Assembly (NCBI GenBank): GCA_013359255.1
Contig: JABWCF010000003.1
Span: 186,001-250,000, forward strand
Length of the DNA: 64,000 bases
From: Flavobacteriales bacterium
GTDB lineage: Bacteria > Bacteroidota > Bacteroidia > Flavobacteriales_E > Vicingaceae
Direction of reading: 5' to 3'
In this document: positions 1 to 64,000 of the stretch, one piece after another
Numbering within the stretch: the first letter of the stretch is position 1
Layout of the letters: every line of letters starts with the position of its first letter
Notes under the pieces: model-generated
What the model was told of the DNA's origin: nothing
Databases searched by the model: none
Seen by the model: only the letters and a program-made list of their open reading frames with translations
Position numbers and translations under genes: made by a program

Positions 1-3000
1 CGGCATCATACATTCTGTACGGACGGTTTACGCGTATCTTTATCCGTGTTTCGGTGGGTATTATTCCATCCTTTATCGGTAACAACTTCTTACCTTCCTG
101 CAACATCGGCATTCCTACATAAGAACAAGCACGCCATACTCTACGCAAGGCGTTGGCACTGCCATCTTCTAAGTTGCTCTTTATAAAGGTGCCTCCATCG
201 TAAGCCGGCATTTTGTCGGTAGGTTGTAGGTTCTCTTCTTCTAAACTTTCTCTAAATACATACAGATAATGCTTGCCTCCCCATCGGGTTTCCTGCACTA
301 ACTGTCCACCTTGAAACACCCAACCGTCTTCTAACACTTCACTAGGGTTCCATAGCATATCTCTTCCGTTCTCTCCGGCTAACCAACTGTCTTCGCCAAA
401 GGCCATGTTTAACCTTGTTCCGCTTACTACATCTATAGCATAGCCCGGAAACCAGCCCATGCCTTGTCCACTTCCGTCCGACTGTCCGTTAATATCTACA
501 CTGGGCGATTTGCGGGGAGCTAATCGTTTGGCTCCGCCTTCGGATAACACTGTGCTCTCCTGGGTCTCTAACACCACACAGCGGGTCCACTTACTTTTAT
601 CGGGGGTAAATACAATATCTATATTGGGTAAATAATCTAGTTTGGATAATTGCACGGTAATGTTATCGTATCCCGGGGTGTGTTTAGCCTGCCCTTGTGG
701 ATACGAAACCAAACGATAGGGGGCAAATGTACGACTGAGCATCTTCTCAAAGTCTTCATTCGGATCAATGCTCAAATAGTCATCGTAGGCTGCACAGGGA
801 TCGCTATTGTCGGCTGTTTTGGTGCCTCCGGAGCGTATCCAGTTGTAATTGCTGCAGCCGTCTTTATCTTCTACTCCACTCAGCCATTTTTGCGTACTGT
901 CGGTATATTCTATCTCGGTAGAAATATAACCACTGCCTTCGTTCTTCTCTTTGCCGGGTACTGCTACCTGAGAAATGTTTACGGATATGCCTAACTCGGG
1001 AATAAGCTGCTCATACCCCACTTTGATAAACTTATCGCTCTTAATCGTTACATTATCGCCTATCACTTCCCAACTCATCGTGTCGGGGTGGTTTGTGGTG
1101 CCTTCCTGCTTAAATTTAATGGTAAACTCGCCTCCAGGTACATTAAGGGGGTCTACTACTTTTATATTTAAAGGACCTTTGCCGGATTGGTAGGTAATCT
1201 CGCCTACTTTGGTCTGGCTTACTATAGCCTCTTCGCTTTCACGCGTTAAAGCTACCGATATACCTCCATTTCCGCGTCCATCTACGCGAGTTATCTGTGG
1301 CTGATCGCCATACTGGGCATGCTGAACTGTGCCGCCTGCCTCGGGGGTGGGTTTATGGGGGATGGCACTGTAACTCCTGATAGATCCTACGGCTGCCTTT
1401 CTGCTTGCTATATAAGGCTTCTTTTGTCCGTCTAGTTTTAATGGGTCGTTCGGATCGTATTTCTTATAGTTGTTGTACGCATATGCTATAGCGATATAAT
1501 AATAGGTCTTATGGTTTACCATGCGCTTGTTCCCGGTGGCAAACTCATCGTTTACAATCCTAAAACTGTGACGTACGCCCTTGTCTTCTCCGTTAACCAT
1601 CATCTGAGGAATATTGGCGTTCATCTCTTCGCTGTACGAAAAGTTTATTAATTTACTTACTCCGTCTTTTACATCGCATTGGGCTACTAAACGAGCCTTG
1701 TCGGGGTTGTTAATGTCGGTAATCGATACCGAAGCATCTTTTACCTGATAAATCTGATACCCCTGAAAGGTATATTTTTTTAACTCTTGCTTTTGTTGGG
1801 GGGTCAACACTACGCCATCTAAGGTATCGGGTAATTGGATAAAAGGGTCTATCTCTACGTACTCGTCTTTAAAGTTGTTTGATATCGTCCGGTTGCTTAA
1901 GTAGATAATTACCTCTCGGTCTAACTCTTGTATCGTTACATCGGGAGCATCGGGACCGTCTAGTACTTTAAAACAGTTATCAAATAATGCCTGGGCCTTA
2001 TCATCGGCTATGCGCAACTTCTCTACCGAGGCAAAGGGGCCTCCACTGGTGGCTCGCTCCCATACTGTTCCCACCGTGATGTCGTTCACGGCTCCGGGTA
2101 ACAAGGTAAAGGGGCCTGCACTCTGAATAAACCTCCGGTCTCCGGCTACATTCCCTGCTGTTTCTTCGGTCCAGTTTGTTCCGGCTGATATCCCTTTGGT
2201 AGCCCAATTTAGAGGATCACTATTACCGGGAAACATGTGTTTGCTTAATACTGTTCCGCCTTTGCCGTTTCCTCCAAAGGTAAAAGGGGTACCGTCTCGC
2301 CAGATGCCTCGCATATAATTATAATGGTCTAAGGCCGTTACTGGATCGCCCTGTGGACCGCCTCCTATATTGTAGTAGTTGAACAAAAACATGCCCATGC
2401 GCTCATTATCGGCTACCCCATCGCCATAGCCCAAACCTAAGCCCGGGTACGGAATGCCTCCCTGCTGAAGGGCTATGCTCACATTTTCGGTAAGTGGGTT
2501 ATCCATTCCATCATTGTCTTGATAAGGACCTTCGAAAAAGTCTATCCCTACGGAAGGAGGCTGGTTGCCGTAACCGATTACGCCATTGCCGTCTTCATCA
2601 AAGGCATCACCATTATATGCATACCCTAAGCCTCGCTGTACATCGCATCCTACATAATCGTCTGCGGCATATCCTAAATCACAATCTACCCACTGACCAA
2701 AAAAGGTATTGGTTAAGGTAAAGGTTGAGCGGTTTATCAACTCATAGTTATAAAAGGTCATATTATTTATCTCATCGTTGGTAGAAAAAGCAAAGGCTTG
2801 TGCCCGTATCTCCATACCTATGGCAGGACTCGTGGGGTCGTTGTGTACGTTCCCTTTATCGTTAAACACCCACCAAAAGGTCTCATCGCCAAATAAACGA
2901 ATATCCCTTACCTTGCGGCAATCTATATTCCCTTTTAAATCGTAATACGGATAATCGCCTGAGCCTTCCGGATCATACACCCCATCCCCATCTCTATCGT

Positions 3001-3586
3001 AAAAAGGAGCTAAATAAAAATCTTGCCCTAAACTCACATCGCCATGGGCTGGCCACTCTAATATGCTCTTGGGCACCTTATAGTCCGAAGGATCTGTCTT
3101 ACCACTCTCAAACCACGCTACAAAAGCATCTACTTCTTCTCGCGTTATCTTGAAATATTTATCCCATTTCGCACAGGTGGCAGGGTCTATCTCCGCAGTG
3201 GTCGTGTTTAAGGGGCCAGCCCAGTAATTATTGCCTCCGGTGCCAAAGGTAGCTGCCGCTAATTTTAACTGACCGTTTACATCCTGACCTCCCATCCACA
3301 ACGCTCCGGCAAAGATCGAATAAGACCCCGAGCCTTTTGGTACTTCATAGCCCGATATAAGGTTCGCTCCGCGTTGAGTCCACATCCTACCGGATGTCCC
3401 GTCTATCCTCGCTCGTACATTGTTTAACTCCAAATACGTAAACGATGTGGCAGGATTACAGTTCGCAGCTATCTTCGAGGTGGAACCGCCTCCATTGGCC
3501 AATACCGTACTTACTTCTTGTACTACCCCCTCTCGGTTTACTTTCTCTGCATTTCGGGCGGTAAGATTCATATATTTAATTATCAT
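1..3586 (-). CDS. Very large TonB-receptor-partner protein, C-terminus beyond the left edge
   Basis: My own reading of the minus strand gives an open frame of about 1195 codons with no stop from ATG 3586 to the window edge. The ORF track omits it because it has no end here. It lies 10 bases after the TonB receptor stop, so the two are surely co-transcribed. The N-terminus (LELNNVRARIDG, then YEVPKGSGSYSIFAGALWMGGQD) matches what I recall of large secreted Bacteroidota proteins that usually end in a T9SS sorting domain. Repeated Asp/Asn/Gly-rich segments such as DRDGDGVYDPEG suggest calcium-binding extracellular modules. Oddly, there is no signal peptide: the ORF opens MIIKYMNLTARNAEK and an in-frame TAA sits two codons upstream. 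The gene is also visibly more GC-rich than the receptor. Function unknown; an outer-surface role is inferred. Confidence 0.8.
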   Translation of the reverse strand, partial: MIIKYMNLTARNAEKVNREGVVQEVSTVLANGGGSTSKIAANCNPATSFTYLELNNVRARIDGTSGRMWTQRGANLISGYEVPKGSGSYSIFAGALWMGGQDVNGQLKLAAATFGTGGNNYWAGPLNTTTAEIDPATCAKWDKYFKITREEVDAFVAWFESGKTDPSDYKVPKSILEWPAHGDVSLGQDFYLAPFYDRDGDGVYDPEGSGDYPYYDLKGNIDCRKVRDIRLFGDETFWWVFNDKGNVHNDPTSPAIGMEIRAQAFAFSTNDEINNMTFYNYELINRSTFTLTNTFFGQWVDCDLGYAADDYVGCDVQRGLGYAYNGDAFDEDGNGVIGYGNQPPSVGIDFFEGPYQDNDGMDNPLTENVSIALQQGGIPYPGLGLGYGDGVADNERMGMFLFNYYNIGGGPQGDPVTALDHYNYMRGIWRDGTPFTFGGNGKGGTVLSKHMFPGNSDPLNWATKGISAGTNWTEETAGNVAGDRRFIQSAGPFTLLPGAVNDITVGTVWERATSGGPFASVEKLRIADDKAQALFDNCFKVLDGPDAPDVTIQELDREVIIYLSNRTISNNFKDEYVEIDPFIQLPDTLDGVVLTPQQKQELKKYTFQGYQIYQVKDASVSITDINNPDKARLVAQCDVKDGVSKLINFSYSEEMNANIPQMMVNGEDKGVRHSFRIVNDEFATGNKRMVNHKTYYYIAIAYAYNNYKKYDPNDPLKLDGQKKPYIASRKAAVGSIRSYSAIPHKPTPEAGGTVQHAQYGDQPQITRVDGRGNGGISVALTRESEEAIVSQTKVGEITYQSGKGPLNIKVVDPLNVPGGEFTIKFKQEGTTNHPDTMSWEVIGDNVTIKSDKFIKVGYEQLIPELGISVNISQVAVPGKEKNEGSGYISTEIEYTDSTQKWLSGVEDKDGCSNYNWIRSGGTKTADNSDPCAAYDDYLSIDPNEDFEKMLSRTFAPYRLVSYPQGQAKHTPGYDNITVQLSKLDYLPNIDIVFTPDKSKWTRCVVLETQESTVLSEGGAKRLAPRKSPSVDINGQSDGSGQGMGWFPGYAIDVVSGTRLNMAFGEDSWLAGENGRDMLWNPSEVLEDGWVFQGGQLVQETRWGGKHYLYVFRESLEEENLQPTDKMPAYDGGTFIKSNLEDGSANALRRVWRACSYVGMPMLQEGKKLLPIKDGIIPTETRIKIRVNRPYRMYDA

Positions 3587-3596
3587 CACTTATAAA

Positions 3597-6500
3597 TTAG
3601 AAGTTAAGAACTACGCCCAATCGTACACGTCTCGGTAAGCTGAAATATCCGGGATTTTGAAGTTTCAAGCTATACAAATCTCTGAAAGATTGCTCATCGT
3701 TTTGAGAAGAAATAAACGGTTCGTATCGTGGATCATTAAGATAGCTGTCATCATCAGGGTTTCCTGTTGTTGGATATACACTTAATACATTTTTGGTATT
3801 TAAAAGATTTAGAACTTGAATGTACACATTAAGAGCGGCCATTTTTACCTCTTCACCTTCTTTTGCTTTGCCTAACTGCAAATCCAAGTTTTTATCTACT
3901 TTCAAATCTACGGTGTAAATCCAAGGAAGTCTTGAACCGTTTAGAGAGCCTACGGTTTGAGTATTTCCTTGGCTATATAAGCCATAAGGAATAATGTTCG
4001 ACTGTTTTGTATAAGGGGTCCCTGAACCCATTCTAAAAGAGAAGTTAGCTCCTGCATCGGCAAAAATTTCTTTCCCCCCTATTACAGGTCCATTATAATT
4101 TTTTCCTCCTGCAAAACGATAATCAAGTACTCCTGTAAATGCATGGCGTTGATCAAAAGACAACGGAAAAATGGTTCGCAAATTAGGTTGTCCGGAGTTA
4201 ACTAAGTTTAAACTAGTGGTAGCATCTGAACCTGTGCCATCTGCAAATTGAAGTGTGTAACTAGCTCTAATAGAAATGTTTTTTACTCTTCTTAAATCGT
4301 AGGAAACAGTAGTACCTTTAACAGTTCCAAAGTCGAGATTTCCATAAGTTTTATACGAAACAGGATATGCTCCAATTACGTTTTTTACCTGAATCATATC
4401 TCTCATTTCTCTATAGAAACCAGATAATTTTAAAGAGGAGAAATTGTTTAATTTTTGTTGAAATCCTAATTCATAATCAATCGTTTTTTCGGGTTTTAAA
4501 TCAGGGTTATTTATTACATCTCCTGTATTCGATTTAATAAATTGATAATCGCTCGGATCAAAACGTAATCCGGTAGATGGTCTTTGAATTAATATGTCAT
4601 AATGAGCAAAGAATAAGGCTTCATCTGAAATAGGGAAGGAGAAAGATATACGAGGCATTGCGTTTACCTGTGGTTTATAATCTCTGAATGATTGAGAAGT
4701 TAAATCGGTTTGTGGGTTTCTTTTTTCCGGATCAACTAACCATGGGGTAACACCTTCAGCGTTTCCAATAATATTAGGGTCAGTAATTCGTTCGCCTTTG
4801 GCATTATACCAAATATCTCCATCTCGATAACCGGTGATATTATCTGCATTCGGATCATTCACATCACTAACATATACTACAAAATCATCGCCTATGTTAG
4901 AGGGCTTGTCATGATCAACTTCTCCTGCTTTTACTGTAGGGAACATTGAATAAGGATCTGTTAAAACCGGTTGGTTTGCATCAAATCGGTCTACACGAAC
5001 ACCTACGTTGAAGATTAAATCATCAAATGCAAATTTGTCTTGCAAATAAACTGATGAATAGATTGGGTTAAAAGACGGAATTAAACGTGTGAAATATCCA
5101 TTTTCATCTTTTTTAGTAAAATAATCGTCTAAAGATGGTCTTCCACTAATTTTCTTTCCGGTATGGTCGTAGCCCGAATAGCTCACATAACTTGATCTAA
5201 ATCCTTGATTTAATAATTCGTCTGCACTGAAGTAGTCAATTTTCCAAACATCCGGACCATAAGAGTCAAAATCAATAAAATCGGTACCATCAACAGCTAA
5301 TCCTAATGATTCGCGTAAATTCTTATCGAACAAAGACTGGGATTCTGCATCGTATAATCTGTTGTAGGTATATGTAGGGATACCAAAATCATAAGAGATG
5401 GTAGGATTAGATAAATCTAGCTGTGTAATATGGTTGTTTACTAAATTGCGACCTCTTTCCCATAAACCAACTGGAGAAACGGAGTAAAATCGGTCATCTC
5501 GTTGTTCAAATTCAAAACCAAAAGTAAAAGAATGATCTTTAATTTCTGCCGAACCTATGGCACTAATTCTGAATTGACTGTTATTGAAAACCGAATTTTG
5601 ATTCCACAAATACCCGGGAGCTCTCCACATATCATAAATATTGCGTGGCAAATCTCCATTTAGTAAACCTCCACCTTGTCTTACATTTACTGCATTATCG
5701 TAATTTCCTTCTACTTCATCGTATAATTTATAGTACCTTTTTGTGTAATTAGAAAGTACGGGATTAATTGTGCTGTCGTATTCAAAGTTGTAAGCCACTT
5801 GTCTAAAATTATCGTGAACGAAAGCAGGTTGATTATCAATAAAACCAATTCCATAGTTATTAATGTATTCTGAAGTAAACTTACCTACATAACCATAATG
5901 TGCCAAGTTATCCTTGTGTCTTCCATCGAATGTGCGTTGTGTTTGCTTAGTATAGTCTACCTGTACAGAGAAATAAGCATTTTTAATTAATGAGGCCGAC
6001 TCCTCAGTATCTTGAGAAGGATTAGAAAAACGTTGTGTAAAGCGTCCAAAAACACGCCAAGTATTATCATGCCGTTCCGGATTATTTTTATAATTAAATA
6101 AAGAATAATCGTAAACAAATATGTTTCTTTTCTTGTAATCGTACGAACCCCCGAAAGTTAAATTCATACTTTTATTGAGGGTTACATCTAATTTGGCAGC
6201 AAGATTTATACCTCTTCTGGCTACATTCTGCCTATACTTCACCCTTTCGAAATCGTTAATTCTAGTAAATTCTGCATTTGGAAAGGTGCCGGAAGTGTAG
6301 CCAGATGGTCTTAGCGGAGTTTCTTCGATGGCAAGTAACGAGCTATCTTTTATTCTCCAACCACCCATAGCAGAAGGTCTGTCATCTAATTCTGACATTA
6401 ACTCTCCGGATAGGAAAAAACCAAACAATGCATCTTGTTTGTTCCCTGCACTATCTTTCTTTACCAAAAGAGGGCCTGAAACATTAAATCCTAAAAGGTT

Positions 6501-7274
6501 AAAGCCGAATTTATCTAAACCATATACGTTATCCTTTAATCTGAAACCAGAGCCTGTATACTCCAATCCTCCAAAAAATTCTTTAGATGCCCCTCTAGTT
6601 GTTATACTAATAATACCACCTGTTGCATCTCCATACTGGGCTGGCAAACCACCTGTAATAACCGAAACCTGCTCTATAGCAGCTTTTGGAAGATTTTGAG
6701 AACCTCTTACTTTCATTCCATCGATATAAACATCTGTACCATCTTCTCTGGCGCCTCGGATACTGACTGAAGAACCTCCGTCATCTTTTGTATAAACACC
6801 ACCTACGGTTGCAGCGAAGGAGGTGGCATCTCTTCCTGCCATTTTATCAATATCTTCTCGAGTAACCGTACCACCCGATTGGGTTTGGTCTTTAGAAATA
6901 AGAGGCACTTCGTATTCTATTACTTCAAATGCTTCCAAAGCTATACCTTGCAAAAGTTTTACATCTAAAAACTGTATTTTACCGGACATTATAACTACTC
7001 CGGTTTGTTTTTGTTGCTGATATCCTACATATGAAATCAACACATCATAGGTGCCCGGAGGTATAGAAGTTACTGTGTATTTACCGTCAAAATCGGTTTG
7101 GGCTCCTGCCACCTGATTTCCGTTTAACGAAACTACAATATTGGCAAAGGGTAAGCCTTCTCCTGTTTCTTTATCTTTAATTGTTCCCTTTAGAGTTCCT
7201 TGTCCTACTTGTGCATAAACCGAACCAATTATTGAGGCATAGGTTAAGATAGCAATGGTAAATCGTTTAAACAT
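3597..7274 (-). CDS. TonB-dependent outer membrane receptor with CarboxypepD_reg-like N-terminal domain
   Basis: A 1225-aa outer membrane receptor. It starts with a signal peptide (MFKRFTIAILTYASIIGSVYAQ), followed by a carboxypeptidase-regulatory-like beta sandwich at about residues 25-110 (GTIKDKETGEGLPFANIVV, FDGKYTVTSIPPGTYD). The plug domain follows (VSIRGAREDGTDVYIDGMKV, GGLPAQYGDATGGIISI), then a long 22-strand-type barrel ending in an aromatic residue (RVRLGVVLNF). Such receptors import substrates too large for porins using TonB-ExbBD energy. No SusD gene is adjacent; the downstream partner is the very large gene at 1-3586. The substrate cannot be read from the sequence. It is first gene of the minus-strand operon. 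Confidence 0.93.
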   Translation of the reverse strand: MFKRFTIAILTYASIIGSVYAQVGQGTLKGTIKDKETGEGLPFANIVVSLNGNQVAGAQTDFDGKYTVTSIPPGTYDVLISYVGYQQQKQTGVVIMSGKIQFLDVKLLQGIALEAFEVIEYEVPLISKDQTQSGGTVTREDIDKMAGRDATSFAATVGGVYTKDDGGSSVSIRGAREDGTDVYIDGMKVRGSQNLPKAAIEQVSVITGGLPAQYGDATGGIISITTRGASKEFFGGLEYTGSGFRLKDNVYGLDKFGFNLLGFNVSGPLLVKKDSAGNKQDALFGFFLSGELMSELDDRPSAMGGWRIKDSSLLAIEETPLRPSGYTSGTFPNAEFTRINDFERVKYRQNVARRGINLAAKLDVTLNKSMNLTFGGSYDYKKRNIFVYDYSLFNYKNNPERHDNTWRVFGRFTQRFSNPSQDTEESASLIKNAYFSVQVDYTKQTQRTFDGRHKDNLAHYGYVGKFTSEYINNYGIGFIDNQPAFVHDNFRQVAYNFEYDSTINPVLSNYTKRYYKLYDEVEGNYDNAVNVRQGGGLLNGDLPRNIYDMWRAPGYLWNQNSVFNNSQFRISAIGSAEIKDHSFTFGFEFEQRDDRFYSVSPVGLWERGRNLVNNHITQLDLSNPTISYDFGIPTYTYNRLYDAESQSLFDKNLRESLGLAVDGTDFIDFDSYGPDVWKIDYFSADELLNQGFRSSYVSYSGYDHTGKKISGRPSLDDYFTKKDENGYFTRLIPSFNPIYSSVYLQDKFAFDDLIFNVGVRVDRFDANQPVLTDPYSMFPTVKAGEVDHDKPSNIGDDFVVYVSDVNDPNADNITGYRDGDIWYNAKGERITDPNIIGNAEGVTPWLVDPEKRNPQTDLTSQSFRDYKPQVNAMPRISFSFPISDEALFFAHYDILIQRPSTGLRFDPSDYQFIKSNTGDVINNPDLKPEKTIDYELGFQQKLNNFSSLKLSGFYREMRDMIQVKNVIGAYPVSYKTYGNLDFGTVKGTTVSYDLRRVKNISIRASYTLQFADGTGSDATTSLNLVNSGQPNLRTIFPLSFDQRHAFTGVLDYRFAGGKNYNGPVIGGKEIFADAGANFSFRMGSGTPYTKQSNIIPYGLYSQGNTQTVGSLNGSRLPWIYTVDLKVDKNLDLQLGKAKEGEEVKMAALNVYIQVLNLLNTKNVLSVYPTTGNPDDDSYLNDPRYEPFISSQNDEQSFRDLYSLKLQNPGYFSLPRRVRLGVVLNF

Positions 7275-7416
7275 AGATAGCCTGTTTGTGTTATACTTTG
7301 TTATTTGTGCAAAAAATATAGGTCGTAAAGATATGAAAATATAATTTTCAATTCCAAATATTTAAACTTCGTTTAATTTAATATTAATTTAAAAGCAAGA
7401 TTTTTAGAGCATTGTG

Positions 7417-7707
7417 TCATTTTTTTCCAAACCACCTCCATAAAAAAAAGGGTTTTTTATTTTGCTTTAATCGTTTTGACTTCTTTTTCGTTTCCTTCAT
7501 TCTTTTTCTAGTTTCTTTCGATTGAATTTTCATGTGTCGCTTTCTGCCTTTCTCCATGGCTTCTTCGCCTGCCTTCTTTTTGGCTTCATCTTGCTTCTCT
7601 AATTGCTTTTGGCGGTTTTTTAATTGCCTTTCGTTTCCTTGCGAATAGGCTGAAAAACCAAATATCAGTAAACAAAAAAGAAAAACTACTTTACATCCGT
7701 TTCGCAT
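7417..7707 (-). CDS. Small secreted lysine-rich protein
   Basis: A 96-aa protein with a clear signal peptide (VVFLFCLLIFGFSAYSQG) followed by an extremely basic, highly charged, probably helical segment (repeated KK, RK, EK and KQ pairs), ending in an aromatic-basic tail (PFFLWRWFGKK). I do not recognise a named family. Short Lys-rich exported proteins of this style occur in Bacteroidota and may bind nucleic acid or polyanionic envelope polymers, but this is only inference. It is divergent from the lipoprotein gene at 7749 with about 40 bases between starts, so promoters must overlap. Confidence 0.6.
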   Translation of the reverse strand: MRNGCKVVFLFCLLIFGFSAYSQGNERQLKNRQKQLEKQDEAKKKAGEEAMEKGRKRHMKIQSKETRKRMKETKKKSKRLKQNKKPFFLWRWFGKK

Positions 7708-7748
7708 CTCAAAAAGTATTTTTACAATAATACGTAATTTCGTAAAAA

Positions 7749-8174
7749 ATGAAATCGTTTTTTATATATCGGTTTTGGATTGTTTTTTTATGTGTATTTG
7801 TATCTTGCAAAAAGAATACAGAATCTGCCATACCGTACGTAAGTGTGAACTTTTACATTTATACTTCCGATCCCGATTTTATTGATTTAAATGCCGTTGG
7901 TGGTTGGACTTATGTAACTGGGGGTTCGAGGGGAATTATTATTTACCGATATTCAAATACCGAGTTTAAGGCCTACGATAGGCATTGCACCTATAACCCC
8001 TCTAATTCCTGTGCATTGGTTTCAGTTGATGTAAACAATATTCAAGCAAGTGATGTTTGCTGCGGATCGGTATTTTCTTTGATTGATGGTTCTGTAAACA
8101 ATGGTCCTGCAGGATTCCCATTAAAACAATACCAAACCAGTTTTGACGGAAGCAGGTTACATGTGTATAATTAA
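7749..8174 (+). CDS. Lipoprotein with degenerate Rieske-like fold
   Basis: A 141-aa lipoprotein: signal sequence with lipobox ending VSCKK, acylated Cys at residue 20. The body (VGGWTYVTGGSRGIIIYR, then RHCTYNPSNSC, then DVCCGSVFS and DGSVNNGPAGFPLKQY) follows the layout of the Rieske [2Fe-2S] domain. The canonical CxH and CxxH cluster ligands are not present: the second box reads CCGS where a true Rieske box reads CPCHGS. The fold is therefore probably kept without a normal cluster, or the paired cysteines form a disulfide. Function unknown. It is monocistronic and ends at a bidirectional terminator shared with ahcY. Confidence 0.75.
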   Translation: MKSFFIYRFWIVFLCVFVSCKKNTESAIPYVSVNFYIYTSDPDFIDLNAVGGWTYVTGGSRGIIIYRYSNTEFKAYDRHCTYNPSNSCALVSVDVNNIQASDVCCGSVFSLIDGSVNNGPAGFPLKQYQTSFDGSRLHVYN

Positions 8175-8177
8175 ATA

Positions 8178-8203
8178 AAAAAGGTGGGATATCCCACCTT
8201 TTT
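8178..8203. terminator. Bidirectional rho-independent terminator
   Basis: A perfect inverted repeat (AAAAAGGTGGGAT / ATCCCACCTTTTT) lies between the convergent lipoprotein gene and ahcY. It has a run of T on each strand, so it can end transcription from both sides. Confidence 0.85.
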
Positions 8204-8223
8204 ATTTCACAAATTTTTATTGA

Positions 8224-9546
8224 TTAATATCTGTAATATTCGGGTTTATAGGGGCCGTTTACATTTACACCTATATATTCCGCTTGTTCAGAGGAAAGCA
8301 CATCGAGCTCTACACCAATTTTTGCTAAGTGTAAGCGAGCTACTTTTTCATCGAGGTGTTTCGGTAGCATATACACTTCGTTTTTATAATTTGCCGAATG
8401 ATTCCATAATTCGAGTTGTGCCATTACCTGATTGGTAAATGAGTTGCTCATTACAAAAGAAGGATGACCCATAGCACAGCCTAAATTCACCAATCGTCCC
8501 TCGGCTAAAAGAATAATATCTTTTCCGTTAATGGTGTACATATCTACTTGTGGTTTGATTGTATTTTTTGTATGCCCATAATTTTTGTTTAGCCAGGCTA
8601 CATCAATTTCTGTATCGAAATGCCCTATGTTACAAACAATGGTTTTATCTTTCATTTTTTCGAAATGACGACCCACAATAATGTCCTTGTTTCCTGTAGT
8701 AGTTACAATGATATCTCCTTGGTCAATTACATTATCCATTTTTTTAACAGCATAACCGTCCATAGCAGCTTGCAGTGCACAAATAGGGTCTATTTCGGTT
8801 ACAATTACTCTGGCACCGGCTCCTCTCAGCGAGGCAGCCGAACCTTTTCCTACATCTCCATAGCCTGCTACAATAGCCACTTTCCCTGCAATCATTATAT
8901 CGGTAGCTCTTCTTATAGCATCTACCAATGATTCTTTGCAACCATATTTGTTATCAAATTTCGATTTAGTAACCGAATCGTTTATATTGATAGCAGGCAT
9001 TAGTAAGGTTCCATTTTTCATTCTTTCGTACAATCTATGTACACCTGTAGTAGTTTCTTCCGAAAGTCCTTTAATCTCTTTTGCTAATTCGGGATAATGG
9101 TCAAAAACCATATTGGTTAAATCGCCCCCGTCATCTAAAATCATGTTGAGAGGCTTTCCGTCTTTAAATGCAAAAAGAGTTTGCTCTATACACCAGTTAA
9201 ATTCTTCTTCGTTCATTCCTTTCCATGCAAAAACAGGAACTCTCGTAGCAGCAATAGCTGCAGCGGCCTGATCTTGTGTAGAAAATATGTTACACGAAGA
9301 CCAACTTACTTCTGCTCCGAGATGTGTAAGTGTTTCTATAAGTACTGCCGTTTGAATAGTCATGTGTAAACAACCGGCAATGCGAGCTCCTTTTAATGGT
9401 TTTGTATTTCCATATTCTTCGCGAATGGCTATTAAACCTGGCATTTCGGCTTCGGCTAATTTTATTTCTTTTCTGCCCCATTCGGCCAAAGAAATGTCTT
9501 TAACTTTGTATGGTAGTTTTTTCACTTGAGTGTTTTTATCGTTCAT
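8224..9546 (-). CDS. ahcY: Adenosylhomocysteinase
   Basis: S-adenosylhomocysteine hydrolase, cytosolic, NAD-dependent. It splits SAH into adenosine and homocysteine, removing the product inhibitor of methyltransferases. Visible hallmarks are the substrate region ([16 protein letters not shown]), the substrate-binding segment ([15 protein letters not shown]), the NAD fold at about residue 225 ([18 protein letters not shown]) and the C-terminal [17 protein letters not shown]. The track starts at 9576, but the preceding ten residues are atypical. I prefer ATG 9546 (MNDKNTQ), giving 440 aa, normal for the family. No SAH riboswitch is evident in the 65 bases before the next divergent gene. Confidence 0.97.
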
Positions 9547-9611
9547 GATGTTGGGTATATTTTTTAAGAAAATCAAAATTACATTATTTAGCAGTATTAT
9601 TGAATTTAATT

Positions 9612-10250
9612 ATGCCTATTTTTTTTGTTAGTAAACCAAGTCCTTTTTCTACTCTTGGTATTTGGAAAATTTCCGAGTCCTTATCGGAACTAGACACAGG
9701 TGTAAACAGTCATTTGTTTTCCAAATTCGAGTTTATCAAATATCCTCCTGTAAAACTTCAAAAAATTTGTACTGCTTTACTTATCGAAAAGATACACCCC
9801 GGATTACATAGTAAAATAACATATACAGAGAATGGAAAACCGGAAATTTTAAATTCAACTCTGCATATTTCTATTTCGCATAACACCCATTTTTCCGTTG
9901 TTTTAATTAGCAATATTGTGTGCGGAGTAGATGCAGAGATTGTAAGCCATAAGGCAGAAAAAATAAAAAACAAGTTTTTATGTCCCGAAGAAATCAAATT
10001 GCTTGAAAACATGGGTGGCAATCAAAACGAAGCTTTCACACTCGCGTGGTGTATTAAAGAAAGTGTTTTTAAATGGTATGCCAAAGGGAATGTGAATTTC
10101 AAAGAACATATCGGTATAAAAAAAATGTTATTTAATGAAAATAAAAGGGAGGCTTCTGTAATATTTAGCAAGGGGAAGGGAGAAAATAAAAACATACGCT
10201 TACATTTACAAAAATTTGAGAATTGTGCAGTAGCATACACTCTTGGATAA
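9612..10250 (+). CDS. 4'-phosphopantetheinyl transferase superfamily protein
   Basis: A 212-aa Sfp/AcpS-superfamily enzyme that would move the phosphopantetheine arm of CoA onto a carrier-protein serine. Motifs are in the right order: a GKP box (TENGKPEI), HISISHN, the Mg-binding GVDAE and the signature AWCIKESVFKW. The track begins at a TTG at 9600; ATG 9612 (MPIFFVSK) is the better start. Its stop overlaps the start region of the GGGP-synthase gene, so the two are probably co-transcribed. Whether it serves fatty acid synthesis or a secondary pathway cannot be told; no PKS or NRPS genes are nearby. Confidence 0.88.
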   Translation: MPIFFVSKPSPFSTLGIWKISESLSELDTGVNSHLFSKFEFIKYPPVKLQKICTALLIEKIHPGLHSKITYTENGKPEILNSTLHISISHNTHFSVVLISNIVCGVDAEIVSHKAEKIKNKFLCPEEIKLLENMGGNQNEAFTLAWCIKESVFKWYAKGNVNFKEHIGIKKMLFNENKREASVIFSKGKGENKNIRLHLQKFENCAVAYTLG

Positions 10251-10263
10251 TATTTTTTTTATA

Positions 10264-11013
10264 ATGACAACAAGTATTTTCGATACTATTTCAACAAAAA
10301 CGAAACAGGGTAAAAAACAACTCGCTGTTTTAATAGACCCCGATAAATGCTCAACCAAACATCTTGAAACCCTTTTTGCAAAACAACATTTTATTGATTT
10401 TTTCTTGGTTGGAGGAAGCTTAATAACCCGTGGTGATTTTTCTAAAACCATTTCTTTAATAAAAGAATTTACTCAGAAGCCTGTTATTATTTTTCCGGGA
10501 AATAACCTGCAAATTTCTGAAGAAGCCGATGCTATTTTATTTCTCTCGCTAATCTCCGGAAGGAATGCCGAATTATTAATCGGGCAACATGTTGCGGCTG
10601 CTCCACATATTCAAAAAATAAATTTAGAAACCATACCAACGGGATATATGTTAATAGAAAGCGGGCAACTTACCACAGCCATTTACCTTAGTGCCTCCTT
10701 GCCTATACCCCGGAACAAAAAAGATGTAGCTTGTGCCACCGCACTGGCAGGAGAATACTTGGGCTTGAAATTAATTTATATGGACGCAGGAAGCGGGGCT
10801 AACAGTACGGTTCCTACCGATATGATTTCGGCTGTAAAAAAAACCATTTCTATTCCTTTATTTGTTGGAGGTGGAATTAGAACAGCCGAATGTGCTTTTA
10901 CAATTTACAATGCAGGAGCTGATGTAATTGTAATTGGAAATAAAGCAGAAAGACATGTGGATTTTTTAGATGAAATGGCTGCTGTAAAAGAACAAATAAA
11001 ATCGGGCATTTAG
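10264..11013 (+). CDS. Geranylgeranylglyceryl phosphate synthase family protein
   Basis: A 249-aa TIM-barrel prenyltransferase of the GGGPS/PcrB family. Archaeal members join a prenyl diphosphate to glycerol-1-phosphate to make ether lipids. Visible are the phosphate/Mg site (LAVLIDPDKC), a second strand (FFLVGGSL), the prenyl-side segment (PTGYMLIESGQ), YMDAGSGA and the C-terminal phosphate-binding loop (LFVGGGIRTAE, GADVIVIGN). The track starts at a TTG at 10243; ATG 10264 (MTTSIFDT) is preferred. Bacteroidota homologues exist and at least some are active GGGP synthases; the true prenyl substrate here is not known. The 3' end overlaps the convergent LRR gene by four bases. Confidence 0.92.
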   Translation: MTTSIFDTISTKTKQGKKQLAVLIDPDKCSTKHLETLFAKQHFIDFFLVGGSLITRGDFSKTISLIKEFTQKPVIIFPGNNLQISEEADAILFLSLISGRNAELLIGQHVAAAPHIQKINLETIPTGYMLIESGQLTTAIYLSASLPIPRNKKDVACATALAGEYLGLKLIYMDAGSGANSTVPTDMISAVKKTISIPLFVGGGIRTAECAFTIYNAGADVIVIGNKAERHVDFLDEMAAVKEQIKSGI

Positions 11014-11615
11014 TAGCCGCAGTTACAACTTTTCGAAAAATAAATGGTAGTGTTAGGCAACAAGCTTTTTAGTCGCACTTGTTCTTTTTCGTTTATAGCA
11101 ACCACTCTTAAATCAATGAATTTAAGTGTTTCTTTTAAATACTGAATATTGTCGGGAAAATCAGCTATGTGGGTTCCCCATAAATCTAAGGTGTATAAAT
11201 TCTTTAGTTTATCAATGTTTTTGGGCAACTCGTACACATTGGTATTGTTTAAATCAAGCTTCCATAAATTTTTTAAATTACAAATGCAATCGGGCAAAGA
11301 GTCGAATTTATTTCTCGAAACATAAAGTACTTGCAGATTTTCTAACTGACAAATAATCTCGGGAAATTTTTTAAAATGATTTTTACTAATATCTAAATAT
11401 TGCAAATTTTTAAACTTGGTTATTTCTCCGGGAAGCTCTCTAAGATTTTTATTTTTAAAATCGAGCTTATATACCTGCAAACTATCCACTTTAAGAGCAG
11501 CCTGTATATTGGTGTACTTTTTTACAGTATCCAACTGATTCGGTGATAGCAACTGACCAAAAACCGATGCTGAAAGTAACGGAAAAAAGAACGAAAAAAG
11601 AAAAAAGTATTTCAC
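11010..11615 (-). CDS. Secreted leucine-rich-repeat protein
   Basis: A 201-aa exported protein: signal peptide (FLFSFFFPLLSASVFGQ) and then five to six 23-residue leucine-rich repeats at about residues 50-180, each of the form LxxLPxxIxxLKNLxxLDLxxN (for example FKNLQYLDISKNHFKKFP and LKNLWKLDLNNTNVYELP). It ends with a short cysteine pair (KSCNCGY). The repeat type resembles the bacterial small LRR set found in Ras-like/Internalin scaffolds, which mediate protein-protein contacts. There is no sorting domain or lipobox, so it is likely periplasmic or released. It lies 11 bases upstream of the ribF stop-to-start junction on the same strand order (ribF is upstream). Confidence 0.8.
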   Translation of the reverse strand: MKYFFLFSFFFPLLSASVFGQLLSPNQLDTVKKYTNIQAALKVDSLQVYKLDFKNKNLRELPGEITKFKNLQYLDISKNHFKKFPEIICQLENLQVLYVSRNKFDSLPDCICNLKNLWKLDLNNTNVYELPKNIDKLKNLYTLDLWGTHIADFPDNIQYLKETLKFIDLRVVAINEKEQVRLKSLLPNTTIYFSKSCNCGY

Positions 11616-11626
11616 CTCTTTATTTA

Positions 11627-12559
11627 TTAAATTTTTTGTGCAATTACTGCGTCTTTTTTTAATTGTTCTTTTAATTTTTCTACGCTTCCAAAATCTTTTT
11701 CATCTCTTAATTTCTCTATAAACTCCACTTTTATTTTTTTGTTGTAAATATCTCCACTAAAGTTGAATAAATGCACTTCTATTTTCTTCTCGGAAAATTG
11801 AACCGTAGGGCTAAAACCAATGTTCAACATACCTTTATACTGCCCATTTTCTAAAAGAACACGAACAGCATAAACTCCATCGGCCGGAACCATTTTATGC
11901 TTATCACTCACAAAAATATTGGCTGTAGGAAAACCCATGGTACGCCCCAACTTATTTCCTCCTACCACCACCCCGTTCAATTCATATGGCCTTCCTAAAA
12001 AAGCGGAAGCTGTTTTTACCTCTCCTTTGTTTAGAGCCTCTCTTATTTTGGTAGAACTTATATTCACATTTGCTACATCTTCTGCCGAAATTTCTTCTAC
12101 CTCAAAACCATACACCGGGCTAAACTCTTTTAAATGTTTATAGGTACCCTCTCTATTTCGGCCAAACTGATGGTTATATCCAATAACCAATTTCTTTACT
12201 CTTAATTTGTTTACCAAAACATCTCTCACAAATTCTATAGAGCTAAGTTTAGAAAAAGCCTTATCGAAAGGGTGAATGATTAAATGCTGAACGCCTGCTT
12301 TCTCGAGCAGCCCTATTTTTTCTTCTAAACTACTTAGCAGTTGCAAACTATAATCATCGGGATAAAGCACCATTCTCGGGTGCGGAAAAAAAGTAAACAC
12401 CACACTTTGCCCGGAAACACTCTCAGCTACCTCATTTAAGCGATGAATAATTTTTTGATGCCCCAAATGAACACCATCAAAAGTGCCAGTGGTTACAACC
12501 GCATTTTCAATAAATCCAACCTCCGAAATATTTCTGTACACTTTCACTTTTTCGACCAT
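11627..12559 (-). CDS. ribF: Bifunctional riboflavin kinase / FAD synthetase
   Basis: Makes FMN and then FAD from riboflavin and ATP in the cytosol. The FAD synthetase nucleotidyl-transferase half is at about residues 1-180 (VVTTGTFDGVHLGHQ, GYNHQFGRNREG, ISSTKIREAL). The riboflavin kinase half follows (GRTMGFPTANI, ADGVYAVRV). Length of about 310 aa is standard. I chose ATG 12559 (MVEKVKVY) over the track start at 12574. No FMN riboswitch is seen in the upstream region. The secreted LRR gene follows after 11 bases on the same strand and may be co-transcribed. Confidence 0.95.
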   Translation of the reverse strand: MVEKVKVYRNISEVGFIENAVVTTGTFDGVHLGHQKIIHRLNEVAESVSGQSVVFTFFPHPRMVLYPDDYSLQLLSSLEEKIGLLEKAGVQHLIIHPFDKAFSKLSSIEFVRDVLVNKLRVKKLVIGYNHQFGRNREGTYKHLKEFSPVYGFEVEEISAEDVANVNISSTKIREALNKGEVKTASAFLGRPYELNGVVVGGNKLGRTMGFPTANIFVSDKHKMVPADGVYAVRVLLENGQYKGMLNIGFSPTVQFSEKKIEVHLFNFSGDIYNKKIKVEFIEKLRDEKDFGSVEKLKEQLKKDAVIAQKI

Positions 12560-12695
12560 TTTAGAAAAACCCACGACTAAAGCAAGGTTTTACACTACCG
12601 CTTACAATGGCCAAAAGTAGTAAAATAAATTATCAACAAAAAGGTATGTTTTTATTTAAAAAAAGGTACTTTCGCAGCCGAAATTCTGTGTATAA

Positions 12696-14231
<1,536 letters not shown>

Positions 14232-14242
14232 TTAAAAAAACC

Positions 14243-14482
14243 ATGTTCTTAGAAATTATAAGCCCTGATGCTAAAATTTACAGCGGTGAAATTAATTCAG
14301 CCGTTTTTCCGGGAGTAAATGGTTCTTTTGGCATTTTAAATAATCATGCCCCCATTATTTCTACCCTTAAAAATGGAAAAATAAAAGTAGTAGAGAGTTC
14401 CGGAAATAAAGAATTATTTTTCGATATAAACGGTGGAGTAGTTGAAGTGTTGAGTAATAAAATTATTGTACTAGCTGAATAA
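14243..14482 (+). CDS. atpC: F1 ATP synthase epsilon subunit, short form
   Basis: A 79-aa epsilon subunit. It has the N-terminal beta-sandwich (MFLEIISPDAKIYSGEINSAVFPG, GSFGILNNHAPIIS) and stops at KIIVLAE. The usual C-terminal two-helix domain, which in E. coli and Bacillus inhibits ATP hydrolysis, is missing; full-length proteins have about 130-140 residues. The short form recurs in Bacteroidota, so this is not a truncation artefact. Operon with atpD, ended by a strong terminator. Confidence 0.93.
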   Translation: MFLEIISPDAKIYSGEINSAVFPGVNGSFGILNNHAPIISTLKNGKIKVVESSGNKELFFDINGGVVEVLSNKIIVLAE

Positions 14483-14505
14483 ATTTTGTTTTTGTTTGAA
14501 TGAAT

Positions 14506-14538
14506 AAAAAAAGCGGTTTTTAATAAAACCGCTTTTTT
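14506..14538 (+). terminator. Rho-independent terminator after atpC
   Basis: Perfect stem AAAAAAGCGGTTTT / AAAACCGCTTTTTT with a four-base loop and T run, 23 bases after the atpC stop. Confidence 0.9.
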
Positions 14539-14603
14539 GTTACACAACACCAACTCTACAATATAAATTCCTTTTTGTTTATAGAATAACTGTTCTTTTT
14601 TAC

Positions 14604-14611
14604 TATCTTTG
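14604..14611 (+). promoter_or_regulatory. Bacteroidota -7 promoter element
   Basis: TATCTTTG is an exact match to the Bacteroidota -7 box TAnnTTTG, 27 bases before the start codon of the frameshifted T9SS cargo gene. No correctly spaced -33 TTTG is present. Confidence 0.5.
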
Positions 14612-14637
14612 TACCATACATTTATAAAATACTCATT

Positions 14638-17600
14638 ATGAAGCATTTACCCCCCCCCATTTTTAGAGTATTAAAAACGACTATAGTTGCGGTATTCGTT
14701 AATGTTACCAGCATGCTCCATGCACAAAACAACAACTCTTGCCAAACGGCAGTAATCCTTTCCGTTGACAGCGTTTGCCATTTTACCTCTCAAAATTTTG
14801 AGCCCGGACAAACCGAAAAATGGACACAATTTAATTCTTTTTCGAATCAAACAATTATAAAACTGGCAGCTAATAATAATCTTTCGGTAGCCTACATAGA
14901 TAGCGTTACGGTATATACCGGCAACTGCACTAATTTGCAATTTATTCAAACATTTTATCCCTCACAACTCGATGTGGACAGTAGTTTTACTGTGAGCATT
15001 AGCAACTTGAGCCCCGGACAAACCTATTATATAGCACTTTATAAAACTATCGGAATGGGCGATGAAGCCATTGATATTTGCACTACATACCCCTCCTTGA
15101 TACCCGGAAACCCGCCTTGCCCTGCTCCCGGAGTGTGCGAAAATATTTTAGCAAACGGAAGTTTTGATTATGCATTTGTTTACACATATTTTTTGGGAGA
15201 TCCCTTTTCAACTTGGACGAATAATGGTATTCCAACCCCGGGTAGTATTTGTTACTGGGAAACAGCTTGGGGTAGTCCTCAGGTTCATTTGGCTTTACCT
15301 TCCACGCCACCTCGCTATGCAGCTATGTGGGCTAATGATGATGAAGGAGAAGCCATTTCAGCTCCTTTAAATATTTCAATGGGAGTGTCTTATTGGCTCT
15401 CCTATAAAGCTAGGCTTATGTTAATGGTGGACAACCTATTTCTATGGCAAACTTAACTTTTATGCTTACGGATGCAAACCAAACTCTATTGCCTTTTGGA
15501 GGTGGCTCAATACCAATTTTTATACCGGGTGGTTCTCAGGTTATTTCTACTACCGGTTTATTACCTTATACTACAAACTGGACTATCTATGGGGCTTGTT
15601 TTACACCCAACGATCCCAACTGGAATCAATTAATAATTTTTCCACAGAATAACTGGAATGCTCAAACTTGGACGAATGTGGATGATATTAGCATTACCCG
15701 ATTAGACGATGCCGGACCGAACGTAAACTTAGTTTGTGATGTCCCTATTCAAATAGGTCCACCTTGTGTTATTCCCGGAGCAACCTACTCATGGAGTCCT
15801 GCTACAGGCTTATCAAACGCTAATGTGCCCAATCCCATGGCTTCGCCATCTCAAACCACCACCTATACTCTTACCATCACTACTCCCGATGGTGCTTGTA
15901 CGGTGTCATCTACCGTTACAGTTACTGTCATTCCTACTCTTACAGTACAACTCGATGGCCCTTACACCATTTGCGAAGGGCAAAGCGTTACCATACAAGC
16001 ACCCCTCGTTACAGGAGGAACACCAAGCTATAATTATTCTTGGAACACCATACCTCCACAATTTACATCTAGCATTACTGTTTCGCCCACCGTTACCACC
16101 ACCTACACCGTTACAGTTACCGATGCTTACGGTTGCATTGGAACGGCAAGTGTTACGGTGTATGTAAACCCCTTGCCTCCGGCTCCTGTTATTACCGGAC
16201 CCAACCCAAGCTGCGATACCTCTTTTACCTGGTGCATCAATAATTTTAATCCCAATTATACTTATGCGTGGTCTGCTCCCAATGCACTTAGCGTTACACC
16301 TACCCCCAACGGGCAATGTGCCGATATTATCTGGAACAATGCCGGTGGTTGGATTAGCGTTACCCTTACCGACCTCAACGGCTGTAACAATACAGGTACT
16401 TTTTATGTGAACGAATGTTGTGTAAAAGAAAGTCCCGAACCCGGCATGACCATTAACCTGATAAACCAAACTGCCTCCTGGCTTATTGCCAATTACCCTG
16501 GCTTTTTTAGCACATTTACTCCGCCTACATTCGACCAAAGCTCGGCATACCTTACTATCAACGGCACCTTTACCATTGATGTACCCTATTTTAAGTTTGT
16601 TCAAATCCCAAACATTTACCTGAGCGAAAATGCCGAAATAATTATTGGCAGCGGAAATCATTTGGAAATGAGGCAATGTACTCTGAAAGCCTGTTCCGAT
16701 AAAATGTGGGAACGCATTTTTATACCTAATGCCAACAGTAAACTTACCGCATACAACTGCCTTTTTATGGATGCCCAACATACCGTTTGGAGCGATAATG
16801 GAGGCGAAATGTTTTTAAACGGTAACACCTTTAAACTAAACAGAGTTTGCGTACAGGTAGAACCCTACAACCAACCTATTATAAGCACTATTGAAAATAA
16901 CCAGTTTATTGGCAATGCTCCACTGAAACAACCTTTTTACGGTTTACGTACAAACATTGGCATTCACTTAAATAAGGTTTACACCACCAATGCCATGGGT
17001 GGTTTTATCATAGGATTAAACAATACTTTTTCCAATATGAACATAGGCATAAACAGCATAGAAAGCATTGTATATGTTTTTGGAAACTCGTTTTCTAACA
17101 TACAAAACTCCCTTTCGGAAGCGGCTATTGCAGCCATAAACATTGCCGGACGCACCCAGTTGCTGTTTACCCCACTGCCCTATGCCGAAATTGGAGGACA
17201 AGGCAACAAAGCCAACACTTTTTTCAACTGCAAAAACGGTATAACGGCCCGTGCTGCCACTAACCTGAAAATAAGCTATAATACCTTTAAAACCATTACA
17301 ACAAGTGGCATTTATTATCAATTTTTCGATAATTTGGTATTTACCTCAAATGTAAATATCTTTAAAAACACTTTTCAGAATAACGGCACTGCCATATACT
17401 CCTACCGCAACTTTTTATGCAAAAGTTCTATTTACAGCAACACCATACAAAGCAATTTAAATACAGGTGCTATTGGCATACGTGCCGAAGAAATGGGTGG
17501 ATCGCCCAACCCCAACCGTACCCAAATTTTTGCCAATACCATTAAGGGGGTTACTAGGGGCATTTGGCTTACAGGTATGGAAGAAACCAAAATAGATAAT

Positions 17601-18912
17601 AATACCATACAAGTTAAAAAATTAGGACTCTTATTAGCCAGAGGTATTGATGTCAGCAATTGCCTGAAAACCGAAATTTCGGCAAACAACATACAATGTA
17701 CGCCACCCACTAATGCAAGCAATGCAGGGGGTATTTATACCAGTCTTAGCCCGGCCAGCAATATTTGTGGTAATGATATTAAAAATCTGGGCTATGCTAT
17801 ACAATGCAACGGACCCCATGGTAAGCAGGGTGGTAGGTAATAAATTTACCAACCTGCCTACAGGTATATGGCTAAACAACGGAGGTATTATAGGGCAGCA
17901 GGGGGCTCCCGGGATGCCCAGCAACAACCGATGGATGACCAATTTTACGAATCATACTTTAACTTCAGGGCTTTCTGATGGGACTTTTTCTCCTATCTTT
18001 TACAGAAATTCTCCTTCATTCTTTGTTCCTTCTAATAATAATATTATTCCTATATCAATTGCAGTTGCTTGTACTTCAACCACAGGTTCCCAATTTGGGC
18101 CTATTTGTCCGGCTATTACCCCACCACCCAATTTACTGTTGCAGGTTGCCAAAGACCAACTTACCTATTCCGGACCCGAAAATCGTTGGCATAGCCGACA
18201 TAATTTATACAGGGAATTACGCTTAGATACCGCATTGCTGCAAAGCGATACCACTTTTACAAACTTCGACTATACCATAAACTACGAAAATACCGGTTTG
18301 TTAGATAGTGTAAAAACCATAGCCACAAACCCTGCTTTAAATAATAATTTGAACCTGCTGCAAAGTGCAAAAACCACGAATAGTGCAGTAAGCCCTTTAC
18401 TGAACACAGAGGACCGGGCAAAAGCCGTAAACAGTATTTTATTAGATATGGCTTTTGCAGGCACTACCTTGCTTACTTCGCAACAACTAAGCATATTGCA
18501 AGGTATAGCAGCCGAGTGCCCCTATACAGAAGGTACAGCCGTGTATGATGCCAGAGTGTTAGTTGCACCTTACGATAGTACGGATTATTTGAATGTTTGT
18601 GAAACGGAATACAGCATAGAGAATAATGGAAGATTTATGCAGCAAGATGAGAAAAGATCCATAAATGAAAAATCTATTTTTGAAATATATCCTAATCCTA
18701 CCGATGATATCTTATACATTAAAGCACATGATAGCACAGAAACTGGGTTAAATGTTTTTATTTATGATATGACAGGAAGATTATTAATTGAAAAAACTAA
18801 CAAGATCGGTTTCTTTGAAGTTAGTGTTGGTCATTTACCCATGGGTATGTATAGCATAAAAATAAGAACGGGCAATACTGTGTACAATAGAAAAATATTA
18901 ATAAATAGGTAG
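14638..18912 (+). pseudogene. Frameshifted T9SS type A cargo protein (PKD-like and parallel beta-helix domains)
   Basis: One gene of about 1425 codons that the track shows as three ORFs (14638-15456, 15444-17840, 17713-18912). It has a signal peptide ending SMLHAQ, an N-terminal adhesin-like region, and a NGSFDY/WETAWGSPQVH carbohydrate-binding-like segment. Two PKD/Ig-like modules follow (SWSPATGLSN; ITTPDGACTVSSTVTV), then a long right-handed beta-helix stretch (TQIFANTIKGVTRGIWL, TKIDNNTIQ). It ends in a type A sorting domain (IYPNPTDDILYIK to NRKILINR). Frame is lost near 15411-15420 (the continuation reads AYVNGGQPISMANL) and shifts again near 17815-17825, at CCCCATGG (continuation MVSRVVGNKF). 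The two shifts are -1 then +1. A C9 tract lies in codons 5-7. As written, no full product is made. Confidence 0.82.
14650..14658 (+). repeat. C9 homopolymer tract within codons 5-7 of a surface protein gene
   Basis: Nine consecutive C residues right after ATG AAG CAT TTA encode Pro-Pro-Pro. Poly-C or poly-G of this length is rare in a genome this AT-rich. Such tracts at the 5' end of surface-protein genes are classic slipped-strand phase-variation switches; a one-base change would stop translation early. Confidence 0.85.
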
Positions 18913-18917
18913 TTTTA

Positions 18918-18945
18918 AAAGAGAGTATTAATTGATACTCTCTTT
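18918..18945 (+). terminator. Hairpin terminator between two T9SS cargo genes
   Basis: Stem AGAGAGTAT / ATACTCTCT with loop TAATTG followed by a T-rich run, just past the stop of the frameshifted gene and 15 bases before the next start codon. Confidence 0.7.
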
Positions 18946-18959
18946 ATTTTATAAATAAG

Positions 18960-19997
18960 ATGAAATTTTGTTTGTCTATATTATTGATGATTTTGTTTTA
19001 TTATACAAATGCTCAGCAAAATTTAGTGCCAAATAGCAGCTTTGAAATTTATACTAATTGCCCTGATAACGCAGCTCAATTACATTATGCAACTCCATGG
19101 TTTCAGCCAAATGTTATTTATGGAAATGTTATAAATTCATGTAGTAGTGAGTACTTTAATAGTTGTGCAATTAATAATGCAGTAAGTACACCCTTGAATG
19201 GTGTCGGTTTTCAATTTCCAAGAACAGGTAATGCTTATGTTGGTATTCGTGTATACTTCCTATCTACTCTAACGGATACTACTTATTCTAGAGAATATAT
19301 TGAATGTAAGTTATTAAATCCTTTGCAAAAAGGCAAAGAATATTGTATTTCTTTTTATGTGAGTCTAGCCGACCCATGTGGGTATGCTGTGAGTAACATA
19401 GGAGTCTATTTTTCGCTTGACAGTTTATTGTATTCTTCTGCAATCTACGTTAATATTAATGTTATACCACAAATAAAAAATTCTGAAACAAATATTATTG
19501 AAGACAAAGAAAACTTGGTACTCATTTCAGGGGAGTATATTGCGGAAGGAGGAGAACAATTTATTACTATCGGAAATTTTGATACAAACATTAATACCAA
19601 TAAAAAAAAGTTAGAGAGAGAATATTACTTTTCCTACTACTACATAGACGATGTAAGCGTTTACTTATGTGAGGATACCCTAAACCCCACAGATACTTTT
19701 TACTTGCATATACCCAACATATTTACCCCCAATGCCGATGGGTTAAACGATACATGGCAGGTAAAAGCAAATGGCACACAACAATTAAGTGCAGCCGTGT
19801 ATAACCGTTGGGGCAGCCTGCTTTGGCAACAAGAAGTTTTTGCCGATAGCACCCAACACGAGCTACACCTTAGTTGGAATGAGCATAGCAACACCGGCCT
19901 GCCCGCAAGTGCCGGCACGTATTTTTATCTTGTTAGCTACACCACAAAAGAAGAAGAACTAAAAAAAGAAAAAGGTTTCTTAACATTGGTAAGATGA
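18960..19997 (+). CDS. Secreted protein with T9SS type B (gliding motility-associated) sorting domain
   Basis: A 345-aa exported protein: signal peptide (FCLSILLMILFYYTNAQ), an N-terminal jelly-roll-like domain starting NLVPNSSFEIYTNCP (the NLVPNxSFE type found in carbohydrate-binding or adhesive modules), then the type B C-terminal domain from about residue 250. The type B hallmark is PNIFTPNADGLNDTW, YNRWGSLLWQQ, and the closing GTYFYLVSYTT...GFLTLVR. Type B cargo is moved through T9SS and usually stays on the cell surface. It has the same style as the preceding gene but a different sorting class, and a terminator separates them. Confidence 0.9.
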   Translation: MKFCLSILLMILFYYTNAQQNLVPNSSFEIYTNCPDNAAQLHYATPWFQPNVIYGNVINSCSSEYFNSCAINNAVSTPLNGVGFQFPRTGNAYVGIRVYFLSTLTDTTYSREYIECKLLNPLQKGKEYCISFYVSLADPCGYAVSNIGVYFSLDSLLYSSAIYVNINVIPQIKNSETNIIEDKENLVLISGEYIAEGGEQFITIGNFDTNINTNKKKLEREYYFSYYYIDDVSVYLCEDTLNPTDTFYLHIPNIFTPNADGLNDTWQVKANGTQQLSAAVYNRWGSLLWQQEVFADSTQHELHLSWNEHSNTGLPASAGTYFYLVSYTTKEEELKKEKGFLTLVR

Positions 19998-20017
19998 AAG
20001 GGGAAAGGAGTTTTTAT

Positions 20018-20103
20018 CGTCATTACGAGGTACGCAGTGCCGAAGTAATCTTTTCATTCTTGCTTCATATTAAAAAGATGGCTTCGCTTCGCTCGCAATG
20101 ACG
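20018..20103. repeat. REP-like palindromic intergenic repeat (CGTCATT...AATGACG type)
   Basis: An 86-base element whose ends are an imperfect inverted repeat, CGTCATTACGAG at the left and CTCGCAATGACG at the right. The interior TACGCAGTGCCGAAGTAATC and ATGGCTTCGCTTCGCTCGC matches a dispersed repeat style I recognise from many bacterial genomes, including Bacteroidota. It does not code for anything visible. Confidence 0.65.
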
Positions 20104-20107
20104 AAAA

Positions 20108-20140
20108 AGAAAGATGCTGAAACAAGTTCAGCATGACGCA
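20108..20140. repeat. Dispersed hairpin repeat (ATGCTGAA-ACAAG-TTCAGCAT)
   Basis: A perfect eight-base stem ATGCTGAA / TTCAGCAT (20114-20134) followed by GACGC. The sequence GATGCTGAAACAAGTTCAGCATGACG is a widely dispersed intergenic repeat motif as far as I recall. It could also act as a terminator-like hairpin, but no T run follows. Confidence 0.55.
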
Positions 20141-20159
20141 ATGCGAGAAGAAAGAAGGT

Positions 20160-20248
20160 TATTCGGAACTTGTTTCGGAATCTGAGCGAAGGTTTTTATC
20201 ATCCTCTGTTACTTCGAGTAGCCCGAAGCATGAGGGTGTATCGAGAAG
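20160..20248. repeat. Third dispersed-repeat element with CTTCGAG / CGAGAAG ends
   Basis: TCGGAACTTGTTTCGGAATCT and, after a gap, a segment from CTTCGAGTAGCCCGAAGC to TCGAGAAG (20212-20248). The ends of the second part read CTTCGAG and CGAGAAG, and the style resembles the dispersed CTCGA/TCGAG repeats seen in Bacteroidota intergenic regions. With the two elements before it, it fills the gap between two convergent genes. Confidence 0.45.
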
Positions 20249-20277
20249 GTATGTAGCATTCTTTTTCCATTTACTCA

Positions 20278-20817
20278 CTAAACCGGTAGACGAACCTCGT
20301 TTGCTTTAAGTGTTTTAGCCGCTTTCAGCATATCTTCAACCACTTTTTTTCCGTATGTTTCCATTTCGAGAGTTTTTACTTCGTAAATGGCATTATTAAT
20401 ATTGGTAGTATAGAAGAAATGATGTTGCACTTCTATTTCGGTATCGGGTATAGAGCGACTGTACAACAGAGCCCCCGGCTCATCTATTAAAATTTCGCTT
20501 TTAAAAACTGCATCTGAGGTAAGGTCTTCTTTTAAGAGGGCAATATTGCCTTCGCCAAACAAAACGGCTATTCCAAAATTCTTTCCTACGGTAATTTCTA
20601 TCGCACCGGAATTGGTGTGTACCACTTCCATTAAGCCCACAGTAGAATCGGGAACCTGAATACTTACTTCCATTCCATATTTAGAAAGATTTAGCCAAGC
20701 ATGGTTGGGCATCAACATGGCCGAAGAATCTTCAACCGGTGTTTCATCTCCACCACCACAAGAAGGAACAACAAACAATGCAGGCAAAAACAACAATGCT
20801 ATTAATAACTTTTTCAT
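20278..20817 (-). CDS. Small lipoprotein of unknown function
   Basis: A 179-aa lipoprotein: signal sequence with lipobox FVVPSC at residue 20, followed by GGGDETPVED, an acidic stretch that in Bacteroidota can favour outer surface placement. The rest is a mixed alpha/beta domain (HAWLNLSKYGMEVSIQVPDS, then VGKNFGIAVLFGEGNIALLKEDL) without a motif I can name. It lies 52 bases past the end of the alpha-2-macroglobulin gene on the same strand, so it may be its downstream operon partner. Confidence 0.75.
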   Translation of the reverse strand: MKKLLIALLFLPALFVVPSCGGGDETPVEDSSAMLMPNHAWLNLSKYGMEVSIQVPDSTVGLMEVVHTNSGAIEITVGKNFGIAVLFGEGNIALLKEDLTSDAVFKSEILIDEPGALLYSRSIPDTEIEVQHHFFYTTNINNAIYEVKTLEMETYGKKVVEDMLKAAKTLKANEVRLPV

Positions 20818-20868
20818 TTGTAAAAAATTTAATTACAAATATAGAATTTCCTTTTAATTGTACTATCC

Positions 20869-23800
20869 TTATTTTAAAACCTTTATGCGAACACCTTCTG
20901 AATGTGAAGTAAATTCGGGAGCATACATGCATTGAATACTTGTAATACCATTAGAAAAATCACCCGGAATATTTACTCTAAGCGGGTATTCAAACACATA
21001 AGTTCCTTTGGGTAAAAAATCGAAAAAGAAATTCGTAGAAGCATCTTTGGTGCTTTCGTAATAGCCCAATCCGTGGCTGTATCGGTAACCCGATAACACA
21101 TTGATGGGTTCTAGTCCAGAGGCACGCATGTCTTTCATGTGTACATATTCCATATCTCTATCCACCCGCAACTCCACTCTTACCATTATTTTATCGCCCG
21201 GTTTTAGCTGCACATTTTTATCAATGGCTTTAATAACAGGACCTGCATCAGTATTTTGTTGCAGAAATAATTTTTTGTTCAGTTTTAATGGCGTTTCATG
21301 TGGTGTAATTTTGTCTAAATCTTCGAAATATTGCCAATACAAGGCTCCCCAGGCTACACCATCATCTTTTTTAGTTACTTTCACATTAGCCATAGAATAG
21401 TTTATTTCGCTGCCTGCCCATGAGGTTTTAAAGTATCCGGTACCGGCTTCTACTTTTACATTTTCCATTTTAGATGGATCTATTTTTAATCCGCCAATGG
21501 TTATTTCAACAGGGGTTGACTGGGCAAGCCAGTCGGTGCCTTTCAGTAACAATGCATAACATGCTTCGGTGGTGGCTTTGGTGGTTTTCCAATCGTTGGT
21601 TTGTTTGTTTTTAAGTAACCATACTTTCATTGCTTCTACCGATTCTTTATCTCCCGCTACCTCATCAAACGCCTCAATTAAGAGTGCTTGTGTTTCAATA
21701 GGTGCCTGATACCAATAATATCCGTAACTTACTTCTTTCCAATACATGCCTAATTCCTCGTGGTACATGGCGTTTTCTTTAAGAGATTTTATAATATCGG
21801 CCGAAACGGTTTTATTTTTCCAACGATGCAGAGCCAATGCCAACATTCCTTGCATATACCTGCTTTTGTTGATCCAGTATTTTTCGGCTTGTTTTTTATA
21901 ATAATCTACGGCTTCTTTGTTGCGTGAAGAAATTTCGGTATCGCCCAAAAAATAGCTGCGGGCGTATAAATACTGTATTTGTGTATAACCCAAATGGTCT
22001 TCGTTAAGGTAATTTTTGTTGTATTTTTTGGTTTGTTCAAAATCTTCGCGAATACGGTTATCCAGATATTTTACGCCATCTAACACCATTTGAAAAGTAG
22101 TATTATCTTCTCTTAAATTTTTTACACCTAATTTATCGAGGTGCCCAAAACCGGTAACAATATGTTGAGTAATGTAGCGATTATCGGGCATTCCTTTAAA
22201 CCATGTCCACCCACCGTTAGGCGTTTGTAAATCCTGAAGTTTTTTAAGAGCCCGTCCAAGTTCATCGCTCATTTTGTTTAAATCGAAAAGCAGGGCTACT
22301 CTTTTTTTACGTTCGGATTCGTTGTTGGCTTCGAGTACCCATGGCGTTTCCTGCAATACCAACGATTTTAATTCTTCGTTTTTGCTAAGGTTTGAAAGAA
22401 AAGCTTCGGGCGATTTGCTTTTCCAACTTTCAAAAACTGTTTTTACTTTCGGACTGGAATTTACTATATGCGAGCCAATAGAATTTGCATAGTACCTACT
22501 AAAAGTTTGTTCGGCACACTCGTAAGGATACTCCATCATGTACGGAAGTGCTTGTATTGCGTACCATGCAGGATTTGATGTAAACTCTAGGGTAAGTTTA
22601 TGATGTGTTAGGGTACTTGATTTTTCCGCTTCGGAAAGTTTTTTAAATACAAAATCTTTGGTTTGTTTTCCACGTATGGGCAATGGCATACTTTCGGTAA
22701 CCAACATACGGTTGGTTAATATGGGCACCATTCGTTCTTCTCCATCACTGAATTTGCCGGCTTTGGCTACTACTTTACAAGCCACCGTTCCGTAGCCTTC
22801 AGGAATGAATATTTCCCAGCTTACTACGGTACTTTTTCCTTTTTCGGTTTTAAATTTTTTGCTTGCTTTTTCTTTTAAAAATTTATCTGAAATAATTTCT
22901 CCGTTTTCCGGATGAGTAAAAACAATTTCAGCCTCTCCCTCTATATTTTCTGCCGCAAGGTTTGAGATTTTTGCTGAAAGCACCATTCCATCGCTTTCGC
23001 GAAAAAAGCGTGGTAAATTAGGGAACACCATCAGTTCTTTTTGTGTTACTGTTTCATTAAATCCAAAACCGTATTTCAACTCTTTGGTATGGGCCATCGC
23101 CATCACTTTCCAACGCGTTAATGCTTCGGGAACCGTAAAGGTAAATTGCGTTTCGCCTTTTTCGTTGGTGGTTAAATGCGGAAAGAAAAAGGCTGTTTCG
23201 TTTAAGTTGGTACGCACACTCACGGGTTCCGAGGGTTTGTTCTTTTCTTTTGCCAAGCTTAGGCTTTCGGTTGTTGTTTCTTCTAAAGGGATATTGGCAT
23301 CTTTTCCGCTGCTCTCTTTATCTTCGCTTTTTTTAGATTTGCTTGCAACCGGTGGTGCTTGTTCGGCTTGTTCGGCTTCTTCTCTCATCATGTCATCTCC
23401 CATTACACCGCCTCTGGGCATGGAAGATTTGGAATATCTGTAGTTATATCTATTCATATAAAAACCAAACCAATTAATATAATCGTACGAGTGCTCGTAA
23501 TGGCCGGCATAGGTATTCCAATCGTGTTGGTATAATTGTGAAGAACCGTTTCCAAAAGCCTTATTGCTTTGCCAATAATGTTTGGCATAATAATGTTGGT
23601 AAATATCAAAACTCCAATAGTGAGGCTTAAATGCGTCTAAAGAGGCATCGTACATACCGGCTAATAATTCGGCAGCTACTTTATCGCCCTTTTTATCTTT
23701 CACCGTAATTTTCCATTCTTCTTTTTGCCCCGGATATAGTTTATTTCTGAAAGTAGAAAATTCCAAATCGAGTTGCTTATTGGTAAACGGCACATGAATA

Positions 23801-26800
23801 GGAATTGAGTTCGTAAAAATTCTTCCGTATTTTACCATTGAAATATGCACCACAAAACCCCCTCTGTGTTTCTCTTCTATCGGAAATTGCAACAACGATT
23901 TATTATTATTTAATTTTATGAAAGTGCTGGTTTGAGTGGTTTCATCGTGTTCTGTTTCTACCAATACGCTTACGTTTTCGGCAGCCGATGAAATAACAAT
24001 TTGAGCTTTTTCTCCCGGTTCGCAGGTAGTTTTTTGTTCATGTATCCACCATAAATTGTTTGCGATGCTTTGGCTTGAAGCGGTGGAGTAAAGTGAAAAA
24101 TATTTTATCTCTTTTACTTCTTCGTTAAAACTATCGGTAGCAGTAAACTCTGCTACATATTCTCCCTCTTGCCATTGATGAATTTCTTTTAGAAGTATTT
24201 TATTCTTTTTAACGGTTGTGTCTGTATTAAATAATGTTTCGAAAACTTGTTTAGATTTTTCCCATTTGAATTTGTTTAACTCATCTGCATACAAATCGGT
24301 TGGAAAAGAATCATCATATTCTTTTTGTGTCAAGATATGTTTATCGGGGCGTTTTACCAAGCGACTTCTAAATACTTTTGTGGGTTCTTTCAACTTCCAA
24401 ATAGTTAACTTACCTTTTGCCGGAACGGGTTGTCCGTTAAGATTTAAAGAATGAACCATAACAGAAGTAGCTACCTCTTTTTCTATTTTATCTTTTACAT
24501 CGGAAAAGAGCGTCATAGCATTATAACCTACCGAAACGGTTGTTGAAGATTCATGTGTTTCTCCATTGATATCGGTAACCGTAGCCAGCACCGTGTAAGC
24601 AAAGGTGGGGTAATATTTTTTACCAACACTTTTATCGGGTAATGCAGTAAATTCTATTTCAAATTCTCCGTTATCGTTGGTTTTTACAATGCCATTTACC
24701 ACTTCGGTAGCGGGTGACGGGGGATAATATCCCCAACGGTAATAACTCCAGTACGGAAAACTTGTGTTTCGGGTAACCCGAAATTGCACCTCTGAATTAT
24801 CAAGATTGGAGCCTGCGTATGTTACCGCCTTTCCTTTTACTTTAATTTTTTCGTTTAGTCTAAACTGCCCTTTTACCGGTTCGAAAAGCACCTCAAAGGT
24901 GGGTCGTTTATATTCTTCTACCGAAATATAAACAGAACCGTACCCATCGGAAATGTACATATTGCCATTAAGCCCACTGCTTGGGGCTGTAAACGAACCG
25001 CTAAATGTGCCGTATTCATTGGTGGTAAGCGATACGTCTTCTATTTTTTGATTATTTACATCGTAAAAAGTAACTAGTGAGGTGTGTTTTGTTTTTATTT
25101 TATTTGAATTCAACTCCGGATTATTTTCAAGTACTATTCCTTTAAAATACACGGTTTGCCCGGGTCGGTAAATGGCTCTGTCGGTATAAAAAAAGGTTTT
25201 GGTTTCGGTGTAATTGTAACGGTATGGTTTGTATTGATAGTAGCTGTCGTTTGTGTTCAACCGATCGTTTTTGTATTTTAAGTCTAGATAAAAAGTACTG
25301 TATTCTTCGAAGGGTTCTACTTTAAAAGAGCCTTTCTCATTGGTTTTATAAGTATTTAATTTTTTCCACTCGTATTTGCGTGAGGTATAATTATATTTTT
25401 CGTAGTACAATTGGGCTTCTACATCTTTTAAAGGATTTCCTTGAGTACGATTCATTACAAAAAACTCGTACTTGCCGTTATCCATTCGTTTGGTAACATA
25501 AGCTAAGTCGCTTACCCAAAAAGGCGAATAGGCTACTGCGTGGTTTTTGAATGTAAACTGGCTATTGTCAGAAACCAGCAATACGTAGTGTCCTAAAGGC
25601 AATGAATCTATTTTAAGTTCGGTAATGTGTTGTTGAAAATCTCCATCATCGGGTAATTCTACCATCCACTCATTTTTGGTTTTAAACGAATTGAAATATT
25701 GTATCAACTTTTCTCCGTAACGGTTTTCGTTGTTTTTGTAATAATCTTCCCAATCTACCTTTATAATTTTACACCATACCTTTTTTACGTTTTTGTAAGT
25801 AAGGCTAGCCTTTAAAAAGGTATTGGAAGGGTTTGCAAATTCAACCTGAAAAGAAAGGCTTTTTTGAAAAATGGTTTCTTTGAGTGAACTGCATTGTTTA
25901 GCACCAAACGATTTCGGAAACTTTTGACTGGTTTGGTTACAAATTTCGAGTGCCTTTTTGGTGTACCACTTAAAGGTATCAGCCTCGAAAGGTTTATACT
26001 GAGAGCCTAACTGATAATAATATTGTGCTATTTTATACGTTACCTCGGCAGAAGCTTCGTGGTATACAAATTGTTTTTCTAAGTTTTCTAAGGCTTGTAA
26101 ATACAAACTGTCTTTTTCGGGAAAAACAGCCTGATTTCTTACGAGCTGCAATCTTTTTAAATCGGCATCTATTAGTGCATTGGGTTCTTTATCGTTTAAA
26201 TGCGAGGCAATAATGTTTTGCAAAATGGTGAGTGCATAAATCTTAAGAGAAAGCGTATCGGCCGATTGTATATTTATTTTAGTGAACTCTTTGGCGGGTA
26301 AAAAATATTCGGGTTTATCTACCTGAAAAGCATATATCGGAGTGGTAATACGAGCTTGTTCGTTCATAAAAAAATCTACTGCACGGTGTGCTAAAAAATC
26401 GTACAAAAAAGGACGAAGCGATCTCGATTCTTTTTGCACAATTAATATATCATCGAAAATGGCTGCAGGTGTACGTTGCAAGTCCTCCGTATTTTTAAGA
26501 GATTCTAAATAGGCTTTTATCGATGCGTCAATTAAGGTTTTGGCATCCCATGTTCTGATGTCATCTGGCTTTGTATCGGCCACCTGACTTCGATCGTGGA
26601 GTTGCCACATATTTTGCTGGTAATAATTCCAATATAGTTCAGCCAATAGCGATTGCAATATATTGCACAAAGGAAAGGCCGATTTATCGGCTTCATTTTG
26701 CACATCGTATATTGCCTTTACAAAAGAATCTTCTTCAATATACGAGTTGAATTTTATTTTATATATAAGGCATTTGGCTACTTGTGCCGGAATGTTTTCT

Positions 26801-27030
26801 TTCACTGCCTTGGCATATATCTTTTCAACCTGCTCTAATGCAGAACGGGTTAATCCTTTCTGTTCCAACGAATCTACCTTTGCCCAATCGGATAGATATG
26901 TTTTAGAATGGTTATACATTAACAAGGTTTTTTGAGGGGTGTACGTTTTCTGAGCAATAAAAAAAGTAAATCCAAGACTTGCAATGGAACACAGAACAAC
27001 GAGTACAATGGTTTTTTTTCTGGATATCAT
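20869..27030 (-). CDS. Alpha-2-macroglobulin family protein with thioester motif
   Basis: A 2053-aa envelope protein. The N-terminus has a signal-anchor (KKTIVLVVLCSIASLGFTFFIA) and no lipobox. MG2/MG3-like beta domains occupy roughly residues 500-1250, with YRPGQTVYFKGIVLENN as the MG2 hallmark. A low-complexity charged bait-like linker (EEAEQAEQAPPVASKSKKSEDKES) lies near residue 1220, followed by the A2M domain (FFFPHLTTNEKGETQFTFTVPEALTRW) near 1270. The thioester site CAEQ occurs in MEYPYECAEQTFSR near residue 1503, followed by a long alpha/alpha toroid. By analogy with bacterial alpha-2-macroglobulins it traps proteases through a bait cleavage and thioester attack. No pbpC gene is adjacent, unlike the Gram-negative pair. 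Confidence 0.93.
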   Translation of the reverse strand: MISRKKTIVLVVLCSIASLGFTFFIAQKTYTPQKTLLMYNHSKTYLSDWAKVDSLEQKGLTRSALEQVEKIYAKAVKENIPAQVAKCLIYKIKFNSYIEEDSFVKAIYDVQNEADKSAFPLCNILQSLLAELYWNYYQQNMWQLHDRSQVADTKPDDIRTWDAKTLIDASIKAYLESLKNTEDLQRTPAAIFDDILIVQKESRSLRPFLYDFLAHRAVDFFMNEQARITTPIYAFQVDKPEYFLPAKEFTKINIQSADTLSLKIYALTILQNIIASHLNDKEPNALIDADLKRLQLVRNQAVFPEKDSLYLQALENLEKQFVYHEASAEVTYKIAQYYYQLGSQYKPFEADTFKWYTKKALEICNQTSQKFPKSFGAKQCSSLKETIFQKSLSFQVEFANPSNTFLKASLTYKNVKKVWCKIIKVDWEDYYKNNENRYGEKLIQYFNSFKTKNEWMVELPDDGDFQQHITELKIDSLPLGHYVLLVSDNSQFTFKNHAVAYSPFWVSDLAYVTKRMDNGKYEFFVMNRTQGNPLKDVEAQLYYEKYNYTSRKYEWKKLNTYKTNEKGSFKVEPFEEYSTFYLDLKYKNDRLNTNDSYYQYKPYRYNYTETKTFFYTDRAIYRPGQTVYFKGIVLENNPELNSNKIKTKHTSLVTFYDVNNQKIEDVSLTTNEYGTFSGSFTAPSSGLNGNMYISDGYGSVYISVEEYKRPTFEVLFEPVKGQFRLNEKIKVKGKAVTYAGSNLDNSEVQFRVTRNTSFPYWSYYRWGYYPPSPATEVVNGIVKTNDNGEFEIEFTALPDKSVGKKYYPTFAYTVLATVTDINGETHESSTTVSVGYNAMTLFSDVKDKIEKEVATSVMVHSLNLNGQPVPAKGKLTIWKLKEPTKVFRSRLVKRPDKHILTQKEYDDSFPTDLYADELNKFKWEKSKQVFETLFNTDTTVKKNKILLKEIHQWQEGEYVAEFTATDSFNEEVKEIKYFSLYSTASSQSIANNLWWIHEQKTTCEPGEKAQIVISSAAENVSVLVETEHDETTQTSTFIKLNNNKSLLQFPIEEKHRGGFVVHISMVKYGRIFTNSIPIHVPFTNKQLDLEFSTFRNKLYPGQKEEWKITVKDKKGDKVAAELLAGMYDASLDAFKPHYWSFDIYQHYYAKHYWQSNKAFGNGSSQLYQHDWNTYAGHYEHSYDYINWFGFYMNRYNYRYSKSSMPRGGVMGDDMMREEAEQAEQAPPVASKSKKSEDKESSGKDANIPLEETTTESLSLAKEKNKPSEPVSVRTNLNETAFFFPHLTTNEKGETQFTFTVPEALTRWKVMAMAHTKELKYGFGFNETVTQKELMVFPNLPRFFRESDGMVLSAKISNLAAENIEGEAEIVFTHPENGEIISDKFLKEKASKKFKTEKGKSTVVSWEIFIPEGYGTVACKVVAKAGKFSDGEERMVPILTNRMLVTESMPLPIRGKQTKDFVFKKLSEAEKSSTLTHHKLTLEFTSNPAWYAIQALPYMMEYPYECAEQTFSRYYANSIGSHIVNSSPKVKTVFESWKSKSPEAFLSNLSKNEELKSLVLQETPWVLEANNESERKKRVALLFDLNKMSDELGRALKKLQDLQTPNGGWTWFKGMPDNRYITQHIVTGFGHLDKLGVKNLREDNTTFQMVLDGVKYLDNRIREDFEQTKKYNKNYLNEDHLGYTQIQYLYARSYFLGDTEISSRNKEAVDYYKKQAEKYWINKSRYMQGMLALALHRWKNKTVSADIIKSLKENAMYHEELGMYWKEVSYGYYWYQAPIETQALLIEAFDEVAGDKESVEAMKVWLLKNKQTNDWKTTKATTEACYALLLKGTDWLAQSTPVEITIGGLKIDPSKMENVKVEAGTGYFKTSWAGSEINYSMANVKVTKKDDGVAWGALYWQYFEDLDKITPHETPLKLNKKLFLQQNTDAGPVIKAIDKNVQLKPGDKIMVRVELRVDRDMEYVHMKDMRASGLEPINVLSGYRYSHGLGYYESTKDASTNFFFDFLPKGTYVFEYPLRVNIPGDFSNGITSIQCMYAPEFTSHSEGVRIKVLK

Positions 27031-27125
27031 GATTGTTTTTTTGACTTAGATGAAACAAAAAGTGAATTTGCATAAATTATTTATAAAAAAACCGATAAAG
27101 AAAACGACATCGTCAATACACGCTC

Positions 27126-27518
27126 CTACAAGAACCCATTGAGCCATTTTAGTGCTTTTTCTTCCGATGAAAAAACTTTTACGGGTATTTGTGGCCGATG
27201 TAAATACAAGTACATATTGATAGCAAATGAGGTTACAGTATTCGTTTTCTCATTTACAAAAGCCAAGGCATTCGCCACAGTAGGCAATGTTTTCGTCATA
27301 AAGGCTTTTGCTTCGTTTTCCACATCTTCAATGTTAGTAACATTTCCAAGCAGTGGGGAAACACAGCCGCTTTGTAAACGTAAAATTCCTTCGTAGTTCT
27401 CAACAAAATCGCTTAAATTCAAACTCTTTATCCCCTCTAAATGCTTAAATATAAGCATTCCGTTACTACACTTTTTTATTTGAGCGTTACCTGTGGTTAT
27501 TTCTGTAAGCACTTCCAT
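27126..27518 (-). CDS. STAS/SEC14-like small cytosolic protein
   Basis: A 130-aa protein without signal peptide or membrane segment, rich in alternating strands and helices. Its C-terminal half (NALAFVNEKTNTVTSFAINMYLYLHRPQIPVKVFSSEEKALKWLNGFL in pieces) matches the SpoIIAA-like/STAS-SEC14 fold recurrent in Bacteroidota, where the closing Glu-x-Ala-x-x-Trp-Leu is typical. Role unknown; it may be a small ligand or partner-binding domain. It lies between the A2M gene and the divergent tolC-like operon. Confidence 0.6.
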   Translation of the reverse strand: MEVLTEITTGNAQIKKCSNGMLIFKHLEGIKSLNLSDFVENYEGILRLQSGCVSPLLGNVTNIEDVENEAKAFMTKTLPTVANALAFVNEKTNTVTSFAINMYLYLHRPQIPVKVFSSEEKALKWLNGFL

Positions 27519-27597
27519 CCGTTAATTCTACTCGTTTACCTTTTATCCGAAATATTCTCCTTTGGTACAAAGCTAAAGAAAGTATTAAAAAGAAATA

Positions 27598-27605
27598 TAA
27601 CTTTG
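27598..27605 (+). promoter_or_regulatory. Bacteroidota -7 promoter element
   Basis: TAACTTTG matches TAnnTTTG exactly, only 5 bases before the tolC-like ATG. A TTTG at 27571-27574 lies 23 bases upstream, longer than the usual 17-19, so the -33 assignment is weak. Any leader would be very short. Confidence 0.4.
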
Positions 27606-27610
27606 TTTTA

Positions 27611-29023
27611 ATGAAAACATTGTTTTTACTTCTGTTATCACTGACTCATATTGTAGCTGTACAGGCACAAGAAACTTGGACATTAAAACAGTGTGTGGAG
27701 CAAGCTCTGAAAAATAACTTACAAATCAAACAATCGGCATACAATAAAGAATCGGCCAAGAGGAGCATGGAACAAAGTTATGCCAACACACTCCCCACCA
27801 TAAACGGGTTTGCTACGCATACCTACAATTTTGGTCAAACCATCGACCCATTTACTAACCAATTTGCCAGCCAACAAGTTCGCTCTAACAGCTTAGGCTT
27901 AAATGGGCAGTTAGTATTATTTAACGGACTGCAAAATGTGCACTCCATACAACAAAATAAACTAGCTTACACAGCTTCCGAATTCGATTTACAAAAAACT
28001 AAAAATGATATTTCCATTGCGGTAGCTTCGGCTTATTTGCAGGTAATCTTTGCCGAAGAACAATTTACCAATGTCTCTGTACAAGCTGCACTTACATTAC
28101 AACAACGTAACCGAATTGAAAAACTATACCATGCAGGCAGCCTAGCAAAATCGGCACTGCTCGATATAGAAGCACAATTGGCAATGGAAGAGTTACAGGT
28201 AGTAAACAGCGAAAATCAAGTAAATTTAAGTTACTTGAACTTAAAACAGTTAATAGAAATTGACCCTACAACCTCCATTCGCTTAGAAAAACCGGAAGTA
28301 TATTCTATGGAAGCATACCTGCCTCCACAAACTGCAGCAGGAATTTATGAAATCTCATTAGAAAAAATGCCCGAAATAAAAAGTGCCGAATATAAATACT
28401 ACGCTTCTAAAAAAAGATTGGCTGCCTCTAGAGGAGGAATGAGCCCTCGCCTTACCTTAAGCGGCAACTATGGTTCGGGGTATTCAGGGCTTCAGAAAGA
28501 AATTACCGGCATTTCTCTCTCTGGCACAGATACAATAGGATTTACAGGCTCTGGCGATTATGTGTATCAACCCAAATACACCTTTCAAACACAACCTAAA
28601 TCGTTTAACGATCAGTTGCGAGATAATATCAACCGCTCGGTAGGTTTTACTTTAACGATTCCTATTTTTAACGGTTGGGCAACCAAAACCAACATTGGCA
28701 TAGCAAAACTAACCATGCAAGGAAACGAACTTGCCTTAGAACAAACTAAACGACAGTTACAAAAAAATGTACAAACAGCACATGCCGATGTTTTAGCTGC
28801 GTTTCAGAAATACAAAGCAAGCAACAAATCATACCTTGCGTTTAAAGAAAGTTTTACTTATGCCTCTTCCCGATTTGAACAAGGTGTAATAAATGCTATA
28901 GAATTTAACGATGCAAAAAATAAATTAATAAAATCCGAATCGGAATGGTTGCAAGCCAAATACGATTTGCTTTTTAAAATAAAAATATTAGAGTTTTACT
29001 CAGGTAATCCTATAGAGTTTTAA
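27611..29023 (+). CDS. TolC-family outer membrane efflux protein
   Basis: A 470-aa outer membrane channel: signal peptide ending VAVQAQ, then two OEP repeats of long helices and barrel strands, with WTLKQCVEQALKNNLQIKQS at the start and LNGQLVLFNGLQN and GFTLTIPIFNGWATKTNIG marking each repeat. It would form the trimeric exit duct of a tripartite pump. The adaptor gene follows after 24 bases. No inner membrane pump gene is adjacent. Confidence 0.93.
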   Translation: MKTLFLLLLSLTHIVAVQAQETWTLKQCVEQALKNNLQIKQSAYNKESAKRSMEQSYANTLPTINGFATHTYNFGQTIDPFTNQFASQQVRSNSLGLNGQLVLFNGLQNVHSIQQNKLAYTASEFDLQKTKNDISIAVASAYLQVIFAEEQFTNVSVQAALTLQQRNRIEKLYHAGSLAKSALLDIEAQLAMEELQVVNSENQVNLSYLNLKQLIEIDPTTSIRLEKPEVYSMEAYLPPQTAAGIYEISLEKMPEIKSAEYKYYASKKRLAASRGGMSPRLTLSGNYGSGYSGLQKEITGISLSGTDTIGFTGSGDYVYQPKYTFQTQPKSFNDQLRDNINRSVGFTLTIPIFNGWATKTNIGIAKLTMQGNELALEQTKRQLQKNVQTAHADVLAAFQKYKASNKSYLAFKESFTYASSRFEQGVINAIEFNDAKNKLIKSESEWLQAKYDLLFKIKILEFYSGNPIEF

Positions 29024-29047
29024 TTTAACCTACAAGAAAAACCACGA

Positions 29048-30349
29048 ATGAAAAAAAAGAAATTATATATACTTCTTGCCATCGTTTTTTTGGTAGTGCT
29101 TATTATTGCACTTGCCAAGGGTAGTAAAGGCGGCAGACAGCATCAGGTAACGGTAGAACAAGCCGCACTTCGCTCCATTACAGAAATTGTATCGGCAAAC
29201 GGAAAAATACAGCCCGAAACCGAAGTGAAAATAAGCAGCGATGTTTCGGGCGAAATAATAGAAATTACGGTTCAAGAAGGCGATAAAGTAAAAAAAGGGC
29301 AGTTGTTAATACGCATCAGGCCCGACACCTACCAGTCGGCCAGCGAAAGAGCCACTGCATCGTTAAACACCACCAAGGCTAATTTGGCAAACTCTAAGGC
29401 AAGGCTTGCTCAGGCAAAAGCTCAGTTTTTAACCAACGAACTTAATTATAACCGAAACAAAAAGTTGTATGAACAACAAGCCATTTCTCAGGCCGAATTC
29501 GATAATATTCAGGCCTCTTACGAAGTGGCAAAAGCGGAGGTAGAAGCAGCTGAACAAACCGTAATTGCTGCCGAATATAATGTACAAAGTGCATTAGCTA
29601 GTCTGAAAGAAGCCAATGAAAATTTAACCAAAACAACCATCTACGCTCCCATTGACGGAACCGTATCTTCTCTTAGCAAAAAAACCGGAGAACGTGTAGT
29701 GGGCACAAATATGATGGATGGCACTGAAATTATGCGAATTGCCGATTTATCGAAAATGGAAGTAAGTGTGAATGTAAACGAAAACGATATTGTTCGGCTT
29801 TCTTTAAACGATACCGCAATTATAGAGGTTGATGCTTTTATGGGAAAACCCTTTTTGGGTATTGTTACCCGTTTGGCTAATTCAGCCACTGTTCAAGGTA
29901 TTACTACCGACCAAGTAACGAATTTTGATGTTCGCATTCGCATATTGCCTTCTTCATACAAAGAATTGGTTAACGACACCAGCATTTCTTCCCCTTTTCG
30001 CCCCGGAATGTCGGCTACTGCCGATATAACCACCCAAACGGTTAAAAATGTCGTTACAGTACCGATACAGGCCGTAACGACAAGAGAGGATACCACCCAA
30101 AAAGAAGTACCCCTTGAAAAAAATAAAATGAAGGAGTGCGTTTTTATTTCTTCCGAAGGAAAGGCAAAAATAGTTTACGTGCAAACAGGGATACAGGACA
30201 ATAAATTTATTCAGGTAACCTCGGGTTTAAAAGAAGGAGAAGAGGTAATAACCGGTCCTTTTTCGATAGTAAGCAAATTGATTAACCACAATGATAAAAT
30301 TGAAATTGTAAAAAAAGAGACTCTTACAACCGGAATAGAAATAAAATAA
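29048..30349 (+). CDS. HlyD/MacA-type periplasmic adaptor subunit
   Basis: A 433-aa membrane fusion protein: single N-terminal transmembrane anchor (LYILLAIVFLVVLIIALAKG), lipoyl-like domain (VSGEIIEITVQEGDKVKKGQLLIRI), a coiled-coil hairpin rich in Ala/Lys (residues about 95-190, LANSKARLAQAKAQF), then a lipoyl return and beta-barrel (APIDGTVSSLSKKTGERVVG). It links a TolC duct to an inner membrane ABC or RND pump. MacA is the closest type, but macB-like genes are missing here and tsaB starts two bases after the stop. Confidence 0.92.
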   Translation: MKKKKLYILLAIVFLVVLIIALAKGSKGGRQHQVTVEQAALRSITEIVSANGKIQPETEVKISSDVSGEIIEITVQEGDKVKKGQLLIRIRPDTYQSASERATASLNTTKANLANSKARLAQAKAQFLTNELNYNRNKKLYEQQAISQAEFDNIQASYEVAKAEVEAAEQTVIAAEYNVQSALASLKEANENLTKTTIYAPIDGTVSSLSKKTGERVVGTNMMDGTEIMRIADLSKMEVSVNVNENDIVRLSLNDTAIIEVDAFMGKPFLGIVTRLANSATVQGITTDQVTNFDVRIRILPSSYKELVNDTSISSPFRPGMSATADITTQTVKNVVTVPIQAVTTREDTTQKEVPLEKNKMKECVFISSEGKAKIVYVQTGIQDNKFIQVTSGLKEGEEVITGPFSIVSKLINHNDKIEIVKKETLTTGIEIK

Positions 30350-30351
30350 AT

Positions 30352-31047
30352 ATGGCTTTTTTTCTTTGTATTGAAACCTCTACCATTAATTGCTCGGTTG
30401 CATTATTCGAAAACAATAACCTTATTGCCATCAAAGAAATTGCCAACGGATACCAACATGCCGAATGGCTCCATACTTTTATTCAGGAAATAATTTCTAC
30501 ACACCCTATTGAAAAGCCAGATGCTATAATAGTGGGAAAGGGACCCGGCTCGTACACCGGATTACGAATTGGGGTTGCTGCAGCTAAGGGTTTATGTTTT
30601 GCATGGAATATTCCGCTTATTGCTGCCGACTCGCTGCAAACCCTTGCTTATGCTGTTTTAAACTCAGTAAAAATTTCGGAAAACGATTTAATTTGCCCAC
30701 TTACCGATGCTCGCAGAATGGAGGTGTACACTGCATTTTATAACTCTTTCGGAGAAAGAATGACTGCCATTTCTGCAAAAATAATTTCTGAAAATTCTTT
30801 TTCCGAAGAATTGAAAAACAAGAAAATTTACTTTGTGGGTGATGCGACAGGAAAGTGCGAACCGATTTTAAGAAACAAGCATGCAAAATTTATTAACTCC
30901 TTACTACCTTCTGCAAAGTATTTAATAAATGAAGGATTAAAAAAATATACTGCCCAACAATTTGAAAACACTGCTTACTTTGAACCCTTTTATCTAAAAG
31001 AATTTGTGAGCACCATCGCTAAAAAAACATTTAAAATCGGAGAATAA
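30352..31047 (+). CDS. tsaB: tRNA threonylcarbamoyladenosine biosynthesis protein TsaB
   Basis: A 231-aa ASKHA-fold protein, non-catalytic partner of TsaD in making t6A37 on ANN-decoding tRNAs. The hallmark first strand (CIETSTINCSVALFEN) and the central GKGPGSYTGLRIGVAAAKGL are intact. Translation starts two bases after the macA-like stop, so it is in the efflux operon although it has no functional link, a common accidental neighbourhood for tsaB. Confidence 0.93.
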   Translation: MAFFLCIETSTINCSVALFENNNLIAIKEIANGYQHAEWLHTFIQEIISTHPIEKPDAIIVGKGPGSYTGLRIGVAAAKGLCFAWNIPLIAADSLQTLAYAVLNSVKISENDLICPLTDARRMEVYTAFYNSFGERMTAISAKIISENSFSEELKNKKIYFVGDATGKCEPILRNKHAKFINSLLPSAKYLINEGLKKYTAQQFENTAYFEPFYLKEFVSTIAKKTFKIGE

Positions 31048-31050
31048 AAT

Positions 31051-31548
31051 TTACTTGCATTCAGAAATTACATTGTTTTTGCTAATGGCCACTAACTTAT
31101 CTTTTTGGGGAATAGAAATCACTACAAAAGGATATGAAATAACTTCGGCTACTATGCAATTTTGACCTGGAGAGATGTAGTTGGCAAACACCGCTAGTTG
31201 AAGATCTTTCTCTACTACCTTGCTTACTTCTATAGAATACCCTCCGCTGTTTTTTTCGCCCATGGAAAGTATAACCACCATTTGGTTTGTAAAATTAACC
31301 GAAGGCATATCGGGTTGTTCAACAAAATTTGAGAATAATTTTTTCCAACCGGCTTTCATTTCTTCGCCATCTCTTATTAATAATAGGGTATCTTGTTCAA
31401 AGCCTCCGTTATTTCCTTCGGATAAGACAGAAAAAGACACTTCGGACGAATTCCCTTTACCTTGAGAATTATTTTTTTCGGAGTTTTTACAATTCGTAAA
31501 GAGTAGGGTAAATAACAAGAAAAAATAAGAAAAAATGATTCGTTTCAT
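31051..31548 (-). CDS. Lipoprotein with PrcB-like C-terminal domain
   Basis: A 165-aa lipoprotein: signal with FTNC lipobox at residue 20, a Ser/Gly/Asn-rich linker, then the PrcB C-terminal-type domain (NQMVVILSMGEKNSGGYSIEVSKVVE, YISPGQNCIVAEVISYPFVVISIP). In Treponema, PrcB belongs to a protease complex; elsewhere the domain is widespread with unknown role, so protease partnership is only a suggestion. Its stop is three bases past the convergent tsaB stop. Confidence 0.78.
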   Translation of the reverse strand: MKRIIFSYFFLLFTLLFTNCKNSEKNNSQGKGNSSEVSFSVLSEGNNGGFEQDTLLLIRDGEEMKAGWKKLFSNFVEQPDMPSVNFTNQMVVILSMGEKNSGGYSIEVSKVVEKDLQLAVFANYISPGQNCIVAEVISYPFVVISIPQKDKLVAISKNNVISECK

Positions 31549-31549
31549 T

Positions 31550-31672
31550 TTACATTAATCCCATTTTTGTTTTTACCCCTTTTTTTCCGTTGCATTTACG
31601 TCCGTTTGATCCGGCACAAGAAACAACAGCCAATGCGGCTACAAAAAGAAATACCCAAATTACTTTTTTCAT
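31550..31672 (-). CDS. Tiny (40-aa) lipoprotein, not in the ORF track
   Basis: Reading the minus strand from ATG 31672 gives a 40-residue protein with a textbook type II signal (MKKVIWVFLFVAALAVVSC, Cys at 19), followed by AGSNGRKCNGKKGVKTKMGLM and a TAA stop. The mature part is only 22 residues, basic, with one further Cys in the mature part. It is tightly placed ahead of the PrcB-like lipoprotein on the same strand (one base between stop and its start). Short lipoproteins with a KCNGKKG-like core look familiar from Bacteroidota, but I cannot name a family. Confidence 0.6.
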   Translation of the reverse strand: MKKVIWVFLFVAALAVVSCAGSNGRKCNGKKGVKTKMGLM

Positions 31673-31736
31673 TTTATTTTTTTTAGAACTGTAAAGAAAC
31701 AGAAATTATGCCACATAACAAAAAGCCTCTATACCA

Positions 31737-31768
31737 AATTAAGCCTCAACATTGATTGAGGCTTAATT
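31737..31768. terminator. Hairpin terminator downstream of sppA
   Basis: Perfect inverted repeat AATTAAGCCTCAA / TTGAGGCTTAATT, loop CATTGA. On the minus strand it sits 20 bases past the sppA stop; flanking T runs are modest. Confidence 0.65.
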
Positions 31769-31788
31769 GATATAAGTTATTCTGCCCA

Positions 31789-33570
31789 TTAATAAATTTC
31801 AAACTCTTCGGGCATTTTGGCCATAATGCCTCTTTGTTTTTTTACATTTTTAAGTTGCTTGTAATAAATATATTCTTCTCCTAAAAAATTTCTAATAAGC
31901 ACTTCTTCTCCCTGGCCGCTAAGTCCCTTCATTAATTCTTCGAAAGGATCGGGGAGCTCGGGAAATTCCTTTACCCTGTGAGCATCTAAGCCGGCCAGTT
32001 CTTTGGCTGCCAATATCGCATCGCTTAAGCCTCCAATTTCGTCAACTAATCCAATTTTAAGAGCGTCTTCTCCACTCCACACCCTACCTTGGCCAACTTC
32101 ATCTACCTGTTCCTTGGTTAAATTTCTGCCTTCGGCCACTTTGGTAATAAAATCGTCATAAATTTTTTCTACACTCATTTGAATAATGTTTTTTTCTTCG
32201 GCTGTGAGTGGACGAAAAACCGTAAGAATATCGGCATGTTTATTTGTATTTACGGTATCGGTTGTTATTCCAAGTTTGTTTTTAAACATCCCCTGCATAT
32301 TAGGAATCATTCCAAAAACACCTATGGAGCCGGTAATGGTATTTGGGCTTGCAAAAATTTTATTGGCGGCACAAGAAATATAATATCCTCCCGATGCGGC
32401 TACATCTCCCATAGATACTACCACAGGTTTAGCCTGCTTAGCAAGCACCACTTCTCTCCACATTACATCAGAAGCCAAAGCACTCCCTCCGGGTGAATTA
32501 ACACGAAGTACAATAGCTTTTACATTATCATCTAATCTGGCTTTTTTAATAGCTTCCGAAATAGTTTCAGAACCCATACTTTCCTGAACACTCTTGCCAC
32601 TAATTATATCTCCTGATGCATAAATTACAGCTATTTCAGGCTTTTTTTCTAGTTTCGTTTCCTGAAAATCGGCATGAGTGTAACGTGCAAGACTTATAAA
32701 ATTTATTTTATCTTTTTCGCTTTCGATACCCAATTTTGTACGCAATATGGCCAAATATTGATCTCTGAAACATAACTGATCTATCAGTTCATATTTTACT
32801 GCATCTTCGGCCGATTGTACCAATACGCTATCGGCTAACTGGTTTATTCGCTCTACATTTATGTTTCTTGTTTCCGATATGCCGGCCACCAAATGGTTCC
32901 AAATAGAGCCCATATACTTGCGAGTTTGTTCTTTGTTTTCGGCACTCATTTTATCAAGCATAAAGGGTTCTACCGCACTTTTAAACTTACCATGACGGAT
33001 AATTTGAGCCTCTACTTCTAATTTTTCTAATGCTCCTTTAAAAAACATACCTTGGTAGGCCAAACCTCTTAACTCCATCATGCCGGCCGGATTCAAAAAA
33101 ACAGAATCGGCAACACTTGCCAAATAATACGACTTTTGAGTGTACACCTCACTGTAGGCATATACAAACTTTCCAGAACGCTCCTTAAATTTTTTCAATG
33201 CATTTCTTATTTCTTCAACAGTTGCTATACCCGTCTCTATTCCGGTGGTTTCTATGGCTATACCTTTTATTCTGCTATCATCTTCAGCCATTTCCAAATA
33301 TTTAAGAATATCGTTTAACCCCAATTGTGGATTGGCCTGAAAAGTAGAAAAATCAAAATTTTCCAATGGATTGTTTCCAGTTCGGTCACTTATTATCTCA
33401 TCTAACTTAATGAGAAGTACCGAGTTTTCTTTTACATTTATTACTTTTCCAGACGTTCCGGCCGAACTGATTGCATAGCCGATAATGCCTATGAAAATGA
33501 TAAAAACCAAAAAAGAACTTAGTAAAATACCAACAATGGTAGCTAACACATATTTAAAAAATTGCTTCAT
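31789..33570 (-). CDS. sppA: Signal peptide peptidase SppA, 67K type
   Basis: A 593-aa inner membrane serine protease that removes leftover signal peptides from the membrane. One N-terminal transmembrane helix (LATIVGILLSSFLVFIIFIGIIGYAI) is followed by two tandem peptidase S49 domains, the long form. The catalytic Ser is in GDVAASGGYY (about residue 391). The general-base Lys lies in the N-terminal repeat near KSYYLASVADSVFLNP. Length matches the 67K class. Single gene ended by a terminator and divergent from folK. Confidence 0.95.
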   Translation of the reverse strand: MKQFFKYVLATIVGILLSSFLVFIIFIGIIGYAISSAGTSGKVINVKENSVLLIKLDEIISDRTGNNPLENFDFSTFQANPQLGLNDILKYLEMAEDDSRIKGIAIETTGIETGIATVEEIRNALKKFKERSGKFVYAYSEVYTQKSYYLASVADSVFLNPAGMMELRGLAYQGMFFKGALEKLEVEAQIIRHGKFKSAVEPFMLDKMSAENKEQTRKYMGSIWNHLVAGISETRNINVERINQLADSVLVQSAEDAVKYELIDQLCFRDQYLAILRTKLGIESEKDKINFISLARYTHADFQETKLEKKPEIAVIYASGDIISGKSVQESMGSETISEAIKKARLDDNVKAIVLRVNSPGGSALASDVMWREVVLAKQAKPVVVSMGDVAASGGYYISCAANKIFASPNTITGSIGVFGMIPNMQGMFKNKLGITTDTVNTNKHADILTVFRPLTAEEKNIIQMSVEKIYDDFITKVAEGRNLTKEQVDEVGQGRVWSGEDALKIGLVDEIGGLSDAILAAKELAGLDAHRVKEFPELPDPFEELMKGLSGQGEEVLIRNFLGEEYIYYKQLKNVKKQRGIMAKMPEEFEIY

Positions 33571-33654
33571 TTTATTTTGTTTTTTAATTATTTATTCAAA
33601 ACTACATTCATCTTTTATTAAGTTTACCGCGATTTACATTAATGGTAATTTATC

Positions 33655-34161
33655 ATGATGAGCGGAATTAAAAATATAGCTTTTATACAGTTAGGCAGCA
33701 ATTTGGGCAATCGGTTAGATTTTATAACTCTTGCCAAAGAAGAAATTGAAAAAGTAGGTATTAATATAATACAAAGCTCATCGATTTACGAAACAGATGC
33801 GTGGGGCGAAACCAACCAAGCTCCCTTTTTAAATAGCGTAATTAAGGCCGAATGTATATTTTCTCCTTTTGATTTATTAAAAAAATTATTCGAAATAGAA
33901 ATATTATTCGGAAGAAACAGAAATATAGAAAATAAATGGAATGAAAGAGTGATAGATTTAGATATTTTATTTTACAATAATGTCATAATTAAAAACAAGG
34001 AGTTAACTATCCCTCATCCTCATTTACAAAACAGAAAATTTGTACTAATACCACTGAATGAAATAGCTCCAAACTATGTTCATCCTTCATTGGGAAAAAA
34101 CATAAGCCAACTGCTATCAGAGTGTACCGATACTCTTTCCGTTAAAAAATATAACACTTAA
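33655..34161 (+). CDS. folK: 2-amino-4-hydroxy-6-hydroxymethyldihydropteridine diphosphokinase
   Basis: HPPK, 168 aa, the pyrophosphate transfer step before dihydropteroate synthase in folate synthesis. All hallmarks are present: FIQLGSNLGNR, YETDAWGETNQAPFLN, the Mg-binding RVIDLDILFY and IPHPHLQNRKFVLIPLNEIAP. Two tandem ATGs (33655, 33658) can serve as start; the second may be real. Confidence 0.96.
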   Translation: MMSGIKNIAFIQLGSNLGNRLDFITLAKEEIEKVGINIIQSSSIYETDAWGETNQAPFLNSVIKAECIFSPFDLLKKLFEIEILFGRNRNIENKWNERVIDLDILFYNNVIIKNKELTIPHPHLQNRKFVLIPLNEIAPNYVHPSLGKNISQLLSECTDTLSVKKYNT

Positions 34162-34265
34162 AGCTATTATTTTTGTCCAATTCCTGAACAAAGCAAAAGA
34201 AAAACTTTTTTTATATTCAAAACATTATTTATTATTGCAGTCTGAAAGAAAAAACCAATTAAACT

Positions 34266-35975
34266 ATGAAATCTAATAAATTAAGCACAGCAATTGTTGT
34301 AGCTATTGCCTTTTTAGGACTTACTGCTTGTAATGCCCTTAAAAAAATGGCTAAAAGAGCAAACGAAGTAAACTACAGTGTTACACCAAATCCGCTTGAG
34401 ATGCATGGCGACACCATTGTAATGAACTTAAAAGGAAGTTTCCCTACAAAATACTTCCATAAAAAAGTAAAAGGAGTGGTTACGCCTGTATATAAATACG
34501 ATGGAGGCGAAGAGAAATTTGAACCCATTACTCTTAAAGGAGAGTCGGTAGAAGGAAATGGCGTAACTATTAATTACGAAAAAGGTGGTAGCTTTTCGCA
34601 CGTTGCAAAAATTCCATATAAACCCGGAATGGGCAACGGAGAACTTACTCTTTCTTTAGAAGGTTTTTTTAAATCAAAATCAAAAATATTTGAACCCGTA
34701 AAAGTAGCAGATGGAGCCATTATTACTCCGCTTCTTGTACAAAAGCAAGATAAAGCCATTTTAGGAAAAGACGAGTTTAAGAAAACTCATCCGGTTAGCT
34801 TGTTTTCAGATATACATTACGTAGTAAACACGTCTAGCCCTGTTAATGGGGATTTAGGGAAAGATGACATTAAAAAAGTGAAAGCTGGAATTAAAACTTG
34901 GTCTAAAAACGAACGTATTAAAATTACCGAAGTATATGCTGAGGCTTACGCTTCACCGGAAGGAGAACTTTCTAAAAATGATAACTTAGCCAACGAACGT
35001 GCCGAGCATGCAACAAAATTTTGGGCTGCTGAATTAAAAGCAAGCAAAATTGAAGCCGGTCAAAATAAAGTAGGAAAAGGAGAAGACTGGAACGGGTTTA
35101 AAAATTTAATGACTGCCTCTGATATCAAGGATAAAGAGTTAATTCTTCGTGTACTTGAAATGTATGCCGATTTAGAAAAAAGAGAATTGGAAATAAAAAA
35201 TTTGGCTGCTACCTACAAAGAAGTTGCAGATAAAATTTTACCTAAACTTAGAAGATCTGAAATTTGGGTTAAAGCCGATAGCTTAAGCCGACCTGATGAG
35301 GAAATAACTTCTCTTTCCGGCAGTAATCCTTCCGCACTAACAGCCGAAGAACTCCTTTATGCTGCTACTTTAACTAATGACTTAAGCAAAAAAGAAAGTA
35401 TCTATAAATCTTTTGTTCAAGTTTATCCTAACGATTGGAGAGGACCGAACAACATAGGATTTGTACATCTATTGAATAATAAAGTAAATGACGCCAAAAC
35501 TGAGTTTGAAAAAGCTTCAAAAATTACCAAAAACGGTATAATCCTAAACAACTTAGGAGTGTGTGAAAGACTGAATGGTAATGCAAAAGCTGCCATGGAC
35601 TACTACAAACAAGCATCAGGTGCAGGACCAGAAGTAGGAGAAAATATGGGCCTAGTTTACATTATGTGGGGTGATTACCCAAATGCAGTAAGTGGTTTTG
35701 GAAGTTCACAAACTTTTAATGCGGCTTTAGCTCAATTACTTAACGGAAATCCCGATGGAGCATTAAAAACAATAGATGGCTCTAATGATAAAAGCACTGC
35801 TATGGGACATTATTTAAAAGCAGTAATTGGTGCCCGTAAAGGTGACAATAATATGGTGGTTGAAAACTTAAAAAGTGCTACCTCTAAAGATGCATCATTA
35901 AAAGAAAAAGCAAAAAAAGACATGGAATTTGCAAAATTGAAAAACAATGCTGAATTCCAAGCTGCTGTAAACTAA
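34266..35975 (+). CDS. Lipoprotein with C-terminal tetratricopeptide repeats
   Basis: A 569-aa lipoprotein (LGLTAC lipobox, Cys 22). The N-terminal half is beta-rich (NYSVTPNPLEMHGDTIVMNLKGSFP). An OmpA-like segment follows at about residues 175-270: IHYVVNTSSPVNGDLGKDDIKKV, then ITEVYAEAYASPEGELSKNDNLANERAEHATKFW in parts, which reads like the peptidoglycan-binding site with conserved Asn/Arg (NLANERA). The rest is tetratricopeptide repeats (WRGPNNIGFVHLLNNKVNDAKTEFEKA and ILNNLGVCERLNGNAKAAMDYYKQA). It could tether the outer membrane to peptidoglycan and scaffold partners. I do not recognise a named family. Confidence 0.8.
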   Translation: MKSNKLSTAIVVAIAFLGLTACNALKKMAKRANEVNYSVTPNPLEMHGDTIVMNLKGSFPTKYFHKKVKGVVTPVYKYDGGEEKFEPITLKGESVEGNGVTINYEKGGSFSHVAKIPYKPGMGNGELTLSLEGFFKSKSKIFEPVKVADGAIITPLLVQKQDKAILGKDEFKKTHPVSLFSDIHYVVNTSSPVNGDLGKDDIKKVKAGIKTWSKNERIKITEVYAEAYASPEGELSKNDNLANERAEHATKFWAAELKASKIEAGQNKVGKGEDWNGFKNLMTASDIKDKELILRVLEMYADLEKRELEIKNLAATYKEVADKILPKLRRSEIWVKADSLSRPDEEITSLSGSNPSALTAEELLYAATLTNDLSKKESIYKSFVQVYPNDWRGPNNIGFVHLLNNKVNDAKTEFEKASKITKNGIILNNLGVCERLNGNAKAAMDYYKQASGAGPEVGENMGLVYIMWGDYPNAVSGFGSSQTFNAALAQLLNGNPDGALKTIDGSNDKSTAMGHYLKAVIGARKGDNNMVVENLKSATSKDASLKEKAKKDMEFAKLKNNAEFQAAVN

Positions 35976-35983
35976 ATTAAAAT

Positions 35984-36024
35984 AAAATACACCTACTTTA
36001 AAACCTTTTGAGTAGGTGTATTTT
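35984..36024 (+). terminator. Rho-independent terminator
   Basis: Perfect stem AAAATACACCTAC / GTAGGTGTATTTT, right after the TPR lipoprotein stop. Confidence 0.85.
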
Positions 36025-36049
36025 ACTTAATCTTAAAGCACTGATAAAG

Positions 36050-36574
36050 ATGAAAAAGATTTTAGTACTAGTGTTAGCCTCATTATTTTTGGGATTTTTA
36101 CCAGCCTGCAAAAAAAGTTCGGTAAAAAAACAGTTGGTGGGGGAATGGACCGTTACAGAAATTGCTGTAAACGACCAACCCATAGAATTAACTGAAGTAA
36201 CTAATTCAGATTCTTTAGATATTACTTCCATAAGGGAAATGAATTTTTATCATTGCGAAAAAGTAGAAAAGGATAAAAAATGTGCTGGTTATATGACCGG
36301 AGTACTTAACAAATATGATGACCAGTTAAAAAACAAAGTCGTTTCCGGAATTCTTTTCCAATTTGAATACGAGATTCTAAAAAAAGACAAAATAAAGTTC
36401 ATTGTAAACTACGGGGCTCAGGATTTTTTTGGAATCAAATCAAACCTTTATAGTAAATTAACTTCAGAGTTTGAGGCTACCATTAAAGAAAGTTCTAAAT
36501 CTAAATTTATTTTTGAATTCTTAGAGGGAGAAAAAACAATAAAAATTAGCTTGGAAAAAAAAGAAAATAAGTAA
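36050..36574 (+). CDS. Small lipoprotein, lipocalin-like
   Basis: A 174-aa lipoprotein when started at ATG 36050 (MKKILVLVLASLFLGFLPACKK); the track start at 36008 lies partly in the preceding terminator and adds an unlikely N-terminus. After the lipobox, KKQLVGEWTVTEIAVN is the opening typical of the lipocalin-like small lipoproteins of Bacteroidota (GxW at the first strand). The rest is beta-rich with a C-terminal EKTIKISLEKKE. Ligand unknown. It precedes the cysteine-rich tandem array by 78 bases. Confidence 0.72.
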   Translation: MKKILVLVLASLFLGFLPACKKSSVKKQLVGEWTVTEIAVNDQPIELTEVTNSDSLDITSIREMNFYHCEKVEKDKKCAGYMTGVLNKYDDQLKNKVVSGILFQFEYEILKKDKIKFIVNYGAQDFFGIKSNLYSKLTSEFEATIKESSKSKFIFEFLEGEKTIKISLEKKENK

Positions 36575-36583
36575 TAGTACGTA

Positions 36584-36614
36584 TTTGTAAATTGTAAAAC
36601 ATCTTATACTTTAG
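36584..36614 (+). promoter_or_regulatory. Promoter for the cysteine-rich lipoprotein array
   Basis: TTTG (36584-36587), 19-base spacer, then TACTTTAG (36607-36614), a one-mismatch match to TAnnTTTG. This is the Bacteroidota -33/-7 arrangement, 38 bases before the first array gene. Copies 2 and 3 have no comparable element in front of them. Confidence 0.5.
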
Positions 36615-36651
36615 CAACCTAAATTTAAACCTAATAAAAAAACCTAAACCT

Positions 36652-36846
36652 ATGAAAAAAGTAATGTTATTTGTTGCCGTAGCTGCTTTTGCTGCTACTA
36701 CTTTCACTTCTTGTAAAAAGAATTGGACTTGCGAATGTTGTGTGGATATTCTTGGAACAAAAACTTGTTCTTCTGCCACTGCTAAACTGACAAAAAAAGA
36801 TGCAAAAGCTTGGTGCGAAAACAACAGCTATTGCAAATTAAAATAA
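36652..36846 (+). CDS. Cysteine-rich small lipoprotein, tandem copy 1
   Basis: A 64-aa precursor: signal with lipobox-like FTSC (Cys 21), then a 43-residue mature domain with six further cysteines (27, 29, 30, 39, 55, 61) arranged C-x-C-C-x8-C-x15-C-x5-C. A Lys-rich helix lies between (TKKDAKAW). All cysteines are conserved in the two neighbouring copies, which suggests three disulfides in the envelope. I do not recognise a named family. It is first in the array and has its own promoter; a 36-base hairpin follows the stop. Confidence 0.8.
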   Translation: MKKVMLFVAVAAFAATTFTSCKKNWTCECCVDILGTKTCSSATAKLTKKDAKAWCENNSYCKLK

Positions 36847-36860
36847 TTTAAAAACAATTA

Positions 36861-36896
36861 AATAAAAGCCATTTATGTATACAAATGGCTTTTATT
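36861..36896 (+). terminator. Hairpin between array copies 1 and 2
   Basis: Perfect stem AATAAAAGCCATTT / AAATGGCTTTTATT, loop ATGTATAC. It may be a partial terminator or an RNA processing/stabilising hairpin, since no promoter precedes copy 2. Confidence 0.7.
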
Positions 36897-36920
36897 TTAA
36901 CCCCCTTAATCCTAAAACTT

Positions 36921-37121
36921 ATGAAAAAAGTAATGTTATTTGTTGCCGTAGCTGCTTTTGCTGCTACTACTTTCACTTCTTGTAAAAAGAACTGGACTTG
37001 CGAATGTTGTGTAGACATTCTTGGAACTAAAACTTGTGCTGAAACAACTGCTAAAATGACTAAAAAAGATGCAAAAGTTTGGTGTGAAGATAACTCAAAC
37101 AACCTTTGCAAACTAAAATAA
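36921..37121 (+). CDS. Cysteine-rich small lipoprotein, tandem copy 2
   Basis: A 66-aa paralogue of the previous gene, started at ATG 36921 (the track start at 36885 lies within the hairpin). The first 70 or so bases are identical to copy 1; the mature part differs mostly near residues 40-62 (AETTAK, VWCEDNSNNLCK, two residues longer), yet every cysteine is kept. A 24-base leader before the ATG is nearly the same as before copy 3 but not copy 1, so copies 2 and 3 arose by a later duplication. Confidence 0.8.
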   Translation: MKKVMLFVAVAAFAATTFTSCKKNWTCECCVDILGTKTCAETTAKMTKKDAKVWCEDNSNNLCKLK

Positions 37122-37135
37122 ATTAAACCCTCAAC

Positions 37136-37161
37136 AAAAGCCGTTTACATAAAAGGCTTTT
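37136..37161 (+). terminator. Hairpin between array copies 2 and 3
   Basis: Stem AAAAGCC / GGCTTTT with loop GTTTACATAAAA followed by ATTTT, the counterpart of the hairpin after copy 1. Confidence 0.6.
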
Positions 37162-37188
37162 ATTTTAACTCCCTTAATCCTAAAACTT

Positions 37189-37383
37189 ATGAAAAAAGTA
37201 ATGTTATTTGTTACCGTAGCTGCTTTTGCTGCTACTACTTTCACTTCTTGCAAAAAGAACTGGACTTGCGAATGTTGTGTGGACTTTCTTGGAACTAAAA
37301 CTTGTTCTTCTGCTACTGCTAAAATGACTAAAAAAGATGCAAAAGCTTGGTGCGAAAACAATAGCTATTGCAAGTTAAAATAA
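37189..37383 (+). CDS. Cysteine-rich small lipoprotein, tandem copy 3
   Basis: A 64-aa third paralogue, differing from copy 1 at only a few residues (VTVAAFAA, VDFLGTK, AKMTKK). Six mature cysteines and the lipobox Cys are conserved. The identical 5' ends of all three copies suggest recent duplication or gene conversion. A terminator hairpin follows its stop, and the next gene starts just past that hairpin. Confidence 0.8.
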   Translation: MKKVMLFVTVAAFAATTFTSCKKNWTCECCVDFLGTKTCSSATAKMTKKDAKAWCENNSYCKLK

Positions 37384-37402
37384 TTTTTTAATTTATTTTA
37401 CT

Positions 37403-37427
37403 AAAGCCACACTTAATGTGTGGCTTT
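37403..37427 (+). terminator. Hairpin ahead of the MauE/DoxX-like gene
   Basis: Stem AAAGCCACAC / GTGTGGCTTT, loop TTAAT, followed by a T run that ends at the ATG of the next gene. The next gene can hardly have its own promoter here, so it depends on read-through from the array. Confidence 0.75.
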
Positions 37428-37432
37428 TTTTT

Positions 37433-38341
37433 ATGAAGTTTCTTTCTATCATACTAAAGTCTATACTCGGAATATTTTTTATATTCTCGGGTTGGCTCAA
37501 ACTGGCACCCATAGAGCCCTTTGAGTTTATTTTTGTTGATTTGGGATTTGCCAACTGGACTTTTGCCCCTATACTATCAAGACTTGTAATAGGTACCGAA
37601 TTTTTGTTAGGTGTACTATTAATCAGTCAACTCTTTCATAAAAAGACCATCATTGCCTCCTTAGGGTTAATTCTATTTTTCTCCGTTTTTTTACTCTTTC
37701 TTCTTTTCTCAAAAGGAAACGATACCGATTGTGGATGCATGGGGATTCACTATTCAATGTCGCCCATAGAAAGTTTACTTAAAAATGCTGTTATTTTATT
37801 ATTGTTAGCCTTTGTATACCACAAAGGTGTTGAAATTCATTGGAGTTTTCAGAAATATGCACTAACTCTTTTTATTATTGCATCACTCAGTATGCCGTAT
37901 ATTTTAGAAGTTCCGGATTACAATGTACCCAATCCTTATCGCGATGAAACCGGATACAAAATGAAAATAGAATTATTAGATACAGAATGGAAAAATTATT
38001 CGAAAGAATTAGGCAGTGGAAAAAAAATTATTTGTTTCTTTAGCACCGGTTGTCGCTTTTGTCGTTTAGCCGGCTACAAACTTTCTATTATACAAAAAAA
38101 TTACGGAAAGCCAATACCTGCACACTTCGTTTTTTGGTCGGAAGGAGCCAATGTAGAAGAATACTGGCATGCCAGCAAATCTTTCAAATTCCCAAACCAT
38201 ACCCTACCAACCGAAAAATTTTTTCAATTAAGTGGCAGTGAATTGCCCGCTGTTTTTTTAATAAATAATGGTGTGGTTGCAAAAAAATTACCCTTCAGAA
38301 ATTTAGAGGAGAAAGAAATAACCGATTTCTTAAATCATTGA
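37433..38341 (+). CDS. MauE/DoxX-like membrane protein fused to a thioredoxin-like CXXC domain
   Basis: A 302-aa inner membrane protein with four or five helices in residues 1-155 and the cysteine pair DTDCGCMG (C100, C102) before the third or fourth helix, the MauE/DoxX hallmark. A thioredoxin-like domain follows from about residue 175, with FFSTGCRFC (C207, C210) as active site and a possible cis-Pro in ELPAVFL (P262). MauE is needed for disulfide formation in methylamine dehydrogenase. I infer electron relay between the membrane pair and the CXXC domain. I use ATG 37433; the track start at 37418 (GTG) lies inside the terminator. It overlaps the convergent SpoU gene by 12 bases. Confidence 0.82.
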   Translation: MKFLSIILKSILGIFFIFSGWLKLAPIEPFEFIFVDLGFANWTFAPILSRLVIGTEFLLGVLLISQLFHKKTIIASLGLILFFSVFLLFLLFSKGNDTDCGCMGIHYSMSPIESLLKNAVILLLLAFVYHKGVEIHWSFQKYALTLFIIASLSMPYILEVPDYNVPNPYRDETGYKMKIELLDTEWKNYSKELGSGKKIICFFSTGCRFCRLAGYKLSIIQKNYGKPIPAHFVFWSEGANVEEYWHASKSFKFPNHTLPTEKFFQLSGSELPAVFLINNGVVAKKLPFRNLEEKEITDFLNH

Positions 38342-38866
38342 TTTCTTTTTAAATATTTCCCATAAAACGATTCCTGCACACACCGAAATATTAAACGAAT
38401 GTTTTGTTCCAAATTGAGGAATTTCCACACATTCGTTTGATAAGTTAATAATATCTTGGCTTACGCCTTCAACTTCGTTTCCAAAAACAAATGCACATTT
38501 ATTGAACTTTGAGAAATCTATTTTCTGCAGTTGGGTACTTCCTTCTGTTTGTTCTACAACACAAACCATATACCCACTCTTTTTAAGATATTGAATGGCT
38601 TCGGTTGCAGCAGAAAAATATTGCCAAGCTACGCTATCGGTAGCTCCCAGTGCTGTTTTCTGTATTTCGCGATTGGGTGGAGTTCCGGTTATTCCACATA
38701 AATAAATACTTTCTACCAAAAAAGCATCGCAAGTTCTAAATACAGAACCCACATTGTGCAAACTTCTAACATTATCCAACACCACAATAACCGGAAACTT
38801 TTCGGCAAACTTATACTCCTCCTTACTAAGTCTGCCCAACTCTTCTGTTTTTAACTTCTTGTTCAT
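38330..38866 (-). CDS. SpoU/TrmH-family RNA 2'-O-methyltransferase
   Basis: A 178-aa SPOUT-fold methyltransferase without the N-terminal L30e-like domain. Motif 1 is LDNVRSLHNVGSVFRTCDAF, motif 2 AFVFGNEVEGVSQ, motif 3 IPQFGTKHSFNISVCAGIVLWE. The last carries a His where Lys-Ser-Leu is more usual, and the SAM knot is otherwise intact. The short form resembles TrmH/TrmL-type tRNA enzymes; the target nucleoside is unknown. Divergent from mutS. Confidence 0.9.
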   Translation of the reverse strand: MNKKLKTEELGRLSKEEYKFAEKFPVIVVLDNVRSLHNVGSVFRTCDAFLVESIYLCGITGTPPNREIQKTALGATDSVAWQYFSAATEAIQYLKKSGYMVCVVEQTEGSTQLQKIDFSKFNKCAFVFGNEVEGVSQDIINLSNECVEIPQFGTKHSFNISVCAGIVLWEIFKKKSMI

Positions 38867-38944
38867 AACTCCAAGCCTTTATAAATCTTAACTTTTAAGC
38901 GAAGTTCCTAATTTAGCCTTTAAGCTACAAGGAAGGTGGAAACC

Positions 38945-41566
38945 GTGGTAAAAAAAATAAATACAAGCAACGAAACACCCTTAATGAAACAGTATGCAGG
39001 GATAAAAGCAAAATATCCTGATGCCCTTTTGCTGTTTAGAATTGGTGATTTTTATGAAACCTTTGGAGCCGATGCCGTTAAAACAGCCCAAATACTAGGC
39101 ATCGTACTAACCAAACGCCACAACGGTTCGGCAGGAGAAGTTGAATTAGCGGGATTTCCGCATCATTCCCTAGACATTTATCTTCCAAAATTAGTAAGAG
39201 CGGGCCAACGCGTTGCCATATGCGATCAATTGGAGGACCCAAAGCTAACCAAAACCATTGTAAAACGAGGCGTTACAGAGTTAGTAACTCCCGGTGTAGT
39301 TTTTAACGAACAAGTGTTGGAACATAAAAAAAATAATTTTTTGGCCTCACTATATTTTGCAGGAGAAAAAGCAGGAATTTCTTTCTTAGATATTTCTACC
39401 GGAGAATTTTTAATTGCCGAAGGAAACCTCGCCTACATTGATAAACTTTTACAAAGTTTTAAGCCCAGTGAAATTCTATACAACAAAAAAGATAAAAATA
39501 TATTTGAAGAATTTGCAGGAAGCCAATACAACACATTTGCGTTAGAAGATTGGATTTTTCAAAAAGATTATGCCAATGATTTACTTAACAAGCATTTTGG
39601 AACTTCCTCTTTAAAAGGTTTCGGAATTGAAGAAAGTACCTATGGCATTATAGCTGCCGGAGCCGCCATGCACTATCTTAATGACACCCAACACCATCAA
39701 TTAAAACACCTCTCTACTTTAGCCCGTATAGAACAAGAAAAATACGTTTGGTTAGATAAATTTACCATTCGTAATCTAGAACTTCTTCACTCTTACAACG
39801 AAAATGCAAAAACACTAATAGAGGTACTAGATAACACCTTTTCCCCTATGGGAGCCAGACTGTTAAAACGCTGGTTAGTAATGCCGCTAAAAGAAATTCA
39901 ACCTATTAACGAACGACTTGAAGTGGTTGATTTTTTTGTAAAAAACGATTCTGAAATTAACGAACTTTCAAAAATTATAGCACAAATAGGCGATTTAGAA
40001 AGACTTATTTCTAAAGTGGCTGCCATGCGGGTAACTCCCAGAGAACTTCTTCAACTAAAAAAAACAACCAAAGCCATTTCTCACATTAGAAAAGTATGTA
40101 CTGCATCTAAAAATACCGCCTTAAAAATAATTGCCGACCAGCTAAACCCTTGCACACAACTACTTATTAAACTAGAAAAAGAATTGCACTCTGAGGCTCC
40201 GGCAATGGTGCAAAAAGGAAAGGTAATAGCCAATGGAGTAAACCAAGAGCTAGATGAACTTAGAGATCTTGTAACCAACAGCAAAGAAAAGCTGCTGCAA
40301 ATACAACAAAGAGAAATAGAAAATACCGGCATTAGCAGTTTAAAAGTTGCGTTCAACAATGTTTTCGGATATTACATCGAGGTGCGAAACACCTTTAAAA
40401 ACAAAGTGCCTCCTAACTGGATTAGAAAACAAACACTAGTAAGTGCAGAACGCTACATTACCGAAGAACTTAAGGAATATGAAAGTAAAATTTTAGGAGC
40501 AGAAGAGAAAATACTATCTCTCGAAACAAAACTCTTTAACGAACTTGTGTTATCTGCTCAGGAGTATATACAACCTATCCAGATAAACGCACATTTAATT
40601 GCAAAAATAGATTGCTTTATTTCCTTCGCTCTCGCTGCTATAAAAAACAATTACACCAAACCGCAACTTAACGAAACTGAGATTTTAGATATAAAACTAG
40701 GTAGGCACCCTGTTATTGAAAAACAACTACCCGTTGGCGAAGAGTACATTGCCAACGATATTTACCTCGATCATCAAACGCAACAAATTATAATGATTAC
40801 CGGCCCCAATATGAGCGGAAAATCAGCCTTGTTAAGGCAAACGGCCCTAATTGTATTAATGGCACAAATGGGAAGCTTTGTACCTGCAGCACATGCCTCT
40901 ATTGGGTTGGTTGATAAAGTTTTTACTAGAGTAGGAGCATCCGACAATATCTCACAAGGCGAATCTACCTTTATGGTAGAGATGAATGAAACGGCCAGTA
41001 TTTTAAACAACCTATCCTCTCGCAGCCTCATTCTGTTAGATGAAATAGGGCGAGGAACCAGCACTTACGATGGCATTTCTATTGCCTGGGCCATTGCTGA
41101 GTACATTCACGAACACCCCACATGCAAAGCAAAAACCTTGTTTGCCACTCATTATCACGAATTAAATGAAATGGAAACCCATTTTAAAAGAATAAAAAAC
41201 TATAACGTAAGCGTTCGGGAAACCAATAAAAAAGTAATTTTTCTTCGAAAACTAGTAAAAGGAGGCAGTGAGCACAGTTTTGGTATCCATGTTGCCCAAA
41301 TGGCCGGAATGCCCAAAAAATTATTAAATCGAGCAAACGCAATTTTATCTCAACTCGAAAAAAGCCATGCAAATGCAGGAAACGAAAATAAAACAAAAGC
41401 TTCCCAAATAGAAAAAACAGGATATCAGTTAAGTTTTTTTCAGTTAAATGATCCCGTATTAGAACAAATAAAAGAAGAGTTAACCAGTATCGACATCAAT
41501 ATTCTTACTCCTATTGAAGCACTGATGAAACTCAATGAAATAAAAAAATTAGTAGGCGGAAAATAA
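38945..41566 (+). CDS. mutS: DNA mismatch repair protein MutS
   Basis: About 873 aa. Mismatch-binding domain with [11 protein letters not shown] (Phe-x-Glu finger), connector and clamp, then the ABC-type ATPase: Walker A GPNMSGKS near residue 620, signature and Walker [17 protein letters not shown] near 697, and the switch His in FATHYHEL. It recognises mispairs and recruits MutL. No ATG fits: two GTG codons (38936, 38945) are possible. I prefer 38945, because AAGGAAGG ends seven bases before it; the first would overlap the ribosome binding site. The next ATG (38984) would cut the conserved TPLMKQY. Confidence 0.96.
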
Positions 41567-41577
41567 ACAATTTTATT

Positions 41578-41606
41578 TTTGTAATAGGTATTTTTTTATA
41601 AATTTG
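41578..41606 (+). promoter_or_regulatory. Bacteroidota-type promoter of the tRNA-Gly gene
   Basis: TTTG (41578-41581), 17-base spacer, TAAATTTG (41599-41606), a full match to TTTG-N17/19-TAnnTTTG, 10 bases before the tRNA. Confidence 0.75.
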
Positions 41607-41616
41607 CCCTCCGTTT

Positions 41617-41689
<73 letters not shown>

Positions 41690-41695
41690 CCAAGC

Positions 41696-41723
41696 AATCC
41701 CTCTCTTATTACCGAGAGGGATT
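41696..41723 (+). terminator. Hairpin after tRNA-Gly
   Basis: Perfect 10-bp stem AATCCCTCTC / GAGAGGGATT, loop TTATTACC, followed by TTA; the T run is short, so it may be an RNA processing site rather than a strong terminator. Confidence 0.6.
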
Positions 41724-41766
41724 TTACTTCCACAAAAGTGGAAAGAGTACCGTTCTTTATAGAAAT

Positions 41767-41850
41767 GCCCAGGTGGTGGAATTGGTAGACACGCAGGACT
41801 TAAAATCCTGTGGCCTCACAGCCGTGCGGGTTCAAGTCCCGCCCCGGGTA
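41767..41850 (+). tRNA. tRNA-Leu(TAA)
   Basis: An 84-nt class II tRNA. Anticodon stem-loop CAGGA CTTAAAA TCCTG has anticodon TAA; T arm GCGGG TTCAAGT CCCGC; variable arm present. Acceptor GCCCAGG against CCCGGGT has a G-U at the first pair and an unusual A-C mismatch at the fifth pair. No CCA is encoded. Confidence 0.95.
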
Positions 41851-41851
41851 C

Positions 41852-41902
41852 AAAAACAGAGTAAGAAACGGAACCAAAGTGAAGTTTCGAACTCTGTTTT
41901 TT
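41852..41902 (+). terminator. Terminator after tRNA-Leu(TAA)
   Basis: Long hairpin AAAAACAGAGT ... ACTCTGTTTTTT with an inner stem GAAAC / GTTTC and a 3' T run. Confidence 0.75.
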
Positions 41903-41961
41903 AAAATCAAATATCTCCGCACATATTTTCCGTAAAACCATTCTCTTTTTACAAAAAAAAG

Positions 41962-41969
41962 TATCTTTG
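41962..41969 (+). promoter_or_regulatory. Bacteroidota -7 element for tRNA-Leu(TAG)
   Basis: TATCTTTG matches TAnnTTTG exactly, 52 bases before the mature 5' end; no -33 TTTG at normal spacing. Confidence 0.55.
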
Positions 41970-42021
41970 CAGTCCTTTTTTGACTCGGTGATTATTTCAT
42001 TGTTTCATTAAAAAAAATTTA

Positions 42022-42103
42022 GCGGGCGTGGCGAAATTGGTAGACGCACTAGACTTAGGATCTAGCGCTTCACGGCATGGGGGTTCGAGTCCCTCCGCCC
42101 GCA
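42022..42103 (+). tRNA. tRNA-Leu(TAG)
   Basis: An 82-nt class II tRNA: acceptor GCGGGCG / CGCCCGC fully paired, anticodon stem-loop CTAGA CTTAGGA TCTAG with anticodon TAG, variable arm and T arm (GGGTTCGAGTCCC). No CCA encoded. Confidence 0.96.
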
Positions 42104-42108
42104 CAACC

Positions 42109-42154
42109 AAAAGGTAAAAGTTTAAAGGATTTTCCTTTACTCCTTTGCCTTTTT
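42109..42154 (+). terminator. Terminator after tRNA-Leu(TAG)
   Basis: Long imperfect hairpin with an inner perfect stem TAAAGGA / TCCTTTA and an outer AAAAGG / CCTTTT, ending in a T run, just ahead of the trigger factor gene. Confidence 0.7.
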
Positions 42155-42167
42155 ATTTTATACACTT

Positions 42168-43511
42168 ATGGATATTATTAAAGAAGACATTGACCAACTT
42201 AATGCAGTTTTAAAAGTAAAAGTGGGTCCGCAGGATTATCAGGAAAAAGTAAACAAGGCACTAAACGAATACCGAAAAAAGGCAAAAATTCCAGGCTTTC
42301 GCCCAGGCATGGCTCCCATAGGCATGGTAAAAAAAATGGTAGGAAACTCTGCCCTAATTGAAGAGATTAACAAACTCCTTTCTGACCATTTAGGACATTG
42401 GATAAAAGATAATGGATTAAATATCTTAGGTCAACCCATGCCTAAGGCATCTGAAAAACCAATCGATTGGGAAACACAAACCGAATTTGAGTTTTTATTT
42501 GAACTTGGTTTAGAACCCAAATTCGAAACTCCAAAACTTGAAGATATTACCATAGAAACTCTTACTGTTAAAGTAAACGAGGAATTAATTAATCAGTCGG
42601 TAGAAGATGCCTGCAAGCGTTTTGGAAAAGTAATAAACCCGGAAGTGGCTGAAGAAAACGATATTTTGTACGGACACTTTGATGCTTGTGACGAAAACGG
42701 AAATTCATTAGAAGATGGCCACTACCACTCTACCATTTTAATAAATATTGTTCCGGATATTGAAACAAAAAACAGATTAATTGGTCTAAAGCCTCAGGCC
42801 GAAATTGTACTTGAACCCCAAAAAATATGGAAAGACAAAGAAGATATTAAAGCCCGATTCCATATTGATAACGAGAAAGCTGAAAAAATTAAAAAATTAA
42901 AATTTCGCTTAGAAAAAATTAACCGTATCGAACCAACTGAAGTAAATCAAGAATTATTTGATAAAATATACGGACCAGGTGTAATAAATAGCGAAGAAGA
43001 GTTTAAAGAAAAAATAAAACAAGAATTAGAAAAAAATATTACACTCGATTCCGATTTTAAATTGCGAAAAGACCTACGCGAGAAACTTTTGTCTCAACTA
43101 AACTTTTCGCTTCCAGATGATTTTTTAAAACGATGGATTTTATCCAGTAATGAAAAACCAATTTCTATACAACAATTAGAAAAAGAATACGATTCTTATG
43201 CCAAAATGCTTCGGTGGCAACTAGTAGAAAACCGCCTTACCAAAGAAAATAATATAGAAGTAAAATGGGAAGAAGTAGTAGAACAAACCAAGCATTTAAT
43301 TTCCATGCAATACGCCAAAATGGGTATACCCACCCCCGATGAACAAGAACTTCAGGCTACTGTTTCAAAAATTTTACAAAACAACGAAGAGGCCAAACGT
43401 ATTTTCGATAATCTCTACGATGAAAAGCTATTTTCCCTTTATAAATCAAAAATTACCCTTCAGCCAAAAGAAATCGGATACGATGAATTTGTAAAAATTT
43501 TACAGGAGTAA
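42168..43511 (+). CDS. tig: Trigger factor
   Basis: A 447-aa ribosome-associated chaperone. The N-terminal ribosome-binding domain has the signature loop PGFRPGMAPIGMVKK at about residue 44 (the GFRxG ribosome contact). The central region, where a FKBP-type PPIase domain sits, is poorly recognisable, and the C-terminal SurA-like helical arms fill the rest. It catches nascent chains at the tunnel exit. It is followed by clpP, the usual tig-clp arrangement, but clpX is not next. Confidence 0.93.
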   Translation: MDIIKEDIDQLNAVLKVKVGPQDYQEKVNKALNEYRKKAKIPGFRPGMAPIGMVKKMVGNSALIEEINKLLSDHLGHWIKDNGLNILGQPMPKASEKPIDWETQTEFEFLFELGLEPKFETPKLEDITIETLTVKVNEELINQSVEDACKRFGKVINPEVAEENDILYGHFDACDENGNSLEDGHYHSTILINIVPDIETKNRLIGLKPQAEIVLEPQKIWKDKEDIKARFHIDNEKAEKIKKLKFRLEKINRIEPTEVNQELFDKIYGPGVINSEEEFKEKIKQELEKNITLDSDFKLRKDLREKLLSQLNFSLPDDFLKRWILSSNEKPISIQQLEKEYDSYAKMLRWQLVENRLTKENNIEVKWEEVVEQTKHLISMQYAKMGIPTPDEQELQATVSKILQNNEEAKRIFDNLYDEKLFSLYKSKITLQPKEIGYDEFVKILQE

Positions 43512-43548
43512 TTGCCAAAAAAACGTAACATTGAAAAAAAATCAAACT

Positions 43549-44229
43549 ATGTTTAATCAAAACGAATTTGAAAAATACGCAGTAAAACACAAAGGCATCA
43601 GCAGTGCCACCCTGCACAATTACACTTCTATTACCAACGATTATATTTCGCCAACCATTATTGAGGAACGACAACTAAACATTGCCAGCATGGATGTTTT
43701 CTCGAGATTAATGATGGATAGAATTATCTTTTTGGGCGTGGGCATTAACGATTATGTAGCAAACATCGTACAAGCACAACTTCTGTTTTTAGAATCGGTA
43801 GATAGCAAAAAAGATATTCAAATTTACATCAACTCACCCGGAGGTTCTGTTTATGCCGGATTAGGCATTTACGATACTATGCAATACATTGGCCCTGACA
43901 CAGCCACCATCTGCACAGGAATGGCGGCCTCTATGGGTGCCGTTTTAATGTGTGCAGGTAAAAAAGGCAAACGCACTGCCCTTAAACATTCTAGGGTAAT
44001 GATACACCAACCCATGGGAGGAGCTCAAGGCCAAGCCACTGAAATTGAAATTACACACCGTGAGATTCAAAAATTAAAAAAAGAATTATACGATATTATT
44101 TCCCTTCACTCCGGTCAACCATACGAAAAAGTAGAAAAAGACAGCGACCGCGACTACTGGATGACAGCACAAGAAGCCAAAGAATACGGCATGCTCGATG
44201 AGGTATTAACCCGAACAAAGGAAAAATAA
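43549..44229 (+). CDS. clpP: ATP-dependent Clp protease proteolytic subunit
   Basis: About 226 aa with start at ATG 43549 (MFNQNEFEKYAV). Serine peptidase of the ClpXP/ClpAP complex: catalytic Ser in TGMAASMGAVL near residue 126, His in RVMIHQPMGGAQG near 152, and the final Asp in the DRDYWMTAQEAKEYGM region. The long N-terminal extension relative to E. coli is typical of Bacteroidota and may be a propeptide. It follows tig after about 37 bases; a hairpin ends the unit. Confidence 0.95.
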   Translation: MFNQNEFEKYAVKHKGISSATLHNYTSITNDYISPTIIEERQLNIASMDVFSRLMMDRIIFLGVGINDYVANIVQAQLLFLESVDSKKDIQIYINSPGGSVYAGLGIYDTMQYIGPDTATICTGMAASMGAVLMCAGKKGKRTALKHSRVMIHQPMGGAQGQATEIEITHREIQKLKKELYDIISLHSGQPYEKVEKDSDRDYWMTAQEAKEYGMLDEVLTRTKEK

Positions 44230-44247
44230 CACCTGTTTTTTCACAAG

Positions 44248-44273
44248 AAAGCTCACTGTTGTGGGCTTTTTTT
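44248..44273 (+). terminator. Terminator after clpP
   Basis: Stem AAAGCTCAC / GTGGGCTTT (one G-U pair), loop TGTT, T run. The -7-like TATCTTCG of the next gene lies right behind it. Confidence 0.75.
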
Positions 44274-44304
44274 GTATCTTCGTGTAAACCAAAAAAAATA
44301 AACT

Positions 44305-45564
44305 ATGAAAAAACTTTTATCTCTTTGTTTTACCCTTGCTGCAATGTATGCAAATATTTCATCTGTTGTAAATGCCCAAGGAATAATAATGTATTCTGAT
44401 AGTTTTTTACAAGGGCAGACGGCAGCCCCACAAAAATGTACCGATTGGAATACCTTTAAATCTCAACTTACTCCTAAATGCTACACAAAGGTTACCATTA
44501 AAGGAACCTACGATAATGTCGGAAAATTTACGACAGATCCTGTAATTATAGCAGCTATTGCCAATGCATTAAACACAAACACCACCTATATTTCTCCTTC
44601 TACCAACGGCAATGTTTGGCATTACTGCAACATCTCAAGTACTCAAATTTGGATAAACCCGGTTTCATCATGTTCAGGCTCTAACTGTCCGAACCCGGGA
44701 TATATTATTCGCCCTTGTATCGGAAACTCAAACTGGGGAGGAATAAATACTGCCACCTGCAATGGTCTTAACCAACGAATGACTTTAATTTTTGAGTATG
44801 ATTCAACCCTTGGAAATACCACCAATATAATTGGAACAGACAGTATATGCCCGGGCGATACTGTAGCTTATTCCACCACCTGGGTTACAGGGGCTTCATC
44901 TTATACTTGGACATTGCCTTCCGGTTGGAATATCATAAGCGGACAAGGAACTACTTCTATATTTGCACTAGCAGGCTCGAATGGCGGTACTATCTCTTTT
45001 CAAGCTAAAAATCTTTGCGACAGTACTACCATTACAAAATCCGTTTTTGTGGGAGCCTATCCTATTATAACTCTTACTGACGATACTACCATTTGTATAG
45101 GCCAATCCGTACAACTTACTGCTAGCGGTGGAAATTTTTATTCTTGGAACCCCTCTCTTGGTCTAAGTTGTACCAACTGCCCTAATCCTGTTGCAAATCC
45201 TACCAATACCACAAAATACTTTGTTTTGGTAAGCGATTCCGTAGGCTGCGAATCTTTAGATTCGGTTACCGTTACAATAGACCCTTGTGTTGGGATTGAG
45301 AATTTAGCTAGCTCAAAAAATATTAAAATTCTTCCGAATCCTTCTAATGGTAAGTTTGTACTTCAACTTACATCGTTAACAACAGAAGAAACCTTTATTG
45401 AGATAAGTGATATTAACGGAAAAATCGTTTTCAAAGAAAAATTTGCTTCAGAAAACAACCAATTGAACGAAACGATAGACCTACAAAATAATGGTAAAGG
45501 CATTTATCAAATGACTATAAAAAATAACAAAACCACCATTACAGAAAAAATAGTGATACAATAA
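44305..45564 (+). CDS. Secreted T9SS type A cargo protein with PKD-like domains
   Basis: A 419-aa exported protein: signal peptide (LLSLCFTLAAMYANISSVVNAQ), an N-terminal cysteine-containing module, two PKD/Ig-like repeats (SYTWTLPSGWNIISGQG, FYSWNPSLGLSCTNCPNPVANPTNTTKYFV), and a type A sorting domain from KILPNPSNGKFVLQL to EKIVIQ. The second repeat ends with the typical SVTVTIDPC linker before the sorting domain. It probably ends up bound to the cell surface or released after cleavage of the sorting signal. Own terminator follows, and it is intact, unlike two other cargo genes here. Confidence 0.9.
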   Translation: MKKLLSLCFTLAAMYANISSVVNAQGIIMYSDSFLQGQTAAPQKCTDWNTFKSQLTPKCYTKVTIKGTYDNVGKFTTDPVIIAAIANALNTNTTYISPSTNGNVWHYCNISSTQIWINPVSSCSGSNCPNPGYIIRPCIGNSNWGGINTATCNGLNQRMTLIFEYDSTLGNTTNIIGTDSICPGDTVAYSTTWVTGASSYTWTLPSGWNIISGQGTTSIFALAGSNGGTISFQAKNLCDSTTITKSVFVGAYPIITLTDDTTICIGQSVQLTASGGNFYSWNPSLGLSCTNCPNPVANPTNTTKYFVLVSDSVGCESLDSVTVTIDPCVGIENLASSKNIKILPNPSNGKFVLQLTSLTTEETFIEISDINGKIVFKEKFASENNQLNETIDLQNNGKGIYQMTIKNNKTTITEKIVIQ

Positions 45565-45589
45565 ATTTCTAGTTCTCTAAATTAAATAT

Positions 45590-45618
45590 AAAAACTCCCA
45601 CATTACATGGGGGTTTTT
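45590..45618. terminator. Terminator after the T9SS cargo gene
   Basis: Stem AAAAACTCCCA / TGGGGGTTTTT with a T run, between convergent genes; it could serve both. Confidence 0.75.
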
Positions 45619-45628
45619 ATATTTATAG

Positions 45629-46435
45629 TCAATAATAAAAAAATTCCTTTTTTTCTTTTCGGTATACAGACAAAATCCATCCTGCCCTAATGCCCAACAA
45701 GGCATCTTTGCGTAAAACAGTATCATACTGCATGGTATCGTAGTTATACCCCCTGCGGTTTTTTGTCCATGCCATAGTATATTCTACTCCTCCAAAAAAA
45801 TTAATTAAACGATTTTCACTTAAATACATATAACCAGCAAACACTTCTATGGCTGGTCCATACGTAAGTCGGTCGTACCCTTTTAACAATTCCTTAGAAA
45901 GTTGAGGCAAATCGCTTTGCCTCCAATCGTACCGTATTTTATGCCTCAGCATTCCGGCCCCAAATTGAACACAAGGCCCCGAATTTGCATTCGATTTGAA
46001 AATAGGAAAAATTTTTCCAACGGTAGTCATTACGGTAAATCCACGCTCATCATTATACACAGTTGCCAACTCTCCACCTTTGTCAATGTGATACCCCTGC
46101 GAAGTAGCTATCCCTTTCAAAATACTATCTTCTCGCACCTGCTTACCAAAAATAAAAGCCCCTTTTACACCCAAGGTAAAATTACTTGCAAACTTTATTT
46201 CTCCTTCGCTACATATATTAGAATTATTGCCAAATCGTTTTGCTAAATCCATAGAGGGAAATTGAAATGCATAAGAGGCCTTAAATAAAACAGTTAATGC
46301 AGCACTATCTTGTTTACCGGTTAGTTGACCAAAAATAGGTTTGAAAATAAATAAAAACAGTACCAATAATATATGATTACTCACTAATATCAAACAATTA
46401 TAGCAGCGGTTTCGCCTTTTTGAATTTAAACGCAT
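45629..46435 (-). CDS. Outer membrane beta-barrel-like protein
   Basis: A 268-aa exported protein. A long hydrophobic segment (ILLVLFLFIFKPIFGQ) acts as signal, with a basic N-terminus (MRLNSKRRNRCYN). Amphipathic strands follow, in the style of a small outer membrane barrel, with alternation of hydrophobic and Gly/aromatic residues (TLGVKGAFIFGKQ, LTYGPAIEVFAGYMYLSE, FFGGVEYTMAWTKNRRGY), ending in a barrel-type aromatic C-terminus (FFYY). No motif names it. It is divergent from the aminotransferase operon with only 39 bases between, so it may share control. Confidence 0.6.
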   Translation of the reverse strand: MRLNSKRRNRCYNCLILVSNHILLVLFLFIFKPIFGQLTGKQDSAALTVLFKASYAFQFPSMDLAKRFGNNSNICSEGEIKFASNFTLGVKGAFIFGKQVREDSILKGIATSQGYHIDKGGELATVYNDERGFTVMTTVGKIFPIFKSNANSGPCVQFGAGMLRHKIRYDWRQSDLPQLSKELLKGYDRLTYGPAIEVFAGYMYLSENRLINFFGGVEYTMAWTKNRRGYNYDTMQYDTVLRKDALLGIRAGWILSVYRKEKKEFFYY

Positions 46436-46474
46436 TGTACAAAAATAACTATATTCGCAGTTTAATTGAATGCT

Positions 46475-47605
46475 ATGAATGAAATACGTATGGTAGACTT
46501 ATCTACCCAATACAAAAAGATGAAATCGGAGATCGATTCTGCTATTCATAATGTGTTAGACTCTACTGCCTTTATTAAAGGGCCAGAAGTAAAAAAGTTT
46601 GAGGAAGAATTAGCTACTTATCTCAACGTAAAACACGTTATCGGCTGTGCCAACGGAACCGATGCACTGCAAATAGCTATGATGGCACTTAACCTAAAAC
46701 CGGGTGATGAGGTGATTACCGCCAGCTTTACTTATGTTGCCACAGCTGAGGCCATTGCTCTTTTAAAACTCACTCCCGTGTTGGTTGATGTGTACCCAAA
46801 TACATTTACTATTGATGTAGAAGCAGTTGAAAAAGCTATTACCCCAAAAACAAAAGCCATCGTTCCGGTACACCTTTTTGGGCAGGCAGCCGATATGGAA
46901 CCCCTGATGAACCTTGCCAAAAAACACAATTTATTCATAATAGAAGATGTGGCACAAGCCATTGGCTGCGATTACACCTTTAGCAACGGTAAAAAAGTAA
47001 AAACAGGAACCATTGGAGATATCGGCTGTACCTCTTTTTTCCCTTCAAAAAATTTGGGCTGTTATGGCGATGGGGGTGCTCTTTTTACCAATGATGACAC
47101 ACTGGCCGAGAAAATAAAAATGATTGCAAACCACGGTCAAAGCGTACAATATTACCATGATGAAATAGGTGTTAATTCTCGCTTAGACAGCATACAAGCA
47201 GCCATCCTTAGAATAAAACTTAAACAATTAGATGCATACGCAGAAGCAAGAAACCATGCAGCCGCATACTACGATAGTGCTTTTGTAAAACATCTGAACA
47301 TAACTATTCCTGCACGTTTTTCGAAATCAAATCATGTGTTTCACCAATACACCCTAAAAATAGAAGGCGCCAGCCGCGATGAACTCAGAAATTATCTGCA
47401 ATCAAAAAATATTCCGGCCATGATTTATTACCCCGTTCCTTTACACATGCAAAAGGCTTATTCAAACAATAGGTACAAGCCGGGCGATTTTCCGGTAACC
47501 GAGCAACTTTGTAAAAGCGTAATTTCACTACCCATGCACACCGAATTAAACGAAGAGCAACTCAACATCATTACTCAAAGTGTTCTTAGCTTTTTTAATA
47601 AATAA
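46475..47605 (+). CDS. DegT/DnrJ/EryC1 family sugar aminotransferase (WbpE-like)
   Basis: A 376-aa PLP-dependent sugar aminotransferase. PLP Lys lies in SFFPSKNLGCYGDGG near residue 191; VEDVAQAIG supplies the Asp that holds the pyridine nitrogen. In the Wbp pathway this enzyme aminates C3 of the 3-keto UDP-GlcNAcA made by WbpA and WbpB. Start at ATG 46475 (MNEIRMVD), not the TTG at 46466. First gene of a six-gene operon with spacing of five bases or fewer; wbpA/B/D homologues lie in the same operon, which supports the assignment. Confidence 0.9.
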   Translation: MNEIRMVDLSTQYKKMKSEIDSAIHNVLDSTAFIKGPEVKKFEEELATYLNVKHVIGCANGTDALQIAMMALNLKPGDEVITASFTYVATAEAIALLKLTPVLVDVYPNTFTIDVEAVEKAITPKTKAIVPVHLFGQAADMEPLMNLAKKHNLFIIEDVAQAIGCDYTFSNGKKVKTGTIGDIGCTSFFPSKNLGCYGDGGALFTNDDTLAEKIKMIANHGQSVQYYHDEIGVNSRLDSIQAAILRIKLKQLDAYAEARNHAAAYYDSAFVKHLNITIPARFSKSNHVFHQYTLKIEGASRDELRNYLQSKNIPAMIYYPVPLHMQKAYSNNRYKPGDFPVTEQLCKSVISLPMHTELNEEQLNIITQSVLSFFNK

Positions 47606-47609
47606 GTAA

Positions 47610-48923
47610 ATGAAAATTGCAATAGTAGGAACCGGTTACGTTGGATTAGTTACGGGCACTTGCTTTGCCGAAACTGGCAATACTGTTATTTGTGTTGACA
47701 TAGACCAAGAAAAAGTAAAAAAAATGCAAAGCGGTGTAGTGCCCATTTACGAGCCACACCTCGATATGCTTTTTGAGAGAAACATTAAACAAGAGCGGCT
47801 TTTTTTTACCACCCGTCTAGAAGAAGCAGTAGCCCAATCCGATATTATATTTTTGGCTCTTCCTACCCCACCAGGCGAAGATGGTTCTGCAGACCTCAGT
47901 TACATTCTTGGGGTGGCCAATCAACTTGGAAAAATAATGAAAAGCTATAAAGTAATTGTAGATAAAAGCACTGTTCCAGTAGGCACTTCCGAAAAAGTAA
48001 AAAACGAAATTTTTAAAAATGCATCCTGCGAATTTGATGTGGTTTCAAATCCTGAGTTTTTACGCGAAGGTTTTGCGGTAGATGATTTTATGAAACCCGA
48101 CAGAGTGGTTATTGGTACCCAATCGGAAAAAGCAAAAAAAATAATGGAAACCCTTTACAAACCTTATGTTCGACAAGGAAACCCTATTATTTTTATGGAT
48201 GAAAAATCGGCCGAACTTACCAAATATGCGGCCAATGCTTTTTTGGCAACCAAAATTACTTTTATGAATGAAATTGCCAATTTCTGCGAAAAAGTAGGAG
48301 CTAATGTAGATATGGTACGCATAGGCATTGGTTCCGACTCTAGAATCGGAAAACGCTTTTTATTTCCGGGCGTAGGGTATGGAGGCAGTTGTTTTCCTAA
48401 AGATGTGCAGGCCCTTACTAAATCAGGTAATGAAAATAATTATCCTTTTAAAATATTAGAAGCCGTAATAGCTGTAAACGAAAATCAAAAAACTATCATT
48501 CTTCCTAAGATAAAAAAATACTTCGAAGAAAATCTTTCAGGAAAAAAAATAGCTCTTTGGGGGCTTGCATTCAAACCAGATACCGATGATATAAGAGAAG
48601 CCCCTTCTTTATACATTATAAATGGGCTTCTTGAAGCGGGTGCCACTGTTTCCGCCTTCGACCCGGAAGCGATGCCGAATGTACAAAATATCCTATCCGA
48701 TCAAATTGAATTTGCTCCCACCCATTACGATGCTCTTAAAAATGCCGATGCACTAATAATCGCTACAGAATGGCCACTTTTTCGGACCCCCGACTTCGAT
48801 AAAATGAAATCGCTGATGAAAAATTCGGTTATCTTTGACGGAAGAAATATCTACGACCTAGATACCATGAAAGAAAACGGCTTTTACTACAGTAGCATTG
48901 GTCGTAAAACCATAGAAAAATGA
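47610..48923 (+). CDS. ugd: UDP-glucose 6-dehydrogenase
   Basis: A 437-aa NAD-dependent dehydrogenase making UDP-glucuronate. N-terminal Rossmann fold ([21 protein letters not shown]), [11 protein letters not shown], and the catalytic Cys in [16 protein letters not shown]. It has the ugd rather than WbpA type C-terminal motif. It begins 4 bases after the aminotransferase and overlaps the next gene by 4 bases (ATGA), so the pair ugd-uxs is translationally coupled. Confidence 0.95.
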
Positions 48924-49891
48924 AACGAGTATTAGTTACCGGAGCCGCAGGTTTTTTAGGTTCGCACCTCTGCGAGCGATTTCTGAAAGAAAATTACCAT
49001 GTAATTGGAATGGATAACCTAATTACAGGCGACCTAAAAAATATTGAGCATCTTTTTCCCCTCAAAGAATTTGAATTTTTTCATCATGATGTTTCCAAAT
49101 TTGTACATATTCCTGGAACGTTAGATTATATCCTGCACTTCGCATCTCCTGCCAGCCCTATCGACTATTTAAAAATTCCCATCCAAACCCTGAAAGTAGG
49201 TTCTCTCGGCACGCATAATTTGCTGGGACTTGCCAAGGCGAAAGACGCCACTATGCTTATCGCATCTACCTCAGAAGTATATGGCGACCCTTTGGTTCAC
49301 CCTCAAAACGAAGACTATTGGGGAAACGTAAACCCCATTGGGCCTAGAGGCGTTTATGATGAAGCGAAGCGCTTTCAAGAAGCCATTACAATGGCATACC
49401 ACCGCTTTCATGGAGTACAAACACGCATTGCTCGTATCTTTAATACCTACGGCCCACGCATGCGATTAAACGATGGCCGGGTATTACCCGCCTTTATTGG
49501 GCAAGCCCTTAGAGGAGAAGACCTAACTGTTTTTGGCGATGGCTCTCAAACACGGTCATTTTGCTTTGTTGATGATTTAATTGAAGGCATATACCGTTTG
49601 CTGCTTTCTAACTATGTAGAACCTGTTAACATTGGTAATCCGCAAGAAATAACCATAAAAGAATTTGCAGAAGAAATTATAAAACTTACAGGCACTTCGC
49701 AAAAAATTATTTACCAACCTTTGCCACAAGATGACCCTAAACAAAGGCAACCCGATATTTCGAGAGCAAAAAAAATACTTGGTTGGGAACCAAAAATTAC
49801 ACGTACCGAAGGGCTAAAAATAACTTACGAATATTTTAAGTCTCTTCCACCGCAAGAGTTAAATAAAAAAGAACATAGGCAATTCCACTAA
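48920..49891 (+). CDS. UDP-glucuronate decarboxylase (UDP-xylose synthase)
   Basis: A 323-aa short-chain dehydrogenase/extended family enzyme (UXS type) that converts UDP-GlcA to UDP-xylose. Rossmann [14 protein letters not shown], the family-typical [25 protein letters not shown], catalytic YDEAKR and [21 protein letters not shown]. Starts inside the ugd stop (ATGA). UDP-xylose itself is not used by any other gene visible here, so a downstream glycosyltransferase must be elsewhere. Confidence 0.94.
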
Positions 49892-49895
49892 TTGT

Positions 49896-50471
49896 ATGAA
49901 TACACCTTTCTTTGCACACCCTACCGCAGTAATAGACGAAGGCTGCCAAATTGGAGAAGGAACTAAAATTTGGCATTTTTCGCACATTATGCCCAATTGC
50001 AACATCGGAAAAAATTGCAATATTGGACAAAACGTAGTCATTTCTCCAGAAGTTATTTTAGGCAACAATGTTAAAATTCAGAATAATGTTTCTTTATATA
50101 CCGGAGTAACCTGCGAAGACGATGTTTTTCTTGGTCCTTCATGTGTGTTTACCAACGTGGTAAATCCCCGCAGTGCGGTTAACCGCAGAGGGCAATACGC
50201 CAGAACCATTGTAAAAAAAGGGGCTTCTATTGGTGCTAATGCAACCATTGTTTGCGGACATGATATAGGTGAGTTTTCTTTTATTGGTGCGGGTGCTGTA
50301 GTTACTAAAACAGTTCCTGCATATGCTTTGGTTGTTGGAAATCCGGCCAAACAAATAGGTTGGATGAGTGAATACGGGCATCGCCTTCAATTTGATACTA
50401 ACGGTTTAGCAACATGCCCGGAAAGTGGAGAACAATATCTATTAAATAATAATACGGTTACAAAAAAATAA
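49896..50471 (+). CDS. Left-handed beta-helix acetyltransferase (WbpD-like)
   Basis: A 191-aa hexapeptide-repeat acyltransferase ([31 protein letters not shown]). The central [18 protein letters not shown] with the following [43 protein letters not shown] in pieces is the WbpD/WlbB layout. It would acetylate the C3 amine of the UDP-sugar using acetyl-CoA. It lies directly before the WbpB-like gene. Confidence 0.9.
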
Positions 50472-50472
50472 A

Positions 50473-51498
50473 ATGAATAAAATAAAATTTGCAGTAATTG
50501 GCCAAGGGCATATTGGAAAACGCCATGCCGAAATGATTCGGAGAAGTGAGCAGTGCGAACTAATTGCACTCTGCGATAATCTTACCCCGCAAGAACTTGG
50601 AATAAACAATGTAAAAGAAAAATTTTATCACTCCGTTAGCGAAATGCTAAACTCGCATCCAGAAATTGATATAGTAAATATTTGTACACCAAACGGGCTA
50701 CACGCCACTCACAGCTTAAAAGCTCTAACAGCAGGAAAACACATTGTAGTAGAAAAGCCTATGGCACTTAATACAGCCGACTGTGAAAAAATTATTTACA
50801 AAGCATTACAAATGAGCAAGCAAGTATTTTGTGTAATGCAAAACCGATATTCGCCCCCTTCCGTTTGGCTTAAACAAATGATAGAAAATAAAATGATTGG
50901 CGAAAATTTTATGGTGCAGTTAAACTGTTACTGGAACCGAGACGAACGTTATTACAAAGCAAACAGCTGGAAAGGCTCGCCCGATTTAGATGGAGGAACA
51001 CTCTTTACCCAGTTCTCACACTTCATTGATATTCTGTATTGGTTATTTGGTGATATTACTAATATTCAAGGTAAATTTTCCGACTTTACACACCAACATC
51101 TTACCGCCTTCGAAGATAGCGGATTTGTAAGTTTTAGCTTTGTAAACGGAGGCATGGGTTGCATCAACTATTCTACAGCCGTATGGGATACCAACCTAGA
51201 AAGCAGCATGACCATTATTGGAAGCAACGGCAGTATTAAAATTGGCGGGCAGTATATGGATAAAGTAGAATACTGCCACATTAAAAATTATACCATGCCC
51301 GAATTACCACCTACTAACCCCGCCAACGACTACGGTGCTTACAAAGGCTCGGCCAATAATCACGGTTATGTAATAGAAAACGTGCTCAACACTCTTTTAG
51401 GAAAAACAACCATTACTACTAACGCATTGGAAGGACTTAAAGTAGTGGATATTATCCAACGAATTTATTCCATCAGAAACACAAATTTTAGAAAATAA
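50473..51498 (+). CDS. Gfo/Idh/MocA oxidoreductase (WbpB-like)
   Basis: A 341-aa NAD-dependent sugar dehydrogenase: Rossmann FAVIGQGHIGKRHAEM, the EKP motif in IVVEKPMALNTADCE, and substrate-site GGTLFTQFSHFIDILYW. In the Wbp pathway it oxidises C3 of UDP-GlcNAcA. It begins one base after the WbpD-like gene and overlaps the next start at its stop. Confidence 0.92.
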   Translation: MNKIKFAVIGQGHIGKRHAEMIRRSEQCELIALCDNLTPQELGINNVKEKFYHSVSEMLNSHPEIDIVNICTPNGLHATHSLKALTAGKHIVVEKPMALNTADCEKIIYKALQMSKQVFCVMQNRYSPPSVWLKQMIENKMIGENFMVQLNCYWNRDERYYKANSWKGSPDLDGGTLFTQFSHFIDILYWLFGDITNIQGKFSDFTHQHLTAFEDSGFVSFSFVNGGMGCINYSTAVWDTNLESSMTIIGSNGSIKIGGQYMDKVEYCHIKNYTMPELPPTNPANDYGAYKGSANNHGYVIENVLNTLLGKTTITTNALEGLKVVDIIQRIYSIRNTNFRK

Positions 51499-52790
51499 TG
51501 TATCAGCAGTTAATTAACAAAGAAGCAAAATTGGCCGTTATTGGCTTAGGGTATGTAGGACTTCCTATCGCTCTCGAATTTGCAAAAAAAATAAAAGTAA
51601 TAGGGTTTGATATTAATGAAGCACGCATTCAGATGATGCGTAATCATATTGATCCCAGCAATGAACTTCCCAATTCGGCTTTTGAAGGCTGCGATATTCA
51701 CTTTACTTGTAACATAGAAGAATTGAAAGAAGCCCGTTTTTTTGTGGTAGCCGTTCCAACTCCCATAGACCAACACAACCTGCCCGATTTACGCCCACTC
51801 ATTTCTGCCTCTAAAACCGTAGCACAAGCCCTAAAAAAAGGAGATTATGTGGTTTTTGAATCTACCGTTTACCCTGGTTGCACCGAAGAAGACTGTATTC
51901 CCGTACTCGAAAAAGTGTCTGGTTTAACTTTTCCAGAAGACTTTAAAGTAGGTTACTCGCCCGAACGAATTAATCCGGGTGACAAAAACCACACACTAAA
52001 CAACGTAATTAAAGTAGTTTCCGGTTGTTGCAACGAATCGCTCGAAAATATTGCCAAAACATACGAAATTGTGGTGCAGGCCGGTGTACACAAAGCCTCT
52101 TCCATTAAAGTAGCCGAAGCTGCAAAAATTATAGAAAACACCCAACGAGATGTAAACATTGCACTTATGAATGAACTCTCTATCATTTTTAACAAAATGA
52201 ATATTAACACCTACGATGTGCTCGAAGCTGCAGGCACCAAATGGAATTTTCTAAAATTTTCGCCCGGACTGGTAGGCGGACACTGCATTGGAGTAGACCC
52301 TTATTATCTTTCATACAAAGCGAAGGAGTTTGGCTACCATGCACAGGTAATTAACTCCGGACGATTTGTAAACGATTCCATGGGTCCCTACGTTGCAAAG
52401 CAAACTGTAAAAAAAATAATTGCAGCCGATAAAAACATTCGAGAAAGTAAAGTATTGGTTATGGGAGCCACTTTTAAAGAAGATGTAAGCGATATTCGCA
52501 ATTCTAAAGTAGCCGATATTATAAAAGAACTAAAATCGTTTGGAATAAACACCGTTGACGTAGTTGACCCCTACGCCAGCTCGGAAGAATTACTACACGA
52601 ATATGGCTTTTCCCTAGTTCCTCGAACCGATAAAGAGTACGATGCTGTAATTGTAGCTGTTGCCCATAAGCCTTATTTAACCTGCGATGAAAGTTTTTTT
52701 ACTACTTTACTAAGTACAAAAGGAGTATTAATAGATGTAAAAGGTATTTTCCGAAAAAAAATTAATTCCCTTACTTATTGGAGTTTATAA
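51498..52790 (+). CDS. UDP-N-acetylhexosamine 6-dehydrogenase (WbpA/TviB-like)
   Basis: A 430-aa nucleotide-sugar dehydrogenase: LAVIGLGYVGLPIALEFAKK, ESTVYPGCTEED, the GYSPERINPGDKNH stretch of the UDP-HexNAc subgroup, and the catalytic Cys in SPGLVGGHCIGVDPYYL. It oxidises C6 of UDP-GlcNAc (or UDP-GalNAc) to the uronic acid, the entry to the pathway completed by the three flanking Wbp-like enzymes. It is the second nucleotide-sugar dehydrogenase of the same operon. Confidence 0.92.
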   Translation: MYQQLINKEAKLAVIGLGYVGLPIALEFAKKIKVIGFDINEARIQMMRNHIDPSNELPNSAFEGCDIHFTCNIEELKEARFFVVAVPTPIDQHNLPDLRPLISASKTVAQALKKGDYVVFESTVYPGCTEEDCIPVLEKVSGLTFPEDFKVGYSPERINPGDKNHTLNNVIKVVSGCCNESLENIAKTYEIVVQAGVHKASSIKVAEAAKIIENTQRDVNIALMNELSIIFNKMNINTYDVLEAAGTKWNFLKFSPGLVGGHCIGVDPYYLSYKAKEFGYHAQVINSGRFVNDSMGPYVAKQTVKKIIAADKNIRESKVLVMGATFKEDVSDIRNSKVADIIKELKSFGINTVDVVDPYASSEELLHEYGFSLVPRTDKEYDAVIVAVAHKPYLTCDESFFTTLLSTKGVLIDVKGIFRKKINSLTYWSL

Positions 52791-52831
52791 TTTTTTCTTA
52801 ACTTGGCTCATAATTTTAAAAAAATAACATT

Positions 52832-53119
52832 ATGAAAAAATTTATTCTAACATCTTTCTGCATTGCCGGTTTTTTCACTTTTGCAAACGCCCAAAGTACT
52901 ACCACGCCCACCCAAGCAAATACAAACACAACAGCCACTCAACAAGCCACTCGCCCACAAATAACGGTTGAAGAACTTAAGACTTGGGAGCTTAAACTGA
53001 AAGAAGGGGAGAAAATTAAGTTACATCCTGTTCGTTTAGATGTGTTTTCTCCGGAGGCAAAGGAGTATGTACTTAAAAACCCAGACAAATACGAAATTCT
53101 GAAAGTAGAAGGAAAATAA
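52832..53119 (+). CDS. Small secreted Thr/Gln-rich protein
   Basis: A 95-aa protein with a signal peptide (FILTSFCIAGFFTFANAQ), a low-complexity Thr/Gln/Asn/Pro linker (STTTPTQANTNTTATQQAT) and a short charged domain with LKTWELKLKEGEKIKLHPVR. I do not recognise it. It is separated from the sugar operon by 41 bases and followed by a strong terminator, so it may be read as the tail of that operon. Confidence 0.6.
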   Translation: MKKFILTSFCIAGFFTFANAQSTTTPTQANTNTTATQQATRPQITVEELKTWELKLKEGEKIKLHPVRLDVFSPEAKEYVLKNPDKYEILKVEGK

Positions 53120-53141
53120 AGAATCTGATTTTTATCTTATC

Positions 53142-53173
53142 AAAAAAAACGCCAAGAAATTGGCGTTTTTTTT
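53142..53173 (+). terminator. Rho-independent terminator
   Basis: Perfect stem AAAAAAAACGCCAA / TTGGCGTTTTTTTT, loop GAAA. Confidence 0.93.
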
Positions 53174-53228
53174 GAACTTTTTTGTTTTCGCTTTGTTTAT
53201 TTTACATCACTTTTTAAACCGTTAAGTT

Positions 53229-55414
53229 ATGAAAATTTTTATTCCTTTAGTTTTTATTCTTGTTGGTTCTTTAACCAATGTGGCACACAGCCAATGCACT
53301 GTTTTTATTGAAAATTTTAACAACTCCTTAGGCCAGTTTACTCCACAAAATGGAGTGAGCGGAAACTGGATTTTTACTAATTCGTGCGGGCAAAGCAATA
53401 GTCCAGGACATTCTGCTCCCGGTTCCGCTTTATTTGAAGGCTCCAGCTGCCAGTTTGGCAATGGAGGTTCAACAGTATCCGGAGAAATGGTTTCACCATC
53501 CATTACTCTACAGGAGGTGCTCCTATAGCTTCATTTAAGTACTACATCAGTAACGAATGTGGAATGGGTGGAAATACTTGTTGGTATGATGCATTGTACT
53601 TTGAGATTTCTAACAACGGTGGCATTTCTTACACCACTATTGCCAGCTCTGAAAGCGGACCTTTGGTAAACGGAGGATGGCATTCTTTTCAATATAATTT
53701 ATCATCTTATGCAGGACAAACTATAATTATAAAATTTCGTTTCAACTCTAAAGATGGATGGGGAAATGCTTATGACGGTATCTACGTAGATGATGTAATG
53801 GTAATTCAAGGATTTGCCCCAACACCCACTATTACAGCTCAAGGCCCTGTGGTGTTTTGTCCTGGAGACAGTGTAATATTAAGTTCTACCTCGGCTTCTA
53901 AATACCAATGGTCTAATGGCGACACTACTCAATCCATTGTGGTAACAAATTCTGGCTCATACAGCGTTATGATATTTGATGGTAATGGCTGCCCCAGTGA
54001 ATCTTCAAACATTATCAGTGTAAAAGTGCTTTCTGCAGCACCGGCACCCATTTTAGCAAACGATACCATTTGCTATGGGGACAGTTCTGCTTTAGTTATT
54101 GGAAATACGGGAATTTTTGAGTGGTTTGATACTCCCGGAGGAAACCTACTTTTTACAGGTGATAGCATGATGTTTAATGGTACCACCACTACTACCTATT
54201 ATATACAAAATGCTGATACTGGTGGGTTTGGACCTGGTGTTTACTATCTTACTTCTCAAAATAATGAGCCATGGTGGGATAACTCAAACATTGATGCCAT
54301 GGATCAGGCATTTGGCCCGGGCAACTGGACGACATTATACTACCAAAATGTAAACATTAATTCCTACCTTAACAATTCTACTTGCTTTATATACGTGGAA
54401 GGAAGCGATTGTAATGATGTGTTGATGGAACAGTTTTTAATCAGTAATCTTTCTGCACTAGAAGCATGGGTGAACTCAGGAGGTCATTTATTTTTAAATT
54501 CTGCCCCAAACTGTTTATCGAGTAATATGAACTTCGGTTTTGGAAATACCACCCTGAACTACCCATATTCTTGGCCAGGAGACGTTATAAGCCCTAACCC
54601 AAATCATCCTGTTTTTGTAGGGCCATTCAATACCATATTGCCTATGAGTGGGGGAAGCTATGCCCATGCAACCGTTTCAGGTACCTCTTTAGATACTATT
54701 TTAGTTGACCAATGGAACCCTAATGATGTTGTTTTAGCCGAAAAAACATGGGGAAATGGTAAAGTAATGTTTGGAGCAATGACCAATCATAATTTTCACA
54801 ATCCTGCACCAGAAGTAGGAAATTTTAGAGCAAATGTGCTTACCTATTTAAGTGAATGTGGTTTTGCTTGTGTAAGCCAACTTACTCCGGTTACAGTAGT
54901 AGTAAACCCTTTACCCGTTGTTTCTTATGAAGCCAATCCAAATTTAATTTGTATCTCTTCTAGTGTAGTTCAGCTTACCGGAGGAAGCCCTTCAGGCGGA
55001 GTATATACAGGGAACGGAGTGTTATATGGAGGAGGCAATTACTACTTTGCCTCAAATATTGTGGGCTTTGGAACTCATCCCGTGGTGTACACTTATACCG
55101 ATAACAACGGCTGTGTAAATTCTGATACATCTTACATTACAGTTTATGACTGCGTAGGTATTAATGAGCTAAACACAGAAAACGTATCTGTTTTCCCTAA
55201 CCCTGCAAACAATGAGTTAAATATCCAATTTGGATACATGGTTTCCAATACAAAGATTGAGATTCTTTCGTACAACGGGCAATTGGTATATTCCTCTTTT
55301 GCAGATAACACTAATACTGTTCAATTAGATTTAAGCCAGTACCACAAAGGATTGTACCTACTTAGACTAACCTCTGACAACGGAGAAGTAAACATGAAAA
55401 TAATGAAGCAATAA
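53229..55414 (+). pseudogene. Frameshifted T9SS type A cargo protein with jelly-roll N-terminal domain
   Basis: One gene of about 728 codons split in the track as 53229-53528 and 53564-55414. Signal peptide LVGSLTNVAHSQ; an N-terminal MAM/jelly-roll-like domain runs across the break (FIENFNNSLGQFTPQNGVSG, then GNTCWYDALYFEISNNGGISYTTIASS and NAYDGIYVDDVMV). PKD/Ig-like modules and a type A sorting domain follow (VFPNPANNELNIQF to NMKIMKQ). Near 53505-53515 the first frame reads SPSITLQEVLL and stops, whereas the shifted frame continues TGGAPIASFKYYISNECG. The loss is equivalent to one deleted base. As it stands no functional product is made, unless the base is a sequencing error. Confidence 0.82.
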
Positions 55415-55440
55415 CATCAAAATCATTATTATAAAAAAAC

Positions 55441-55468
55441 AAAAAGAGCCGATAAATCGGCTCTTTTT
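55441..55468 (+). terminator. Rho-independent terminator
   Basis: Perfect stem AAAAAGAGCCGA / TCGGCTCTTTTT with loop TAAA and trailing T residues, just after the frameshifted cargo gene and ahead of the rfbB-like gene. Confidence 0.9.
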
Positions 55469-55496
55469 GTTTTTTTACATACCACTCTAAGTTTTG

Positions 55497-55504
55497 TACC
55501 TTTG
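55497..55504 (+). promoter_or_regulatory. Bacteroidota -7 element
   Basis: TACCTTTG matches TAnnTTTG exactly, 20 bases before the rfbB-like start codon; a suitable -33 TTTG at usual distance is not seen. Confidence 0.5.
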
Positions 55505-55523
55505 CTCTCTTATAAAAAACAAA

Positions 55524-56573
55524 ATGAAAATTTTAATTACAGGGGGAGCCGGTTTTATTGGCTCTCATACCATAAGGCTTTTTGTAAATAAATATCCACA
55601 GTATCAAATTTTTAATTTAGACAGTTTAACCTATGCAGGAAATTTAGAAAACCTGCAAGACTTAGAAACGAAAACTAACTACACTTTTATTAAAGGCGAT
55701 ATTACCGACCAACCTTTTATTGAGAATCTTTTTAAGAAACACAGCTTTGATGGAATTATTCACCTTGCAGCCGAAAGCCATGTTGACCGTTCGATAGAAA
55801 ACCCCATGCAATTTGTGCTTACCAATGTAATAGGAACAGTGAACCTTCTTAATGCAGCACAACAGCAATGGGCAAAAGATTCTGAAGGCAAAAGATTTTA
55901 TCATATTTCTACCGATGAAGTATATGGCTCACTTGGAAAAGAAGGTTACTTTACTGAAGAAACATCGTATGATCCACGCAGCCCTTATTCGGCCTCAAAA
56001 GCATCGTCCGACCATTTTGTGCGAGCCTACTACCATACTTACAAATTACCCGTAGTTCTTTCTAACTGCTCTAACAACTACGGTTCGCACCAGTTTCCGG
56101 AAAAACTGATTCCTCTTTGTATTCACAATATAAAAAATTCTCACCCTATTCCCGTATACGGAAAAGGCGAAAATATACGCGACTGGCTTTGGGTAGAAGA
56201 CCACGCCCGTGCAATTGATACCATTTTTCATAATGGAAAAATTGGAGAAACCTACAATATTGGTGGACAAAACGAATGGACCAACATTGATTTGGTTAAA
56301 TTGCTGTGTGGAATAATGGATCGAAAATTACATCGCAAATCAGGCACTTCGGAAAAACTCATTACGTTTGTTACCGACCGCAAAGGACATGATTTACGTT
56401 ACGCCATCGATTCCTCTAAATTACAAAACGAACTCCATTGGAAACCCTCTCTTCAGTTCGAAGAAGGCTTAGAAAAGACCGTAGGCTGGTACTTGGAAAA
56501 CGAGGATTGGTTAAATAAAGTTACCTCTGGCGAATATCGTACATACTACGAAAAACAATATACCACAAGATGA
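55524..56573 (+). CDS. rfbB: dTDP-glucose 4,6-dehydratase
   Basis: A 349-aa NAD-dependent dehydratase, first step toward dTDP-6-deoxy sugars such as rhamnose. Features are GGAGFIGSHTIRLF, the STDEVYGSLGKEG triad region with Thr-Asp-Glu, YSASKASSDHFVRAYYHTY and NCSNNYG. Start at ATG 55524 (MKILITGG); the track adds ten improbable residues. Downstream rfbA/C/D are not in the window. It overlaps the next gene by four bases (ATGA). Confidence 0.93.
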   Translation: MKILITGGAGFIGSHTIRLFVNKYPQYQIFNLDSLTYAGNLENLQDLETKTNYTFIKGDITDQPFIENLFKKHSFDGIIHLAAESHVDRSIENPMQFVLTNVIGTVNLLNAAQQQWAKDSEGKRFYHISTDEVYGSLGKEGYFTEETSYDPRSPYSASKASSDHFVRAYYHTYKLPVVLSNCSNNYGSHQFPEKLIPLCIHNIKNSHPIPVYGKGENIRDWLWVEDHARAIDTIFHNGKIGETYNIGGQNEWTNIDLVKLLCGIMDRKLHRKSGTSEKLITFVTDRKGHDLRYAIDSSKLQNELHWKPSLQFEEGLEKTVGWYLENEDWLNKVTSGEYRTYYEKQYTTR

Positions 56574-57562
56574 ATTACTCAAAGGCTTTTCATACTGGAA
56601 GCTTAGCTGATTATACTTTTTTAGTTACCGGAGCTGCAGGATTCATTGGCTCACACCTTGTAGAATACCTACTGCAACACAAAGCCGGAAAAGTTATTGG
56701 AATAGATAATTTAAGCAACGGCTACGAGAAAAATATAGCTGCATTTTTATGCTCAGAAAATTTTGAATTTCATAAAGCCGATATTACCGATTTTAGTGTT
56801 TGTCTTTCTTTTTGCAAACAGGTTAATTTTGTTTTGCATCAGGCTGCATTAGGTTCTGTACCTCGTTCCATCGCAAACCCTCTAGATACGCATGCCTCTA
56901 ACTCAACCGGTTTTTTAAATCTGTTGGAAGCAACTCGTATTTCAGGTATAAAACGAATGGTTTATGCCAGTTCCTCCTCGGTTTATGGTAATAATACCGA
57001 CCTTCCGAAAGTTGAACACAAAATAGGGCTTCCACTTTCGCCTTATGCTGTTTCGAAAATTACAAACGAACTGTATGCCCACACCTACGCACAGATGCAC
57101 AACATGCCTGTAATAGGTCTCCGATATTTCAATATTTTTGGCCCACGGCAAAACACAAAAGGCCCTTATGCCGCAGCCATTCCTCTTTTTATTGAATCGT
57201 TGCTAAATAACCAACCCTGCTACATTAATGGCGATGGAGAACAAAGCCGAGATTTTACCTTTATAGAAAATGCGGTTCAGGCCAACATCAAAGCTCTTTT
57301 TACGAATAAAACCGAAGCATTTGGCAAAGTGGTGAATATTGCCTGCGGACAAAAAATTTCGGTAAATCAGATTTACCATAAAATTTCCAATGCCTTACAA
57401 TTAAAAAAAGAGCCTATTTACCGAGAAGAAAGAATAGGTGATGTGCGTAATTCCCTAGCCGATATATCTAAAGCCAAAGAATGGCTAAATTATACCCCCG
57501 AAGTTTTATTTGAAAAAGGAGTTCAACAAACCGTAGAGTGGTTTCTCGAAAACAGAAAATAA
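56570..57562 (+). CDS. UDP-N-acetylglucosamine 4-epimerase (WbpP/TviC-like)
   Basis: A 330-aa NAD epimerase: VTGAAGFIGSHLVEYL, QAALGSVPRSIANP, SSSSVYG, the catalytic YAVSK, and RYFNIFGPRQNTKGPYAAAIPLF. The N-terminal layout and the GSVPRSI segment are those of the WbpP/TviC group, which interconverts UDP-GlcNAc and UDP-GalNAc (or the uronic forms). With the TviB-like dehydrogenase it could give UDP-GalNAcA as in Vi antigen. Starts in the rfbB stop. Confidence 0.88.
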   Translation: MNYSKAFHTGSLADYTFLVTGAAGFIGSHLVEYLLQHKAGKVIGIDNLSNGYEKNIAAFLCSENFEFHKADITDFSVCLSFCKQVNFVLHQAALGSVPRSIANPLDTHASNSTGFLNLLEATRISGIKRMVYASSSSVYGNNTDLPKVEHKIGLPLSPYAVSKITNELYAHTYAQMHNMPVIGLRYFNIFGPRQNTKGPYAAAIPLFIESLLNNQPCYINGDGEQSRDFTFIENAVQANIKALFTNKTEAFGKVVNIACGQKISVNQIYHKISNALQLKKEPIYREERIGDVRNSLADISKAKEWLNYTPEVLFEKGVQQTVEWFLENRK

Positions 57563-57563
57563 T

Positions 57564-58298
57564 ATGCATTGGTTAAAAAATATTTTTTCTAAAAAAGAGA
57601 AAGTAAACCTCGAACTACTTTGTTGCGATATGCACTCGCATCTTATTCCCGGAATTGACGATGGAGCCAAAGATTTAGAACAAAGTATAGAAATGATTCG
57701 TGCGTTTAAAGAACTTGGATATAAAAAAATAATTACTACACCTCATATAATGAGTGATTATTACAAAAACACTCCCGATATAATTTTAAACGGACTGGAA
57801 AAAGTAAAAAATGAGCTGACTAAAAACCATATTGAAATAGAAGTAGAAGCTGCTGCCGAATATTATTTAGATGAAAACTTTGAAGAAAAAATAAAAACCA
57901 AAAAACTACTTTCTTTCGGAAAAAACTATGTACTTTTTGAACTTTCTATGTTTTCGGAACCCCCCCATTTAGCCAATGTAATTTTCGAATTGCAAGTAGC
58001 CGGATATACCCCTGTTCTGGCTCATCCGGAACGCTACCCATACTGGCATAAAAATATTGACCAATACGATGAACTTCGTTCAAAAGGAGTTTTGTTACAA
58101 TTAAACCTGCTTTCGTTAACCGGAGCATACTCCGCAGAAGTAAAAAAAACAGCACAAAAACTAATAGATTTCCAAAAAATTGATTTCTGTGGCAGCGATG
58201 CACACAGCAAATTTCACTTGCAATTACTGAGCGAAAATCTTCACTTACCTTATCTTCATAAATTAATGGCTTTAGAATTATTGAATAAAACACTTTAA
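57564..58298 (+). CDS. CpsB/CapC-type protein tyrosine phosphatase
   Basis: A 244-aa PHP-family metal-dependent phosphatase: DMHSHLIPGIDDGAKD (metal site), TPHIMSDYY, LAHPERYPYW and the last metal site GSDAHSKFH. In Gram-positives and Bacteroidota, CpsB-type enzymes remove phosphate from BY-kinases (Wzc type) controlling capsule length. No such kinase is in this window. A C7 tract (57960-57966) lies inside the coding region. It starts one base after the epimerase stop and so is in the same operon. Confidence 0.9.
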   Translation: MHWLKNIFSKKEKVNLELLCCDMHSHLIPGIDDGAKDLEQSIEMIRAFKELGYKKIITTPHIMSDYYKNTPDIILNGLEKVKNELTKNHIEIEVEAAAEYYLDENFEEKIKTKKLLSFGKNYVLFELSMFSEPPHLANVIFELQVAGYTPVLAHPERYPYWHKNIDQYDELRSKGVLLQLNLLSLTGAYSAEVKKTAQKLIDFQKIDFCGSDAHSKFHLQLLSENLHLPYLHKLMALELLNKTL

Positions 58299-58351
58299 GA
58301 TTTTTTAATATTTCATTGCCACCTTCTTGAACTTAATTGAATTTTTTTTTG

Positions 58352-58368
58352 TTGTGCTGTATACACAA
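58352..58368. promoter_or_regulatory. Possible Crp-type operator upstream of the regulator gene
   Basis: TTGTG-CTGTATA-CACAA is a five-base inverted repeat, about 85 bases before the Crp/Fnr gene start. It could be an autoregulatory site but this is not proven. Confidence 0.3.
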
Positions 58369-58452
58369 ATAATTAAAACATGTATCCCTATTTTCTTAAA
58401 CTATAACAAAGCCTCTGTACATTTGCTTAGAAACCCATAATATTTAAAGAAA

Positions 58453-59082
58453 ATGAATACGGACTCACTAAACCAAATTTCAGAGTTTCAAACCTCTCCA
58501 AAAATCAAAGAAAAACTAATAGAATACGGGTTTACAAAAATATTTAAAACAGGAGAGATTATTTTAAACGAAAACGCATACATCAAAGCCATTCCCATTG
58601 TAATGAGAGGTAACATAAAAGTATTTAGAGTAGATGATGATGGAAGAGAAATTTTACTTTACTACATCAACACCGGTGAAAGTTGCATCATGTCGTTTTT
58701 GGGTGGAATACACCAAGATACCAGTAAAGTAAAAGCCATAGCCGAAGACGAAACAGAAATTTTATTTATTCCTATACAAAAAGTAACCGAACTTATAAAA
58801 GAATTTCCAGAATGGCTCGATTATATTTTTAAACTTTATCACAAACGCTTCGAAGAACTCTTGGAAGTAGTAAATGCTGTAGCATTTAAAAAAATGGATG
58901 AAAGACTTTTGCATTTTCTGAAAAATAAGGCACTAATTACCCATACAAAAACACTAAACATTACCCACGAACAGTTGGCGAATGAGTTGGGAACTGCACG
59001 GGTTGTTATCTCAAGACTGCTTAAACAAATGGAAACGGAAGGCTATATTTTATTGGGACGAAATAAAATTACTCTTCTGTAA
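58453..59082 (+). CDS. Crp/Fnr-family transcription regulator
   Basis: A 209-aa regulator: a cyclic-nucleotide-binding-type beta barrel (residues about 20-110, IVMRGNIKVFRVDDDGREILLYYINTGESC), a dimer helix, and a C-terminal winged helix with ITHEQLANELGTARVVISRLLKQM. It has a single Cys in the sensor region and no FNR-like N-terminal cysteine cluster. The close downstream rhodanese/thioredoxin genes suggest it controls them, perhaps sensing redox or persulfide state. Confidence 0.9.
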   Translation: MNTDSLNQISEFQTSPKIKEKLIEYGFTKIFKTGEIILNENAYIKAIPIVMRGNIKVFRVDDDGREILLYYINTGESCIMSFLGGIHQDTSKVKAIAEDETEILFIPIQKVTELIKEFPEWLDYIFKLYHKRFEELLEVVNAVAFKKMDERLLHFLKNKALITHTKTLNITHEQLANELGTARVVISRLLKQMETEGYILLGRNKITLL

Positions 59083-59152
59083 CAAAAGTAACCGTATAAT
59101 AGCTTTCTGGCTACCGAACTTTGCTCTAATTATTCACCTTAAAATTTAAAAA

Positions 59153-59356
59153 ATGAAAAAAAACATGGGAACTGCCGATAAAATAATACGTATTCTTATC
59201 GCAATCATCATAACGGCATTATATATTACTAGCACCATTTCCGGTATACTGGCTATTGTACTTCTTATTCTTTCAGGAATTTTTATTGCTACAAGTTTTA
59301 TCGGATTTTGCCCTTTATACACCTTGTTTAAAATAAACACTTGTAAAAGCAAATAA
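59153..59356 (+). CDS. DUF2892/YgaP-type small membrane protein
   Basis: A 67-aa protein with two transmembrane helices (IIRILIAIIITALYIT and GILAIVLLILSGIFIATSFIGF) and the closing CPLYTLFKINTC typical of the YgaP membrane domain. In YgaP this domain is fused to a rhodanese; here the rhodanese domains are separate genes right after it (three bases to the first). Confidence 0.88.
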   Translation: MKKNMGTADKIIRILIAIIITALYITSTISGILAIVLLILSGIFIATSFIGFCPLYTLFKINTCKSK

Positions 59357-59358
59357 CC

Positions 59359-59607
59359 ATGAATCAAGATTTTAAAACCATCTTAGACGTAAGAACCAAA
59401 GAAGAATTTATTTCCGGTAATGTATCGGGCAGTATTAATATTCCGTTACAGGATATTCCTAAACAATTAGAAAAAATAAAAAAATTAGCTCCACCTATAT
59501 TGCTTTGTTGTGCCAGTGGAGCACGGAGTTATCAGGCAGAGCAGTTTTTGAAAAACAATGGTATTGATTGCATAAATGCAGGAAGTTGGTTAAACATAAA
59601 ATGTTAA
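59359..59607 (+). CDS. Rhodanese-domain protein 1
   Basis: An 82-aa single-domain rhodanese: LDVRTKEEFISGNVSGSINIPL and the active-site loop LLCCASGARS with catalytic Cys51 (a second Cys precedes it). It would carry a persulfide on that cysteine and pass sulfane sulfur to an acceptor. It starts three bases past the DUF2892 stop. Confidence 0.92.
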   Translation: MNQDFKTILDVRTKEEFISGNVSGSINIPLQDIPKQLEKIKKLAPPILLCCASGARSYQAEQFLKNNGIDCINAGSWLNIKC

Positions 59608-59610
59608 GAA

Positions 59611-59925
59611 ATGATTGAATTACTAAAAAATTTATTTGGAGTAAAAGAAAAAGTAAACCCCAAAGAGCTATTAAATAAAGGAGCCACTATTTTAGATGTA
59701 AGAACTAAAGCTGAATACCAAAGTGGGCATATTAAGGGCTCCGTTAATATTCCTTTAGATAAATTGGAAAGCAATATTTCCAAAATAAACAAAAATAAAC
59801 CCATTATAACTTGTTGTGCTTCCGGTATGCGAAGTGCTTCGGCTAAAAATATTTTAAAAACATACGGTTTTACCGAAGTACATAATGGCGGGGGTTGGAT
59901 TAGTTTAAAACATAAAATAAAATAA
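59611..59925 (+). CDS. Rhodanese-domain protein 2
   Basis: A 104-aa rhodanese with a short basic N-terminus: LDVRTKAEYQSGHIKGSVNIPLDKL and the loop ITCCASGMRSAS with active Cys69, again with a second Cys directly before it. It is a paralogue of the previous gene and is spaced only three bases from it. Confidence 0.92.
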   Translation: MIELLKNLFGVKEKVNPKELLNKGATILDVRTKAEYQSGHIKGSVNIPLDKLESNISKINKNKPIITCCASGMRSASAKNILKTYGFTEVHNGGGWISLKHKIK

Positions 59926-59926
59926 G

Positions 59927-60223
59927 ATGTCGAAATTCGCAGAATTAATTAATTCGGAAAAACCAGTATTAGTGGACTTTTTTGCCGAATGGTGTGGGCC
60001 TTGTAAAATGATGAAACCTATTTTAGAACAAGTAAAACAAGAGGTTGCGGATAAAGTGAATATCTTAAAAGTGGATGTGGACAAAAACCCTCATGCCGCC
60101 ATGCAGTACAAAATACAAGGAGTTCCTACACTTTTATTATTTAAAAAAGGAAAAGTGCTTTGGAGACAGTCTGGAGTAGTAGACGCAAAAAACTTAAAAA
60201 AAATCATCACTCAATTTGTATAA
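59927..60223 (+). CDS. Thioredoxin
   Basis: A 98-aa cytosolic thioredoxin: VLVDFFAEWCGPCKMMKP (active site WCGPC at residues 22-26), cis-Pro in GVPTLLLFKKG. It begins one base after the second rhodanese stop. It may reduce the persulfides or disulfides formed on the rhodanese loops. Confidence 0.95.
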   Translation: MSKFAELINSEKPVLVDFFAEWCGPCKMMKPILEQVKQEVADKVNILKVDVDKNPHAAMQYKIQGVPTLLLFKKGKVLWRQSGVVDAKNLKKIITQFV

Positions 60224-60228
60224 TCATT

Positions 60229-60948
60229 ATGAAAAGTAAAATCGTTTATCTCTACACTTTTTTTGCATTGTTACTTGTAGCATGCTCTAACGGACAAACA
60301 CCTGGCACCAACAATACCAACCTTTCGGCATCTGAGTTTTCCGAAAAACTAAAACAAGAAAAAAACGCTCAGTTGATAGACGTAAGAACCCCGGAAGAGT
60401 TTAATGAGGGCTTTATTGCCGAAGCGTTAAACATAAACTGGAACAGTAATTCTTTTGACAACGACATTCAGATATTAGATAAATCAAAACCGGTATTTGT
60501 ATATTGTTTTAGCGGAGCTCGAAGTGCTTCAGCAGCTTCCTACATGAGAAAAAACGGATTTAAAGAAGTGTATGAATTAAACGGAGGCATATTAAAATGG
60601 AGAGCAGCCAAACTGCCTGAAACAACTGTTAAAACAGCTAACCAAAATGAAATGAGTTTAAAAGAATTTCAACAACTCATTGCCGATAATAAAGCCATTC
60701 TTATAAACTACTATGCCGAATGGTGTGTGCCCTGCAAAAAAATGAAACCTTTTATAGATGAGCTTTCCACCGAGTTAAAAGGAAAAATAGAAATTGTACG
60801 CATAGATGTAGATAAAAACAAAAAGTTAGCAAAAGAACTGAATGTAACTGAAGTACCTGTATTAGAGTTTTACAAAAACTCTAATAAAACATGGACTCAT
60901 AGCGGATTTATAGAAAAAAAGGAAATCGAAAAGAATATACTTCGGTAA
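60229..60948 (+). CDS. Lipoprotein with fused rhodanese and thioredoxin domains
   Basis: A 239-aa lipoprotein: lipobox LLVAC (Cys 19), rhodanese at about residues 30-125 (LIDVRTPEEFNEGFIAEALNINW; loop YCFSGARSAS with Cys near 92), then thioredoxin at about 140-239 (YYAEWCVPCKKMKP near 165). This is the envelope-side counterpart of the separate cytosolic rhodanese and thioredoxin. The track start at 60160 is wrong; ATG 60229 gives a proper signal. It ends the regulator-linked operon. Confidence 0.9.
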   Translation: MKSKIVYLYTFFALLLVACSNGQTPGTNNTNLSASEFSEKLKQEKNAQLIDVRTPEEFNEGFIAEALNINWNSNSFDNDIQILDKSKPVFVYCFSGARSASAASYMRKNGFKEVYELNGGILKWRAAKLPETTVKTANQNEMSLKEFQQLIADNKAILINYYAEWCVPCKKMKPFIDELSTELKGKIEIVRIDVDKNKKLAKELNVTEVPVLEFYKNSNKTWTHSGFIEKKEIEKNILR

Positions 60949-60992
60949 GTATATTTTAGAACTTAAAGATTAGCATTTTATGCTTTTTTAAC

Positions 60993-61436
60993 TTATTGAT
61001 TGTTTTCGTTGCTAATCAATTCCCCTTCGTTGTCGTATACTTTCTGAAGGCCAAAGAGTTCGTCATCCACATAATTCGATTCGCGAATTAAAATTCCTTT
61101 TTCGTTGTATTGTTTGAAATATCCATTTAACTTGTCGTTTTTGTACATTCCTTCGCTTCTTAAAATACCGGCTCTATCCCAAGTGTACCAAACTCCTTCT
61201 CGCTTTCCAAATTCAAAATGGCCTTGCATTTCTTTTTTTCCATTTTCGTACCACCAAGTCCAAAGTCCATGGTTTTGGTTATTCAGGGTAGCTCCGTCAT
61301 ATATCATTTGACCGTTTTGGTAAAATTTATTTTCGGCCGAATCGGAAAAATAATAAAAAATCCAAATAACTACCAAGATGATAAGAGCAGTAATTGGCTT
61401 ATGATAACTTTGGTAACGATATTTGAAAATTCGCAT
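60993..61436 (-). CDS. MORN-like repeat protein with N-terminal membrane anchor
   Basis: A 147-aa protein: a single transmembrane helix (ITALIILVVIWIFYYFSDS) then four to five MORN_2/YwqK-type repeats (NGQMIYDGATLNNQNHGLWTWWYENGKKEMQG; FGKREGVWYTWDRAGILRSEG). Such repeats form short beta hairpins, usually for lipid or protein binding. YwqK annotation as an antitoxin is poorly supported and no toxin gene lies near. Ends close to the moaCB gene on the same strand. Confidence 0.8.
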   Translation of the reverse strand: MRIFKYRYQSYHKPITALIILVVIWIFYYFSDSAENKFYQNGQMIYDGATLNNQNHGLWTWWYENGKKEMQGHFEFGKREGVWYTWDRAGILRSEGMYKNDKLNGYFKQYNEKGILIRESNYVDDELFGLQKVYDNEGELISNENNQ

Positions 61437-61448
61437 AAAATTAAAGTG

Positions 61449-62345
61449 CTAAACCGGTAGTGTTTTAAACGCATGAAGCACAAAAGGAAATAAAGCGTCT
61501 ATTGTTTCCGATGCCCCATTTCCGGAGCCCGGTATCGCTAAAACCAATGTATTGTTTTTAAGACCGGCAATACTTCTTGAAAGCATTGAAAAAGGTGTAC
61601 GTTGTTGCCCATAACTTCTGGCGTATTCCATTATTCCGGGTATTTCTGAATCAATAATTTTTTTTACTGCTTTGGTGGTTACATCGCGTGCCGAAATACC
61701 CGTGCCACCAACTACCAAAACTAAATGATTGCTTGTGCACAAATCGGTTATTTTTTCAGAAATTACCATTTCATCATCTGGTATATTTACGTATTCAGAA
61801 ATTTGTACATTATTTTCCAATAGCTTTTTTTCAACCAACTTACCAGCCTTATCTTCTTTTTTTCCGGCAATAATCATGTCAGAACATACTACTACAGCCG
61901 CTTTAATATCTTTTCTGAATTTATCTTTAAAATCTGACTTTCCTCCCTTTTTAGACAATAGTTTAATGGAAAGTATCTCTATATTTTTGTCTATGGGTTT
62001 TAACATATCGTAAAATGTAAGAGCTACTACTGCCACTCCATGCATAGCCTCTACTTCCACTCCTGTTTTATAGATGGTTTTTACGTGCATCTCTATAGAA
62101 ATTTCGTTTCCATCTATTTGGTATGAAACTTTTGCAAATTCAACAGGCAGTGGATGACAATCGGGTATTACATTAAACGTATTTTTTACGGCTAATAATC
62201 CGGCTGCTTTAGCCATTTCATAAACATCACCCTTTGGAACTCTACGCTCATTTAGGGCGGTAATGGTATCAGGGTTTCCAACCTTTACTATGGCTCTGGC
62301 TACAGCTTCTCGGAGTGAATTTGATTTATGGGTAATATCTACCAT
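61449..62345 (-). CDS. MoaC-MoaB/Mog fusion protein
   Basis: A 298-aa fusion for molybdenum cofactor synthesis. The N-terminal MoaC domain, residues 1 to about 150 (VPKGDVYEMAKAAGLLAVKNTF, IPDCHPLP, AMHGVAVVALTFYD), makes cyclic pyranopterin monophosphate together with MoaA. The C-terminal MoaB/Mog-type domain (AVVVCSDMI, LVVGGTGISARDVTTKAV, LAIPGSGNGASE) is related to the adenylylating step before metal insertion. It has the MoaC core residues except that the family EAxTAV reads EAMHGV. No gap to moaE. Confidence 0.92.
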   Translation of the reverse strand: MVDITHKSNSLREAVARAIVKVGNPDTITALNERRVPKGDVYEMAKAAGLLAVKNTFNVIPDCHPLPVEFAKVSYQIDGNEISIEMHVKTIYKTGVEVEAMHGVAVVALTFYDMLKPIDKNIEILSIKLLSKKGGKSDFKDKFRKDIKAAVVVCSDMIIAGKKEDKAGKLVEKKLLENNVQISEYVNIPDDEMVISEKITDLCTSNHLVLVVGGTGISARDVTTKAVKKIIDSEIPGIMEYARSYGQQRTPFSMLSRSIAGLKNNTLVLAIPGSGNGASETIDALFPFVLHAFKTLPV

Positions 62346-62783
62346 TTAAAATTTATTTATTTTCCATGTATGACTTTCATCTTCAAAAATTTCTTTACCA
62401 AAAACCGGCACCTGCTTTTTAATAGCTTCAACCACAAAACGAGAGGCTTCATAAGCCTCGTTGCGGTGAGCCGTTGCCACTAAAACAAATAAGCAAATCT
62501 CTCCGCATTTTACTTTTTGCAAACTGTGTTTAATAACCAATGCTTCGATATCAAACTTTTCATTTGCCTCCTCCATAATTTTAGTAAACGTAGCATAAGC
62601 CATTTCTTCGTAAGCCGAGTATTCTATGGCTATAACCTTTTTCTCTTCTATGGTATCGTTACGCACTTGACCTATAAAAATGGCATGTGCCCCTATCTTT
62701 TTTTTTTGCTGAACAGCCAATATCTCTTCTGCCACTAAACTGGCACCTATCGCTCCTTTTACAAAAATGTTTTCTCTTTTCAT
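62346..62783 (-). CDS. moaE: Molybdopterin synthase catalytic subunit
   Basis: A 145-aa MoaE: GAHAIFIGQVRND, the MoaD-tail contact AYEEMA, and the catalytic segment with TAHRNEAYEASRFVVEAIKKQVPVFGKE. It transfers sulfur from MoaD to precursor Z to make molybdopterin. MoaD is not in the window. moaE, moaCB and the ModE-like gene form a minus-strand operon with no gap between moaE and moaCB. Confidence 0.94.
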   Translation of the reverse strand: MKRENIFVKGAIGASLVAEEILAVQQKKKIGAHAIFIGQVRNDTIEEKKVIAIEYSAYEEMAYATFTKIMEEANEKFDIEALVIKHSLQKVKCGEICLFVLVATAHRNEAYEASRFVVEAIKKQVPVFGKEIFEDESHTWKINKF

Positions 62784-62802
62784 CTTTTATTTTTACCTAG
62801 CA

Positions 62803-63144
62803 TCAAAATGTTTGCAATTGTTTGGCAATGTATATTTCAGTATTTTTTACAATTCTAAGATAATTTTTTATTGCTTTTTTTCCCTCTAAGGTAAGAATGG
62901 CGCCTCCTCCACCTTTTCCTCCCGAGGTTTTAACAACCAATGGCTTTTCGGCCTCCATATTTATAGCCGCTACCGATTCCCATGCCTTTCGGTACGACAT
63001 TCCCAATTTTTTTGCCGCTTTACTTATAGATCCCCATTTATCTATTTCTTGCATCAGTTTTACCCTGCCTGCCCCTAAAAATGTACCTTTTTCACCAACA
63101 ATCCATATTCGGCAATCGATGCGATATTTTTGTCTCTTTGTCAT
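62803..63144 (-). CDS. ModE-like molybdate-responsive winged-helix protein
   Basis: A 113-aa protein consisting only of the ModE N-terminal LysR-type winged helix (GRVKLMQEIDKWGSISKAAKKLGMSYRKAWESVAAIN), with the typical GGKGGGGAILT wing. It lacks the C-terminal TOBE molybdate-binding domains, so it may sense molybdate indirectly or act as a simple repressor. First gene of the moa operon; the start is 61 bases from an Fnr-like site. Confidence 0.85.
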   Translation of the reverse strand: MTKRQKYRIDCRIWIVGEKGTFLGAGRVKLMQEIDKWGSISKAAKKLGMSYRKAWESVAAINMEAEKPLVVKTSGGKGGGGAILTLEGKKAIKNYLRIVKNTEIYIAKQLQTF

Positions 63145-63204
63145 TTATCGTTATTTTATATAAACAATAACGAAGTAAATCTATGCCCTGTAAATAAAGG
63201 AAAA

Positions 63205-63220
63205 TATGACTCAAATCATA
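63205..63220. promoter_or_regulatory. Fnr-like palindrome upstream of the ModE-like gene
   Basis: TATGACTCAAATCATA has the TGA-N6-TCA core of the Crp/Fnr class (FNR consensus TTGAT-N4-ATCAA), 61 bases from the ModE-like start codon. Confidence 0.55.
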
Positions 63221-63343
63221 TCGTATTTTAGGTAGAATATTTTTCAATAAAATATCTGTTTTACTAATTGATTTTAAATACATTATATATATTTAGGTAT
63301 TTTCAGTTGCAGCATTTAAAATTTTCCTAAATCACAACAAATA

Positions 63344-63359
63344 TATGATTTCAATCATG
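63344..63359. promoter_or_regulatory. Fnr-like palindrome upstream of the Crp/Fnr gene
   Basis: TATGATTTCAATCATG has the same TATGA-N6-TCAT layout as the site at 63205, again 61 bases from its gene's start codon. A -7-like TACTCTTG lies 15 bases farther downstream. Confidence 0.55.
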
Positions 63360-63419
63360 TTTAATTATGATAATACTCTTGAATTTTGGTAGCGATTCAA
63401 AAAATCAACATTTGCGATT

Positions 63420-64000
63420 ATGATTTCCAAAAAAATAAGTCCTCCAAACTGTGATACCTGCGATAATAAAGATTCTATTATTCTTTGCAGCATGAACAAA
63501 AGCGAATTAGCTGAGTTTTCGAAAACAAAATCGTTTAATGTTTACAAAAAAGGGCAAATCATTTTTTATGAAGGGAATCAGCCTCACGGTCTTTTTTGTA
63601 TTAAAAGCGGAAAAGTAAAAGTACATAAAATGGGAGGAGAAGGCGATGACCAAATTGTGCGTTTTGTAAAACCGGGGGGCTTGTTAGGTTATAGGGCTCT
63701 TTTGAGCAACGAACCTTATAAAGCATCGGCTACCGCTTTAGAAAACACCCTAATTTGCTACATCCCTAAAAATGATTTTATAGAACAAATAAAAAAGAAT
63801 GGTCAGCTTTCCATGCTTACCATACAAATGCTTACAAATGATTTAAAAGCAGCCGAAAAACGCATTTTAAATATGGCTCAAAAACCTGTGCGCGAAAGAA
63901 TTGCTGAAGCACTTTTATTGATAAAAGAGTGTTACGGACTAGAAAACGATGAGCAAACCATTGCCGCTATTCTTACACGTAGAGAAATTGGCGATGTGGC
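63420..64000 (+). CDS. Crp/Fnr-family regulator with N-terminal cysteine cluster, 3' end beyond the window
   Basis: Open from ATG 63420 to the edge (193 codons visible), not listed in the track. N-terminus NCDTCDNKDSIILC has three cysteines within 13 residues, followed by the cyclic-nucleotide-binding-type barrel (VYKKGQIIFYEGNQPHGLFCIKSGKVKVH; GLLGYRALLSNEPYKASATAL) and a dimer helix. The helix-turn-helix starts at TRREIGDVA and is cut off. The cysteine cluster resembles FNR, in which it holds an oxygen-labile [4Fe-4S] centre together with a fourth Cys in the barrel (here perhaps the FCIKSG Cys). It is divergent from the molybdopterin operon. Confidence 0.9.
   Translation, partial: MISKKISPPNCDTCDNKDSIILCSMNKSELAEFSKTKSFNVYKKGQIIFYEGNQPHGLFCIKSGKVKVHKMGGEGDDQIVRFVKPGGLLGYRALLSNEPYKASATALENTLICYIPKNDFIEQIKKNGQLSMLTIQMLTNDLKAAEKRILNMAQKPVRERIAEALLLIKECYGLENDEQTIAAILTRREIGDV

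Follow-up and report, generated by a model that had tools for sequence, protein, structure and literature searches.

Three small cysteine-rich lipoprotein genes arranged in tandem are followed directly, on the same strand, by a gene whose product joins a MauE-like membrane domain to a thioredoxin domain (MauE-Trx), and such a pairing recurs in many families of the Bacteroidia. This recurrence points to the thioredoxin protein as an enzyme dedicated to handling the disulfides of the lipoproteins. The genes lie in a stretch of 64,000 nucleotides from a member of the Flavobacteriales (contig JABWCF010000003.1, positions 186,001 to 250,000), referred to here as the window, and their coordinates are collected in Table 1. 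The original prediction for this locus was concerned with the triplet and did not mention the recurrent partner gene directly downstream.

The triplet itself was correctly recognised. It consists of three head-to-tail open reading frames of 64, 66 and 64 aa, spaced 269 and 268 nt apart with the middle copy starting at 36921, and no further copy was found in the genome at E <= 0.01. Each product begins with MKKV...TSC, a lipoprotein-type signal suggested by the MKK start, a hydrophobic segment and a TSC at position 21, which relatives have too, and continues as a mature CKKNWTCECC...TC...WC...CKLK. Every copy has seven cysteines, one in the lipobox and six in the mature domain, and, as had been proposed, all of them are kept: C21 (lipobox), C27, C29, C30, C39, C55 and the last cysteine are present in all three. 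The identical 5' coding sequence of roughly 70 bases or more ascribed to the whole array is found only in copies 1 and 2, which agree over their first ~71 nt, while the third copy differs there by two bases. A hairpin does accompany each unit, one lying 3' of each copy.

Table 1. Features of the lipoprotein locus (window coordinates)
Feature	Position	Strand	Description and basis
Lipocalin-like lipoprotein, upstream	36053..36574	+	common to the sister species and G014, not to most other loci
Copy A	36652..36846	+	64-aa small lipoprotein, mature CKKNWTCECC...TC...WC...YCKLK; ORF, family alignments A1/A2, AlphaFold2 models
Hairpin / bidirectional terminator-like element 3' of copy A	36860..36897		15-nt perfect inverted repeat; RNA fold z -5.35; terminator-like on minus strand
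Copy C, divergent paralogue (AETT...EDNSNNLCKLK)	36921..37121	+	66-aa lipoprotein; ORF
Weaker hairpin 3' of copy C	37136..37161	+	RNA fold z -2.76
Copy B (FLGTK variant)	37189..37383	+	64-aa lipoprotein; ORF, sequence comparison
Intrinsic-terminator-like hairpin between lipoprotein genes and MauE-Trx gene	37403..37427	+	RNA fold z -5.41
MauE-Trx	37433..38341	+	MauE-like membrane domain (CGCMG) and C-terminal thioredoxin domain (CRFC, cis-Pro); Pfam, alignment, conserved adjacency

The lipoproteins belong to a family that we define by a mature CKK start, C7, C9, C35 and C41 (the lipobox cysteine being C1) and a KKxA helix motif. Its consensus is CKK[DN][YWRH]TCxC...KKxA..C...C, the positions C1, K2, K3, C7, C9, the KKxA helix start, C35 and the last cysteine being constant among 23 diverse sequences, and a mature-only profile matches all three window copies at ~1e-14. 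At E <= 1e-5, the mature-domain profile detects members in 81 of the 395 Bacteroidia genomes sampled, from 42 of 196 genera; a phylum-wide draw gave members in just 3 of 396 genomes, which indicates a patchy distribution. That no characterised family would be found is true insofar as Pfam, NCBIfam and Rfam contain no model for the lipoproteins, Pfam and NCBIfam contain none for the relatives either, and the string CKKDYTC does not occur in the literature searched; the family is nevertheless widespread in Bacteroidia. The expected conservation of cysteines in relatives extends to four of the six mature cysteines class-wide, whereas C10 and C19 occur in few members. The array is conserved in a same-genus genome (L017), where the region is 91% identical and a triplet occupies the same place, and tandem arrays recur in other lineages, e.g., as three copies each in G422, G205 and G369. 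This genome is thus not alone in having either the array or the cysteine placement.

Several resemblances to other families and elements were considered. The PG1828 family (NF050142) likewise comprises small Bacteroidota lipoproteins of ~59 aa with a similar signal peptide; however, the match reaches only 12-14 bits against a cut-off of 50 and covers mainly that signal peptide, which leaves the window copies outside the family. A double-stranded RNA binding motif (PF00035) was rejected at 15.8 bits (gathering score 23) in a protein that carries a signal peptide. The array was also rejected as a phage or plasmid feature, as no relatives were found in annotated phages or plasmids and IMG/VR holds only one (L074). 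Loci of genus g13 (e.g., L025, L028 and L032), from genomes of the same taxonomic family, contain arrays of shorter relatives of the type C[GS]xDECECT..., and no MauE-Trx was found within these ~3-kb loci. Elsewhere in the window, a 40-aa lipoprotein-like reading frame on the minus strand (31550-31672; MKKVIWVFLFVAALAVVSCAGSNGRKCNGKK...) adjoins a PrcB_C lipoprotein gene.

The proposal that the copies arose by recent duplication was not upheld. Within the window, the paralogs differ by a dS of 0.24-0.31, which is about the dS between orthologs (0.23-0.26), and the triplication is therefore older than the split from the sister species. Exchange or conversion between copies since that split, the other half of the proposal, is supported by the sequences: the order of the copies is A-C-B in the window and A-B-C in the sister species, the last spacer being kept by position, and copies A and B of the sister species are near-identical (dS 0.05). 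Copy C is closest to the third copy of the sister species. Across the six copies of both species the 5' half hardly varies (1-4 differences in 84-87 nt), and within-genome conversion is therefore not the sole possible cause. The suggestion of selection on cysteine placement is supported by an ortholog dN/dS of ~0.03-0.11 and with the class-wide retention of the four mature cysteines.

The product of the downstream gene matches the Pfam family MauE (PF07291) with E=3e-22 and 79.6 bits (cut-off 27), and profile matches to solved thioredoxins and plasmoredoxin (E 3e-4 to 1e-3), together with a CxxC and a cis-Pro, identify it as a thioredoxin-fold oxidoreductase. C101 and C103 (CGC), C208 and C211 (CxxC) and P273 (cis-Pro) are invariant in an 11-sequence alignment. 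Across 60 partners the thioredoxin CxxC was present in all by inspection, most commonly as CPHC (30/60 by script), which is the DsbA-type motif; the window protein has CRFC, not CPHC. The CGCxG motif is absent from the MauE part in 11 of the 60. Although the protein shares a MauE/DoxX-type membrane domain with the BT_3928 family (NCBIfam NF045576), this partial match of 65 bits falls far below the curated cut-off of 250 and involves the membrane part only (residues 7-177).

How regularly the two genes are paired was assessed in both directions. Starting from class-wide MauE-Trx genes, 55 of which had enough upstream sequence, a small cysteine lipoprotein gene precedes the MauE-Trx gene at a distance of under 250 nt in 41 cases if it is sought on the same strand and in 2 on the opposite one, compared with 4 of 113 control ORFs; kinship of families and species inflates these counts and their P values, and the safer figure is the number of families showing the arrangement, 15 of 16. 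Starting from the lipoprotein alone, the next same-strand gene encodes a membrane-anchored thioredoxin protein, mostly MauE-Trx, at 14 of 22 loci. Two of the next genes (L111:5365-6042 and L114:6331-7017) encode shorter membrane proteins in which the MauE domain is missing and the CxxC of the thioredoxin is retained; what the pairing conserves thus seems to be the thioredoxin part. At the level of whole genomes, with a sample universe that is approximate, the lipoprotein is present in 50 of 58 genomes with a full-length MauE-Trx. The family is uncurated. No description of the pairing turned up in the literature that was searched, a set to which most subscription journals do not belong, and a MauE-thioredoxin fusion with a small lipoprotein as its putative client may have been described before.

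A number of loci depart from this arrangement or add to it. L117 and L125 share a downstream AMP-ligase-like gene, and in L125 no MauE-Trx lies between the lipoprotein and that gene, which may reflect loss or insertion of the partner gene. In G004 (L197), the partner position upstream of MauE-Trx is taken by a cysteine-rich small lipoprotein, CSKDECKC...DDCDCNVKETC...DCKVE, that the family profile misses. In several genomes (L191 in G322, L201 in G095, L205 in G131, L208 in G298, and L210-L215), a second family of small cysteine lipoproteins, CKKCxxC...YPExCGxKxxL...C, is encoded on the downstream side of MauE-Trx or divergently from it, and MauE-Trx may therefore have more than one cysteine-rich lipoprotein as its client. 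The lipocalin-like and TPR genes upstream were not accepted as functional partners, since only close relatives share them; the lipocalin-like lipoprotein is probably a bystander.

The gap between the two genes has a recurrent feature of its own. Among the 41 pairs, the gap measures 18-234 nt (mostly 46-125), and 30 of these gaps contain a terminator-like hairpin where 0.5 would be expected from shuffles. In the window, the first and last of the three hairpins look like intrinsic terminators. The likely effect of the intergenic hairpin is that lipoprotein mRNA is abundant and that transcription continues only in part into the MauE-Trx gene. The Bacteroidota promoter motif TTTG...TANNTTTG has no site at the lipoprotein array, and its element TANNTTTG is depleted across the window (69 sites vs 98 expected); no claim about a promoter is therefore made.

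Two AlphaFold2 models of the mature domain reached a pLDDT of ~90, the five models obtained with the alignment averaging 74-90. The predicted fold comprises two strands (3-13 and 16-26), then a helix that starts at 28 and ends at 35 or 36, and a short strand at 41-43. A two-residue turn at 14-15 sets residue 10 opposite residue 19 in the models, and hence a cross-strand C10-C19 disulfide is the natural reading. The two cysteines behave as a unit in the family: both are found in 7 of 97 distinct sequences, the seven probably coming from one or few lineages, neither is found in 90, and one never occurs alone. C7 and C9 are modelled on the other face of the hairpin from C10 and C19, with C35 and C41 available as partners. 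Further cysteines also come in twos, as L007 has one additional pair and L067 has a similar one without C10/C19. With regard to location, the lipoprotein export signal (LES) of Bacteroidota requires acidic residues at +2 to +6, of the K-(D/E)2, Q-A-(D/E)2 or S-D-D type (PMC5080379). The window copies have KKNWT at these positions, with no acidic residue, and surface exposure is consequently not predicted; the lipoproteins are probably anchored in the outer membrane and face the periplasm.

On balance we lean towards MauE-Trx being a dedicated inner-membrane oxidoreductase for these periplasm-facing, disulfide-held lipoproteins. The mature domain would be a beta-hairpin and helix held together by two family-wide bonds among C7, C9, C35 and C41, joined in some lineages by the cross-strand bond C10-C19. 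In the chemistry, direction and topology that we infer, disulfide exchange between the thioredoxin CxxC and the lipoprotein would take place before the latter is exported to the outer membrane or in the course of its export, the MauE domain, usually with its CGC motif, would recharge the thioredoxin, and MauE-Trx would thereby form or reshuffle the lipoprotein disulfides (oxidation or isomerisation). A comparable scheme has been proposed for MauE and MauD with the disulfide-rich small subunit of methylamine dehydrogenase as their substrate. The intergenic hairpin would cause the substrate to be made in large excess over the enzyme, and the tandem lipoprotein genes would raise its dosage further. 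The window genome encodes a VKOR homologue, while DsbB was not detected in it. A general oxidant thus probably exists, and MauE-Trx would be a specialist.

This arrangement shares features with several known systems. In Paracoccus denitrificans, the membrane protein MauE and the thioredoxin-like MauD are encoded beside the cysteine-rich small subunit of methylamine dehydrogenase. The likeness lies in a MauE-family membrane protein and a thioredoxin-like part beside a cysteine-rich periplasmic protein; here, however, MauE and thioredoxin form one polypeptide, and the neighbour is a lipid-anchored domain of 44-46 residues. A mau cluster was not present at any of the 22 loci examined, and the window neighbours are TPR/OmpA-like and lipocalin-like genes rather than those of methylamine dehydrogenase, along with further genes which we take to be TrmH-like and MutS-like. 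VKOR-thioredoxin and DsbB/DsbA similarly join a membrane redox domain with a thioredoxin for making periplasmic disulfides. Unlike in those systems, the membrane domain of the window partner matches MauE and neither VKOR nor DsbB in a Pfam scan, and VKOR is separate in the genome. There, ~3.2 kb separate the gene for the VKOR homologue from a short MauE-like gene, both being surrounded by universal-stress-type genes (G000:C5:38706-42490). A role in disulfide formation of methylamine dehydrogenase has been proposed for MauE, and in Streptomyces, homologues of mauE and mauD were found by decRiPPter beside precursors with at least 8 cysteines (PMC7794033). Those clusters also pair MauE homologues with small cysteine-rich products, but the products are proposed RiPP precursors of actinobacteria, whereas the present product is a Bacteroidia lipoprotein for which a defined fold is predicted and beside which no further modification gene recurs.

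A different role for the same partners is conceivable, in which the lipoprotein forms the terminus of a redox relay at the outer membrane, MauE-Trx passing oxidising or reducing equivalents through the CxC pair (C7-x-C9) to other envelope proteins. The gene pairing would be equally expected, abundant expression would suit a shuttle, and the TCxC motif is conserved beside the lipid anchor. Against this, no known redox-protein fold was recovered: a sequence-profile search of the PDB with the lipoprotein and fold searches with its model both gave nothing significant, the best fold match having an E of 0.6. Moreover, the cysteine-free segments vary freely, although conservation of a docking surface would be required of a shuttle, and the extra cysteine pairs gained in some lineages are better understood as staples than as an active site. 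We therefore consider a relay unlikely. Its full, envelope-spanning version, with inner-membrane MauE-Trx charging abundant lipid-anchored CxC lipoproteins from which disulfides or reducing equivalents are passed on at the outer membrane, appears slightly less likely again; if true, it would in effect be a lipoprotein thiol carrier system in Bacteroidia.

It is also possible that the genes are neighbours by expression or ancestry only and that the lipoproteins are oxidised by VKOR or by a DsbA-like soluble protein. The VKOR homologue of the window genome could do so, and about a quarter of the MauE-Trx genes have no adjacent lipoprotein. Other observations weigh against a dedicated oxidoreductase as well, namely that family f41 has MauE-Trx mostly away from the lipoproteins (2/8 adjacent), that 17 lipoprotein-positive genomes gave no MauE-Trx match (an inexact figure, as G001 is counted yet carries the gene), and that the CGCxG motif is missing from some partners and the window CxxC is CRFC. 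Mere neighbourhood is nonetheless improbable given that the pair is maintained in nearly all families though the remaining neighbourhood changes, and that MauE-Trx and lipoprotein co-occur strongly. Least probable of all is a metal-binding or thiol-buffer protein (C-x-C...C...C) kept reduced for metal by MauE-Trx, for while four invariant cysteines can make a tetrahedral site and a periplasmic thioredoxin partner could be the reductant, the mature domain contains no histidine, the co-occurring and opposed C10 and C19 suit a disulfide, and CPHC is the commonest form of the partner CxxC.

About a fifth of the sampled Bacteroidia genomes encode such small cysteine lipoproteins, which match no model of a curated family. 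Their pairing with a specific membrane-bound thioredoxin provides a first testable function for them. For MauE, whose chemistry has so far been inferred only from methylamine dehydrogenase, the pair would offer a natural system of one enzyme and one substrate.
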